This document shows positions 1-64,000 of a DNA stretch of 64,000 bases, one piece after another. The translations under genes and the position numbers were made by a program. This DNA is from Ceratodon purpureus (Eukaryota > Streptophyta > Bryopsida > Pseudoditrichales > Ditrichaceae). Under the pieces are notes generated by a model. That model did not search any database, was not told the origin of the DNA, and was given only the letters and a program-made list of their open reading frames with translations. The stretch is from positions 13,600,430 to 13,664,429 of the forward strand of contig CM026427.1 of the NCBI GenBank assembly GCA_014871385.1, given 5' to 3'. Every line of letters begins with the position of its first letter. Position 1 is the first letter of the stretch.

Positions 1-154
1 CCATAATTCTCCATTATCTCTTTGTCTGCTAATTCAAGGCAATCCTCTCTAATTTTCTATACTAATAAAAATTTAACTCATTGACTGTGCAATATGTTAG
101 ACTTTTACAGTCCAAGGATAAACTATTCAAATTAATGAACTCGTTGATTTGGCA
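1..154. other. AT-rich intergenic DNA
   Basis: Very AT-rich sequence with no plausible reading frame or RNA gene. It forms the left flank of the MITE-like element that follows. Confidence 0.6.
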
Positions 155-730
155 ATGCAGAGTGAGGAATTTATCCCTCATTGTGCTTTAAATAGTCACA
201 AATTAGGCCAACTGCTGGCAATAGTATAGTTGGCCCAACTATACAAGATTAATTTAATTGACAACAATAATTTTGTGTAATTGATTAACACTTTTACAAG
301 TACATGACTCATTGTTTAGACTTATGGAAAGGCTTAGTTTATTTAGTACAATAAATAATTGAGAAACCGTCATTTAAAAAGTTATTAAGAGTTGCATACT
401 TCAATATTCTAAGGGACTAATGAAAAAATCATTTAGCATTTAATAAGTATATAATAAATTAAATATAATTTGAAGGATCAATAATTATGTGGTAAAATAA
501 AAGATCATCAAATTGGAGATGCTTAATTGCTAGGAACATAACTAGTGTGAATAGGGTTAGGGCTCTAATGGAACATCCTAGTGTGAACACACAAATCGTT
601 AGTGGCGGCTGCAGCCGCCCTGTGAGGCGGCTGTAGGGCGGCTGAGCCGCTGGGACCAACAATTGGCCAACTGCTGGCCACAAATTGTGAGTATATAAAC
701 ACAGTGAGGGATTATTCCCTCACTGTGCAT
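155..730. mobile_element. MITE-like element with long imperfect terminal inverted repeats
   Basis: The stretch at about 156-222 is repeated as its reverse complement at about 661-730, roughly 80% identical over 67 bp. Both arms start with a TGCA(G/C)AGTGAGG core and run through a shared TCACAAATT motif. Each arm is itself nearly palindromic around AGTGAGG and CCCTCA. The interior of about 440 bp has no coding capacity and contains a GC-rich palindrome at 604-619. This is the architecture of a non-autonomous DNA transposon. I found no clear target-site duplication, so the exact ends and the superfamily are open. Confidence 0.55.
604..619. repeat. 16-bp perfect GC palindrome
   Basis: GGCGGCTGCAGCCGCC reads the same on both strands. 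It is followed by further GGCGGCTG and GAGCCGC motifs up to about 652. It is a GC island inside very AT-rich DNA and could form a cruciform or hairpin. A related hairpin lies at 40,459-40,480. Confidence 0.6.
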
Positions 731-3700
731 CTTATTTAATAGATGATTGTTTATTATGAGTGTTCACTACCTTATAGTCTAATATTACTGGTTGATTACA
801 AAAAATGCAACAAAATTCAAGAAAAACATATTTACAAAGAAATATAAGACGTAATTTTTAAATGTAGTATCTTAGGATGGATCACCCTTAGATGTCTATT
901 TTTAAGATAGTATTTTTTTGAATTACTGAACTGAATTTCATGATTGAAATATTTATGCTTGGATTCAATTTCAAAGTCCAATACTATTGAAAATTTAATA
1001 TTTTTTAATGCTATATAATTATTGAACCGGTGTAGAAGTGGCTTTACATCCCAAATAGCCCACTTTATCCTTTAAAACAAAACCAAACATAACCTAGTGC
1101 CAAAGGTATGAAGCGTATTGGAGATGATTAAAACTAGTATATAAACCACGTTTGGTAATGACATATAATCATCTGTACTATCGGTCAAGGTCAAATCATG
1201 TACTAACCATAACTCTTTTTTCAATAAATTTTGAAATGCCACTCTTCAAACTAACTACTACCGATATAGACCTTGACGACTATATGATCTTATGTGACAT
1301 GATATGATCTGATATGACATGCAACCAAATACTGAACTCTTGGAAGATTTGTGACCTTCACTCTACAATTTGTGAAGAGTGAATAATGTCAAACAAGTTT
1401 GACAAATCTCTACTTTCATTGGACATAATACAACTCAAATTAACTTTAAATGAGTGATAACAATATGCATGATATTAATTATTTTCTCGTCAAATTGACT
1501 TAAAAGTGATGATGCATACATATGTGAGAATAAAATATTAGAAAACAATTCTTATTTGTAAATTTTGAATAGATTATTATTATTTTTTTATTTATTTTAC
1601 TTTACTATTGACCTTAGTCATTTACAAATGCTAAAAAAAAAGACGTTTTTGCAATCTACATATCAATAATAATGATTTAGAATTGTATAACTCTTGAACC
1701 CTATAACCACCACTTTTATTTTATTATTCAGCAATAAAAGACAAAACATCATTTTTTCTTAGATTCAAATTAAATAATCAATCACGCATCTAAAGTAAAT
1801 AGTTATATACCAAAAATAGATTATAAGCGTTTTCTTTAGAATTTTTTTCAGATAATTGTATTCATTATTTGTATTTGTTTTCGAAGACTTAATAATTCAG
1901 TTGGTGGTCTATGTTAAATTTTTTTTCTTTTACGAATACAATATTCCATATGAAGTAAGATTGGATTTCCAAGGATCCTTTGATAAAAAAATCTTGAATA
2001 AGAAATTGATTTGTAATTTTTGTTTAATTGACACTTAAGAATCTAAGTTCTATTGTTGACTTTACATCAATATTATGTACTACAACCTTTATAGATTAAA
2101 GGTGGAGTTTTTCTTTTTCAAATACTATTTGGAAAAATAGAAATTATAATCTAATTTGTAAGGATCTGTTTTTTAAAGATCATAAAGGTATCATATTGTT
2201 TCTAACTGTTTCAAAATTTTGATTAAATTATTCTTTTAATATCAATTGGTAATTGATCAATTTTCTAAAAAATTACATGTCAAGTTTCTAATGTGCAAGT
2301 TTATGGACAAATTATGGAAAACATCTTATATACTCTACATAGTTCAAAGAATACATTTAAAGATTTTTGAAAAACTATTGATGATTTTTTGATGGACTTT
2401 TCATAGAGTGAAATACATCTTCATGAATATAAAATCAACATCTACTAGAATTTTTGCTCAACACTTAAAATAAAATTTTCCTTAAAGTATAAAATCCACA
2501 TAAGATTAATATTTTTTGGAATAGTTACATTGGATGTTTCTTTTAGTGAGATTAATATTTATCTCATAGTATCATATTTATCTTATAATGTTGTTGAAAA
2601 TTATTTCTTTAAAGAAAGTGCATTCTATAGTTTTTTCATTGATAATTTTTTTGGTATTATTCGATTTCAACATCTACTTAGCTTTTAAGATGTTTATTTC
2701 AACTTATAATAATTCAAATAGACAAATTATCAAGTGTCTTTAATTTCTTAGTTTATTGCCATCTCTTTCTTTGATGTTCAAAGTGACTTTGTTTTGTATA
2801 CATGCATGTTTATTTATTAATTTGTTTCAACTAATTTCTATTATGCATTTCATAAACAATTACTTGTTATGATGGTTGATGGTTAAAAGAGTATTATAAA
2901 AAAAATACTTACTTTAAGCAAACTCTTATTTCATCTTTGTTTTTCCTTCACTTCAAACATTATCAAGATAATAACATATAATATTACTATATGCTAAACA
3001 ACCATCAATTATTTATGACTTTGGAATTTCCATAGATTATAGATTTAGAAAGAAGAATCTACTTAAATATTAAAATGACACCAAATCCAATATTCTATAG
3101 ATATAATCTTGGTAAAAGACTTATTTGTAAGTTATTTAAAAGTCACAGAACAATTTATTTGTTAAAAACTTGTAAGGTCTTATTAACATGCTTTCTACTT
3201 AACTACCAAAAACATATCATTTAATAATATTTTAGTTTTATTTTAAAATTATTTTTTGAAAATTATTTGTACCTTTACATTTTAACATATCAAAGGTTGC
3301 TTTTTGTTATTGGTTTGATTATGATTTTTCAAATGATATTTTTGAATGGAAGGAAAAGAAACACATTGTACGTCAATGTTTTTTGAACAATTATCAAAGT
3401 GATAATTTTAAATTTTAGAACCAAAGAATATTGATATTGTAGTTATTGAATAAAAAAATAAATTAAAATTAAAAAATAGCATTTGAAGGGAGATTTTTTT
3501 TAAAATGTGTAATATGTATTTTTCAATCAATACAATAATACAATTTAATTGATTTTTCTATAATTAACGCGTATTTTACATCCTTGATACCAATTATCTT
3601 TCATTTGATAAGACTCCAAATTAAAGAAATTTTTGCTGTGAATTATAACACTAACTATAGAGGAAGGGGCATATAGTACATTCCTCAAATATGAAAATAA

Positions 3701-4942
3701 TATTCTATAAACATTTTATTGAATACTAATATCTTTGATGAACCTTTTGAATACGTTTAATACAATATGTTATTCGCACTGATTTGGTAAAGAATGTCAA
3801 TTCAACCTACACTATATTGACATTCTTACAATTAGTGTAATTATTTATATATAATATATTAGTTTTATCACAAATTTAATGCAAACAATCTCTATTACTA
3901 CAACTTACACTAAAAATGATAATTATTGAAGTAGCAAGTTTAAACTTGAATTAAATTTTTAATGGGTATTCTATGTTTAAACACCTTTCATTGCACCTAC
4001 CATACCATCTTGATGATTTGGGCAGAAAACCAAATTACATAAAAAATCTAAAAACTAAATTTTTTGAGGGAATTCTATAGAATTGTAGAAGAAAAATTAG
4101 CTTATACAAATAGAGAAGTATGAATTCTAACAAAGAATGAGCAAGGGATAGTAAATAAACAAATAAAAAAAACATTTGCCCATATATACCCAAAATGAAG
4201 AAGGTAATTCATGAATAGCACATATGATTATGCATGCTATGAAGAGATTCACACTCATATGCAATAAATCATCATCGTCTATTTTCTCAGTTTCACATAA
4301 ATGCATTCCTGTTGTACAGTACATCTTCCTATTTTTTCTTACAAACTGCAGGCCCTTCCTACTCATGCATGAAAAGCTCCAGCCATTCAAATATCTTCAG
4401 CAAGATATTTCTTGTAAACATGTACCACCCCCACATGATACATCCCAGGAATACCTCTAACAAAGCTAAATGCCAGTTAATGCATGGACTTTATGCAAGG
4501 CTAGCAGCAACTCAAACCTAGATGTGAGTTTCAGATTTTCAGACTGCAAACACTGGGTCTGGACGAAGAGCCTAACAGCTCTTTCAAAGATTCAATGCCA
4601 ATTTCAACTTCCATCTGCTAACAAATTCACAGCCAAAATCAAAATGATACCAATGCGCCATACTACATGTGTGACTACTATCCTCCAAAGTAATGATATG
4701 TTCAATAACTTACGACTGAAGACCATCAAAAACTCAACAAGACCACTGTAACTTAAGCCTTCCAGGCTTGCTATGGTATGTGATTTACTGCAATGAATGA
4801 CATTCCACTTGTTTAAAGGACAAGCAATCACAGACAATCAGAGACAATTAGAGAGCTTGTACTGTATGATAATTGATATCACAACAACTGGGGGCAGTGG
4901 AGAAATTGATGGTGTACTCACCGGATATGGGTAAAACTAAAC
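731..4942. other. AT-rich intergenic DNA, nothing recognised
   Basis: About 4.2 kb of very AT-rich DNA. Open frames are short (under 95 codons), low in complexity and resemble no family I know. From about 4,200 the base composition becomes more balanced, but still no gene is evident up to the Harbinger element. Confidence 0.6.
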
Positions 4943-4945
4943 TTA
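4943..4945. repeat. Left TTA target-site duplication of the Harbinger element
   Basis: TTA directly precedes the left TIR and is matched by TTA at 11,080-11,082 directly after the right TIR. A 3-bp TTA/TAA duplication is the hallmark of PIF/Harbinger insertion. Confidence 0.8.
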
Positions 4946-4960
4946 TGCCCCCTTCCCACC
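4946..4960 (+). repeat. Left TIR of the Harbinger element
   Basis: TGCCCCCTTCCCACC. It matches the reverse complement of 11,065-11,079 at 14 of 15 positions; only the outermost base differs. Similarity continues weakly inward. Confidence 0.8.
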
Positions 4961-5278
4961 AGGAGGTGGGAAGATGGTACCGGCACTCTTAGTGCGGTGG
5001 CATGGAAAGTCGCTTTCACACGGCCCGAGGGTGGTAAGCCCCGGGCCTGGTGATTAGGTTCGGAAAAGTGGAGGTTGCTACGATTTAACAACGGTGGTTG
5101 GGGTGTGCTCCAGCGGTGGCACAACAGTGGCCAGGATCGCGAAATCTTGCCATTAATAGTAAAAAATCCAGTGAATCGACGAAGGTATGGACATGCTCAC
5201 TTTCAGAGCACTTAAGTTTTGTGTGAAAGTTCAGTTTATTACGCGGTACTGCAAGTTTTTACGGCACAAGGCTAGGTG

Positions 5279-5308
5279 CCCGAGCAAGTGCCCGAGCAAG
5301 TGCCCGTT
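5279..5308 (+). repeat. Short 12-bp tandem repeat in the Harbinger 5' leader
   Basis: CCCGAGCAAGTG occurs twice in a row and is followed by a third partial CCCG. It lies between the left TIR and the first exon of the DNA-binding-protein gene. No function is evident. Confidence 0.5.
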
Positions 5309-5466
5309 CAGGCTGCCCACATTCTCCAATTTCTACAGTGCACTACATAAGACCTCCACAACTACAACTACTTCTACACTTCTACTCTACTGCTCCGGTA
5401 ATCTTCTGTTTTGACTCTGGCGATTCTCCTCGTTACTGCTCCCGAACCGGTGATCCGTGGTGCGCG

Positions 5467-7576
5467 ATGGCAGACCAGCATGTTAACCTGCCAACCGAAA
5501 GTGGGCCAGGAAGTAAGTACACTGGACATTGTTGTTTTTTATTTCGTTATTTTTTCCAGTTAAGTTTCTCATGTGCGTAATAGAAAGATGAGCATCATTC
5601 CCACAGTGTTTACGATTTATAAATCAGTAGAGAAGTTCCCACGGCGTGATGAACAGCCCAAGCACGCAGTGAATAAGTTGTAAGGAAACGTACCTATTCT
5701 GAGAAAGAGAGAGAGGGGCTGAATGCTCGCAGCGGTGACCTCGTACTCATCAGTGCCGGACTGTTCGTATGGGACGCTTGTACTTTCTGCTAACGTTGTA
5801 GTCCTACACAGACATCACAGTGTTTTTTTTTCAATTAAGTTTGTATTCGCCTGTGTGCAATACATCTATGGCCAAGATTCTCAGAGAGAGCGGCTGTTTT
5901 ATAACAGTACATAGTTATGCATGCCGTGATGGATAGCACACGCTTCAACAGAACTTTCAGTTTGAAAAAATACCTGATGTGTAGAACATAGTGATTCGCT
6001 GAATTCTTCGTAGCTCTGAAGTTGCCTCACCAGGCAGGACTGTTCCTCGTCCTTGCTTTTCCTGATTACGGTTAGACCTCGGCAACAGGACCTGCACACC
6101 CCCCACACCCCCCTCCGATGCCACAATGAGTGAACTGTTTTAAACATTTGCATTTTAATTCACATATGCCATCTCTCTTTTGCAGACAGTACGGGTTCAC
6201 AATCGGTGCAGCCCCGGAGAGCCTCAACAAAGAGGGATAGAGATCCTAACTGGACGAAAGCGGAGATCCTGTCACTCATAGAGGCAAAGAGGTCAGAATA
6301 CATTGAAGAACTTTCAGTAGAAGACGCTAGAGAACTGATGTGTCCAGAATTGGGGAAGTGGGGAAAAATAGCTTTGAAAATGAATGCTTCAAAGGGGGAG
6401 GGAGATGTGGAGAGAGATGGTCCCGCTTGTAAGTACAAGTGGAACACCTTACTTTCAGATTTCAAGAAGATATGGGACTACCATTCGAGGACTGGACGGA
6501 ACAGCGAGGAATATTTCACAGACACAAGCCCGGAGGAGAAGAAACAGTACAAGCTTCCAAAAGCTTTCTACATTTCTGCCTATCGGAACATGTCCGAGTG
6601 GTTACGTGACAAGGCCACGCTTACACCTCCCCATGCCAGAGACACCATGGATCCCGATGACAGAAATTATTCTGCCAGCATCCCCGAAGAGGCGTCACAG
6701 GGAAGGGGATTCTTGGATCGTTTGGGAGAGGAGGGGTGGCGGGGTGTTCAAGGCCCCCAGCCTGCGCCTATAGACTTGTCGGCAAGTGATAGTCCTCAGA
6801 TGTCCACAGGATATAGTCACCGGAACATTGGCAGCCCGGGGCTGGGCGCAGGCCTCGGTAGCACTCCCCTGCACACTGCATCATTCGCAGATTTGGGGAG
6901 GCTCCGCAGTAACCTCCCCAGCCAAGGGTTTAGAAGTGAGGAGATTAATTTAAATAACCCACCCCAGGTTGGAGTGACCCCGCCGAGGGGAGGTCAGTCA
7001 CCGGTAACGCAGCAGCCACCTCGATCAGGGCAAGTACCGGTTCGAAGTTCTCCCCCGGCCGGTACCATGCCTCCAGCTTCGAGACAGGGGAGGCCTGTCG
7101 AGGAAGTTCATGTACTCTCCTCCACCGCAACTTCAGCTGCTGCACAGTTAAGGAAGACAATTGGGAGCACCGGCCACAAGAAGAGAAGGTCATCTGAAGT
7201 TAGTGGTATTGCAGAAGGTGTCAGTAAAAGCGCAGAGAAGATGGTGAGAGTTCTAGGGGAGATCAATGAGACGCAGAAGGAGACGGAGAAGGAAAAACTG
7301 CAAGTGCACACTAAGCTGTTTGAACAAGGCTTGGAGTATAAAAGAGAGAGGGATCGGTTGAATTTGGAAAATACTCGTATAGCGCAGGAGCACCAGAAAA
7401 TGACCCTGATGAATCAGCAGATGGTGGTCCAGGCAATTGCGAATTTGGCGAGTGCAATTGCCCGGACCCTGCCACCATCTGCCAACACAAGACAGCCAGG
7501 AGGGACTACTGCGAATACTATCCCAACTAACGACCCAGATGATGCTATGCCTCATGTACCTGCAGAAGACGATTGA
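5467..7576 (+). CDS. Harbinger Myb/SANT-like DNA-binding accessory protein
   Basis: This is the second protein of PIF/Harbinger elements, which in this superfamily binds the transposon ends and helps nuclear import of the transposase. I read two exons: 5,467-5,512 (starting MADQHVNLPTESGPG) and 6,186-7,576, joined by a GTAAGT donor and a TTTTGCAG acceptor. The product is about 478 aa. Residues about 30-135 form a trihelix/Myb-like domain: a WTKAEILSLI helix, then CKYKWNTLLSDFKKIWDYH, then a MSEWL helix. The middle is Pro/Ser/Gly-rich and disordered. The C-terminal part (EINETQKETEKEKLQ onward) is a predicted coiled coil. Exon 2 alone has no ATG near its beginning, which supports the spliced start. 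It converges with the transposase gene. Confidence 0.8.
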
Positions 7577-8766
7577 TCACGGATCAGCTCTCTGGATTGG
7601 TGTGTCCAACCGAAGGGGAAATCATCAACAACATGCTGAAATCCAAGTGCATGACATCGGTATAGTGGTAACTTACTGTCGATATGCCTCCTCGGTACTC
7701 TACTCCGCGTCCTCTTCTATATCCTGGTTGACAGAACAGAGCAGTGTATTAGAATGTGAAGGGTAGCTAGATTGCAATGTACATCGGATGCAATCAGTGC
7801 CTCCAACAAATAGACTGCACAGTTCTTTTGTACTCTGTCGAACATACATCCTATGTTCTCTGAATAAAACGGGCACACCGAATCTTAAAAATCCCCCCCA
7901 TAGACTTCTTCGTTACATTCACCTGTAAGCTCATTCTGTTGTCCAAGATTATACATATTAGTTCGAAAAGGCCTCGGAGGCCCGAAAAAAAAAACATCAC
8001 TCCCACCATGCCTCTGTTGCCATGTGAATCGAAGAGGAAAACTATGCGGCACATCCAACACATGAAACACAGCGAAGCTACTCATAACTAGCCGTTCCCA
8101 ATAAAATACTGCCCTAGAGTAGAAAAAAAAAAATTACATAGAAGGCTCCTTAACAGAGTCCTTCTCCGCAACGCCACAAGCACACCTTCCGTTTTTCCAA
8201 CAGCCTGCGGCTTTCAACAGCATTAAAAAAAAGCAACTCACAAGCCACTCCACACAACAACCATCACAAAATACAAAAAGATCCAAGCGAATTTACTGTC
8301 ATTATCTGAACCTCAACTACTCCTCCATACAGAAGAAGCAGTAACGGTAAAACCACAGGCGAACTAAATGCATCCAGCACTTCTTGATACAAAACAAGCT
8401 CCGAGAATAACCTCACAAACTACACCTCAAAACGAACCAATCCTCTCTAACAGCCTAACAACCGCAGCCGCATTCACTACAGATGCTGTATAGAAGCAAG
8501 ACCACATATTAGGCAACTGGTGGGAAGTGGACATGCTTCAACAACAACGATCCAGCAAAGGTAGGTAAAAAAAAACACAAACACTACAAATTACACCAAG
8601 AACAATGAGACGTATACATGAAGAGGTCGACCAGTCACCTGTGCCGCAGACGGTTCTCTCCTCCTGCACATCGCCACCCACCCACGCCCGTGCAGCCAAA
8701 CAGTAATGATCCCGAGTGCACTCCAGCAGCATCATCCTTGGCGTCCTCGTCCCCGCTTGCACAAAC
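7577..8766. other. Spacer between convergent Harbinger genes
   Basis: This holds the 3' untranslated regions of both transposon genes. Several A-rich runs (for example near 7,986, 8,123 and 8,567) and an AATAAA at about 7,861 are candidate polyadenylation signals. No further gene is seen. Confidence 0.6.
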
Positions 8767-10101
8767 TTAACCACGATCCTGCACCAAATAAGCAGCCAGC
8801 AATCCCCTCTTCGCCTCGCCCCTGACTTCGTCCCGGGGCTGCCCATCCTCCCCCGGCTCCTCCTCCACAGGCTCTTCGTCCACCACAGGGGCCATGCCCT
8901 CCCGTGCGAGCATGGCCAAGAGACGGTCCACGTCTTCCGCACTTTGACCTAGTAGTAGATTGTGAAGTATACAGCAACACACGACAACGTCAGGAAGTAA
9001 AGTCACATGCAAATCTGAAGCGCTGTGGAGTTCGCGGAAACTCTGTTTGAGTATTCCAAATGCGTTCTCCACAACGCTTCTTGCACGAGATAGCTTGCGA
9101 TTAAACAAGGTTTCCTGCACTGATCGCCGTGCTCCAGGGAGGTCCCGGTAGGGAGTAATCAACCACGGGAGGAGGGGATAGCCTTTATCTCCCAGCAGGT
9201 AGGGTATGAAGCCATCGACTGAGTATGCAGGGTCGAAAAGAGTACCGGCTGTGGCCCTCCTGTACAGCATGCTCCGTCGGAGCTGCCTGGCATCATTCGT
9301 AGAGCCAGGCATGCCCACGGATAGATCAATAAACCTCCTGTCCCGATCAACTACAGCCTGACACTGCATTGTGTAACCGCCGGATTTGAAGTAGAAATAG
9401 TCCTCCGGGGAGTCATTAGGTTTCCGTATGTGGAAATGCGTGCCATCTATTGCACCAACTACCCCAGGCAGCCCTGAGAATTCCTTAAATTGAGCCATGA
9501 TCAATCGAAGTTTGTTTCCACTGGGCCATGCAATTTCAGTACGCAGCTCATCGTTAACTGCTTTGACTACGTCCCGAATAATCCCAGAACAAGTACTTGT
9601 TCCAATTGCGAAAAACTCTGAGCAAAGGAGTAAGCTAGCACCCTGGCAGAGCTTGAATAGAGTGCAAGCAACTCTAACAATCGGAGGTATGGCTAACCTG
9701 TAATGGGTATTTTGCCTTTCAATGTGAGGGCGGAGGAGACTGGTAAGACTGAAGACGCTGGCCTTGGTGAATCTGAAATTTTCGAGCCATCTGTTGTCAT
9801 CATACTCCTGGAGTACGAACCGTGAAAACCAGGACGTCGATCGAGGCATCACCCACCACCCCAACTCCTGGTCAAGTAGAGTTGTGGCGTGGACGATTCT
9901 AAAATCGTGGAGAACCGATGCAACGATGGAGTTCATATTAATGAGCGCCTCATGGACTTGAGAGACCTCCACCGTACCCTCCCCCTCATCAGGCGGTACT
10001 TCGTCCCGTGGCCGAAACATTGTGTCAACGACATTTTGCAAGAGAAGCACCACAGATGGAAGGAAATACGCAACATTTTCAGGATCAAGACGGCGGTCCA
10101 T
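8767..10101 (-). CDS. PIF/Harbinger transposase (DDE_Tnp_4 nuclease)
   Basis: A single uninterrupted frame of 444 aa, the usual length for plant PIF-type transposases. The N-terminal half contains a helix-turn-helix-like stretch (about residues 110-185). The DDE_Tnp_4 catalytic domain follows: first Asp in GAIDGTHFHI (about residue 219), second Asp in LLGDKGYPL (about 305) and Glu in RSVVENAFGILK (about 345). The typical FKSGGYTMQCQAVVD and MPGSTNDA motifs are also present. The C-terminus is acidic (EEPVEEEPGEDGQ). The enzyme would cut at the TIRs and insert at TTA. All catalytic residues are intact. It lies opposite the DNA-binding-protein gene in the same element. Confidence 0.93.
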   Translation of the reverse strand: MDRRLDPENVAYFLPSVVLLLQNVVDTMFRPRDEVPPDEGEGTVEVSQVHEALINMNSIVASVLHDFRIVHATTLLDQELGWWVMPRSTSWFSRFVLQEYDDNRWLENFRFTKASVFSLTSLLRPHIERQNTHYRLAIPPIVRVACTLFKLCQGASLLLCSEFFAIGTSTCSGIIRDVVKAVNDELRTEIAWPSGNKLRLIMAQFKEFSGLPGVVGAIDGTHFHIRKPNDSPEDYFYFKSGGYTMQCQAVVDRDRRFIDLSVGMPGSTNDARQLRRSMLYRRATAGTLFDPAYSVDGFIPYLLGDKGYPLLPWLITPYRDLPGARRSVQETLFNRKLSRARSVVENAFGILKQSFRELHSASDLHVTLLPDVVVCCCILHNLLLGQSAEDVDRLLAMLAREGMAPVVDEEPVEEEPGEDGQPRDEVRGEAKRGLLAAYLVQDRG

Positions 10102-11064
10102 CTCTGAATTGTGCGAGAACCCTAAAGACGCAACGTAACCCTAGACCACGCTGACTACGTCCCCGAAAGATCGACCTAATTGTCAAACAAATGCAGGAAA
10201 TGAATGCGATGCAGACCTTGCAAGGGGGACGAAATCGACCAGCGTGATCAAGGGAAACGCACCTTCCCTCCGCCTGCTGTTGGAACTGGACCCTTAACGC
10301 AGGGCCTGGACGTAGAGGCTATCGACAAGGCAATCCACCGCGGCCGCTGACATTCGCTATACCTGCACAAATCGCACCCACAGCTTCAATTTCACTCACA
10401 CGTAATGAAAACACGAATACAAATCAAGACCAATGCTAACGTCAGGTGCATACCTCGCAATCGATGACGACCGGGGCTTCGAATATCAAACGCCACCGGA
10501 AAACACAATCGAATCCACGCAATGGCCTCTTCCAGCGTCGTCGACTCTGCACAGTCTCCAATGTGCCCCACTCGAAGTACAGAACATCCAAGCGACGTTA
10601 CTACTAATTCGAGAAGAGATCGCACAGGGGAATTCATGTGCACATAGCTACCACACAAACCATGCGGAACTATTCCAAAAATCACAGTGGACAGAGCACG
10701 CAAACAACGGAGCGTGAAGAGAACGTTGTGAGTGAAGTCTGGAAATGGAAGAGAAGACAACCCCCCTCCATCGAACTGCCCATTTCGAAAATTTCAAAGT
10801 GCCCGTTCTGCCCGTCGCCAGGAGTCGGGCAGGTACTCCAGTTCGATTTTACATTTTCCAACCAGGTCACCTCAAGTTCCGGGAGTGGAGTGGCAGGGTG
10901 GTGGCCCCTGTCCACGTCCGTGTGAATTATGATGTCCATACCACCACTCCACTACTTCCGTCACTTCCGCAAAATCCAGTTCCGATTTTCATAATGTGAA
11001 CTGGTTCGAGTTATTTCTTGTCCAACAGTGGCAAGGCCCCTACCACCGTAGGTTACTACCTCTA
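10102..11064. promoter_or_regulatory. Upstream region of the Harbinger transposase and right subterminal DNA
   Basis: About 960 bp between the transposase start codon and the right TIR. No credible gene: open frames on both strands are short and unlike any family. It should contain the minus-strand transposase promoter and subterminal transposase-binding sites, but I cannot mark individual sites. A short motif around AACAGTGGC (about 11,026) recurs near the left end (about 5,121). Confidence 0.5.
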
Positions 11065-11079
11065 GGTGGGAAGGGGGCT
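11065..11079 (-). repeat. Right TIR of the Harbinger element
   Basis: GGTGGGAAGGGGGCT, the inverted partner of 4,946-4,960, followed at 11,080-11,082 by the TTA duplication. Confidence 0.8.
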
Positions 11080-11269
11080 TTATCCGCAGAGAACATTTCC
11101 GCATTCTCTTATCTCTTCCTGCAATATGCTCACTTGTGTGTGTGGCTCCATGCCTCTCATGATCAAGGTTAAGAGCTAGTCTCCAAGTGTACAATTCTCC
11201 ACTCCATCAGTTTTCTGTGATTCTATCACAGACTGATATTTTGCAGCAGTAGTTTGTTAGTTTGCTGCA
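11080..11269 (+). promoter_or_regulatory. Residual proximal promoter and 5' UTR of rbcS copy 1
   Basis: Only 190 bp separate the Harbinger end from the rbcS start codon. The segment begins TTATCCGCAGA. The same string occurs upstream of rbcS copy 2 (minus strand, about 26,506-26,516), so it is inherited rbcS promoter, and the transposon's TTA target is the first half of this TTATCC motif. TTATCC is the complement of GGATAA, the I-box core of light-regulated rbcS promoters. A second TTATCTC lies near 11,117. I see no clear TATA box; AATATG at about 11,131 is weak. The last 40 bp match the copy 2 leader. Confidence 0.5.
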
Positions 11270-11927
11270 ATGGCGTCCATTGTTGCTGCTTCCACTGTGG
11301 TGGCACCTGCTGCCTTCGCTGCAGCCTCATCCAGCGTTGGAGCTAGCGAGTCCACCTCCGTCAAGGCCTTCTCCGGCCTCAAGAGCGCCACTCTCTTCTC
11401 CGCCAAGAGCCAGACCTTGAGCTCCGTCCAGAACGGCAGCCGCGTGCAGTGTATGCAGGTCAGTCACATTCTATGTCGATGCTGCGTTTTGTGGGAGCTC
11501 GTGTGTTTGTTAGGTTGTTGATTTGTTGGCTATGGGTGATTGACTTTGATGAGTTTTTGTTATGCAGGTGTGGAACCCCACCGGCAACCTCAAGTTCGAG
11601 ACTTTTAGTTACATGCCCGATCTGTCGGAGCAGGACATCTCCAAGCAGGTGGACTTTATGATCCGGGAGAAGCTTATCCCGTGCCTGGAGTTCGACCCCG
11701 TGGGCGTCATCTCCCGCACCAACAACAGGAGCCCCGGGTACTATGACGGGCGGTACTGGACCATGTGGAAGCTGCCCATGTTCGGGTGCAACGACGCATC
11801 CCAGGTGTTGAGCGAGATCCAGGAGTGCAAGAAGGCGTTCCCCCAGTGCTACATCCGTGTGTTGGGCTTCGACAACATCAAGCAGGTGCAGATCGCGGGG
11901 TTCTTGGTGGCCAGGCCATCTGCTTAG
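11270..11927 (+). CDS. rbcS: RuBisCO small subunit, copy 1
   Basis: Encodes the chloroplast small subunit that caps the RuBisCO holoenzyme in the Calvin cycle. Two exons: 11,270-11,458 and 11,568-11,927, with a 109-bp GT-AG intron. The product is 182 aa. Residues 1 to about 61 are an Ala/Ser/Val-rich transit peptide. The mature protein starts at the MQVWNP motif, and the intron lies between Gln and Val of that motif, the conserved land-plant position. Conserved small-subunit motifs follow: KFETFSY, IPCLEFD and [17 protein letters not shown]. The protein and intron are almost identical to copy 2, yet the flanks differ. The upstream region is truncated by a Harbinger transposon at -190. Confidence 0.96.
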
Positions 11928-13514
11928 ATTTGTTGATAACATGACCCCCTTTCAGCATTTGTAGAGTAGAAGTGAACGCGGACACTCCAAGGGAATGGTG
12001 TTGGAGAGGTTGGGGTTTGCAATTTGAAATGGACACCTGAAAATTACAACTGGATTTCGTCGCTGGATTTGGGTTTCGAGAGTGAATTCTCAAGCATCTC
12101 TTGGTGTCCACGACCTTTAAGTTATCCTGCTTTTCCTGGTCGACGAGTTTTGGAAGCTGTACGCAGTGTGCGAAGCAACAGGCATGAAGCCATACGCATT
12201 GTATAAAGCAGCAGGGTTGAAGCTGATGGGAGCTGTACGCATTATGCGAAGCAACAAGTTCGAAGATGAGTGAGGCTGAATACCTATGTGAGGGAACATG
12301 CTTGAAGCTCAATGCAGCTCCACCTATGTGGCAGTTACTGTCTGGTAATCTATCAAACTTATACACATTGTGCGGAACAACGCTCTGAAAATTTATCGAA
12401 ACTCAATTTACTGTGCGTTGCAACAGAATTGAAGGGAAAAGAAGCTGAATCCCTTGGGACAGTTAGCATTCTGCTCCTTTATCCTTACCTTTTTTCGGTG
12501 CGAGTGCTGTGCTCGTGTGGCACAATGAAATGGCTGGAAGATAGAAGAAGGGAAGCCTTTATAAATCGAATTGTATCTCTGAGAAGTAAATTTGCTCCAG
12601 AACAATATTGCCAATACACTGACAATTTCACGAAAATTTCCTGACCAAGTACCACGTTCCAACACGAGAAAATCGTTGGATAATATCTCTGGCAAATGCG
12701 CAGAGTAGTCGTCTTGGAGGCAGAAATTTATCCTCATCAATATTAGGATATGGAGATGGACATTCTCAGTCAAGTACAAAACCGCCTGCTGAAAGATGGA
12801 GCATTCACAAATGGATCCTCTAGCAATCAACATTTGTCCTGCTCCGGAGGAGTTGGTAACCAAGCCCACTTCTTGCCCGGAATGGTAAGCTGGCATTCCC
12901 TCACCTAGATTGGAATAATGAAATCAATGCCGGCACCCCGGTGAATGTAGAAAAACTTTGGGCTCCTTAGCATCCCTCAAAAGAAATAGACGTGCTCCGC
13001 AATCACTTGAATGTTCCAGACTGATGGAGTAATCGAGCGCTAAGAGTATCAAGAGAGATCTGTATCAACTTCCCTTGTACTGAGTCACTCTGAAAAGAAA
13101 TGGGAACAAATGAAGCGAGGAGGACATCTTTGAAGAGCTATGACCGCATGAAAGGCAACAAATTGTAATATGCAAATTTAATCACACTTCACATTCAGCA
13201 GATAGTATACTTCTCTTATTGAGAAAGGGTTGGTTTGACACCGTATCAACCCACTTGAAGGTGCCGATGACTCATGTGGAGGAGCTCATGCCCTGTTGAA
13301 AGATTGTCCAATACAACTGAGGTTATGATTTGTCCACTCCATGAAACACTAAAGAATGTGTCTATAAAGTGATCTGCCACTTCATGATGGTCCCTTATAT
13401 GATCTAAACCTGTAGCCACTCTTGATCCTTCATTATGCCACCTGAGTTGTGGCTACTACATGGGCAAACCAATGATTTATACATTACAGCCTCTGTGCTT
13501 GTACAACAGGAAAC
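11928..13514. other. rbcS copy 1 downstream DNA
   Basis: Contains the rbcS 3' UTR and then unassigned sequence. A degenerate tandem repeat lies at about 12,152-12,262. A 162-codon minus-strand frame at 12,408-12,896 looks like chance: no family resemblance and irregular composition. Nothing else is recognised. Confidence 0.5.
12152..12262 (+). repeat. Degenerate tandem repeat, about 35-40 bp unit, three copies
   Basis: Three successive copies of a motif of the form TACGCA(G/T)TGTGCGAAGCAAC followed by GAAGC: at about 12,158, 12,193 and 12,236. A more decayed copy lies at about 12,362. Probably non-coding satellite-like DNA. Confidence 0.5.
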
Positions 13515-14459
13515 TTACAGGACTCTTGTGACAAGACCCTGCAACAAAAGTGAGCACTGGGATATTCGCTCAATTATTGTGCACATCCTCTGATTGTTGG
13601 TGCACCCTTCTCTCAAAACTCTTGTGACTATGTCAACATCTGTTGCAATCAAGCATTCTGCACATATTCTAATCCCAACCAAAGAAAAGTTGGACCAACC
13701 AAAGAAAGGTTTTCTATGGAAATTATCAAGTCTAACGGGGAAATGCTGTGAGATATGTTTGTGTAGCTGTGAGAAACAGAAGGACAATAGCTGCAAGGAC
13801 GCTAACCAGAGTCCATGGCTTAGCAAAGAACAGAGTCCAACATTCTTGGCGACATCTTTTAATCGTGCATTGCGATGTTGATGAATTCGGTGATTCCATT
13901 TAACCCAATAACTTGGAAGGAGTATTGGAGTGGAAATACCTTCCCTCGTCTGGTCCCATACTTCTAAAATGGTGTCTTTACCGGTGTAGTTGTTGATTAC
14001 TCCTTGTTCGCACAAAACTTGCAGATCCGAGACGTTGATGCACAAGGAGGCCATGCATTGAAGGTAGCACCCAAAATCACCACACCTTCCTTTGAAAGTC
14101 AATTGCTCATAAAGTGCGAGGTTATGGAACGCAGACTCACTGTAATCGTATAATGTCACCTTCGGTAACTGCAACTTTGCAGTTCTAAAATACCCTGTCC
14201 CACTAAGTCTAAAATCCCTCAAAGTTGGGACAGTGCCCAGAATGCAGATTCCAACTGCCTCCAGCCGTGTAGCAGATGGTATGTTCTCCGAAGCGAGATT
14301 TGATTCCACATCTTGTTCGACCTTGAAAGGTAACGTGTGTCCACAAATAACTGTATAGATGCAATCCAGAAGATGCTGACAACTTATCAATAATTTCTCT
14401 GAAGGTTCAACAGGATATATCCTAATTAAATGTTGGTGAAGGCTATCTCTACTATTCAC
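13515..14459 (-). pseudogene. DUF247 family protein, C-terminal fragment
   Basis: A 314-codon open frame carries the C-terminal half of plant DUF247 (UPF0481), a family of unknown biochemical role usually about 400-500 aa long and ending in a membrane segment. Recognisable parts in order: IPSATRLEAVGI, then DYSESAFHNLALYEQL, then a stretch around INVSDLQVLCEQGVI, then a YWVKWNHRIHQH segment and a hydrophobic stretch near GLWLASLQLLSFCF. The N-terminal half is not found upstream; the frame opens on GTG directly next to a tandem repeat. After the membrane segment the frame runs on about 80 residues without family resemblance. I read it as a truncated gene or lone exon. Family assignment is from remembered motif layout. 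Confidence 0.55.
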
Positions 14460-14462
14460 CGG

Positions 14463-14545
14463 AAGTCGAGGACAGAATGTGCGGATAGAATGTGCGGAGG
14501 TCGAGGACAGAATGTGCAGAAGTCAAGCACGGATGTGCACTGACA
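14463..14545 (+). repeat. Short tandem repeat of a GTCGAGGACAGAATGTGC-type unit
   Basis: Three to four imperfect copies of about 20-29 bp: GTCGAGGACAGAATGTGC at about 14,465 and 14,499, a shortened ATAGAATGTGCGGAG at 14,483 and a diverged copy at 14,521. It abuts the truncated end of the DUF247 fragment. Confidence 0.6.
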
Positions 14546-14927
14546 ATCCCGGTGTTTGAACCTGGAAATGTGAAAGGATAAAGCTGAAGAACAGCAACGT
14601 ATTCAGCTCCTCCTCGACCATCGACTCTACATGAAAATCGGGATCGACTTTTTTTCAAGTCTTGCGTTTCATCGTCTAGCTCACATAGTTCTCTTATCTG
14701 CAGGTGGCCAAGCTTGAGGGTGAAGATAGAGAATATTCCCCTAACCCTAAACCTAAAACACGACTGACTGATGAGGGTAAATCGCCGTCTGCCTGTAAAG
14801 GTGGAGGGCTCGTAGCGGCTAGATGTATGCCCGTTGAGAGTATAAGTAAACAAGGTTATCATTCCAGCATTGCATCTGAACTCTCACGCAAGTTTCCTTG
14901 TGCCTGGGCTGCATCTTGAATGTGTCT

Positions 14928-15173
14928 CTTGCTTGGTAACCGGACAGAGTTTGGATGTGCCAGTTCTCAGGAGCTAGGGTTACATTTTGATCTCTTGCTT
15001 GATATCTAGAGAGTTGGATTTGATGAACTCTCCCACTTGTTCTCAAGAGCTAGGGTTACATTTTGTTTCGCTTACTTTATAACTAGAGAGTTAGGTTGTG
15101 TTAGTTCTCAAGAGTTAGGTGCTACATTTTGTATCCCTTGTGGATAACTAGAGTTCGGATGTGCAGTTTTCAG
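14928..15173 (+). repeat. Diverged tandem array of 62-77 bp units upstream of the hAT gene
   Basis: Three full units and two partial ones. Each has the order AGAGAGTTGGATTTG-like, then TTCTCAAGAGCTAGGG, then TACATTTTG, then (T/G)ATA(T/A)CTAGAG. Units begin near 14,946, 15,008, 15,085 and 15,150. The array lies 125-350 bp before the hAT-like start codon, where repeated subterminal motifs bound by hAT transposases would be expected. That function is inference. Confidence 0.65.
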
Positions 15174-15296
15174 ATTCTTATTGGAATTTGAAACACTTTT
15201 AGATCATTCTTTCTTTTGTTACATGACTACGTGTGATTACATAGTGTCATTTAGAATTGAAGGTTAGTTGAACGTCAACCTTTTCAACCTTTCAAG

Positions 15297-17432
15297 ATGT
15301 CAAGCGCTTGGGAAGATTGGTACGTGGATGTAGTCCCCGGCAAAGTGAAGTGTTTATCATGTGATAAAGTTTTTGCAAAGAAGCAGGCGAGGATGTTGAG
15401 TCACCTTGGATACAAAGGCTCATACGGAATTCGTGACACTGGCATATCTCTATGCAAGAAGTTAACATTTCAAACCAGAGAACTTTTTTCGAACTGTGGT
15501 GGTATTCCTCCGAAGCGTCCAAGCCGAGATCATTCTGATGAACGTGGCACTCCGAGAGCGGGAAATACAAATGTTGTGGAACTTGCCACACCCCAGGCAT
15601 CAGATCGAGAATCGTGTGTAGGACCAATGCAAATTCAGGAACGTGACACTGCGATCGGCAGAGGTGATAGTCCATTGCGACAATTGGAGATATTTGACCG
15701 TTCTTACGAAGAGGAACAAGAGGAGGCAGACAGGTTATGGGCACAGTTTTTTTACGAAACTGGTATACCTCTCTCTGTTGTACGAAGTTCAGCTTTTAAG
15801 GAAGCGGTACGACTAACTGCGAATTCTCGTGTACCGTATACACCGCCCACTGACAATGACTTGCGGGAGAAGCTCTTGGTCGAAGCTAAGGAAGAATTGG
15901 GAGCAGTATTGAAAGGTCAAATGGGTGAAAGCGTTCGCAAGTTTGGAGCCACTTTGGCATTTGATGGATGGAGCTCGGGCACAAACCAATCCCTTTCCAA
16001 TGCAGTGATTGTGACTCCTGCGGGTGAGCATTTTCTCGGATCAGTAGACACTTCGGGACGTAAGAAGACTGCAGAGTACCAAGCTTCAATCATTCAAAAA
16101 TACATCGAGGAGATTGGCCCCAACAATGTGATGCAAGTTGTTACGGACAACTTACCTGTCATGAAGGCAGCAGCGGATATCATAACCACCAAATATGGTC
16201 ACATATATTTCCAAGGGTGGGCTGTCCATGCAATGAACCTCTTGTTGGGTGATTTGGCAAAGGCAAAGTGCATGTGGATAACAGATGTGCTGAAAAAGAC
16301 CAAAACGATTGTGAAGTTCATGAAGAAAAGACACATGCCTCTTACAGTATTCCGAAAGTACGAGAAGGAGTTCAGCCCAGTGATGTCACGGAAAACTAGA
16401 CTTGGATCAAATTTTGTGATGGTGGATCAATTACTGGAAGTAAGACAAGCCCTAGAACAGTTTGTGGTGAACGAACAGTGGATGTCGTATGTGAGCGGAC
16501 TCAGAGATGCATCAAAGAAAAAACTCTGCTCTAAATTTCAAGATGTAAAGAAGTACGTTTTGGACGATCACTTCTGGCAGCGGTGTACAAACTTGCAGAA
16601 GGTGTTGGCACCGGTGATGAATGCTTTGCGAGACTTTGACAGCAGGAAACGGCCTGCTATGGGGAATATTCGACACATCTTTCGCAATGTTGAAAAACAC
16701 ATGGATAGGGTGCAGGAGGAATTTTTCGGGTTCGATGATAAAGAAACCATTGATGTGAAGAAGCACTTCCGCGAGCGATGGGCATTGGTCAAAACCGATT
16801 TACATGATGCAGGTGCACTTTTGAATCCTTATCTGTTAGATGATGAGGAATTGGCGGAGGATTTGGATGCTATCGCAGCATGCAAGAGGGTGCTCGGGAG
16901 ATTATGTTCTCCAGAAACGTATCCAGATGTGGTGCTAGAATTTTGGGCATTTCGCCATAAACAACCGCCCTTCCACGACATGTCTGATCTAAAACAATCG
17001 AAGCTCCCGGCTTTTGAGTGGTGGGATTTGTGGGGGTCATGTGGAAAGTTCATTGCACCAATAGCAAAGAGAATTCTAGCACAAACTGTGTCATCATCAT
17101 CATCATGCAAACGCAATTGGAGCAGTGATTCGTTTGTGCACAACAGGTCTCTAAATCGCCTTCCAAGAGAAAGAGCTGAGGATCTGGTGTATGTGTACAC
17201 AAATTCAAGGCTACTGGCAAAGGCAAAAGACGAGGAAAATGTATCATCGGAAGACTCAGATTTTGCTTCAGAAGAAGAAGAGGCAGGGAACCCAAGTGGT
17301 GAAGCTGAAGCTGGTGGTCCGAGGATTGAAAAGATGCAAGAGCCTGGCACTTCGAAGCACTTCAAAGATGCGGAGTTGGAGAATATTGGATGCAGTGCGG
17401 ATGGCAACCGGAAACGGAAGAGGCCCATGTAA
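15297..17432 (+). CDS. hAT-family transposase-like protein (DUF659)
   Basis: One uninterrupted 711-aa frame. Residues about 5-45 are a BED-type zinc-finger-like segment with C19, C22 and H36. The RNase H-like DUF659 domain follows from about residue 215 (ATLAFDGWSSGTNQSL, then VVTDNLPVMKAAADII, then GWAVHAMNLLLGDLAK). A C-terminal hAT dimerisation segment lies at about 565-640 (FEWWDLWGSCGKFIAPIAKRI, SSSSCKRNWS). The acidic Ser/Glu-rich tail ends in a basic KRKRP motif, a possible nuclear signal. Complete length and no breaks suggest a recent or domesticated copy. I could not find flanking hAT TIRs or an 8-bp duplication, so it may be a free-standing host gene. Start chosen as the first ATG before the zinc finger. 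Confidence 0.85.
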   Translation: MSSAWEDWYVDVVPGKVKCLSCDKVFAKKQARMLSHLGYKGSYGIRDTGISLCKKLTFQTRELFSNCGGIPPKRPSRDHSDERGTPRAGNTNVVELATPQASDRESCVGPMQIQERDTAIGRGDSPLRQLEIFDRSYEEEQEEADRLWAQFFYETGIPLSVVRSSAFKEAVRLTANSRVPYTPPTDNDLREKLLVEAKEELGAVLKGQMGESVRKFGATLAFDGWSSGTNQSLSNAVIVTPAGEHFLGSVDTSGRKKTAEYQASIIQKYIEEIGPNNVMQVVTDNLPVMKAAADIITTKYGHIYFQGWAVHAMNLLLGDLAKAKCMWITDVLKKTKTIVKFMKKRHMPLTVFRKYEKEFSPVMSRKTRLGSNFVMVDQLLEVRQALEQFVVNEQWMSYVSGLRDASKKKLCSKFQDVKKYVLDDHFWQRCTNLQKVLAPVMNALRDFDSRKRPAMGNIRHIFRNVEKHMDRVQEEFFGFDDKETIDVKKHFRERWALVKTDLHDAGALLNPYLLDDEELAEDLDAIAACKRVLGRLCSPETYPDVVLEFWAFRHKQPPFHDMSDLKQSKLPAFEWWDLWGSCGKFIAPIAKRILAQTVSSSSSCKRNWSSDSFVHNRSLNRLPRERAEDLVYVYTNSRLLAKAKDEENVSSEDSDFASEEEEAGNPSGEAEAGGPRIEKMQEPGTSKHFKDAELENIGCSADGNRKRKRPM

Positions 17433-19629
17433 CCATGGGTTGAGAGAGACTAAGGAACTTTGCAAGGTTTCCTTTGTCAGTGATGACAGGCATGTGGTTC
17501 AGAAGAAAGTAGCAGAGCAGAGGTTTGAGGAGATTCTGCTTAGAAAGAAGATTGAAGACTCATTAGGAGTTTTATGTGTTTACATAGACTGTTTCTAGAA
17601 TATATCTAGTAGTTGTGGCTGAGTGGATATTGGATTCGTTTTAACCCAAAAATGCCTAGGCGATCAAATTGTGGTCTCTGGCTATTTTGGGCAGCTTTCT
17701 ATGGTGTGAAAAAATATTATTAAATTTTGAGGTTTTATATGTGGGTTTTTTAGTCATTGTGTACATGTTATGCCTTGTTTTATAAGATTTCGATGTGTAA
17801 TGCAAATTTATGAGTGGCTGAAGGTTTTAAATCTGAAGACATATAACCATAATAATTTTTAAATATACATATTTTAAAAATTACTAAAATATCATCATTT
17901 TGTAGCAATCTATATTTATATAAGAAGCTTTCAGTTTGAACTAAGGAATATAAGCAATCATGTAATGTGGGCAGTTTGATCAAGCCTTCATGAAAAATAA
18001 CTTTAATTCAATTATAACATTTTTTCAAAAGTGAAATCTGCAAAGGATTTTGGTTACATATCACATCATTTTTACAATTGAATTTGAAATTATCTACTTT
18101 TATGCCAATGTATTTAGGAATTCATTTTTCCTTATATTCTACATCTTATTCTAATTTTCATATCTTTTGAAGATAAAAACCAAGGTTTTGTCCTTTGAAT
18201 TTTTTTGTGTAGATTCTCAAGTTGTTTTTTTAATATATTATGGATTTTTTTGTCCTAAAATTGTAAAATTTATTTTTTGAAAATTCATTGAAGGTAAGAA
18301 TTCAACTTTTTGAAAAATTAAAAAGCACTTGTTTTCAAACTTTAAACATCATGATCTTGTAATTGGTTTTATTTCTCCTTCTAAAATTTTGGAAAAGAAT
18401 ATATTGATAAGTTGACTAAAAGATCCTACAATTGGAATTGCCAAAGAATGTCATGAAATCAAAAAGGGAAAAAAAATTGCTTTACAAAGAGGTGTTGAAA
18501 GGCATTTTTTGGTTTGAAATCACTGTAGGCAATCATGGGTTAAAGACATATAGCAATATGTATAGACTATAGGCATCAATGACAATATTCTAAAGAAATA
18601 ATATTGTAGTTATCTTTTTTTAAACTGAAATCATCATTTTTTTTGTTTTTCAAGGTTTTTCTTCGTTTTTGTATTAATAACTTATAATTTTTTATTCATT
18701 CATTTGAAGGTACTAGAAAAGATATAGCAATAGCAAAAGAGAATCACTAACTACCACTCAATTATTCATTTTATTCAAAAAGATTAAATTCACATCTCAA
18801 ATTTTTTATTTCTAGATTATGTTTTAGCAAACAATCACAAACTTGCTGTGGTGCTATGGCACGAATATTAGAAATTTTAATAACTATCATTAAATTGGAA
18901 TCTTCACATAAAGTTTTATAAAGTAGGATTTTTCTCTATCCAAATGATTATAGTATTTATAGCAAGATCTCACAATATTCCTATTTCAATTTTAGACCCA
19001 AAGACCTACATATGCCATCCACCGTAATACCACACATCAAACTAGATTTAACCAAATTTAGCTATATTGCTCTTAAATCTAAAAAAATTAGCAAAATATA
19101 ATGAATTGAAGGCCATTCACCAGCAAAAATTATACCAAAATTTGAAATAAAGTCTATATTACAATGTAGAACGCTTTGTTTAACACCACAATTCCGCAGT
19201 GGAATCTAGCTGCCCAGCTGCTGCCAAAGGCATAGGTCCCTCTAGTAATAGACGATTTGCTACATCATCATGTAATTTTTTTTCCTCAAATAACATTAAC
19301 ACAACAAATCAAAGTTTCATATGCAACTAAATGATGATTATACATCTACCAATAAAAAATAATTTAATTACTTTCTCTATTCTAGTTAATCCAGGTAGCA
19401 AAAGTTCAGTTATGGGATCGAGTGCCACACCATGTTAATACCGTTCATCCACAACATTCATCCACTAGTTTCGACCCAGACATTCATCCACACCCAGCCT
19501 GGTGAGGCACCGCAATGTGTGGCCTGTCTGCGGACAGGGCCTGTGGGGCTGGCAGAGCAGTGCGTGAGCACCAGCACCAGCACCAGGCTCCGTGTTTCTG
19601 CACCAACTTGCGATTGTCGCTCCTTTCCC
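17433..19629. other. AT-rich intergenic DNA
   Basis: The first 170 bp are probably the 3' UTR of the hAT-like gene. From about 17,700 to 19,400 the DNA is strongly AT-rich with long A and T runs and no credible gene. Near 19,430 it changes abruptly to CG-rich DNA that leads into the ascorbate peroxidase gene. Confidence 0.6.
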
Positions 19630-20354
19630 ACCTTCTTCCCACTCCCATCCTCTCTCCCTCCCTCGTGTCTCGTCCCCTCCCGTCAACGACTGCCCCGTCC
19701 GACCGATACTTTCGCCACAGTCCACTGGATAGCGCTCTCCCCCGCACCTATTCTGCCACATTCGGTGCCTCACTCCCAGCTCCCTACTGGATAAACTTCC
19801 ACTGTTCCTTGCGCGTGCTCGTCGGGGTTTGCCGTCCGAGGTTCGATTGCTTTGCCCTTTCGCCCGATCTCGATTGCTGTTGATTTCTCTGGCGATGTAA
19901 TTTGCTTCGCTTCGAGGAGTGATGCTCGCGGTTATGTTAAACTTGCTGACTGAACGTGTTTAGTTATCTTTAGTTTTTATATGTTTTTTGCTGACGATTG
20001 CGCTTTCTCCCGATCTCGATTGGTGTTGCTGCTGTTCAATTTCGACGGCTGCGTAATTTGGTTTGCTTTCTGGAATCCGTGTTTACGGTCTTGTCAATGT
20101 TGCTGGCTGACGGTATGCGTGTGTTTGATGCTGGCGGTAGCTGTTTCTGAATTTACTTTGGAAGAGCTCTTGAGTTGGAATAAGTATTCGGGTTGGAAAT
20201 TTTAGCGCAAGGTCCTTTTGGCAGCTTTTGGAGATGTATGGTCAGGTGTGCTTGTGTGACGAGAATCTGGCGACGGTCGTTTGTTTAATGGAGTTTTTTT
20301 GTGGTGCAGAGTTTACAAGCTGAAGTGGTGGTTTAGTAGCGCAGTGTCATCAAG
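19630..20354 (+). promoter_or_regulatory. Promoter/5' leader of the ascorbate peroxidase gene, with internal duplication
   Basis: A pyrimidine-rich stretch (CTCTCTCCCTCCCTCG at about 19,650) is typical of a plant transcription start region. Downstream, a block containing CCCGATCTCGATTG and TAATTTG occurs at about 19,860-19,905 and again, diverged, at about 20,008-20,060: a leader tandem duplication. A possible 5' UTR intron could end at the GTGGTGCAG near 20,310, but the donor is uncertain. Confidence 0.45.
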
Positions 20355-23300
20355 ATGCCTGCCCCGATTGTCGACGATGAGTACAAGAAGTGCATAGACA
20401 AGGCTCGCCGGGACCTGCGAGCGTTTATTGCTGAGAAGAACTGCGCTCCTATTATGCTGCGTCTTGCGTACGGCCTCCTCACTATCTGGTCTTTTGAGGG
20501 TCGAAGATGATGTGTGCTTGCGTCGTTGATGACCGCTTTTGTCAAATCGTGAGGATTATTAGATATTTAACAACGAATCCAGCTATTTTTTTTCCAAAAT
20601 TTATTATTCCTGCTTCTCAATTGAAAAAAAGCATTGCTACTGTATTTTTATTTTATCTTATTTTTAAATATCCTGGTTGTATCGGTGACTAACTCTGACG
20701 ACGAGGGTTGAGGTAATCAGTTAGTTTGAAATAAGAACTCGTGTAGAGGGATTTACAATTTCCATTGAAGCGCGCTGAATTACAAATTTGAGTTCTAGGT
20801 CATTGTTTTAGCGAAAGAGCAAAGTATTTGGAATTATAGGCTCTTACGAGATTGATCTTTGTTTCAGAAAAGGCTATACTAGTTGAAACCCAACTTTTAA
20901 AACTAGCGACGAACCTGAATTGTAGTTGCTGTCGTGTGTTGATTGCTGTTCTCGAGTTAGACCGCTAGGTTGTTAGCAGCGACTTTTGCAATGAAATTTG
21001 AAGACGGAGATTGTGACTTCATTGTTTGATGCCATTTTCGTGATTTAACTATAAAGCAAATGCAAAGTGAAAGATCAAGTTCTGGTGCATTGGAAACCTG
21101 CGGTTCATTTAGGAGTTGTTGCAACTGATAACGGGATTGGGATATCTTGCAGGTGGCATGACGCTGGCACGTATGACGCAAGCACTCGAACCGGAGGTCC
21201 CAACGGATCTATCCGTAGCGAGCGCGAGTATACACATGGAGCTAACAATGGCCTCAAAATCGCAATAGATTTTTGCGGTACGGAGAATCTCTTACTCGTA
21301 TGATTTATGCCATACAATTATTGAATACGTAGTTCTTTTTTCTTATCGATAGGGAGCAGATTGTGTTGAACTACGATTTGAAATTTTCTGAGTCATTTTA
21401 TTGTTTTTTGTGGCAGAGGCCATAAAATCGAAGTATCCCGTCGTCACATACGCTGATATTTACCAGGTGAGTCTCTCTGCCTTCCACAAGGGCGGGGTGC
21501 TCAAGTCGTTTTCTAATTTAAATTCAGGGCCTTCTTGTCTGGAAATATTATGTCTCTCCTCAACGCCTATGATTGCTTTTAAGGCGTATCTTTGCTGTAA
21601 TGCCTTGATTCCTGCACTCGGCGCGCATGATTTGTGAGGCTGTGGAACATTCTTCCCATTGTCCTAGTCTACCCGTATGGTTCCTTTCTAAGATTTACGT
21701 ATAACTGTGTCGTGCAGCTCGCCGGTGTTGTAGCTGTTGAAGTCACTGGAGGTCCGGCTATCGACTTTGTTGCTGGTCGCAAGGTGAGATTTATTTATGA
21801 TATTTTTTCTTCTTACCACAAGCAGCCAACGTCTGCTGATAGTTGACGAACTGAGGGTCGCCTGGCCCCTGAAAGACGCGTTCGAAAGATAGACGGCTCT
21901 TGAAGAAAAGAAAAGAAAAACGCATTTGCCACACTCCTGAAATTGTCATATTTTGACGTTTTGGCGCATCGCTTTATAATTGCAGGATTCAGTTGCCACT
22001 CCACCTGAGGGGAGGTTGCCCGATGCCAGGAAAGGTACGTGACGTTTGGATTGACTCAGAATTTCATACGATCCCCAGTTTCATCCTGTTTCTCAGTTGA
22101 TGACCTAAGCGAATGTTCTATATCAGAAAGATTATGTACTGGGCATGGATAATACTACATTTGAGATGGATTCTTCATTGTGCTGAGGTGGTTTGCCTTT
22201 TTATTCTTGGGCAGGACCATCACATCTGAAAGACATCTTCTACCGGATGGGATTATCTGACAAAGACATCGTTGCTCTATCTGGAGGTCACACTTTGGTA
22301 GGTCATATTGCTTCATAAATAAGTTAGGTTACTGTGACTGTACTGTATGCGTCCCCAGATTCACGAACATATGATTCATGTTTTAGTGATCAATCGATAC
22401 ACTATTCTGAGTTTTGATGTGGAAATGATGACTGCTGTCCATTCAGGGAAGAGCACATAGGGATAGATCGGGATTCGAAGGCCCATGGACGGCAAATCCA
22501 CTCAAGTTTGACAACTCCTACTTTCAGTAAGTATTCTGTATTTGTTTTATGAGGTTAGCTATCAGTCAGTACAAACGAAGACGGTGACATGATTATCCCT
22601 TAAGACGATTGCGTGAACCGTGGAAGTCTGTCTAGTTGTGCGCTGTTTTTCCCTCGACTTGTGAGAAACTAGAACCTTTCTGTCCATGCTTTTGGAAAGC
22701 GACTGCGAGACATTCAGTGGCTTATAAGTTACTCGGTGATTAGTTTGACCTCTAGTATTTTTGGCAGAACATTGTCGTAGGATTGGTCTTTTGATACTAG
22801 CATTTCAGTTCTCTTATCGTTTTTGAGGATTTTTTTTCCAGGAAATTAATTTTGTTTATGGATGCTTTTGTGTAGGGAGCTACTGAAAGGAGAGTCAGAT
22901 GGTCTTTTGCTCTTGCCGACAGACAAGGCATTGTTGGAGGACCCTGCTTTCAGGCCGTTGGTGGAGCTTTATGCCAGGGTACATGCAGCATTGATTTTGT
23001 TGTTTCTTCCTCTGGTTTTGAATGCAGCGATGTTTTGGTCTATGTGGATGGATGTAAATTGGATCAGTCATGATGCACAACTTTCTTGCTTGGGCTCTTT
23101 TGTCTGAAATGTGGGTGAGGAATTGCTACTCTACTTTGATGTTTGCTACACACTATTCTTTCTGTTAAAGCGAGTGCCGAATTGACTAACGATACCAACC
23201 TTTGACAGGACGAGGATGTTTTCTTCCGTGATTATGCTGTGTCTCACAAGAAGCTTTCAGAATTGGGCTGCGTACACACCTCGCCTGCGTTCGCAACTCA

Positions 23301-23442
23301 GTCCGCCAATAGCAAGACAGCTGTGGAAGCTTATGAAAGCGCAACTGCTATTCTCGGACAAGCTGCAGTTGGCGTGGGAGTTGCAGCTGTTGTTGTTGCC
23401 CTAAGCTACATATACGAGGCCAAGCGCAGAATTATCAAGTAG
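20355..23442 (+). CDS. APX: Ascorbate peroxidase, membrane-anchored peroxisomal type
   Basis: Class I haem peroxidase reducing H2O2 with ascorbate. I read nine exons: 20,355-20,467; 21,153-21,277; 21,417-21,466; 21,718-21,783; 21,986-22,034; 22,215-22,297; 22,447-22,526; 22,876-22,978; 23,209-23,442, all GT-AG. The product is 300 aa. The distal site reads [17 protein letters not shown] (catalytic Arg, Trp and His). The proximal haem-ligand His is in [20 protein letters not shown], followed by PWT with the radical-site Trp. The C-terminus has a hydrophobic segment ([16 protein letters not shown]) followed by the basic tail EAKRRIIK. This is the tail-anchor layout of peroxisomal/ER APX, absent from cytosolic forms of about 250 aa. 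All key residues are intact. Confidence 0.93.
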
Positions 23443-25711
23443 CATCTTCCAGGTCTTCATTTACATGGAGATTTGGGAATTATCAAACGGATGCAGTCAT
23501 ATGTTATAGAAATGCAGCAATTTGCATAATGCAGATTCTTAGGTTGTCACAGTACCGAATAGTTACTACTGAAGTTCTTACTGTCGTGGCACTAAGAAAA
23601 CTTCAAGGCACACCCAGGGGATGCAGACGCTTAAAACTATTGCTATTCTTATCTGTTAGCTGAGCAGCAAGCTTGTCGCTCCGATATCTCCTCGAGTGAT
23701 AGGTGCCTTAGCTGAGCAACAGTTGAATATATACCAGACCTGTTTACACTTCTGGACGTGTAACATTTGCAGTATTCGCAGTGCATATTTTATTTATCTT
23801 TTTATGCGTTATTGTTCATGCTTATTTAAATAGAACAGTTGATGTTACTGTTAGTGGACACTGCTAACCTCCGGTACTAATACTGTACTGTACAGTAGAA
23901 ACTGGTATGCTTGTCCCTTTTAACCAATTGAATCGCACTGCTGGTGACCTACTATTGCACGCACGGCGGAAATTGAAACCAAAATTGTGCAGAAATTAAG
24001 AAAACACGACAAAGATGTTGAATTAATTTCTTCCTCGCTGAGTAGAACCTGGCTCCACGAAAATTCAGAGATGTATGCAATCGAATAAACACAAACATGC
24101 GAATCACTCCAAGACGCTTCCCAGTTAACTGCCCTATGGCTTCATCACACAAGAGACTGAGAGACGCAGACGATTGTTCTCTCATTTTTAAATTTTAGAT
24201 TTATTGGGCACAGATTAAACTAAGTTTACTGACAGTGAAAATGATCAAAGCAGAAGCTGAATGATACCGTCTGAGAGGAAGTCAATACAGAGCTAGCGGT
24301 GATCACGTGATGAGGGGATAAACCGTTTGAGATTGCTTACACTCTACAGAACAGGGTCCAGGAAACGGTGTGTGGGGCTCAGAGGTAAAGCAAAAGTATT
24401 GAGAAGATTCTCGGTGTGAACGGTGGTGGTCCTGCGGATGGATGGGGCAATGCGTGGCATTCTTCCTCAATCGCGCGCTGTGGGCTCCATCTTCAATGTT
24501 GGTAGGCCACCGATGCTTATGATCCGGGCTCAGTCTAGAACATCACTGACCTAATTAATCGCTTTACGCTCCCTAATCTTGTGCATTGGACCACAGCCAT
24601 GTGTCCACACATTGAGCGCAGTAAAGGAGTTGTTCAGCACCTACAGATTGAGGAACTAGTGGCGACAGTGCCACCCCTTTCATGCCGACAATTCAGCTAG
24701 TAATCAAGTGTGATATCTTTAACGAGCACAAGCGTACAAAGCAGTCGAAGAAATAGGTTCTGTCTAGATCTTTCAAATGATTGTTGAACAATTAGTGGAG
24801 GACTAACATAAACTGTGATTAATTACCTTACTAACAGAGAGGAATGTACATCATATTGTGGAAATGTAATTTACTGTGGCAAAAAGTGCTCGGTTTGAAC
24901 AGGAATTTGTAACAAGACGATGGTAGCTGACATGAGCATTGAATCATTGAAGTTGTGAATTCCCTCAAGATGGTACAAAATGAAGAATCGTAATTAGAAG
25001 TGATTCTGAAAATCTTACCAGCTCTGGTCAAATTCTTGTCATTCACATCGATTGGCTGTGAGGTCTGTCTCAAGTATCTATGTATGCAGTAAAGAGTTCA
25101 TATTTTTCGCAATACTTCTTTAACCAGGACAAGGTTGCTCAACAGACGTATGAGATGTTCATTCATCATGGCGAAGGGGATACCATCTGCAGCGAACCAG
25201 TGTTACTGTATGTGCCTCTCTGATCTTCAAGCGAGAACATGTTGATCATCACCAAAACGCTCCAAAACTTATTACAACAACGCTCACGAATGCTTTAAAC
25301 CTCCTCTCGATTGGAGACAACGAGATTTATGACAAGAAACAGAGCCTTGCCGAAAAACTAACTTACTCTCAACTACATTTAAACATTTCGAGCCAAGTGT
25401 CAACCAATTCGTCTCAATTTCGAGATAAGATCATTTTCACAGGCAGCTCAATGCAGCTCATCACAACAGACATCTCGACGAGCGCCAGAACAAATCCAAA
25501 GAACAATGCACAAACAGGCGCAATGAAATTTCATCACAATGAATCGCCAGAAAATGGTGGAACAAGATAAGTACAACATGAGATGATTTCAAGTGCAGCC
25601 TTTTCATTACCAGTCAAACAAAAATTCATGAACAATCCACGAAGAACTATTGAGCACAAGACTTAATGGTATATGACCACTGATCCAAGGCCAGATATAT
25701 TATCGACAAAT
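23443..25711. other. Intergenic DNA between APX and rbcS copy 2
   Basis: Contains the APX 3' UTR and, at its right end, the 3' UTR of the minus-strand rbcS copy 2. Open frames in between are under 85 codons and unlike known proteins. No repeats or RNA genes are evident. Confidence 0.55.
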
Positions 25712-26369
25712 CTAAGAAGATGGCCTGGCCACCAAGAACCCCGCGATCTGCACCTGCTTGATGTTGTCGAAGCCCAACACACGGATGTAGCACTGCGGGT
25801 ACGCCTTCTTGCACTCCTGGATCTCGCTCAACACCTGGGATGCGTCGTTGCACCCGAACATGGGCAGCTTCCACATGGTCCAGTACCGCCCATCATAGTA
25901 CCCGGGGCTCCTGTTGTTGGTGCGGGAGATGACGCCCACGGGGTCGAACTCCAGGCAGGGGATAAGCTTCTCCCGGATCATGAAGTCCACCTGCTTGGAG
26001 ATGTCCTGCTCCGACAGATCGGGCATGTAACTAAAAGTCTCGAACTTGAGGTTGCCGGTGGGGTTCCATACCTGCATAACAAAAACTCATCAAAGTCAAT
26101 CACCCATAGCCAACAAATCAACACTCTAACAAACACACCAGCACACACAAAACGCAGCATCGACATAGAATGTGACTGACCTGCATACACTGCACGCGGC
26201 TGCCGTTCTGGACGGAGCTCAAGGTCTGGCTCTTGGCGGAGAAGAGAGTGGCGCTCTTGAGACCGGAGAAGGCCTTGACGGAGGTGGACTCGCTGGCTCC
26301 AACGCTGGATGAGGCTGCAGCGAAGGCAGCAGGCGCCACCACAGTGGAGGCAGCAACGATGGACGCCAT
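25712..26369 (-). CDS. rbcS: RuBisCO small subunit, copy 2
   Basis: Exons 26,369-26,181 and 26,071-25,712, with a 109-bp intron at the conserved position; 182 aa. The transit peptide and first exon give exactly the same protein as copy 1. In exon 2 I see only two amino-acid changes (KAYPQCY for KAFPQCY, and a final Ser for Ala). The intron has the same length and differs at only about half a dozen bases. Similarity is lost within about 15 bp after the stop codon and within a short distance upstream, so the match is confined to the transcribed core. This fits recent duplication or gene conversion with copy 1. Confidence 0.96.
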
Positions 26370-26540
26370 TGCAGCACACTAGCAAACTGCTGGCAGTGCA
26401 GAAGATGAGAGTGGAGAGCTCGACGGAGAAGCTGAGATGGATGCTCGAGAGACGATGGCTGTTTTATGGGAAATATCATGCAAATATCTTGCATCGAGGT
26501 TGTATCTGCGGATAACTGTGCATTATTTTCTTAATCTTCT
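26370..26540 (-). promoter_or_regulatory. Promoter and 5' UTR of rbcS copy 2
   Basis: Read on the minus strand it has TTATCCGCAGA (the complement of an I-box-like GGATAA) at about 26,516-26,506. A TATA-like CCCATAAAACAG follows at about 26,470, then a CT-rich leader, then the sequence shared with copy 1 just before the ATG. This is a more complete proximal promoter than that of copy 1. Confidence 0.5.
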
Positions 26541-29401
26541 ACTGGAGGTGTCGATGCACTCTAATGACTTTCCAAGTTTTATTTACAGGTTGATTATTGA
26601 CGGCAATAGTCGAACGGAACAGTGGATGTATTCAAATTGTGATTGAACTGGTTTCATGTCATTCTTGAATTCATTTACTTGTTTAATGTTGATCTAAAAA
26701 TTATTATGCTGCTTGGTGGTGTTCAAGATAAATATGAAAATATAACCTCTAACAAGAATCTAATGTAAATATTATTTAAAGAAGAAAAGTATATTAGATT
26801 TTACTTAAAACAAATTTAAAGGAGAATGCAGGGATTAGATTGAGATGTAAAAAATAATTGCTAATCTAGAAACTCAGCAAGACATAGATTGCTTCATAAT
26901 TTGTAATGATAAAAACCGAAGTGCATTTAGTCATACCTTTTATACATAGTATTGAGCCTGAGTTCTATGAAACGTTTTCTTTTAAATATTTAATTTGAAC
27001 ATAGTTATGAATCAGAAACAAGAAGTATTGAACATATGTTAATTTCAAGAAAAATGTAATATATTATTGTCACCTTTTTTTGATCTTTTTAAAATGTTTC
27101 TTTCTTATAATATGTTTAGTAGCTAGGTTTAATATTTAAAAATCAAATAGGTGGTTATTAAGAATATTTAATTCCTAACAATCTTCTAAAATCATTTTAG
27201 GTTAGTGATTTTTTTGCTTATTTAAATTGGCTTCTCTATACACCTTTTCATCACCAAACATTTTTGGAAATTTCAAGTTTTTGTTTAATCTAAATTTAGA
27301 ATTGACATTAATAAAATATATGTTTTATTAAATTATAAATAAAAATGTATGTGAATTTTCAAGCAAAATATACATAGAAACAACATAGTGTCCACCCAAA
27401 CATAAACATCCAAAAATAAGTGGAATGAAAACTCTCTTCACTCCAACCTCAAAAATAATTAAGGAGTTTTTATTCTTCTTTTGATGTTTCATTAGCCTAA
27501 TCTGAATATATGTTAGGCTAATGAAACGTCAAAAGAAGAATAAAAACTCCTCAATTATTTTTGAGGTTGGAGTGAAGATAGTTAGAATATATATATAAAG
27601 AGTAGTGTAACAATTTCTCTCCCTCGTTAAAAATTACAATGAGTTTGTTGTGATCACGTGTTGTGAAAAAGGAGGACAATGAGACAAAAATTATCAAGAT
27701 ATGAAAAAACTCTAGATGTATTAGAAGTGTTTTACAACCACATATTTATATAGAAGGATTGTAACCTTTTACGTTATCTGAGGTAACGTAAATTAAATTT
27801 ATGGATGGACAAAGATGGATTTTTATCTTGTCTCAACACTCCTTCCCGAACGATGAACTTCTTTGTCTCAACAAAGTGCATTGTCTTCAATTTGTCTGGC
27901 ATGATTATGGTAAGGCATTCAACAATGGCTCAATTCTCAGCACGTAAATTCTGGAGGGATGTCACGAGAACAAGCAATATTTGTGCATGGAGAAAATTAG
28001 TAGAAAGATAGAGCAAGTGGAACCATCATTTTTGGACTCTTCTACAATGTGTTATGAATTTTTGAAATTGGAAATATAGGTTTACATAAAATGGTGCCCG
28101 TAACTGACACCCTGTAATGTTTGCAGTAAGTACATGACACTATTGAATGGGGAAGCTGTTATGTACCTGTAAGTGAAATTACTAGAGCTCCATTATGGGA
28201 CCTGCTCCATCACAGAGGTCGTATCATAAAGCACATTCATTCACACCGACTATCATACCGTAAGCTTCGAGCAGGCAGTTGCGGTACTCCATCGATCGCT
28301 ACAAAGATGGGGTTGTATCAGATCGTGGAATCGTATTTCCGTCATGAGCAATGGCAGAATCTCAGCTTGGAAGGCTCAGATGGTTGGATTCATTCACGCC
28401 GTGCAATACTTACGAGGTGAGGACCACTCTGTAATTTTAGGGTTTTGCGCATAATTAGGGTTTTATGATTTTGAGCTGCGATCGATCGATTATGTGGCAT
28501 GCGCAGTTCCGCTGGTGGTTGCGAATTGCATTGTTATTTTTAGCAAATTGCTCTTCGGTTGAGCTCTCGTTGCGGCAGCAGGATCGCAATTTGTACGAGT
28601 ACGCCAATCAAATTTTGTTTCATTTTCATGAAACAGGCTTAGGATTTGAAAGCTCTCTGCAAACCATTGTGGCACTTACAGATCGTGTATATTTGGGTTG
28701 ATCAAATTTAATTTAGACTCTGTTTTTTTTTTTCTATTTTCTAAAAGCCTCTGCCATATCTTACTCTCTCTATCTCTTCTTTCTGTCGATGCTGTCAATG
28801 GTTCTTGGACCTCAATGGATTGAATGATGACATGGTAGAAACTAGTATAGTGTTGTCCCTGAGAGGGTTCAATAGTTTCTTAACCATTGATGTTATCATT
28901 TGTGGGCATGGATATTCAAATGATGGATATTTTGTTCATTTACAGAAGAGGTCTGAAGCTGCTACTTCGTCGTTGTGCACAGTAGAGTAGAGTAGCTCTT
29001 ACAGTAGCTTTCACAGTAAGGTACTGTAGATAGTCATGAACCAGCTGGCCGTCTTTCTCGTGTTAGCTGCAAGCTGTGAAATACTTCTTTTCAATCAACC
29101 CTTTGAAAGCCAAATTGATTCATACTGCTCGAATGAATTCTCTATGTCTTAGCACAGATCCTTGAATCCACTTGAAAAGTATATCTAGGCATTGATGCAA
29201 TCACTTGCTTTTGAGGTTTACAGTTGCGAAGGAACATGTTTTCGTTTTATTTCTTCAATGCAGTGAATCGGTTTGGATTACAAACACTGTTCATCTATAG
29301 CATTCGTTCTTCCTTCAATAAGCTAAGTTTTGAAAGTACAGACGCACATTTTTAGTACGTATTCTTTAAGTGGAGATTGCTGGCCCTTAAGTACGACATA
29401 G
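26541..29401. other. Intergenic DNA, mostly AT-rich
   Basis: AT-rich from about 26,640 to 28,000, with the long foldback at 27,430-27,582. From 28,000 to 29,400 composition is more even but no gene is recognised; frames are under 80 codons. No tRNA or rRNA gene seen. Confidence 0.55.
27430..27582. repeat. Near-perfect 70-bp inverted repeat (foldback hairpin)
   Basis: The left arm (27,430-27,500) and right arm (27,513-27,582) are reverse complements with about three mismatches, separated by about 12 nt. Arms include CTTCACTCCAACCTC and CATTAGCCTAA and their complements. Transcribed from either strand it would fold into one long, nearly unbroken RNA hairpin. That resembles a young MIRNA gene, a small-RNA-producing foldback or a tiny inverted-repeat element. 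It has no coding capacity, and I see no target-site duplication at its ends. Confidence 0.75.
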
Positions 29402-31968
29402 TCAGGGGTTGTGAATTGCTGTCGGTGATGGGCCTTCGTCAAGCTCAAAGCGGGGCTTGGCAATGAGGACGAGGGCGGTCTTCAAGCCTACGGTGAGTCC
29501 CATGTGCTCCGACATGTCCACGGTGTGCTTCCCATCCGGCAGGGACCAGTCGAAGACATACAGCAGGTTGGCTAGCATGAGCAACGAGGATGTGTTGCCC
29601 TGGTTGTAGCCGGGGCACATTCTCCGACCTGCTCCGAACGGAATCAGCTCGAAATAGTCCGATGCACTCAAATGGTTCACCTCCGGGCGCCCCAGAAACC
29701 TGTCCGGGTCAAAAGTGTCAGGGTTGGTGTACACACTGGGGTCCCTATGGATGGCCCACGCGTTCACCAACGCCATGGTGCCCGCTGGGAGATGGTAGCC
29801 CTGAAGCTCAGTCGCTTGGTTTGCTTGATGCGGCAACAGGAGTGGCACTGGAGGATGGATCCGATACGTCTCTTTGAGGATTGCTTGTAGAAAGCGGAGG
29901 TTGGGGAGGTCTGTCTCTTCCACCAAGCGGTGTGAATGAACTGCACCGTCAAGCTCCGCTTGTGCTTGCTTGATCAAGTCCGGTCTTGTGATCAGCTCCG
30001 CCATCGCCCACTCCGCCAACGTTGCACTTGTCTCCGTCCCTGCATTCAGCAACTCCTGCATTGAAAAATCATCAGCATTCAGTAGTAACAACTTCACAGT
30101 CAAAAGCGGGACACAGGACTGATTTGGGACCTTGGCCATGGCCATGGCTAAGATGTTCATGTTCAGTGCATTCAAGGCGGCTCATGCGTATGCATGAGTG
30201 ATGTCCATGGCCCGGGGTCTTTAATGAGTCATTCTACCCGTCAGAAGCGTTGGGTTTGCTACCGGAAATTCGATTCTGGGTTTTCGATATAGGAAGGAGA
30301 AGAGGTCAAAGTACCTGCAAGATCTTGAGGATGTACTTGTCAGGAAGGTATTGGCCATCGTCTAAGGGCGTGTGTAAGAATACATCTGCGACATTAGGGA
30401 CGTAACTTGGATCATTCTTTTGTTCTTCGTATTGCTGGCGATGCTTGTCGAGGTCGAAGACCTTTCTTGCAAACCTATTACAATCCTCCGTCGCCTTTTG
30501 AAACTTGGCTCTAGTTCCTTGCAATCGGTCAATGAAGCTCAAGTAGGGCACAAAGTCACCGATCACCATTGCACCTAACATTGCATTGTTCATCTTGAAG
30601 AGATATTCTCTCTCAATTTTCATCTTTGCATCTGTAGTTCCAAAGTACCTGCAGAAGTTGCAGGATAATTCACACAATGTAGTCAAAAAATGGTCTTATG
30701 CAATTATTCTAAACATATCAAATACACAGCGATCGTCAAGATTGTACCAAAAACACCAAGTTTTTTGGTGATCACAGTTGAGCACGTATTCATCGACTAA
30801 TAGCTACCACTTCCCATCTTCAAGCAATTTTCCACACATCTATTCCAACAATAGCCTTGATTTAAACAGAGAAAAAAAAATTTCTTGTGAAATTCATCAA
30901 ATTTCAATGGTATTTTCAAGATTCAACCGGCTAATGGGCCATCTCCATCGGCTGATAATGAACTACCTGTCAGTTTTTCCCAACCATTGATTCAAAGTGA
31001 TCAGCTTTTTACGTTCAACGTTGTTACATAGTTTATCTTTCCTCGTTGTTACATACTTTATCTTTCCTGCAATGAAGTCATTGTTTAAAACATACTACAA
31101 GAATTGCAGTGCTCAGGCATGTGAGTCAATCATACCTCTTGCCATTAAAGATGGCTGTCATGGTGTTCGAAGTGACGCCATACAACCAAACTCTAAGATC
31201 CACAGCATCACCCGTGGTCTTGCAATCCTCCACCAGGAGTTTGATCATGTGTTCAATCTCCGCAGCCCTGGTAGTCTGCTGCGCCGCATAACGCCCAGGA
31301 GAGAACAACTCCGTATTGAAGAATCGTCTCAACTTACGCCAGTGGTGTACATCGGAAGTCAAAGCTAAAGTTTTGTAATTCACCTCGTTGTGGTTAAACA
31401 TTGTATATGCTAACTTCGTCGGCCGAGCACTGAAATTTGCGTCGTTCGTTTGGTAAAACTCCTTCGCAGCCTTGGCAGTCGATATCACTATACATGGCAG
31501 CGACCCTGGCATATCATTCATGGAATAATCAACAGTCACCTCCACATGGTCACACTGGAAGCAGATGCAGACGCTTCTGAGTGACTGAACATCGGGAAAA
31601 TTCTAACTGATTGAACATTCAGAAGTGCCACTTTTATTTGCTACCACGTCTGTCAATGCATGCATGCTGTAGCTTGATCGAGCAATCTGGAACTGCTAGA
31701 AGTTATGGGAGAGTTGATGAGATGGGGTCGTCGATACGATCATACCTAAGCGGAGATACATGAGGCCTCCATATTTGGCAGCGAGTGTGGCAAGCGATTG
31801 GTGAGGCAGGCCACCGAGAGCAGGAAAGTTGCCGATCACGGGCCATGGCCACGGTCCAGGAGGCTGCCGCTGCCGCTTCCTTGCTTCGGCATACAAGTAG
31901 ATCAATACAAACGAGGCTATGGCGACCACCACGAGCGCAGCGAAAACTTCATTGCTACCTGATGCCAT
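29402..31968 (-). CDS. Cytochrome P450, clan 71 type, copy A
   Basis: Haem-thiolate monooxygenase, ER-anchored, substrate unknown. Four exons: 31,968-31,746; 31,505-31,136; 30,648-30,315; 30,055-29,402; 526 aa. The N-terminal membrane helix (ALVVVAIASFVLIYLYAEA) is followed by basic residues and a PPGPWPWPVIGN hinge. The I-helix oxygen-binding motif AGTETSA opens exon 4, with ExxR in KETYRIHP, then FDPDRF, and the haem loop FGAGRRMCPG with its Cys ligand. All are intact. Relative to copy B it lacks three residues in exon 3 (NNAMLGAM against NNALFEIAGAM) and one near the C-terminus. Intron 1 is 240 bp in both copies; introns 2 and 3 differ. It is head-to-head with copy B. Confidence 0.92.
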
Positions 31969-33291
31969 TGATCTATCGAGGCAGCTTCTGGTTCTGTAGT
32001 CTGAGAAATGCTAGATGACCCGAAAACATTTATAGTTCAGTTGCCAAGATATCGTCCGGACATAGTGTAGGGCACTTACCGCTCAGCCACTCACCGTCAG
32101 AACTACTTTTGTTATGACATTTCGTACCAAATGTTACCTTTCACATCATTGTGGGCTTCTTTTGCTACCTAGTGCATATATTACTCACAATGACCATATG
32201 ATATTTTTGCTGATGTGGATTTTCAGCGTTGTTGTATCATTCGATGTCTATGACCTGACTGAGATGGTTTGAAGACTTTTTGAACAAAGGACTAACCCGT
32301 ACGTCTGCCACATTCTTCTAGATGACAGAGGCATGACATCTGAAAGAATTTGGTAGTTGCACGTCACCACGTGGGAAAAGAATTGTCGGAAAGAAGAAAG
32401 GGAGAAAAGAATTGTATGGTGGAAAGAAGAAAGGAAGATAAAACTTTGTCTTTGTGTATTCATGAGTTCCCTTAGTTACTCCAATGGAACTCTTTATGGG
32501 TTGGTCCTTGTGAAAAGGTTGAAAAAAAACGCACAAAAAGTACTACGGAAGTGACCCTCTTAAAAACCTTCCTTGCGGTACTTTTAGAACCCTAAACCAA
32601 ATAATGAGTATATGAATTGACATTTTTAGGATACCTCTTAAACATACAGAGGGCACCACTTAATTAAAAGTGATTTTTAGATAGTTTTTGATTATTTTCT
32701 AGCCACTTTTTCAAATGACTGCATTCACTTTGCTTGGATTTAAAGCCCTCATACAATAACTTTAAAGTGTTTACTTTGCACAAATTTTTTTCAAGTTGTA
32801 GAAAAACAAGTTTAGAATCTATATTAGCAAAAAAAAATGATTTCAATTACATCTTTCCATCACTTTTGTGCATTTTTTGTAAAAGGGCTGAAATTGACAA
32901 ATAGTTAAGCACTTTTTTGGTCCACTTTACTATGCTTACATGTCATACTCCCTCAGTGATACCAACTTTCACTCATAATGATATCCAAAATCACCAAATA
33001 TTTCTTGACAATGCTTGGTGTGCCATTGGTCTACTTAAATAGTAAAAAAGGTATGGCAGTTTCAATCACAATTGTGATGCCCCCAAGAAAAATCTACATG
33101 TCAGAATTGGGGGAGGTGGTGGTTTTAGGACATCATACCTTATCATCATGTACAAAATGTCAAAAAGTGGTTCTGGGATCCCTGACGCTGAGTGGCTGTG
33201 AGCCGAAAGTGGTCTAGTATGTACTGTACTACAAATGTTTTCAAGCCAACTAGTTATTCTCGAACCAGACACTGCTTCGATCGATCGATCA
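31969..33291. promoter_or_regulatory. Shared upstream region between head-to-head P450 genes
   Basis: 1.3 kb between the two start codons. The 150-200 bp next to each gene are homologous in mirror orientation. Copy A has CTATAAATG at about 32,029-32,021 (a good TATA box about 55 bp before the ATG). The aligned site in copy B reads CTACAAATG (about 33,230), a probable loss of the TATA box. The stretch at about 32,220-32,480 recurs inverted at about 41,610-41,870. The stretch at about 32,955-33,210 recurs in direct orientation at 42,555-42,672 plus 50,000-50,135. The middle (32,500-32,950) is AT-rich with nothing recognised. Confidence 0.6.
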
Positions 33292-35912
33292 ATGGCATCA
33301 GGTAGCAATGAAGTTTTCGCTGCGCTCGTGGTGGTCGCCATAGCCTCGTTTGTATTGATCTACTTGTACGCCGAAGCAAGGAAGCGGCAGCGGCAGCCTC
33401 CTGGACCGTGGCCATGGCCCGTGATCGGCAACTTTCCTGCTCTCGGTGGCCTGCTTCACCAATCGCTTGCCACACTTGCTGCCAAATATGGAGGCCTCAT
33501 GTATCTCCGCTTAGGTATGATCGTATCGAATACCCCATCCCATCAACTCTCCCATAACTTCTAGCAGTTCCAGATTGCTCGATCAAGCTACAGCATGCAA
33601 GCATGGACAGACGTCGTAGCAAATAAAAGTGGCACTTCTGAATGTTCAATCAGTTAGAATTTTCCCGATGTTCAGTCACTCAGGAGCGTCTGCATCTGCT
33701 TCCAGTGTGACCATGTGGAGGTGACTGTTGATTATTCCATGAATGATATGGCAGGGTCGCTGCCATGTATAGTGATATCGACTGCCAAGGCTGCGAAGGA
33801 GTTTTACCAAACGAACGACGCAAATTTCAGTGCTCGGCCGACGAGGTTAGCATATACAATGTTTAACTACAACGAGGTGAATTACAAAACTTTAGCTTTG
33901 ACTTCCGATGTACACCACTGGCGTAAGTTGAGACGATTCTTCAATACGGAGCTGTTCTCTCCCGGGCGTTATGCGGCGCAGCAGACTACCAGGGCTGCGG
34001 AGATTGAACACATGATCAAGCTCCTGATGGAGGATTGCAAGACCACGGGTGATGCTGTGGATGTTCGAGCTTGGTTGTATGGCGTTACTTCCAACACCAT
34101 GACAGCCATCTTTACTGGCAAGAGGTATGATTGACTCACATGCCTCACTGCTGCGATTCTTCTAATAAATTTTTAATCAAAGATAAAGTATGTTACAACG
34201 AGAACTTTATCGAGTATTGAGCAGAAAGCTGAGCACATTGAAGCTCTGATCTTGTGGTGGAGATACCTTCATCAAACACACTAAATAGTGTATTTTTTTT
34301 TATGCTGTCTACTTGATATGTTTGGGATAAATTCATTAATAAGAGTTTTTTGAACACATTGTGAATCATCCTGCAACTTCCGCAGGTATTTTGGAACGAC
34401 AGATGCAAAGATGAAAATTGAGAGAGAAAATTTGGTGAAGATGAACAACGCACTGTTTGAAATTGCTGGTGCAATGGTGATCGGTGACTTTGTGCCCTAC
34501 TTGAGCTTCATTGACCGATTGCAAGGAACTAGAGCCAAGTTTCAAAAGGCGACGGATGAGGCTGAAAAGTTTACAAGAAAGGTCTTCGATCTCGATAAGC
34601 ATCGACAGCAATACGAAGAACGGAAGAATGATCCAAGCTACGTCCCTAATGTCGCAGAGGTGATATTGCACACGCCCTTGGATGATGGCCATATACCTTC
34701 TGACAAGGACATGCTCAAGATCTTGCAGGTACTTTGACCTCCTCTCCTTTGTAAAGCAAGAGAATTTTTGTGTAGAAAAATCATGCGAGTTATATGGCGT
34801 GACGGCACAATTACGAGTGTACGCACCATAACCGGTGCCATGTTGCTCTTGCCCCGGTGATTTACGAACCTTGTGGGAGGCCTTAATTAAATCACGGGCT
34901 TCCCTCAATGGGCAAGCTCTTGGCATCTCCGCCTACCGGCGTCGACGCCTTGGACCTTCCCATCGACGGAATCCCTTTATTTAAACCTCTCCTTACCTAA
35001 ACCCAAAACCCTCAAACAAATCATTGGTAGTAAACCCAACGCTTTTGCCTTCAGAGTTCCAGCTCTTGACTCATTTATAATATGGAAAGTTTGTTAGCAA
35101 ACCCAACGCTTTTGCCTTCGCTGATAATATAGAAAGGATCGCATTATCTTATCTTTTGTGTCACTCTTGACATACTCCTCAGTTTCTAGAGTGGCTCAAA
35201 ATAGGAAAAGCGTCGAGTTTGCTACCAGTGAATGCTGATGCTTTTTCATTTGCAGGAGTTCCTGAATGCAGGGACGGAGACAAGTGCAACGTTGGCGGAG
35301 TGGGCAATGGCGGAGCTCATCACAAACCCAAACTTGATCAAGCGAGCTCAAGCGGAGCTTGATGGTGCAGTTCATTCGCACCGCCTGGTGGAAGAGGCCG
35401 ACCTCCCCAACCTCCCGTTTCTACAAGCAATCCTCAAGGAGACCTATCGACTACATCCTCCAGTGCCACTCCTGATTCCGCATCAAGCAAACCAAGCGAC
35501 TGAGCTTCAGGGCTACCATCTCCCAGCGGGCACCATGGCGTTGGTGAACGCGTGGGCCATCCAGCGAGACCCCAGTGTGTACACCAATCCCGACACTTTT
35601 GACCCGGGGAGGTTTCTGGAGCACCCGGAGGTGAACCATTTGAGTGCATCGGACTACTTCGAGCTGATTCCGTTCGGAGCAGGTCGGAGAATGTGCCCCG
35701 GCTACAACCTGGGCAACACATCCTCGTTGCTCATGCTAGCCAACCTGCTGTATGTCTTCGACTGGTCCCTGCCGGATGGGAAGCACACCGTGGACATGTC
35801 GGAGCACATGGGACTCACCGTGGGCTTGAAGACCGCCCTCGTCCTCTCAGCGAAGCCCCGCTTTGAGCTTGACGAAGCTTGCCCATCACCGACAGCAATT
35901 CACAACCCTTGA
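33292..35912 (+). CDS. Cytochrome P450, clan 71 type, copy B
   Basis: Mirror duplicate of copy A. Exons 33,292-33,514; 33,755-34,124; 34,386-34,728; 35,256-35,912; 530 aa, the usual length for plant A-type P450s. The start is the ATG of MASGSNEV, shared with copy A; an ATG 19 codons upstream in the same frame has no counterpart there. Exon 2 begins at the GCAG just before GGTCGCTG, which restores the normal LRLGSLPCIVIS reading. Motifs intact: PPGPWPWPVIGN, AGTETSA, KETYRLHP, FDPGRF, FGAGRRMCPG. Intron 3 is 527 bp against 259 bp in copy A, partly through a tandem duplication. Its TATA position is altered, so expression may differ from copy A. Confidence 0.92.
35027..35122 (+). repeat. Direct duplication inside intron 3 of P450 copy B
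   Basis: AAACCCAACGCTTTTGCCTTC occurs at about 35,032 and again at about 35,098, about 65 bp apart, with similar ATAATAT(G/A)GAAAG downstream in both. Copy A has a single AGCAAACCCAACGCTT-type site in its intron 3 (minus strand, about 30,245-30,260). The duplication therefore arose after the genes split. Confidence 0.6.
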
Positions 35913-38900
35913 CTGTATATGTCGTCCGGTATGGACAAAAACTGGACTTGATTTGTAATCCAACTCAATAAATTTCATCAATGTACATGTTGGATCATGA
36001 AGTTTTTAGCTCTTTAAAGAGCATGACCAAGTTGCATTTATGAAACATGTCCCACGGAAAAAAGAGTTTGAGAATAACAGCAAGTTCCATTGCCTTTTAC
36101 AATGCATCCTTTACGTATATCCATAGAAGCACGTGGGTTGAATTTTCCAGTGCCACTACAAGATCTTATCTAGTCCTTCTGCTGCAATAAATCCCTTTGA
36201 TGCCGTTCCATCTTCTCTGCCATCTGCTTTGATTTGCAGCTTCAGGCTCTCTTTTATGCGCGTTTCTGGTAACGCAGTCACACAACTAATTCAGCAATCT
36301 GCCATATGTCGTGGTTCTGTAAGTCAATTCTGGTTCAGGGTGGAGGTGTTTCAATTGCTCTTCCTGTTAAGACTTGTTCATAGCAAGAGATCGTTAGTCA
36401 GAAACTCAGAATACCATATGACCTACAAAAGCGCTGGGTCAAACCCAATCAGGAAGGGGTATCAGAAAGTTGAAAGATTTCCACATACCCAGCTCCAAAA
36501 TCGTTTTTAAATTCACGTACTAATTAAACAGAATAATTCAAAAATTCAACTGCATGAATCTGCTGGAAAAGTTCGATAACACTTAAGCAATTCAAAATCT
36601 AAACCCCGCGATCCTTGAAAGGCTGCTCACTCTCCTTATCTGCACAAAAGTCATTCTGGAGCCTATCTTACACAATCTCAAGATTTGAATATTCGTGGAT
36701 TGCAAGTACATTCTAGCAAGTGCGGAAACACCTACGTACTGAATGATCGACACCCTATGGTACGTAGCTGTTGTGAACATGTTAAGTTTTAGCTTCAAAT
36801 GGTGAAAAACAACACTGTACTAGGTCAGAGAATAATGCTTACCTCGAGTGAAATTAAGAAGTAGGTCCAGCAAACCGTCCATGCAAAGCCCGTTGAGTTC
36901 GCAACGAGGAGGAAGCTGCAGATCCCCGGCCCGAACGCAAGATTTGGTAAGAGAGCACGTCGCAGATGGGGAATCAAACAGAAGAAACCCTAGAGAGACA
37001 GATTCATGCAGTCGATGCTCAATAAGTGGATGAAATTGGTTGTGATGGGTTATAATGTAGTACTTTAGGTGTAGTGATTTTTGGAGATTTTTTGGATGCT
37101 TGATTTTATGAGTTTATTTTTTCAATAACACTTTTAGACTAAAATCTTTGAAATTTTGGGTGAAACACTACAACACAAAATGATGCATAATTTCTTCAAA
37201 AATTGTTTCCTTTTCGATCGGATGACACATACAAGAAGCTACCTTCCCATAGAAAATCCAATAAAAAAATCACACCACAAAAAGTGCATGACGGATGTGA
37301 AAATGCAGATGGAATCTGTACATTAGGCTATTTTGACATGCTTAGGCAGTTAGGGGTTAAACCCATAGAGTTGAAAGGGGTCTTTTTATTTTCGGAGCTA
37401 CCCAAGCCAATGGGCTTTTTCCTGGCGAATGCCTGCAATTTTTTTATTTGGACCCAAAGACCATCTTTGATGATTTTGAATTCAAAAATGGGGCCTCCGT
37501 CCTCAAATGTATCCACGAGTATATCTCTTGGAATTCTAAACCAATGCATTAAAAAGTAGGGGCTCGTGTTTTTTCCTCAGCTGTAGGGATGATTTAGACA
37601 GATCCACTTGAAAGGTGTAAGGGGCACTTTACTTGGGAAGTCGAGGTCATGCTTATTGAAGTATTTTCAAGTTTCAATTACGTAGTTATGCCTAATACTA
37701 TATTTTGATTATTTGATGTACTTAAAGACGTTTTTAGTATTCTTAAATATCCATACTTAGAAAATTTAAAACGCTAGATATAAGATGTAAACTATTTGTT
37801 TGACACCAATAGGGAAATTTCTTGTATTCTGCTAACGTTGGTTAACCCTTAAACATCCCATGAGGATAGTAGATACGCAAGTGTACGATAGGCATATGCT
37901 AGATAGATAGAACCTCCGGTTGCTTTGCAAGGGGCCGGCATGAATGAAGTGTCCGTTTGTAATGCTAATGACCCGAGTACCACCAGACAAAGGAATAAAG
38001 GAACAATACTACTCCATCTTTTCGAGAGTCGCCACAACGTTAGAATTGGCCTTGGCTTACGAGATAAATCAAAACACATGCAATCATTCACTAAACAAGA
38101 CAAGACATAAAATTGAGTCAACAACCAAATACATCAAATTTTTACTAAATTTTTGTTGTGTGCACAATTGCACAATTCCAACACTTAAACTCTATACTCG
38201 GAACAACTCCAAGGTTACTTCAATTGGAAGAATCACTACAAGCAAAGCTTTGGCAATCAGCGATTGTTGAATTCAAAGATGGAGGATCTCCTTCCATAAA
38301 CCAACAACCCCCAAAAGCCGCCGCTCTTGTTCGACGACAATTCCAGTGGATCCCCAACCAAACCCAAGGAAGCAGTAGAGAATCTGGCTGCAACTCAGCC
38401 AAGAGTTATGAGATTAAGGAAGGAAGGATCTCCCTTCTCAACCTACACAACTCCCAACCGGCTACAAGTCCAGCTCTTTTCCGCTTTGCAGAGAGAATCC
38501 AACCGCCCCTTAAACTCCTTCAGACCACCGCCTTCTGGCTGTAGCTTCTACACAAAAACAACAAAATAAAAAAAATAAAAAATAAAAAACACCAAACCAA
38601 AACACTGCCAAACTGAACCGCAGCCTTTCACCCGACTGAAGCCACCTTGTAGGCTTGCTCCAAATCAGGTGAATCTCTTCAAGCCGGTTAACTTCTTGAC
38701 AGAACAGTCTGCCTCGCCCAATTTATCCCGCACCTACATCCTTGGCTCCTTATGTTCGACTCAAGTATCGCCGCAAGCTCTTACAAACCAAGGAAATGCA
38801 ATACAGAATTTAAAATGAACCGAATCACCCTGTTGACAACCGAAGACACCACCGCCGGTCTCAATCCACAGTAATCACCGCCTGATCATACCAAACGCGA

Positions 38901-41600
38901 CCAGCCAACCAATCCGCCTTTCTCTGCCTCACAGCTTCCACCCCGAGAATCTTCCCAGACCACCAATGCTGCAAACCCTCGCAGCAAATCGACAACTTTC
39001 CAACTTCCGCTCCCTCTTCGGCAGTCCTCAGTGATCGAATTCTTTGGTCACAGCTCCTAACCAGAATCACCGCTCACCAAATCTCTCTTTGCTTCGACTC
39101 CGCAGCTAGTCACGAGCTCTCCTTCCTCTAAAATCCGACTCCAACCAACTTTGATTATGACGCCCTCAACACCGTCCTTCGATTGAAACTCCTGCACCAA
39201 GCTCTCAACCGCCGGATCTCACCGAACTAGCATTTGCTTCTTAATGCCAACTCCCGCCTTCAACCGCTTGATCTTCGCCCATCCAAAGCTCTTGTTGTCC
39301 ACCAACCACTTCGAAGTGGCCGTCGTTTAGCTTCAGCCCCCACCGGAACTCCTTCAAGTCTCCAACACCGGCCACAGTAACCGCAACCACTTGTTGCACC
39401 GACTCACCGAGAGAACACAAAGGGAAATAAACAAGATGAACACAAGGACGTCACCTTCAACTACACCTGATGCACACTCATCTCGACCGACTGCAACCAC
39501 CTGGTTCGATCGAACCTCTCACCAAACTCCACCAAATCACCTTCGGTTCCACAACGCGCCTCCACAGCCAAGAGCAGCAGTCTCCTATAGTCGGTCACAT
39601 ACACTGTAGCCAATTCACCACCTCCGGGTGCAACTTCCAAGCCTCCAACAACTCGAAATGCAACCAACCTTCAACCACCGGAAATTTTGGGACTCTCTCA
39701 AGTGTCGGCTGCTGTAGTCGATGTCAACTCTTCCTCCTTCACAGCCTCTCAAACCGCCTTTTGATCGACAACCTTCTTCTTGCCGCCCTCGACCACTTGA
39801 ACACCAATCCAATATCAACCCACAAGATCAACTCACTAAAACAAACCCAAGCAACACCGGCCAAGCCTTCCGGCCTCCAACCAAGCAAATCAAAGTTGCC
39901 ACTCACTAGTTGCCGGTTCCAACCAGCGGCTACACAATTCTTAGCCCACTCAAAACTAATCCTACTCACACTTCTACCCTAACACGCAATCACATCATGT
40001 CAGCACAGGTCGAGCCAGCATATCTCCTCACATCCTAACTCCTGCTAATCTTCCTTCCTAGCGCACACACACACCTAATCACACACAACCGCCTCCCAGC
40101 AGCCTAATCCTATACACTAGCCAAAAGCACAACAGAGAGCACACTTGCTCAATCTCCCCGCCTAACAATCACTAGGGTGAGCCACAGCCACACTTTCTCA
40201 CGTGCCATGCACATGCGCATGCCTTCAAAATCCTATCTTCCCACCTAATTTATCCTAAACTCCAAAGCTAAATAGGTAATTTGATAATTTCCTTTGGCCA
40301 CTATCCTTAATTACTACATCCCTCATCTCTTGACCCACGACTTCTCTAGTTATAAAAACTAGGATCCTCATCGTGTCAATTCTTGTATTTCTAAAACTAA
40401 TTCTCCTACTATACCAACAATAGCTCATCTTGAATTGCGCGCCCCTCCGTACATTGTGGCGGCTGCATAAATGCAGCCGCTTTGAGTTTTTTCAATTTTT
40501 TGAGGAACAAAAAGTACAAAAATTAAAAATTAAAAGTGGGATAATGAAAATAAGAATTAGAAAAAGAAGTAAAGAAAAAATGGAAATTAGATTTTAAAGA
40601 AAACTTAGAAATAGGTAAAATAAAAATTAAATGAGGAATTGGAATGTATGGGAGAAAGAGAAATAAAAGAAATAAAAAATAAAAAATAGAAATTAGAGAA
40701 GTCAAATCTAGGAATTTTGGAAGAAATGAGTAAAAATAGGATAATTAGTATATAAGAGTCTAATTATTCTAGCTTTGGTTACTTTTAATTTAAAAAATAT
40801 AAATTCTTACTAAAAATGCAAGATTTGGAATAAAAAGTGGTAAGTGAGCAAATTAGGTGCTCACAGACACTATAAGTACGCTAGTTTCTAGCTAGTTACA
40901 AGTGCCTTGAAGATATCGGACATGGTGTCTCTTCAAATGGCTTTGAAGTACCTATACAACAAGGTCCAAGGACGCCCCACCATAGTTGGGTAGACTATGG
41001 TACTGTGCACCATCGTCGACGTGGGAAATAGAATCCACAACCTCCTCATTGGGGGCCATGAGCCCTAATCACCAAGCCTTCAATTCCCCAGCAGGGTTAA
41101 AAATGAAAAAGTCAAACAAATACACTAGGAATTAGGCACGTGCTCGCTTGGTTTACCAGACGGTGAAACCGCCTGGTATCACGGGCCCGGGCCCTTTGCG
41201 TGGAATATAGTTTTGACAAATGAATCTATCACCGCCATTCCAATCGTTCTAGCTCCTACAGAAACTGAACATTGTTTATCGAAAGAAACTCGACTAAATC
41301 AATTTTCAGTGGAGAGTGTTGATACTGTTGGAGAAAGCCAAGCGATCTTCGGTAGGGTCTTCCTCTATGACCATATTCGTTATTTTGAGACAATTTTTGA
41401 ACTTTGAGACTTTTGCCTTCAATTTCAGCAACTGTTTTGAAACAATTTGAACTTTTCTTGACTTAAATCTAATTATAGATTATCTTTAAATCTTCCCAAA
41501 AGTTTTAGACAAATATAGAATCAATCAAAAAATCAATGAAAAATCTACAATCAAGCATTAAATTGAGACTATGAAAAGTCTCAATTTAACGAATATGGAG
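35913..41600. other. Long intergenic, repeat-like region
   Basis: No credible gene. 35,913-37,850: mixed sequence, nothing recognised. 37,850-40,440: strikingly C-rich on the plus strand, with many short Pro/Thr/Ser-rich frames that look like composition artefacts. 40,480-40,860: abruptly A-rich. At 40,853-40,865 the string ends GGTGCTCACA, which on the minus strand reads as a TGTGAGCACC terminus of the kind seen in plant LTRs. The C-rich block could therefore be an old solo LTR or similar fossil. I found no second end, so this is weak. 40,900-41,600: nothing recognised. Confidence 0.35.
40459..40480. repeat. GC-rich hairpin, 10-bp arms
   Basis: GCGGCTGCAT, AA, ATGCAGCCGC: perfect 10-bp arms with a 2-nt spacer. 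It lies at the sharp boundary between C-rich and A-rich DNA. It shares the GCGGCTGCA core with the palindrome at 604-619. Confidence 0.55.
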
Positions 41601-41611
41601 TCTCTTGTGAA

Positions 41612-41905
41612 TTGGTGCAGGACCGAGAGGCCCAACCACCAAGCCACGGCCACTGGTGCCTAAGAGAATCCATGAACACACAAGATAAAGTTTATTACCC
41701 TTCCTTATTTCCAATAGTTCTTTTCTTCCTTTTTACTTTCCGACACCTGTTTTCCCACAATTACCAAATCCTTTCAGATGTCATGCCTCCATCATCTAGA
41801 AGAATGTGTCAGACAAACGGAGTCCTTTGTTCTAAAAGTCTTCAAACCATCTCAGTCAGGTCATAGACATATGCTGGAAAACCACATCAGCAAAATATAG
41901 GTGGC
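41612..41905 (+). repeat. Dispersed copy of distal P450 upstream DNA
   Basis: This segment is a diverged inverted copy of about 32,200-32,480. Both contain ATCCTTTCAGATGTCATGCC-like and CATCTAGAAGAATGTG-like stretches, then CTTCAAACCATCTCAGTCAGG (or complements). It is the distal half of a gene-less copy of the P450 upstream region. Confidence 0.6.
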
Positions 41906-41914
41906 TGGATCATG

Positions 41915-42026
41915 CTACGGTTTTTAATTATTCATTCTACGGTTTTTTGATTATTCATTCTACGGTTTTTTGATTATTCATTCTACGGTTTTTTGATTAT
42001 TCATTCTACGGTTTATAATTATTTAT
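41915..42026 (+). repeat. Tandem repeat, 23-bp unit, about 4.8 copies
   Basis: The unit is CTACGGTTTTTTGATTATTC plus ATT. Copies start at 41,915, 41,937, 41,960, 41,983 and 42,006. The middle three are identical; the outer two are slightly altered. It is a young minisatellite. Confidence 0.9.
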
Positions 42027-42083
42027 AGAATTTCATCACTACAACATTGAGAAACTCATTTGTCCAATATTTTGCTCAATCAA

Positions 42084-42182
42084 ACTACAATCTGACCCCC
42101 TTAATGTCACTACAATTTGACCCCTTAATGTCACTACAATTTGACCCCCTTAATGTCACTACAATTTGACCCCCTTAATGTC
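42084..42182 (+). repeat. Tandem repeat, 25-bp unit, about four copies
   Basis: The unit is ACTACAATTTGACCCCCTTA plus ATGTC, repeated almost exactly, with one C missing in the second copy and one T/C change in the first. It is a separate minisatellite 58 bp after the 23-bp array. Confidence 0.88.
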
Positions 42183-42544
42183 ACACTTTGTAATGTCACA
42201 TTCCCTCTATTGCCACAAAACTCTAGAGAACTGATTCACACCATTCAGGAATCACCCTGAATTATCCCTCATGAGTACTTCACTTGATATTAGAATCAGT
42301 CTCTGTTTCAAAATAGGCTAATATGTTGATTTTGAAACAATGCGTGGTCGCTGCGTAGGAGGTATGGTTCATTGTCCTAAAACCATCAACTTCAGATTGC
42401 TTATTTGGTCTGTTCGTGACAGTACTAAATTTGAAAAGGAAATTATGACCACATTCAAAATAGGTTTTGAACATGAGGATTTGCATTTGTTAATTTTATA
42501 CAAAACTCCAAAGTGGAAAGTAAGATGTGATCATGTGACCCATG

Positions 42545-42666
42545 TCCATACCTTGTGATACCAACTTTTCACTCATAAGGATACCCAAAATCATCAACTA
42601 TTTCCTGGGAGCATTCTAGCAATGCTTGGTGTGCCATTGGTATGCTTAAATTATAATGAAATTGGC

Positions 42667-42672
<6 letters not shown>
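42545..42672 (+). repeat. Proximal P450 upstream copy, left part (before the LINE)
   Basis: Matches about 32,950-33,062 upstream of P450 copy B (TTGGTGTGCCATTGGT is shared). The homology breaks at the LINE and resumes at 49,999. It ends with the left 15-bp LINE target duplication at 42,658-42,672. Confidence 0.75.
42658..42672. repeat. LINE target-site duplication, 3' side
   Basis: GAAATTGGCAGTTTT, identical to 49,999-50,013. The last four T overlap the start of the poly(A) complement. Confidence 0.9.
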
Positions 42673-42721
<49 letters not shown>

Positions 42722-42801
42722 ACACAAATAAAGTGGAACTTTACTGCACAAAGATAATTACAAAGCAAGCCAGCCCCGCTAGGGCCGGCGAGGCCGGAGA
42801 A

Positions 42802-45800
42802 CTAATGTACATGAATAGAACTAAACCTAGGTCCAGTGAGGGACCAGCAAGGCTGGATCCCATCCCACTTCGCGAAGAGTTTCTGTTTACACCACAGCAG
42901 CTTAAACCGCATGAGCAGCTTGGCACCTTTCTCGGGGTTGGTAGCGTGCTTGGTGATCTCACTCTGAGTCTTGGCCCTGTCCATACGCCCGTAGTCAACC
43001 ATAGCTAGCCAAATTCTACAGCATACCTTCTCAATATGCCACTGAATGCCGTTAAACGCGGCGTCGTTCCGCTGTTGCCACAGTAACCACATAATCGCTC
43101 CACGCAGCAACAGCCAGGTTCTGCTTACCACCTTGAATCGTCTGGGGATTCTGTGCGTAAAAAGCCCTTGTTTCCATGTGATAGCGGTTGCTCTAAGCAA
43201 GTGACCTGGGCCTGTGCGCGCAGGGGGGTTTGGTACGCCTTCTGGTGCTAGATTCAGATCCGGGAGTACAAGGGGGGCGTCTTGGCCCGCAGGTCTGAGT
43301 GGCAGTGAACCAGCGTCGAGATTCCCTGCATTAGTTCCGCGCCATGGAGCCAGCGAATTGAGAATGTGTGCTCCCCATTCCCACGCTTGAGCCGCAGCGG
43401 GACATTCCCAAAACCTATGCATTACAGTCTCTCGAATCCCGCATAGGCAAATCGGGCAACATTGATCCACTCCGTGTGGATTGTGACTTCCTCGCCAAGC
43501 ATTAACTTCAACCCCCTTATGCCAAATGGCCCATATAAGGCCAGCTTCTTTTTTCACACGCCCTGAGTCCCAGGTATTTAACCACCTTAACTTGTAATCC
43601 GGTGGAAGGGTACCATTCCATTTCCGGGAGACTATGGGAGGCACCGCATGTGTTCTAAGAAGGAGCTTCCGTCCCATTTTTGCCGTGTAGTGCATGAATG
43701 GGACATCACATGGCCAAGATAATCTCTCAGGATCCCAATCGAGCGTTCGGATCCTCCCATAGAACATAAGGACTCTGATCTTCTTGGGGCCGCGGGTAGC
43801 TTCCACCACTCTGACTCTTCGTACGCTCCCAGCCATAGTGTTGTACGCATTATCTCCAGTCCTGTCCCAGGTGGCCCCCCTCAGTCTCGATTCCCACGGG
43901 ACTTCTATTAGAAGGGCTGATTGAGGTCGAACGGTGTATGTAGTGATAGACAGCGGCACGTCATGAAGGTTCGGGCCTGCCATCGGGGCGAAAGCCTCTC
44001 CAGTGAAACACACTGCCAAAGGAGAGGTGGTTAAGTCATCAGCAAAAATCCCGACCCATTGCCCCCTGATAGGGAAGACTTCCATCCGCAGAAGCCTGTA
44101 TCCAGGCCTGTTTGGCTCGACCGGTAGCCAGGCTCCAAGCACCTGCTTCTTCCGGTAGGAGGCCGAAGTCCTGTTGAGCTTCTTCTGGAGTCAGAAAACG
44201 CCCTCTACGCCAGACATCTCGGTATGACTGCATGCCCCTTCTGTGCATTGCTGCGGCTCTGATCTTCGAGAAGCCTGGTCCGATGAGTGGGACCACCGGG
44301 TTCCACCACCAGCTCATGCACAGCACGTCATCCCAACACTTTGGCTGATTCACCGAGAGAGCCGGAAGCAGCTTCTTCCACGAGGGGATGACACGATTCC
44401 AAGTAATCGACCCTCTCCTGGCCTGGTGTTTGTGCACCGAGAAGAACTCCAGGCTTTCTCTCCATCTGCCGCCGCTGTATGGCTGAAATTGTGCCAGCTT
44501 GAACCTCAGCAGCAGGTGAAGATTAGATGCCCCTGGCTCGAGTGCCTTTACAATCCACTTCGTCATCAACGCTGCTACCGCGTCCTCGGGGTTAACCAAA
44601 TTGATGCCCCCATCCTCTTTAGACTGGCAACACTAGATCCAGCTAACGCGCGCCCTGGAGCGTTCAATTTTCTCGGCTGCGAGATAGTTAAGGATGGATG
44701 ATTTCAGCTTCGCTACCCCTCGATTTGTTCCCCCCCACACCGAGAAAAAGAAGAACAGCGATGATAGCAGTATGCTATTTGCCACTACGCCCCTACCCGT
44801 CCTGTTTATCTTGGTGCTGCTCCAGTGTGTTAGCTTGGCCTTGAGCTTATCCTGGAGAAATGAGTTCACATCCGAAGTGGTCAATGAGAGGCCAAAAGGG
44901 ACCCCAAGAAGCTTACTGACATCCGAGTTGTCCGCCCACGTGACCCCCAGCTGATTAGTCTAGGCAGGCCGAACCGGTTGGAGGCGACTTTTCCAGTAGC
45001 CATTAGATTTCTGCCAGTTCAGCACCAAGCCAGTCGCAAGGCAGAATGTCGTGAGAGTCTGGATCAGATTTTTGGCTGACTCTTCTTCCCCTAAAAGAGT
45101 GAATGTAGTGTCATCCGCGTACTGCGACACCGTTTGTTGCCGCCCTTCGACAGGAAGTTGAATCCCCTTGACACGGCCTAGCTGAACTTCCTTTGCGACC
45201 ATGAGATTAAGCACCTCTGAAACAATAATGAAGAGATAGGGTGCCAGCGGGCACCCTTGCCTCACACCACGTCCTATTTTAAATTGAGGTGAAGGGACTC
45301 CGTTAACCTTAACTGCTGCGGCTGCGTCCTTGAAGAGGAGGGAGACCATATGTACAAATTCCTTTGGAAAACCCATTTTCGGCAAAATGCAAAAGAGGCA
45401 TCCCCAGTCGACCATGTCATATGCTTTGGAGAAATCTAGTTTCAGAAAAAGCAGGGGTTGGTCTGTCTGTTCCGCCCATGACATCGTTTCCTGCATGAGT
45501 AACAGGTTGTCGAGGATGAATCTCATGGGCAAAAAGGCGGATTGGTCTGGGCTAATCAGTTCCATCAAAACCGGTTGGAGTCGCAGTTGAAGGGCCTTTG
45601 CATATATTTTATAGCCCATGTTTAGTAATGTGATAGGTCTCCAATTCGTTAGCACTTGCCGTGCACCCCCTTTATGCAGTAGGGCAATCATGCCATGCGT
45701 TACTCCAGCCGGAAGGGAACCATTCTGGATGCTTGCGGTGATCATCTCATGAAAATCTTTCCCGATAAGCTCCCAAAACAGCTTGTAGAACTCCAACACG

Positions 45801-47257
45801 ATATCGTCCGGTCCTGGAGCTTTCCCGGGCTTCATGTCATCGACTGCTTGCTTAAGTTCAGCTAACGTGATGATCCGCCGGAGTTTTTCCTTCAGGTCCT
45901 GTGGAATGCGGTCTTCCACGCATGCTAGGGCTACTGCTTCTGCTTCCGCTGCTGCAGCCGAGGGGGCTCCAGCACTATAGAGGCGTTGGTAATAATCCTG
46001 ACATAGAGTCCCTAGGGCCTGCTGATTGGTATGTACTTGGCCTTGCTGGTCTTCAAGAGCAGTGATATGCAAAGCAGTCGATCTTGCCTTATGAGCCTGG
46101 AAGAAATCTCGTGAGCAGTGGTCCCCCTGTTTTTTCCATTTTAGGCGGCTCCGAAGTCTCAAACCTTCAAGCTTCCGTGACTCCACCTGCTTAAGAGCTT
46201 CCGAGGCCTTGAGTAGAGTTGCTTGCGCAGCCGCGTCACCCGGGGCATCCTGCAGCACCACGACTGCTTGCTCTAGGTCTGCCCGACTCTTGGCCTCCTC
46301 AGCCCGATTGTCCTCGGCCTTTTTGATGCAAAATTCTTTGTAGAATTTTACGCATCTATGTATCTTGCCGTAGAAAGGTAGCTGGGGGTGACTCTCCCAG
46401 ATGTGATGGATTCTCCTTTTGACCGGATCCTCATACAGGTAACGCGCGTTCATAACGTAGGAGGAGACTCGGCGAGTCTCGGGTTGGAGCCACAGCCTCC
46501 TTCTCACCGGAAGGTGATCAGAGTAGTTGCAATTTCCCATAATCCGGTAATCATCTGCAGAGCCGGGGACACGTAGGCTCTGCGGTGTGTAGATTCTATC
46601 TAGTCGAGCCAGGACCCTTGTGCCATCTCGCTTTCTACTGTCCCAAGAGTATCGAAGGCGGCTGTTAGAGGGGAAACTTTCGGAGACTTGAAGTGCCTCC
46701 TTGAGCTCTTGGAAGACTCGCTTCTCTACTTCCGTCACACTTGACGCCCGAGCGGATGATTTATCCACTCTTCTCTCAACAAAATTCCAATCTCCTGCAA
46801 GTTTCCATCTGCAATCTCGGGGCAAAATCTCCAAGAGCTCTAGCCACAGGGCGCACCTTTCTGGAGATGAGTTCGGTGCATACACATTCAACACTGCCAG
46901 GTCTTGCCCTGGAACTTCCTTGAGTCTCACCCATTGCGCATTCCCTCCGTTAGAATGGCCATCAGAGTGGATGAGGTGGCTTATTGTCGGATTGATCCAC
47001 ATCCCTAGTCCTCCACTTCCGGCTCCATCTTCGTTATGATCGTTGTTATATGCCACTTGGGCCTCTTGCCCATAGAATTTTGATCCATTCCATAGCAGCG
47101 ATTCCACTGCTTGCAATTTGGCTCCTCTGAGCTTGAGCTCTTGGAAGCACACTATTTCTAAATCTCTCAGCTGTCCACCTAGGTAGTTCTTGACCAGGTC
47201 TATCTTGACATTACTGTTAAGACCCTGGACATTGTGGCTGAGCGTTGTGATCTTCAT
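42802..47257 (-). pseudogene. LINE ORF2: endonuclease, reverse transcriptase, zinc-binding domain
   Basis: Residues about 1-240 are an APE-like endonuclease (MKITTLSHNVQGLNS, CFQELKL, GDWNFVERR, YSDHLPVRRRL). Residues about 450-760 are the reverse transcriptase (LLHKGGARQVLTNWRPITLL, LDFSKAYDMVDW, RGVRQGCPLAPYLF and the catalytic SQYADDTTF). The C-terminal part (from 44,142 down) has a zf-RVT motif with CCPICLCG and MHRFWECP. The frame is broken by TAG codons at about 44,960 and 44,633 and by a frameshift at about 44,100-44,150. The rest remains well preserved. It starts at the ATG that overlaps the ORF1 stop. Confidence 0.9.
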
Positions 47258-49413
47258 TCAAAGGATGGTGTGAGGTTGGCCACCACCGGCCTGGGGTACG
47301 GATTACTGTTGTGGACCCGCGAGGTCCTGTTGTTCTTACGCGTTGACTTCATCTTCCCTGGTGACTGCGTGCCTTGGTCCTCATTCCTACGCGCAATCGT
47401 CTGCTGCGCTAGACGTGGTTGCATTAAGGAAGGCGGGAAGTTTGCTTGGATCCCGTGTTCCTCGAGCCAGGCTCGCATTGCCGGAATGAGGTGTGGAGGA
47501 ATCTGTTCCTCGAGACCTCGACGTGGGGGTGGTGGCGGTAGGGGTGTGTTGACTCCTGCGTGAGTTGGTGTCCTCTCGAAACCCAGACTATCTGTGACGT
47601 ACTCGGAATCACCCGAGCATGCGTCATTCTGGGAGTCAGGGCCTGCCCCGTAGCCTTGGCCGAGGAGGCCACTGCGTGTGCATGCGAAGGAGTCGTCACT
47701 TCCTACCGGTGTTTGGACTTCTGGTTGTCCTCTCTCCGAGTCATCCCCTGTGTAGTCAGTCATTTCCTCGTCTTCTGGTCTTGTGAATCTTGATTCCCCT
47801 AGGGGGACCTGCTGTTCGCGTGCATCAGTCTCAGGTGTCGGGGCTGACATGCCGAAGCCGGCAGTTGTCTCCGCGGCACAATTTGCGTGGTTTGTGCTTT
47901 GAGAGGGGACGGTGCTCTGCGTGGCCGAGGGGGCCGGGCGTCCGCCTGGTGCTCTGCTGTCCGGTGCACTGTGCCCTCCTGAGCCTCGCCGTAGCTCTTG
48001 GGCCTGCAAGCTCCCTACCGTCCCAGATGGAGTGGCTGGCCGTTGGCTTGGGCGAGTTGGAACTCGGGATTTCGAGTCAGCTCTGGCTTTTTGAAATTCC
48101 AGGGCGTCTGGAAATTCTCGTGAATTTGGAGATGACTCATATCCTCGTTCAACCTCCCGACGTCGCCATCTATCCCAGTCAAGATTCGCTGTCGGGGAGC
48201 TAACTCAGCCTCTGTTTCCGGACTTCTCCTGCACGGGAGGGCCGCTGGGTGCAGTGGTAATTGGTTCTTTGCCTGGCTCGGCTGGATGCTTGAACGTTGG
48301 TTGTGGCGGTTGTCCCTGTGGTGCCAATGCGCTGTGCTTCGGGCCCTGGGCCTCCTTCTCCTTCCTTGGCTGCTCTGGGCGTGGTGGTGGTGGCACTTTC
48401 TTTGCCCCCTTCGGAATGGCAGCCCTCATTCGGTTCCTGTGCTTTCTGACTTCCGTCCATTCTGACTCTGTTCCCTTGGTTTTGTCTCGCTCCTCTGCTT
48501 GCTGCTCTTCTCCTCCTTGACCCGGTGCCTTCCTTCCTCCATGAAGGGCGCTGCACTCCTTTATAAGGTGAGCAGTAAACAAACAGTAGCGGCACCGTAT
48601 GGGTAAGTTAGTGTAATCTACCTGGATTCTTGATACCTGACCATTGACTGGATTAACAGCCTCAAGCGTAAGCACAAACGGCTGACCGGTCTTGACTGCT
48701 ATGCAGAATTTTTGATCCGAGTTCTGGGCGTTCCCTCTGTGTTTACCGAGCACATCTCCCAGGCTTTGTGCCAAATCTGCCGCACTAATGATGAACTCGT
48801 CTGGCACCTCCTTGAGTGTGATCCAGATAGGCATCCGCGTGCCGGTAGGCTGGCTCGGATTAAAGCCTGCTGACCATGGCTGCATAATGCACGTCCCCCA
48901 CTTTGACAGGTGGGGGGTGAGCATCAGCATACGCTGGGTTGTTGCTTCGTCCTTCGTGAGTATCTGAAAAAACCCATGACCGAGCTCTTGGCCAAGCTGG
49001 CACGGTCCTGTTACTTCTTTCTCCATACCCTTGAGCCATCCTTGCAGTCCCTGCTGGGAGAGACGTCCTCCAACAAAATAAGCGATGACTACCTGTTTTT
49101 GAAAGAAGTCCATTTCTTTTTGTATCTTGTCCTTGCTTAACTCCACCCTGTGTGATGCTGTAGAGATGAGAAATCCTGCGCTACTTCTCTCCACGCCTGC
49201 CGGTAATTCCTCCCCCGGTGTGGCACGCGTGGGATGGATTGAAGCAAACTGGCCCAAATGAGTAAAGTTGGCCACAAGTTCCGGCTCGACTCTGTCATGG
49301 CGTTGAAGCTTCTCTGCCACCGACATCTCCTCGCTTGCTGTGGGTTGGATGGGGGCATGGGTTGTATGCGCCCGCAGTGTCGCCGCATAGCTGGTGGAAG
49401 CTGAGTCGTCCAT
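47254..49413 (-). pseudogene. LINE ORF1: DUF4283-like, zinc-knuckle RNA-binding protein
   Basis: Runs from the ATG at 49,413 for about 720 codons, with one in-frame TGA at 48,205-48,207; both sides are in the same frame. The N-terminal part (residues about 85-290) resembles the DUF4283 domain of plant LINE ORF1 proteins (MPIWITLKEVPDEF). A CX2CX4HX4C knuckle follows (CRYCLFTAHLIKEC). The C-terminal half is Pro/Gln/Arg-rich and disordered. Its terminal TGA overlaps the ATG of ORF2 as ATGA, so ORF2 may be translated by reinitiation. Confidence 0.8.
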
Positions 49414-49998
49414 TGCTCCTCGGGAATCCCACCGCTACGTGTCGCCCTAACCCTAATCTCGGGGGGCGGGAAGACTTGGTATGCTGACTACTCGGGCTTC
49501 GGACCCGTGTCTGGAGGAGGGTGCTAATCAGATTGCTTAGCATCGCCCGTGCCTGCTGATTCATTAAGATCCGCTAAGCAGCAAAAGTTTTGGTAAGAAT
49601 GTGTCTCACAGAGACACCCCAAAAGTACAATAAAATTCAATGTAACCGTAAACACAGAAACAAAAGGCCCTTGCACAAAACCCACAAAACTGACACAAGG
49701 GGCTGGGGACAAAAGACGGAGGGATCGGTGAAACCCTAAAAAACAAAAACCCTTCCTCCACGGTGATTGACGGCCGCTCAGATCTGTTATGCGTGGGAAA
49801 CCAGCTTACTGGGATCGAAAGCAACAGGCCTCTATCAATTACACATTGAGCAGGAGGGATCCGATTACGCGATGTGTGCGCTTAGCACGCCTCGATCGCC
49901 CTGCCTCCCGGCAGGCGACGTTCGGAGCCGCATCGCTCCCCCCATCCCCAGCTGCAACCCCCGACCGCGCCACTTGAATCCCGCCAGCTGAATGTTTC
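49414..49998 (-). promoter_or_regulatory. LINE 5' UTR with presumed internal promoter
   Basis: GC-rich 585 bp between the 5' target duplication and ORF1. In LINEs this part carries the internal RNA polymerase II promoter; no specific motif is marked here. Confidence 0.5.
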
Positions 49999-50135
49999 GA
50001 AATTGGCAGTTTTGAATCTTAATCATGGTGGCCCCAAGAAAAATCTACATGTCATAATTAGAGGAGGTGGTGATTTTGGGATAATATACAAAATCTCAAA
50101 AAGTGGTTCTAGAATCAGTCACAGTGAGTGGCTGT
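49999..50135 (+). repeat. Proximal P450 upstream copy, right part (after the LINE)
   Basis: Continues the match to about 33,062-33,200 (GGCCCCAAGAAAAATCTACA-like and AAAAAGTGGTTCT shared, then GAGTGGCTGTGAGC). It begins with the right LINE target duplication (49,999-50,013). Homology stops at GAGCGGG; no P450 coding sequence follows. This is a promoter fragment cut off from its gene. Confidence 0.75.
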
Positions 50136-50476
50136 GAGCGGGTCTCTCTAAATCCCCTCTACGAGCCTTGCAAGGGTATAGCTTTCCACATGGAGAGCGA
50201 GATTCTTGGATGAGCCCCTGTCCACGGTTCTCATCCGCGGTTCTCCCCTTCCCGCCCATTCTGCCACCCCCTCCCTCCGAAGCTCCTCTCCAACTTCCTC
50301 CCCGCACTAGCTTTGCCCGCACCTGCCCTCTCCTCGCAGCGCCGCTCCGTTCCTCGCCCTTGCACCTGCTCTCCCTTCAAAAATATTCCAAAAAAGATTA
50401 TCCCGGGCTGCCCCTTAGGACCTAAAATGTCGTTTAAGGGTTAAGCACCAGCTACCTTACAATCAAAGCCATCCTA
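50136..50476. other. Unassigned GC-rich DNA between the P450 fragment and the TIR element
   Basis: Begins GTCTCTCTAAATCCCC, which resembles the outer TIR sequence of the neighbouring element (CCCCGTCTCTAAATCCCCCG). It may be a remnant of a related element's end. No gene is recognised. Confidence 0.4.
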
Positions 50477-50485
50477 GAGAACTGG
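50477..50485. repeat. Left 9-bp target-site duplication of the TIR element
   Basis: GAGAACTGG, against GAGAATTGG at 54,614-54,622: eight of nine identical, a C/T difference suggesting some age. Confidence 0.65.
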
Positions 50486-50536
50486 CCCCGTCTCTAAATC
50501 CCCCGGTGGTCTTAATGACCGGGCAGGCCCCAACCC
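50486..50536 (+). repeat. Left 51-bp TIR of the unclassified element
   Basis: Pairs with 54,563-54,613 at 49 of 51 bases. Includes GGTGGTCTTAATGAC and GGCCCCAACCC. Confidence 0.9.
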
Positions 50537-51621
50537 TCCTCCTTCCTTTTCTCCTCCATGTTCCTATTTTTAGTATGCCTGTGGCCTTTTTTTAGTAAAT
50601 ATTATATTTTTAATGGAATCTGGGACCCCAAATTAGTTTAGGGGAACCCACTCAATTATTTCTAGTTAGTTTATGTATTTTTTAATTTTTTTTTTTCATT
50701 AACAAGCAATATATGGGGGGCTTTTTGCCCCCTCCAATGGGAGCCCTCATTAGGGGAAAAATGAGGTCTCCAACGGGCCTTGTAAGGCAGCCCGGATTAG
50801 GTGGGCTGCCTGCCCAAAACCCCCTCTGTGGCTGTCAGCAGGGGTCTGAAACGCTGCCCGAAGCGGACGGACGGGAGTTGCGTGGCCGGGTTTTGCCTCG
50901 TTGGCGAGAGGGCGTGGACGGTGGTTGTTGAGCGCCAAGGAGTGGGATTTATTGCTCGGCGATTAATGAAGTGCCTCGATCTGTTGCCTCGATCCACGGA
51001 TTGTTCGAGTTGTTGCCACAACGGTCTGGGCGCGATGGCGCCACCAGCTCTACGCCGTTCAGCACCAAGAAAACGAAGCGCCCTGTTCTGCTTCAAGCAA
51101 GTCGCTGTTGGCACTGTGGGACGCACAATCGTATGTGATTTGCGAGAAAGATTCCGAGTGGCGATGGAGCCCCAGACCGGAGGAGCAAAATTGAGATTGC
51201 AATTCATTTCTTGGCAGCGTCCGCTGGCAGCGACGGCGGCGAGGGGTTGTTCTCAGTCGGCGACCAAGGTTTCAACGAAGAGATGAAAACTGATGTACTT
51301 GAAGGGAAGGTAAGTTAACCTAATTCGATAAACCTTTGTGGGGTGTTCAGGGGCTACTGGGTTTTTGAGCAATTTGAATTTCGATTTCATTAGCCCTTGC
51401 TGCCACAACGGCATAAGGCAATGTAGGTTTCGTGGTCGATAGCGCTTGTAGATGCCACGCAGGTCTATCGAATTAGGTTCAGAGTATTTGAGGTTGTGAA
51501 TTCAGTTTTTCATTGGGTGTAGGAGGTGTCCGAAGATCAGAACAAGTTCTCTCGAATAACAGCAAATCACCAAGTGTGACCAGGGGAGATTCAATCAAGA
51601 TTACCGACTATAGGGTCCACG
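50537..51621 (+). other. Left interior of the TIR element and possible 5' exons
   Basis: About 200 bp of AT-rich DNA with no counterpart in the right arm is followed by GC-rich DNA. A 161-codon frame at 50,801-51,286 could be a 5' exon or chance; it resembles nothing I know. A GTAAGT donor at about 51,309 would allow a leader intron before the frame at 51,622. Confidence 0.35.
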
Positions 51622-52815
51622 ATGGCAGCAAGGGCTGAACGAAGCAATCAGTACATTCCCCACTTTGCACTGGACACACGCTATGCCCCGGTCATGAGAC
51701 GAGGTTCTACGCAAGTGGAGCTGTGCATGAGGAGCTCGTTTCCAACACGGAGGTTGCGTGGAGACACGAACATTGACTTGTGGATCAATGGAGACATTTA
51801 CCCTGTTGACCCAATGACAGGGAAGCCACCTCCAATCAAGTCGCTAAAAGAGTTCGTTGAATTCATATGTCATGGAGAGCAGGGTCTTCGCGGATATACA
51901 CACAAGCGGCTGGATCATTGTGTACATGGTTCTACACAGGAGGAGACGCGGATCCAGTTGGCACAGTTGAGCGAAGAAGTGCTTCAGCTTAGAGGCGAAG
52001 CTCTGGCCAGCAACTCAAGGGCAGCCCAAGATGTCCAATTGGGGAGAATGCGTTGCCTTGAGTTAGAGAAGAAATGCAGGGATTTGCCAGCTGAATTACA
52101 GGCTGTCCGTGATTGCCATGCCCAAAGGGTGGAGCAATTGGAGCGCCATGTGCGGGGTCTCCAAGAAGACGTTGACCGCTGCCAGCGGAGGGCCAGCTTC
52201 GAGAAGGAGACCCCCATGGGCATGCGAAATAGGAGGAGGGCTCTCAGAGGGATTCACGAGTTAAAACCTGGATCAGGTGGATCAAAAGCAAGAGTGAAGC
52301 TTGTGCGGACAGTGTTGCAACCAGATGTGGTGCAGTTTGTTGTCGAAAGGAACCGAGAGAACCGGAAGTGCTCTCGACTGCGGGGGGATAAAGAGTCCCA
52401 AAATAGGACTGCAGTAGCACTAGCTCGAATTTTGTCACGGCATGAAGGTGTAGCGCTCGCTTCTCAGCCTGCAATGGCACATGTTCAGTCAGATATTGCG
52501 AAAAATGTGCTTAAATCGATTGGTAAGAGTATTGGACCGGACAAAATTCTTGCTGCTTGCGACCACGCAGGGGTTTCCCATCGGGGATATGGTGCTCTCT
52601 ACAAATCTGTGAAGGCTCCCATTGTTGCTCTTAACAAAGGAGTCTCCGGGAGTATTTTGCCGAGCCCCTATCACGTGAAACTGCTTCGGCAGGAGTTAAA
52701 TGCAAACCTGCCACAGTATATTGGCGAATACTGCCATGCTGAAGGTCGACTTACGCTGCCAGCAAGTTCTAAGAAGAACAAGAAGTCCGAGGACATGGTA
52801 AAGAAGTCGTTTTGA
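51622..52815 (+). CDS. Unrecognised 397-codon frame of the TIR element, probable first large exon
   Basis: No family recognised. What can be seen: an N-terminal region of about 110 residues (WINGDIYPVDPMTGKPPPIK) and a strongly predicted coiled coil at about 115-205 (EEVLQLRGEALA, LEKKCRDLPAELQAVRD, VEQLERHVRGLQEDV). A basic stretch follows (RNRRRALRGIH), then a helical domain (about 290-370) ending in PQYIGEYCHAEGRLTLP. It probably splices onto the exons at 52,840-52,893 and 52,995 onward. Candidate donors are after LTLPA (about 52,766) and at GACATG/GTAAAG. It lies inside the TIR element in forward orientation. A DNA-binding or oligomerisation role for transposition is inference. Confidence 0.55.
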   Translation: MAARAERSNQYIPHFALDTRYAPVMRRGSTQVELCMRSSFPTRRLRGDTNIDLWINGDIYPVDPMTGKPPPIKSLKEFVEFICHGEQGLRGYTHKRLDHCVHGSTQEETRIQLAQLSEEVLQLRGEALASNSRAAQDVQLGRMRCLELEKKCRDLPAELQAVRDCHAQRVEQLERHVRGLQEDVDRCQRRASFEKETPMGMRNRRRALRGIHELKPGSGGSKARVKLVRTVLQPDVVQFVVERNRENRKCSRLRGDKESQNRTAVALARILSRHEGVALASQPAMAHVQSDIAKNVLKSIGKSIGPDKILAACDHAGVSHRGYGALYKSVKAPIVALNKGVSGSILPSPYHVKLLRQELNANLPQYIGEYCHAEGRLTLPASSKKNKKSEDMVKKSF

Positions 52816-52839
52816 CTGACAAGAATTCCCTATTCACAG

Positions 52840-53480
52840 ACCTTGAGGTGGTCCAAAGGAGCATGGTGATCTTCTACGGCATCACGGAAGAAGGTAACGT
52901 AATCACCTCAGACTGTTGTTTTCAGAGTTTGCTGCCAGCAGGGTTATTTATCAATTAACCGTGACTTACACATCCACTCGCCATGTTTCCACAGAGTTAA
53001 TAGGGGCACCGCTGGTATTTGTCATGAAATTGGACGAGGCCGAGATTGTCAATGGCAAGAAGTTTGAACGGGTCAGCATCACATTGATGAATAGGGCGCT
53101 CGACCCAGACATTCAGGGAAACCATGCCCTGTTTTTCTCAGTCCAGTCGGAGCAGGAAATCTGGCCACTGGCAACCTTTCAAGTGGAAAAAGAGTCCTAC
53201 GAAGTTCTGTCGTGGATATTTGGGAAATCCAAATTTCCATCTGTGATTGCAGCACAGTCCAGTGGCGAGAAACTCACGGTCCCTGAAGTTGGAGAATTCC
53301 ATGTGGAGTGGCATCTCGCTGCGGACATGAAGACGATCAAGTGTATGTACGGGCTTCAGTCGGGGCCGTCGTGTGCGATGAACTGCATATACTGCGAGCA
53401 GAAGAGGGCTAAGCCTACCGTAGGGACAGCAAGCCAGGCGAGTGCTGCCATCAGAAAACGTGGGAAACCGAACTGGGTGG
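52840..53480 (+). CDS. Possible transposase-core exons of the TIR element
   Basis: Two exons are readable: 52,840-52,893 (DLEVVQRSMVIFYGITEE, donor GTAACG) and 52,995 to about 53,480 (acceptor TTTCCACAG). The phase fits and gives ELIGAPLVFVMKLDEAEIV, VSITLMNRALDPDIQG, FHVEWHLAADMKTIKCMYGL and then a CIYC zinc-like pair. An Asp-x-Lys motif followed by a small-residue loop and CxxC is the sort of pattern seen around a catalytic Asp in several eukaryotic transposase families; I cannot name one. Past about 53,480 the frame continues but loses the character of the protein, so the C-terminal half is probably deleted. Confidence 0.45.
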
Positions 53481-54562
53481 GGGGACAGTTTGCCAACTCT
53501 GTGGAGCCAGAACCATGTGACATGCGTGCACATACAAGGTGGAGGTCGCATGCTCCATGCTCCGTGGAGATCCAAGAGAAATCTCTGATCTGCGCTTTGA
53601 AGGCCCCCCGAAAATTTTCTCCACCATGTCGCCTTGCCTCTCTACCCCAAGGCCCATCCGACGCTGGTTGCAGCATAACCCATGAATCACGATCCACCTT
53701 CATGGGGATCCAGTTGCCCTCCAAGTCTTGAGTATTATGCAGAATGACACTCTGTACGAGGGAGTTTGGCCGTGAAGCCATACCACTAGAATGCATGAAA
53801 TTTTCGACTGTGAACTCAAAAACTTACAAATGGTGTCGTCGCTGTCATCAACCGCCAGAACTACACGCTGTCAACACACCCTCCGCCATCACGAACGGCT
53901 GAAACCTGCGTCCACGGCCTCGCAACCAAGGTACGAACTACCCTAAAACCTCATCCCGAAACCCCAATTCCCAACTCAGGTACTCTCTCCAACCTATGTG
54001 GATGGCAGACCGCTGGCAGCGTTGGAAGACCACTACAGCTAAACCCTAAATCTCTACTGCACAATGCGTGACCACCCACAACCGAAATCGAACAACTTCG
54101 CCCAGCCTTTGGAGGCCTCCACCGCTCCATCCTGCTTGACAACGCAACGACGACAACTCTCTCAGGGGAACGCATGAGGTTCGGAATGACCGTTGACAGC
54201 ATTTCGACATCAACACCTTGTGCACGTTGCATCTCAAAGGGGGAGCCGCAATTCGATTTCAGTAGGTGGCCTGTGGAGTCAGTTTCGCAGGCGTTCATAA
54301 AGCCCACCACCGCTGACACCCTTCTGCAATGCTCGAATTCCGTGCGCGAAGAGGCTCCGTTCTCGACCTGCGGGACTACACGCGCGGGGGAGGGAAGCCT
54401 TCCTGCGCGACTATTGGCCGGACCCCCCCATTCGCGATTTGGCTCGCTTTTGGCGACCTGCTGGCACAGTTGGTGCCAGCAGGTAAAGTGCACGGGCATG
54501 CCCAAAACTTTGGCACGGAAAGCATGGAAAAGGCCCGTTGGAGACCCCAAACTGCTCCTAAT
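53481..54562. other. Right interior of the TIR element
   Basis: No coding sequence I can support; frames occur on both strands and contradict each other. Contains the palindrome at 54,456-54,484. Confidence 0.4.
54456..54484. repeat. Perfect 12-bp-arm palindrome in the TIR element
   Basis: ACCTGCTGGCAC, a 5-nt spacer, then GTGCCAGCAGGT. It lies about 130 bp inside the right end, a position where transposase-binding or hairpin structures occur. Function unknown. Confidence 0.8.
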
Positions 54563-54613
54563 GGGTTGGGGCCCGCCCCGTCATTAAGACCACCGGGGGA
54601 TTTAGAGACGGGG
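54563..54613 (-). repeat. Right 51-bp TIR of the unclassified element
   Basis: Inverted partner of 50,486-50,536 (49 of 51 identical), followed by GAGAATTGG. Confidence 0.9.
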
Positions 54614-54622
54614 GAGAATTGG

Positions 54623-55358
54623 TGGAGAGTCGAGAATGATGCTACCAGAACCAACGTTTAATTCACAAGCAAATTTTCGGCCGGATCTTACCTGGGTCGG
54701 TATTGACTCCGGATACACAAGGGTTTTAAGGGTATAAATTCATTCTTGTCGCCAGATCTGGGTCTCGGGCGGGTGGGGTGGGGCCAGCTCAACTCCTAAG
54801 GAGCCACGTCGGGTGCGACTGAAGCTATGTGTTTCTCCACAAGCTGTGCCATCCCACTCCGGCCCCCCACGACGCTGGTGCCACTTTCTCCTCATCTCTG
54901 TCACAGATCGCCACTACTCTGTCAATCTTAGCTGACTTTAGTCGCCACCATTTCTCCATATATGGGTTTCTCAGAAGCCAATCTTGCAATGTATTTATTT
55001 CGGGGGGGCTAGTTGGAGTGTGTGCGCTTGGTGTTGTGCTCTGTTTGGGTGATCGCCAGTTCCATTGCAGCTCTGTCAGCGTACAATTTGCTTTCGATTT
55101 AGTTTTGGTGTGTGCAGGTTTGTGCAGCGCTGGCGCTAAGATGCATTGCAGTTGCTATTGTCGAGCAATCGGCAATGTACTTAACAGAGGAGAAGCTAAG
55201 TTCTCAACACCCACTTTCGGATTTGCTTCATTGTTTCAATTGTAATGCGCTGCGGTTCAATGTTTGCTGGGTTCTGGGTTTTGTGAAGGTATTGTGTTTT
55301 GGGATTTTAGCGAAAGCTTTGTGGGTATTGTATTTTCGAGGGGGATTTTAGAGTTAGG
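54623..55358. other. Upstream DNA of the hAT-like pseudogene
   Basis: Mixed composition with a GT-rich part from about 55,000. It probably holds the promoter or leader of the next gene. No separate gene is supported. Confidence 0.4.
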
Positions 55359-56560
55359 ATGGCTTTCAAAGTGTCGACTGCCATTCAGGCACCCTTACAT
55401 AGATTTCTCTACGAGGGCCGTTTGAAGGGGTCTGCAGCCGAGGGTTTTGATGGGTCTTTGGATTCTGCTTGCTCTGGGCTTGCTGAGAAACTGTCCACGC
55501 AGGTGAAGCTCGAACAAGAATCCTGGGAGGCGGATGTTGGTGGCGGAGAAGCAGACTGCACGGTGGTCGAGGAGTTGTCCACGCCAGCCAAGCGAATTGC
55601 GGAGTGTGTGGTCGTTGGAGAAGTTACTACAGAAGAGAAGGCAGAATCGAAGAAGAGGAAGAAGAATTACGACTCCAGACGCCATTTCCAAGACTCTTGG
55701 GCGGCAAAGTTACCGTGGGCAGAGGCGGTGGTTGGCTGCGACGGATCCATCACACAGGTGCGCTGCAAGATTTGTTCGGATGTGGAGGCGCGAGAGAAGC
55801 TGTTGGTACCGAAAATTGATAGTCTATACAAACATGCCGGGAGGAGGAAGGCGATGGTGGACATGGGCAAGGTGAGGCGCGGGGAATATTTCTACCTCGG
55901 GACGAATCAGCACGTGAAAAATAAGAGAGTTTTCTTCGCCAAAGGTGGACAAACGGTGATTACTCAAGTGCTGGCGGGTGCGACCAAGGAGCGCCGGAGG
56001 AAGATAGTGCAAATGCGATGCTACCTGCATGTTCTGCAGCAAGGGAGGCCGATGGCAAACTATCACGCTATGGGAGAATTGTTGACGTTGCTCATGGTCT
56101 CGGAATTACCCAAGAAGCACTGGTGTCAGCCTGCGGGGTGGGAGTTTGCTCAGCCCATGTCCAGGGTGTGTGCAGACCGCTTAAAGCGCGGAATTGCTGA
56201 GGCCCCTTTCATTTCTACTTCGGCAGATGAGGTAACTACAGGAGACAACACACAATGGCTTAGTGTCCACGTCTATTACTCCGTCAATTTCATTCGTGAA
56301 TCTCACATGATTTGTATCCGTCGTGTTGACTGCGATGCCAATGCCGAAAAACTGACGGAAATGATTGTGATTCAGCTTCAGTATCATGGGGGCTTGGGGG
56401 ATGACGACCTTGCACAGAAGCTCATTTGCTTCGGGCCGATGGGGCTGCTGCTTTTCAGGGCTCTCGCTCTGGTGTGATCTAGAGGCTCACTGCTCACCAC
56501 GCTCCTTATGTTGTGGGTGTGCATGATTTTGCACATAGAACTAACCTCGTAGTTAGGCAT
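55359..56560 (+). pseudogene. Decayed hAT-like transposase-derived gene, 5' part
   Basis: A 372-codon frame opens with a disordered N-terminus, then a zinc-finger-like segment (SWAAKLPWAEAVVGC, VRCKICSDVEAREKLL, YKHAGRRKAMVDM). The start of an RNase H-like hAT core follows (KKHWCQPAGWEFAQPM, FISTSADEVTTGDNTQWLSVHVY). At about 56,440 (LICFG) a frameshift occurs. The expected continuation is visible in another frame (DGAAAFQGSRSGVI, then VGVHDFAHRTNLVV), interrupted by a stop. No downstream core or dimerisation domain is found, so the gene is truncated. It is distinct from the DUF659 gene at 15.3 kb. The family is recognised from motif order only. Confidence 0.65.
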
Positions 56561-56746
56561 TGAGTGGTCTCTCCAATCATTCCCTTATAATGTTGCCTTT
56601 GATCACTGGAGGGAAGCTAAGGCGAGGCATGGGGCTGAATTGTCAGCTCCTTTGTCTCCATAATATCTGCAAGTTTATGCTTGTGGTTTACATGAGTTTT
56701 TCTCATGGTTGTGTCAATTGATACTGAGTGGGTTGGGGTGGGTGGG

Positions 56747-56794
56747 ATTAGACGCTGCAGTGGGCAGTTTAGGGGTTCAATTCCCCCGTCTAAT
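56747..56794 (+). other. 48-nt tRNA-like fold (acceptor and T arm only)
   Basis: ATTAGACG pairs perfectly with CGTCTAAT over 8 bp. Inside are a small CTGC/GCAG stem and a GGGG-TTCAATT-CCCC arm whose 7-nt loop matches the tRNA T-loop and the polymerase III B box (GGTTCAANNCC type). There is no room for D and anticodon arms, so it is not a normal tRNA. It may be an eroded tRNA, part of a SINE, or chance. Confidence 0.35.
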
Positions 56795-57506
56795 GCATTT
56801 GTGTTGAGTTTATATTTTGTGTGTGTTTTGTACAAGCTTACTGTAATTTTTTTTTTAATTTCGCCAAATTGGAACCGGGAATCTGCGGCCAGGTGCCAGA
56901 ACAGAAGGGAATCTGAACCCCAAGTCGCCACTTATGTTACAGTAAAAAAAATCATTCACCACTTACAAATAAAAAAATAAAAATTTGTGGTGCCACATTT
57001 GCAGGAAGAGTTTTTGCCAGGAGCTAGGAAAACTTGATTCTTTGAAGGTGGAAAAGCCACAAAGGCTATGAAATTCACAACCTAGGTGCGATTCGCTCCC
57101 CCTCCATGATTTCACAAAATATACACTGACCAGAACTGCATCAAGCCATCACATAGCCACATATAATAATTGCCCCAAAATTCCAGATTTCAATCATCAT
57201 ACTACCGTTGAACAAGGAGAGTCCACCCCACCTCCCCATCGATCCATACCTGCACCATACCTAGGAGATACTCTTGCAATACCCCACTTATACACAGGCA
57301 GTCCTCATGCTCAAAACGCACAACATCATCACTTCATTGTAAGCCTGTCCACGCTCCTATTGTCTGCAGCCCACTTTTCCTGCCGATCAGAACTCATTCT
57401 TGCAGTCCACTTCACCATCAGATCTGCACTGCATCCTGCAATCTCTGTCATTGCAATGCTGGCTTGATTACCACATGAGTGACATTGGGTTCACCATCGG
57501 TAAGAA

Positions 57507-57767
57507 GGCATTAAGGGTAGCATACACCATCTAAGTTCTAGTAGCCTACTTAGTAGATCGAATCCTCATTATATTCAATTGGTGTCTTTGGGCCAGAGTA
57601 ACTCTTCTCCTTGCTACTTTGATTGCCCAATTATGTCTGTGCATCGTCTGCATTAATAGAATTTTCAGATTCAGTTTCATTTTTGTTTTTGGTTTTGGTT
57701 TTGGATGGAAGAATGGTGAATCAGAGTGAATCAGAGAGGAGGCATTAAGGGTAGCACACAATATCTA
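57507..57767 (+). repeat. Direct repeat of about 26 bp, 234 bp apart
   Basis: GGCATTAAGGGTAGCA followed by (T/C)ACA and ATCTAA occurs at about 57,508 and again at about 57,742. It could be relics of a duplication event or of an insertion's flanks. Confidence 0.45.
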
Positions 57768-58082
57768 ACTTGTGGTGGACCTGGGCTAGCAAGCAATTCA
57801 TGTTGTGTTGAATCGGGGTAGGGCTGTACCTGCTAGTATAGAATTTGAGTTATATTCATGTTCGTTTTTGGATGGGATCGAATGGTGAAAGGGAGTGAAT
57901 GGACACAAGCTGGAGGATTGGATTATGTGAGAGTGTTTGATAGTGTGGGTTGTAAGGGAAGGAGTTGAGAGATTGCAGTGAGGAGGTGGAAGGTGTAGTT
58001 GAGGATTAGAAGATTTGCAGGTGTGGGAGGTGGGGATCAGGAGTTCTGTTTTTTGAGGTGTTGTGGGGTAATTTGGGGTTGG

Positions 58083-59013
58083 ATGGGGGGAGTGTGTCCG
58101 GGCTGCGTGCGGGGTTCAGCTCAGGAGGAGAAGGCTTACTATCAGACGTCACAGTATCCTCCGTGGCCTCAACAGCCTCTGCCTCAGGTGCCGCAGCAGC
58201 GCCCTCGGCCTCAACCGAAGCAGAAGCAGCAGCAACCGCAGCAGGTATTGGGACCACAACAGTATTTAGGTCCACAACAAGTATTGCGACCGCAACAATT
58301 ACAACAACCACAACATGTACAGCAATCGCAACCGCAACCGCAGCAGCAACGGAGGACTACGGAGGAGGATCGTGATCGATCGGATGAAGCCCGGGCGAAT
58401 GCCGCAATTGCTGCCCAAAAACGGTGCTATATATGCTTCTCTTGTCTTTGTTGATAGTTTAGAGCAGTTCTAAAGGGAATCTAGGTTTTGAGATTCTGGA
58501 AGGTTCTGCTGCTGCTTGTTTGGAATGTTGTTGCTTATCAGATTAGTGAATGTTGGTGTGGAGCTGTGGGGTTTTGATATGAAGAGATTGGCTGCTTGGA
58601 CGTGGTCATCGTTTGGGCATTTCCTACATGTGTGGTATGTATGTGTGGGAGGTGATTTTCTTCTTTTGATTTGATCATGGTTCGTTTTTATGTGGGACAG
58701 TGCGGAAGCATTTGAAAAGAGTGCAGGAGGAAGAGCTGCCCGAACTGCTATAGCTGCGGCGAAGGCTAATCCTCTTCCCAGTAGGAACGAGCCTGGTCTC
58801 AGAGTATGCTCCTCTTTTGCAATACTTCATTACTTTGCATTGTAAGAGAGATATAGTGTTTATTGCTAGTTCTTGTCAGGGTATTTCACACAATTTAACC
58901 TTCACAGCAGCAGTGAGTATTCCAAAAATATGTGGTTGACGAGCAGGGACTGCAATTTTTAGAATTTCATTGATGAAAAGCTCAATGTTGCTTGACAGTG
59001 GACCGTGGGGTAA
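58083..59013 (+). CDS. SVIP-like p97/Cdc48-interacting protein with Gln/Pro-rich insert
   Basis: Three exons: 58,083-58,423; 58,701-58,803; 58,999-59,013; 152 aa. The start MGGVCPGC offers an N-myristoylation Gly2 and nearby Cys for palmitoylation, as in small VCP/p97-interacting protein. RANAAIAAQKR fits the VIM motif RX5AAX2R that binds the p97/Cdc48 N-domain; the first intron splits its last Arg codon. AFEKSAGGRAARTAIAAAK follows, and the C-terminus LRWTVG matches the LRWTV ending of animal SVIP. Between anchor and VIM lies about 75 residues of Gln/Pro-rich repeats (GPQQYLGPQQVLRPQQ), unusual for this small family (about 75-100 aa). The likely role is recruiting Cdc48 to membranes in ER quality control. 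The last 15-nt exon was chosen because it restores that ending. Confidence 0.78.
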
Positions 59014-60978
59014 TACTGGATGATCAGCGACTGCTCAAGATTTGATTATGGCAATGACGGTCATTGCGACAACAGGTTACGATAATGAGAACTCAACTGT
59101 TCGGTTGGTTTATTGTACCGTAAGATCGCAATAGCATTCTGGTATGGGCATTATCACATTAGATTAGGAAATTTACGATTGGCATGGCGATACCAGGATG
59201 TACCCTACTATAAAGGAGCAGAGAAAACAATCGCTGCTTAGGATTTGATATGTCTTTCGTAGGTTAAACTTGAAACCGACCGCTCTTTGTGGGTGCAGGC
59301 CACATTCTCTTGGCAAAGATGCTCCACGGATTGTTATGCAATAATAAAGAGCCTAACTGGCAGGTTCTGTTCTCAAGTTATCGTCTGAGTGCCAGGGAGC
59401 CCTAAACCGTATCTTGTAGAAATCACAAATTCTCAAGTGGCTGTGAATGTGATAGCTTTTCGTGCTTGCAACTGGAGTAGATAGTGTCGATAATTATGAA
59501 CAATGCTTCATAAGGTGCCGAGCGATAATTACCAGATGTATCTACCTCAGCAGTCCATACCTCGCGCTGAACGGCCTTGAAATAGTTTGCGATGGGCTAA
59601 GTGACAACCAGTGTTGTTTGTGCAGTTGTCCTCCGGAATGTGTCTGAGGTGATGCTCGGATAATTTAATGATCAGTTCGGACGTAAAGCACGATCGACTG
59701 CTTGAAGCAATATCAAGGAGAACTCTGGAATTTCAAAACAGTATGTTCTCTTAAAGCGAGTGTTCAGTGTTTTGCAACGGAAGTACACTAATTTTGCTCA
59801 ATGATTGATAATGCACAGAGTTAGCAATATAGGTCCACAATCGGGTTTTGTTGATGATCGTTTGGTGGAGGATGACGAATACCAATTGAAAGGTGCACTT
59901 TCCGACCTTCTTAATTGAGCTTTATGCTTTCTGCTGAAACTTCGTTTTCCAAAGAATGGACGAGCCCTCGTGTATAACGAGGAACTAGTGAAACTTAATC
60001 ATCATTTGCTGGCTTCAAGATCTAACTGACCTCTTCATGTGTCTGCTGTAAGTAATTTGATAAATAGACGTCCCTTTTTATTTATAAAATATCCTCGGGT
60101 AGCTCATTAGATGGTATTTGCTCTTAATTAAGTACACAGATATTGACATCAGCATTTACAAGCGCTAGAATTTTCATCGCTGAAAATGAATTTATCAGTT
60201 TGGTGTATACAAGCTGTAAGCGAAGGTGCTGTAAGCGATTTGGTTGTAAATAATCATCTGCGAGTGATATGTATCAGTTGGCAGGGCAGGACGCATATTT
60301 CCGGGCGAGGAGAAATTCTTAATCCTTCTTGAACCGAGAAGGTTTATAATTTACGAACGTACTCCTACTTCCGATTGTTTTAACGGCGTTTATAATGGAA
60401 ATGTTTTGTTATACACCAGGTGATTTATAAGTGTGTCATTAGTACAGATTTAGAATTTTCATATCAATGTCATTAGAATAAATGCACATATACGAGGACA
60501 GTGATTTTTACAGAGACTGTAAAGTTTTGATATGTCATTTCTTTCGATGTTGATCAGGGATGTGGCTTAAAGAGAAGGTAGTCACAGCCTGAAGAGCAGA
60601 AACCTTCACAAAAGCAAAAGCTTAAATGTACCATCTTCATTCAAATAAATATGCCGTGCACCAAATATCTTTTTGAACATCAACAGCAAACAGTGGCCAT
60701 AGGCATGCAGGGGATGATCATATTAAACTTCAAAATATCTAACACATCGCCGTGATATTGACACTTACGTTAGCCTGTGTCAAGGAGAAACACAAAAGTA
60801 TACAAACACAAGATATACATAACCTTGAGAATGAGTGTGGATACCAAGAGCTTCTCCATTGCCAAAAAACGGTGACACGAACATAGTGTACATGAATTAA
60901 CCATGCTCACTTATGATTCTACAGACAAGTTGGCCATTTTGGTTTCGACAAATCTACAGACAGGTCAGCCTTACTAGT
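59014..60978. other. Intergenic DNA, nothing recognised
   Basis: 3' UTR of the SVIP-like gene on the left and of rbcS copy 3 (minus strand) on the right. No open frame above about 61 codons looks coding; no RNA gene or clear repeat seen. Confidence 0.5.
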
Positions 60979-61664
60979 TTAGGCACTGGGCGCGGCGACC
61001 ATGAACCCCGCGATCTGCACCTGCTTGATGTTGTCGAAGCCCAACACACGGATGTAGCACTGGGGAAACGCCTTCTTGCACTCCTGAATCTCTCTCAACA
61101 CCTGGGATGAGTCGTTGCACCCGAACATGGGCAGCTTCCACATGGTCCAGTACCGCCCGTCATAGTACCCGGGGCTCCTGTTGTTGGTGCGGGAGATGAC
61201 GCCCACGGGGTCGAACTCCAGGCAGGGGATGAGCTTCTGCCTAATCATGAAGTCCACCTGCTTGGAGATGTCCTGCTCCGACAGGGCGGGCAAGTAACTA
61301 AAAGTCTCGAACTTGAGGTTGCCGGTGGGGTTCCATACCTGCATAACGAAATGAGATGTGGTCAGATTTGGCAAAAAGACAAAGACATTGGGTCCGAAGA
61401 TCGCCCGATCTTCACAGATAGATAAAAACCTCAGAGACCCAACTGCAGGTGACGGAAGCTGGTTCTGCAACTGACCTGCATACACTGAACGCGGCTGCCG
61501 TTCTGGACAGAGCTCAAGGTCTGGCTCTTGGCGGAGACGAGAGTGGCGCTCTTGAGACCAGAGAAGGCCTTCACGGAGGTGGACTCGCTGGAACCAACGC
61601 AGGATGAGGCTGCAGCGAAGGCAGCAGGGGCCACCACAGTGGAAGCAGCGACCACGGACGCCAT
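60979..61664 (-). CDS. rbcS: RuBisCO small subunit, copy 3
   Basis: Exons 61,664-61,476 and 61,338-60,979, with a 137-bp intron at the conserved position; 182 aa. The start is the ATG of MASVVAAS, matching copies 1 and 2; the ATG four codons upstream is in frame but not shared. It differs from them at scattered sites in the transit peptide and the mature protein (SYLPALSEQ for [16 protein letters not shown] for [19 protein letters not shown], ending FMVAAPSA). The intron is unrelated in length and sequence, so it lies outside the homogenised pair. Conserved [17 protein letters not shown] is intact. A CATAAAGAG (about 61,790, minus strand) is a possible TATA box. Confidence 0.96.
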
Positions 61665-62815
61665 TGCAGCGAGCAAACCGAGTGCTGCAGAAGGCGAGCG
61701 CGTGGATTGAGAGCTCCTAGAAGGCTCTCGAAATTCTCTGGATGACTCACAGGAGATGAGTGCGAGTGAGAATACTAGCGGAGGCTGGGCTCTTTATGTT
61801 GTGCAAATTGTAGTTGCGATCGAAGTGAGTCGTTGATGTCCGTGAACCTGACCCGTTGAAAATATCGGCGAGATGTTACATTCCATGACAGGTAACTTAT
61901 CCATAGCACCGACTCTCATTGTTTTCAACGATATTCGGTTTCATGTGGGTGCTTCTGGCTCAGAAACTGTAGACCTATCACAACATACACCGCACTGGAA
62001 GAGGATGTTCTTCAAGATGAAAATCATTGTTTCCGATGCCAGGCGCTGATCAGCTCTAGAGAATTGTTGGACAAGATGACTTCATGGCTACATGAGAATC
62101 TCCACCATGCATTCTGATTGACGGAGTCACAGTTACTTTTCTTTAATAATCTTGCTTCAAGGATCACATCAAAATCAAAAACGCAGTCTGAGATACATAT
62201 CATATGTGAAATTGAACTTCAATGCAAACCCCTCCGGAATTTTCAGTGCCATCTCTCTTGCAGAAACCATAGGTTTAATTTCAATGAAATCAATCGTGAA
62301 ACAGGACCCGGAGCACTACCCAAGAACTGTCCGGAAGTCCAAAGAAGTATGCCAAGGAAGAGAATATAAACACAGCGTGAGCAACCGAGATCAGGAGTAG
62401 GTGTTGAATATCACTTGTTACATGGAAGTCAAAATCCGGAATACCCAATTGTCCACATTCTGTCTCGATGAAGATATTTTCGGTAATATCTGCCAGTGCT
62501 ATGAAATCGCAAACTGGCAATGCCGCACTTTTGGGAATCATTACGGGAAAATGGCCGGAAAAGCAAAAGCAATCCATTCTGGCCTAGTGATGTTTTCTGG
62601 CAAAAAGGAGCACGGAATCGAATCGCAGTTGCGCAGCCAATCTCATTGACTACGGTACACAGTGTGTGGCTGTTAGAGTCTCTCCAGATTTTCATGAAGG
62701 GTCTGCAAAGAATATGTAATTATTCCGATGTTACTTGCCGTCTTTGATATTTTCAGACATTAAAGACCACTCTTTCGCGCTAAACCTCGCAGTAGTGAGT
62801 TTGTTTATTGCTGCT
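61665..62815. promoter_or_regulatory. Region between divergent rbcS copy 3 and the rbcS pseudogene
   Basis: The left 150 bp should hold the rbcS copy 3 promoter and leader (CATAAAGAG near 61,790). The right end retains a GCAGTAGT...TTTGTTTATTGCTGC leader resembling the rbcS 5' UTR of copy 1. Between them frames under 100 codons occur on both strands and look like chance. Confidence 0.45.
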
Positions 62816-63182
62816 ATGGCGTTTTTGCTGTTTCCACCGTGGTGACCCCGCTGCCTTCGCTGCAGCGCCCTCACGCAGCATTGCAGCCAGCGAGTGCTCC
62901 ACCGTGAAGGCCTTCTCCGGTCTCATGAGCGCCACTCTCTCCTCTGCCAAGAGCTACACCTCGATGAGCTCCGTCCAGAACGGCAGTCTCGTGCAATGCA
63001 TGCTAGGGCCAAATCCCATCAGCAACCTCAAGTTTGAAACTTTTGGGTACTTGCCCGCTCGGTCGGAGCAGGACATCGTCAAGCAGGTGGACTACATGAT
63101 CCGGGAGAAGCTCATCCCCTGCCTGGAGTTCGGCCCCGTGGGCGTCATCTCCCGCACCAACAACAGGAGCTGCGGGTACTGA
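62816..63182 (+). pseudogene. rbcS: Intronless, truncated rbcS copy
   Basis: It is homologous to rbcS exon 1 and most of exon 2, but the intron is missing exactly at the splice junction (QCMLGPNP against QCMQ/VWNP). This is what a retrocopy would show. Small deletions in the transit-peptide part shift the frame: the frame from the true ATG stops after about nine codons, and the matching protein is read in another frame (DPAAFAAAPSRS onward). Homology ends at CGYstop, where functional copies read PGYYDG, so about 60 C-terminal residues are missing. It still shows KFETFGYLPARSEQD and IPCLEFGPVGVIS. The leader before the ATG is also conserved. No poly(A) relic is seen. Confidence 0.88.
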
Positions 63183-64000
63183 TCTCGTCACCTAAGGAAG
63201 CAGCCATTCTATCCTGAACAGCCCCTCGATTAATGTTCAAAGTAAATTATTATCGTGCAGCTAGCTTCAACATCTAGACCATCGATATCCCTCAAAACTC
63301 TTCTTCGTGATATTTATGGTGTATTGGAAGGTATGCATTCAGGTTGTATACGCAACTTGAGCACATTGGATTGATCACCAAAAAGCGGCACTCGACTAGA
63401 ATTGCCGAAAAACGCACAGCTAATTACTGTAACTGTCTACATTGTGCAAAAATTAGCACCTACATTCCAATTCAGTAGGACCAACAAGTAATAGCAAGAT
63501 AGAATACGTCAAGTCGGAGACATCAGAGATACTGTACATAGAAAATATTGATTAGGGTCTGTTTACTTGATAACCTCTAGTTCTGCAGCGGAGGTGTTCT
63601 GAAATACGCTGGTAATCTTTTCAATCCATACACTGGTGACCAATTTTTGATGTAAAAGACACAGCACAATGTTGTCAAAGGCAGAAAGCTACGACGTACA
63701 GCAAGGAAACTTCAATTTGATAACCAAGTTACAGCGCGCAGCTAAATGTTTTCTCTAGTCATGTCTGTTGTACAGGAAATTGCTGCAATTCTATATGACG
63801 AGTTTCAGTGTCGTACTGCGAACTGCGATCTAGTTGAGATTCACCCAATGGTAGATGCACCGGTGGTCCATGAAGAGGCCCTTTAAAGTCAGGGTACGCC
63901 TCTTCTGCTGGTTTCGATTGATCCCCTATGCATGGAATCACTCTCCTAACCCAAGGCTTATTTCTCATAAGAAATATAAGCAAAATTAGGCCAAGCAGCA
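63183..64000. other. Right-edge intergenic DNA
   Basis: No supported gene. A minus-strand frame from the window edge to 63,759 begins with a hydrophobic stretch (LLGLILLIFLM) and could be an exon of a gene lying beyond 64,000. It has no family resemblance. Confidence 0.35.

Follow-up and report, generated by a model that had tools for sequence, protein, structure and literature searches.

The 4,128 bp from position 50486 to 54613 of the window (the 64,000-nucleotide stretch of DNA analysed here) consist of a short MITE interrupted by a shortened copy of a transposon that is 10.8 kb long when complete and comes from a plant, probably a moss. The best explanation as a whole, which we consider probable, is that a defective copy of this recently active cut-and-paste family, shortened by an internal deletion, entered an older MITE of the MULE type. 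The family is CMCT-like, its target duplications have zero length, and it may already have been catalogued. Its boundaries recur from copy to copy, its genes are open and under selection, and its empty sites are those of insertions that duplicated nothing.

An insertion within a MITE

The initial annotation had read the stretch as one whole-ended element bounded by 51-bp terminal inverted repeats (TIRs). The repeats themselves are borne out: 50486-50536 and 54563-54613 are 96.1% identical (49/51), and the proposed 9-bp target duplication is present in the flanks, where GAGAACTGG and GAGAATTGG match at 8/9 positions. That these features flank the whole stretch is what speaks for a single 4.1-kb element of an unnamed superfamily. 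However, the copies elsewhere in the genome stop short of the TIRs. In a scored list of 40 candidates, the interior copies begin at query base 258-265, mostly at 262-263, and in a second list of the same size the copies of the 3′ part stop at 4078-4088, mostly at 4078; apart from the window itself, no interior or 3′ copy in either list covers the outer TIRs. The annotation had itself named copy boundaries away from the TIRs as evidence against its reading, and this is where the listed copies have them.

The TIRs form a separate MITE of about 312 bp, found at no fewer than 39 other loci among the matches listed. Four copies retrieved from the genome have their inverted right end immediately after base 262, with nothing between, and all four of these paralogous MITEs provide an exact empty site for the nested element at the junction. 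Clean 9-bp duplications flank three of them (9/9, 9/9 and 8/9), while the fourth (L073) has an 8/9 duplication only after a one-base shift of its left end. Long TIRs together with a 9-bp duplication are MULE characters, and the outer MITE has both; the MULE-like duplication length pointed out earlier is thus real, but belongs to the host MITE and not to the coding element. We therefore reject a single 4.1-kb element and give it practically no weight. A MITE with a deletion derivative nested in it can masquerade as a new superfamily.

Table 1. Coordinates in the window of the outer MITE, the nested copy and their parts.
Feature	Position	Strand	Evidence
Left 9-bp target duplication of outer MITE, GAGAACTGG	50477..50485	.	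8/9 match to right copy
Outer MITE, left part; begins with 51-bp TIR	50486..50747	+	other listed loci; four fetched copies
Nested copy (3,816 bp) of 10.8-kb CATTAGG element, with internal deletion	50748..54563	+	ends coincide with 27 other copies, both ends read
Nested element, left TIR, CATTAGGGGAAAAATGAGGTCTCCAACGGGCC	50748..50779	+	copy ends; TIR-core count
Gene A exon 1, N-terminal coiled coil; frameshift near 52803 in window copy	51622..52893	+	compared with other copies
Gene A exon 2, cut short by the deletion; holds the proposed first Asp (MKLDEAE), the second Asp (ADMKTIK) and CxxC	52995..53545	+	spliced copies; RAG1 alignment
Junction of ~7-kb internal deletion; 4-bp microhomology GAGG at 53542-53545	53542..53546	.	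copy comparison
Gene C, 5′ remnant	53546..53796	-	comparison with full copy
Nested element, right TIR	54532..54563	-	copy ends
Outer MITE, right end (51-bp TIR counted from 54563)	54564..54613	-	other loci; fetched copies; inverted-repeat match
Right 9-bp target duplication of outer MITE, GAGAATTGG	54614..54622	.	flank comparison, 8/9

The internal deletion is read from full copies, in which the sites matching query bases 263-3060 and 3057-4078 lie about 7 kb further apart. The forward coiled-coil reading frame described earlier is present, with its ATG at 51622, as is the downstream exon with VEWHLAADMKTIKCMYGL and a CxxC pair, and the guess that the two are spliced holds: in intact copies from the genome, joining them in silico yields a single long open frame. 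The HxxxxH and Glu of gene A lie beyond the deletion and are hence absent from the window copy. Because this copy is both internally deleted and frameshifted, only part of gene A could be seen from the window.

Copies, ends and target sites of the 10.8-kb family

The full-length element is 10.8 kb long, carries three genes and has TIRs of its own, CATTAGG...CCTAATG. Its transposase exon 2 occurs at 98 or more loci in the genome, and a 15-base core of its TIR has 617 exact matches genome-wide against 0 for a reversed-pattern control. The left end reads CATTAGG in 25 of 27 copies and CGTTAGG in the other two, and the right end reads CCTAATG in all 27; among loci with a single end, one starts with CATCAGG and one finishes with CCTAACG. 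The family thereby has the CA..TG ends found in most CMCT members. It also has MITEs of its own, of 338-453 bp, which share both the ends and the subterminal sequence of the full element. With its many open copies and derived MITEs, the family looks young and recently active. Some of its copies are older and damaged. A search for relatives in viral contigs gave two stretches that fit a pattern, neither of which was confirmed.

Comparison of the flanks of 47 insertions gives no sign of a target duplication. A match of 4 bp or more is found in 0/47, one of 3 bp in 2/47 (0.95 expected) and one of 2 bp in 7/47 (3.5 expected); of the 20 MITEs taken for this count, one (L097) is without a clean end and was left out. 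Empty sites lead to the same result. For five insertions paralogous empty sites equal the joined flanks, with no base gained or lost. One is the nested copy in the window, with its four fetched MITEs; at C10_83, 40/40 rows span the junction at 100% over 151 bases, at the MITE L078 40/41 rows do so at 100% over 87 bases, C4_2117 has empty sites at three loci with 149-151 bases matched by an equal number, and C2_1219 has them at three loci, 150 by 150. The matches of C1_2634 are of unequal length (e.g., 141 by 144) and were not counted. These searches used 19 of 27 joined flanks whole and 3 in part, with 5 left out, and all 20 MITE flank pairs; each search scores its best 40 candidates, and sites without a match carry no information. 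The 2-5-bp duplications typical of CMCT elements are thus absent from the 47 insertions and the five empty sites alike, and near-identical copies lack duplications just as the MITEs do. What the insertion sites do have in common is a preference for A at position -3 (T at +3), seen in 55/94 cases after symmetrisation, with no common core sequence beyond it. From the missing duplications we infer that strand transfer is blunt.

Gene products and the dispersed palindrome

Gene A encodes a protein of 963 aa in which D...D...CxxC...H...HxxxxH...E follow in the order known from the EnSpm/Transib/RAG1 (CMCT) transposases. Specifically, D535, CIYC at 555-558, H785/H790 and E810 are aligned with RAG1, and the first Asp (D438, in MKLDEAE) and the single His (H619, in VHICTLH) were assigned by eye. 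Of 20 copies taken for splicing, 4 were left out for want of a splice anchor; 10 of the remaining 16 are open over the full 963 aa and 6 have an early stop. Across six pairs of copies dN/dS is 0.16-0.58.

Local alignment of the 423-aa catalytic region with mouse RAG1, over a RAG1 stretch that excludes RAG1's own first Asp, scores 60, whereas shuffled sequences average 35.4 (SD 5.2) and 0/500 reach this score. The aligned block pairs HVIVRH with HKTLAH and QGME with EGNE, and a separate block pairs DMK with DEK and CIYC with CTLC. The latter, the second-Asp block, is weak by itself, its score being reached by 16/2000 shuffles, and both separate blocks were excised only once the motifs were known. 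In the full-length chain (query 1-358 corresponding to residues 649-1006) the RAG1 residues matched are D708 and E962, which we take to be catalytic. A comparison of the two single sequences by hhalign returns a probability of only 1.9% (E 0.025), yet it selects the same 34 columns.

That the proteins would go unrecognised, as the initial annotation had it, is confirmed by the profile search: no Pfam family exceeds its cut-off for any protein of the element, those of genes B and C included, and there is no hAT or P match nor one to a transposase family of any kind. Transposase_21 (EnSpm/CACTA) gives no match to protein A at E ≤ 1, and phmmer against the PDB finds no transposase. The Asp-x-Lys plus CxxC stretch to which that annotation had drawn attention nevertheless resembles part of a DDE transposase, and on motif order and alignment protein A is likely to be the transposase of the family. 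Of the two other genes in the full element, gene B encodes a protein that is at least 540 aa long and coiled-coil/RING-like (seven copies compared with L013, two of them, L009 and L020, with a stop and one, L023, not cut out), and gene C, on the opposite strand, one of about 430 aa when modelled with two exons in a full copy.

The palindrome GCTGNCAGC is dispersed through the element in 18 copies, against 0.4 expected, and is present in exons too. Across 20 loci minus L026, its sites hold 28 variant cells in 2169, compared with 490 in 27354 in the local flanks and 4871 in 146339 in all other columns; this would make the sites more conserved than their surroundings, but is only suggestive because the copies are related and the regions differ.

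Mechanism, alternatives and known systems

We propose that the gene A protein would bind the 32-bp TIRs and the subterminal repeats, cut at the CA/TG ends, and join the two 3′ ends to target phosphates that lie directly opposite each other, favouring sites with an A three bases outside each end. Joining to directly opposite phosphates would leave no staggered gap and hence no target duplication. Deleted copies like the one in the window, and the 338-453-bp MITEs as well, would rely on this enzyme for their mobilisation. A bolder version, which we offer only tentatively, is that a RAG1/CACTA-like DDE transposase that inserts with a zero-base stagger at a weakly palindromic site represents a distinct mechanistic branch of CMCT, carried by a three-gene element that is marked throughout by its 18 copies of GCTGNCAGC, these being read by a protein of its own that serves assembly or lets the element evade silencing. 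If true, a RAG1-related enzyme that leaves no duplication would be a natural contrast for how the spacing of strand transfer is set, and solved structures of RAG1 exist for comparison. Mobilisation should be directly testable because the family looks young, has many open copies and derived MITEs, and resides in what is apparently a haploid moss.

The missing duplication could also be explained by a recombinase outside the DDE class, for instance one within protein B or protein C, neither of which has a Pfam match, with protein A as an accessory; other recombinases, such as those of Cryptons, typically leave no duplication. We consider this improbable. Protein A has the DDE/C2C/H4H/E layout and the similarity to RAG1, the family has the long TIRs and TIR-sharing MITEs that are typical of DDE elements, and a tyrosine recombinase would need a core sequence where the sites offer nothing but the A(-3) preference. 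It is still less probable, and in our view very unlikely, that duplications were made and later lost through end erosion or recombination between copies: the older, damaged copies would allow for it, but the near-identical copies and the MITEs are equally without duplications, and no base is missing from the five empty sites.

The alternative that we take most seriously, and think somewhat favoured, overlaps with our preferred explanation and concerns novelty rather than mechanism, namely that the family is the superfamily 'Lanisha'. Lanisha was reportedly proposed by Maumus, McDaniel and Carey in 2020, in Repbase Reports 20:2521. So abundant a family would hardly have been overlooked by the authors of the Ceratodon genome, and Maumus and Carey also signed the preprint on the Ceratodon purpureus genome, as listed in the references of PMC8000587. 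Lanisha is cited as a CMCT member with C(2)C, H(3-4)H and mostly CA..TG ends (Kojima, 2025; PMC12730594). Against this identity, that paper names no host for Lanisha, with mention of neither Ceratodon nor moss, and it gives duplications of 2-5 bp for CMCT including Lanisha, where the present family has none; the name could also belong to another element of the Ceratodon genome. Among the matches listed by a literature search for Lanisha, only PMC12730594 concerned transposons. The suggestion of an undescribed family is doubtful, since Lanisha was proposed by authors of the Ceratodon genome.

The earlier statement that the layout fits no nameable plant superfamily does not hold. The CMCT clade comprises EnSpm, Mirage, Chapaev, Transib/RAG1, ESTA, Plavaka and Lanisha, which have a C(2)C and an H(3-4)H motif in the interval from the second Asp to the last Glu (PMC12730594). 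Protein A has C(2)C and H(4)H in this interval, together with CA..TG ends of the element and an alignment to RAG1 above shuffles. The family differs in its zero duplication, which does not fit because published CMCT elements make 2-5 bp, and in that protein A has no match to Transposase_21, although CACTA genes of that type are abundant in the same genome. Lanisha shares the clade motifs, and its description apparently came from authors of this moss genome; its duplication length is reported for CMCT as a whole only. KDZ was dropped on duplication length, Zisupton being given 8-bp duplications in PMC12730594. The VANDAL/VANC anti-silencing elements (PMC5735166) are plant transposons that likewise carry several genes and a short motif strongly enriched within their own DNA. 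GCTGNCAGC differs from that motif in being a palindrome, in lying scattered instead of in tandem and in occurring in exons too, and no VANC-like protein was identified. Among the eukaryotic DDE elements in the pertinent passages of the papers cited here, a lack of duplication is stated only for Spy and its PHIS relatives. Spy is a DDE transposon with a palindromic site, AAATTT (PMC4482050), to be compared with A(-3)/T(+3) here; however, Spy belongs to the PIF/Harbinger-ISL2EU group, whereas protein A has a RAG1-like C2C/H4H arrangement and its element has CA..TG ends.

One insertion nested in another

The 51-bp inverted repeats (49/51 identical) and the 9-bp flank duplication (8/9 match) described in the initial annotation are both present; the proposal that the repeats bound a single 4,128-bp coding element is contradicted, since the genome copies listed end elsewhere, near query bases 262 and 4078. 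We searched G000, the assembly from which the window comes (362.5 Mb in 151 contigs), with the full 4,128-bp query. The listed loci besides the window began between query bases 258 and 265, most of them at 262 or 263, and the majority ended near base 3060. The 3′ kilobase was recovered as separate matches that ended, among the loci listed, mostly at base 4078 and at most at 4088. The first 262 bases alone matched at least 39 other loci at 75-85% identity among the best 40 candidates scored, and the inverted right end was listed beside at least 18 of these 39 MITE-like loci. Because the first 262 bases recur alone, often beside the inverted right end, the outer repeats form a MITE of ~312 bp. 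Three of four fetched copies of this MITE have clean 9-bp duplications (9/9, 9/9 and 8/9), and the fourth has an 8/9 duplication only with one end shifted by one base; MULE target duplications are nine bases long. Aligned with the window, all four read ...CCCT followed by GGTT... across the site of the inner element.

The nested element is an internal-deletion derivative of a longer element. Query segments 263-3060 and 3057-4078 lie ~7 kb wider apart in full copies, one of which, on contig C12, measures 10,817 bp, and the deletion junction has a 4-bp overlap, GAGG.

Position and ends of the nested element in the window
Feature	Start	End	Terminal sequences	Terminal inverted repeats
Nested element	50748	54563	CATTAGG...CCTAATG	imperfect, 32 bp (26/32 by eye)

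The exact 15-base core of these terminal repeats has 617 matches in the genome (301 forward, 316 reverse) and its reversed control none. Many of the places listed form pairs ~300-400 bp apart, and 20 such pairs that were fetched are MITEs of 338-453 bp that share with the 10.8-kb element its TIRs and parts of its final ~104-156 bp and initial ~47-69 bp. Among the three members of this set (L078-L097) displayed in full, two (L080 and L086) carry repeats of GCTGACAACA type. A search with the transposase region gave at least 98 loci, exon 2 being ≥92% identical in every one; 63 of the 98, counted by hand, lack an internal stop.

Genes, subfamilies and a dispersed palindrome

Gene A of the full element has three exons and encodes 963 aa when spliced at GT/AG sites, the spliced frame being open in 10 of 16 copies and stopped early in the other six. 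In six pairings with the full copy L013 its dN/dS ranges from 0.16 to 0.58, values that few changes underlie. The window copy has a frameshift in exon 1, a shortened exon 2 and no exon 3, and so cannot supply transposase. Gene B, on the forward strand, encodes a coiled coil and, by eye, a RING-like Cys/His cluster; comparison with three copies from a second subfamily puts its dN/dS at 0.25-0.27, and comparison with a closer copy at 0.30. Of three more copies, two contain a stop and one could not be extracted. Gene C, on the opposite strand, encodes ~430 aa by a two-exon model. None of the three proteins has a Pfam match above the family cut-off.

The second subfamily (L009, L010, L015, L022 and L023) has a mostly unrelated ~4.5-5.7-kb region upstream of gene B. 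Its gene A is ~99% common with L013 and its gene B is 3-7% diverged, L023 departing further in the 3′ part. Judged from the sequences, the subfamily difference is a modular exchange inside the element.

The full 10,817-bp copy (L013 from 2001) contains 18 sites of the palindrome GCTGNCAGC, spread over the whole element and falling in exons, introns and intergenic parts alike, against 0.39 expected by a first-order model and a maximum of 2 in 200 simulations. The palindrome was also noted in the window copy, with no occurrence elsewhere in the window (59.9 kb). Over the first 8 kb, 13 sites are present in L013 and 12, 11, 12, 11 and 6 in the five second-subfamily copies, mostly at matching positions; variation is slightly lower in the motif columns than in the columns flanking them. 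One possibility is that the palindrome is bound during transpososome assembly. Alternatively, it could serve in escape from silencing, by analogy with the VANC motifs of VANDAL elements, which excerpts of PMC5735166 link with such escape.

Transposase_21 (CACTA) genes are very abundant in the assembly (at least 150, all 150 scored candidates exceeding the Pfam cut-off), and none passes that cut-off in 14 control genomes. Just beyond the nested pair, a 388-aa ORF at 55311-56477 resembles by eye a BED/hAT-type transposase N-terminus; it matches no Pfam family at E 0.1.

Insertion without target duplication

We compared the two flanks of 47 insertions, made up of 19 MITEs, the window copy and 27 other copies for which both ends were available. 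In none of the 47 do the flanks agree over ≥4 bp; they agree over 3 bp in 2 insertions, where random pairing would give 0.95, and over 2 bp in 7, where it would give 3.5. Empty paralogous sites were sought with joined flanks as queries. For one full-length insertion all 40 listed loci are identical across the junction, as are 40 of 41 matches listed for one MITE insertion; for two further insertions, 149-151 bases align with exactly as many at the empty sites, with 88-93% identity. One of these two, C2_1219, has flanks that share AGG by chance; this is not a duplication, because a 3-bp duplication would make the empty site three bases shorter. Counting the host MITE, five empty sites show neither gain nor loss. 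With both sides symmetrised, A stands at position -3 in 55/94 flanks and at the other eleven positions in 17-36/94.

Protein A and the CMCT clade

In the excerpts of PMC12730594 consulted, the CMCT clade of DDE transposons is defined by two motifs, C(2)C and H(3-4)H, located between the second Asp and the last Glu, and by ends that are mostly CA..TG. Protein A has, in order, MKLDEAE (from 435), ADMKTIK (534), CIYC (555), VHICTLH (618), MHVIVRH (784) and QGMEKSH (807), the first Asp and one His being assigned by eye. Against mouse RAG1, its sequence checked against PDB, the 423-aa catalytic region scores 60, compared with 35.4 ± 5.2 for shuffles, none of 500 of which reaches it. Of two blocks picked after the motifs had been seen, the C-terminal one was reached by 0/2000 shuffles and the second-Asp/CxxC one by 16/2000. 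The alignment includes D708 and E962 of RAG1 (full-length numbering), which are catalytic in that enzyme. Against a RAG1-like reading, protein A had no profile hit, and hhalign of the two single sequences gave a probability of 1.9%, on the same columns. Protein A is likely to be a CMCT/RAG1-like transposase.

The 10.8-kb family is probably Lanisha, which Maumus, McDaniel and Carey proposed as a superfamily (cited in PMC12730594), or a close relative. The portions of the open-licence literature searched held no description of a CMCT element with a zero-length duplication, of the nested deletion or of the dispersed palindrome. CMCT elements duplicate 2-5 bp of target, a feature that the 10.8-kb element, when tested, lacks. 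Because this duplication is absent we do not count it among the ordinary members of the clade, yet it would work like a CMCT element.
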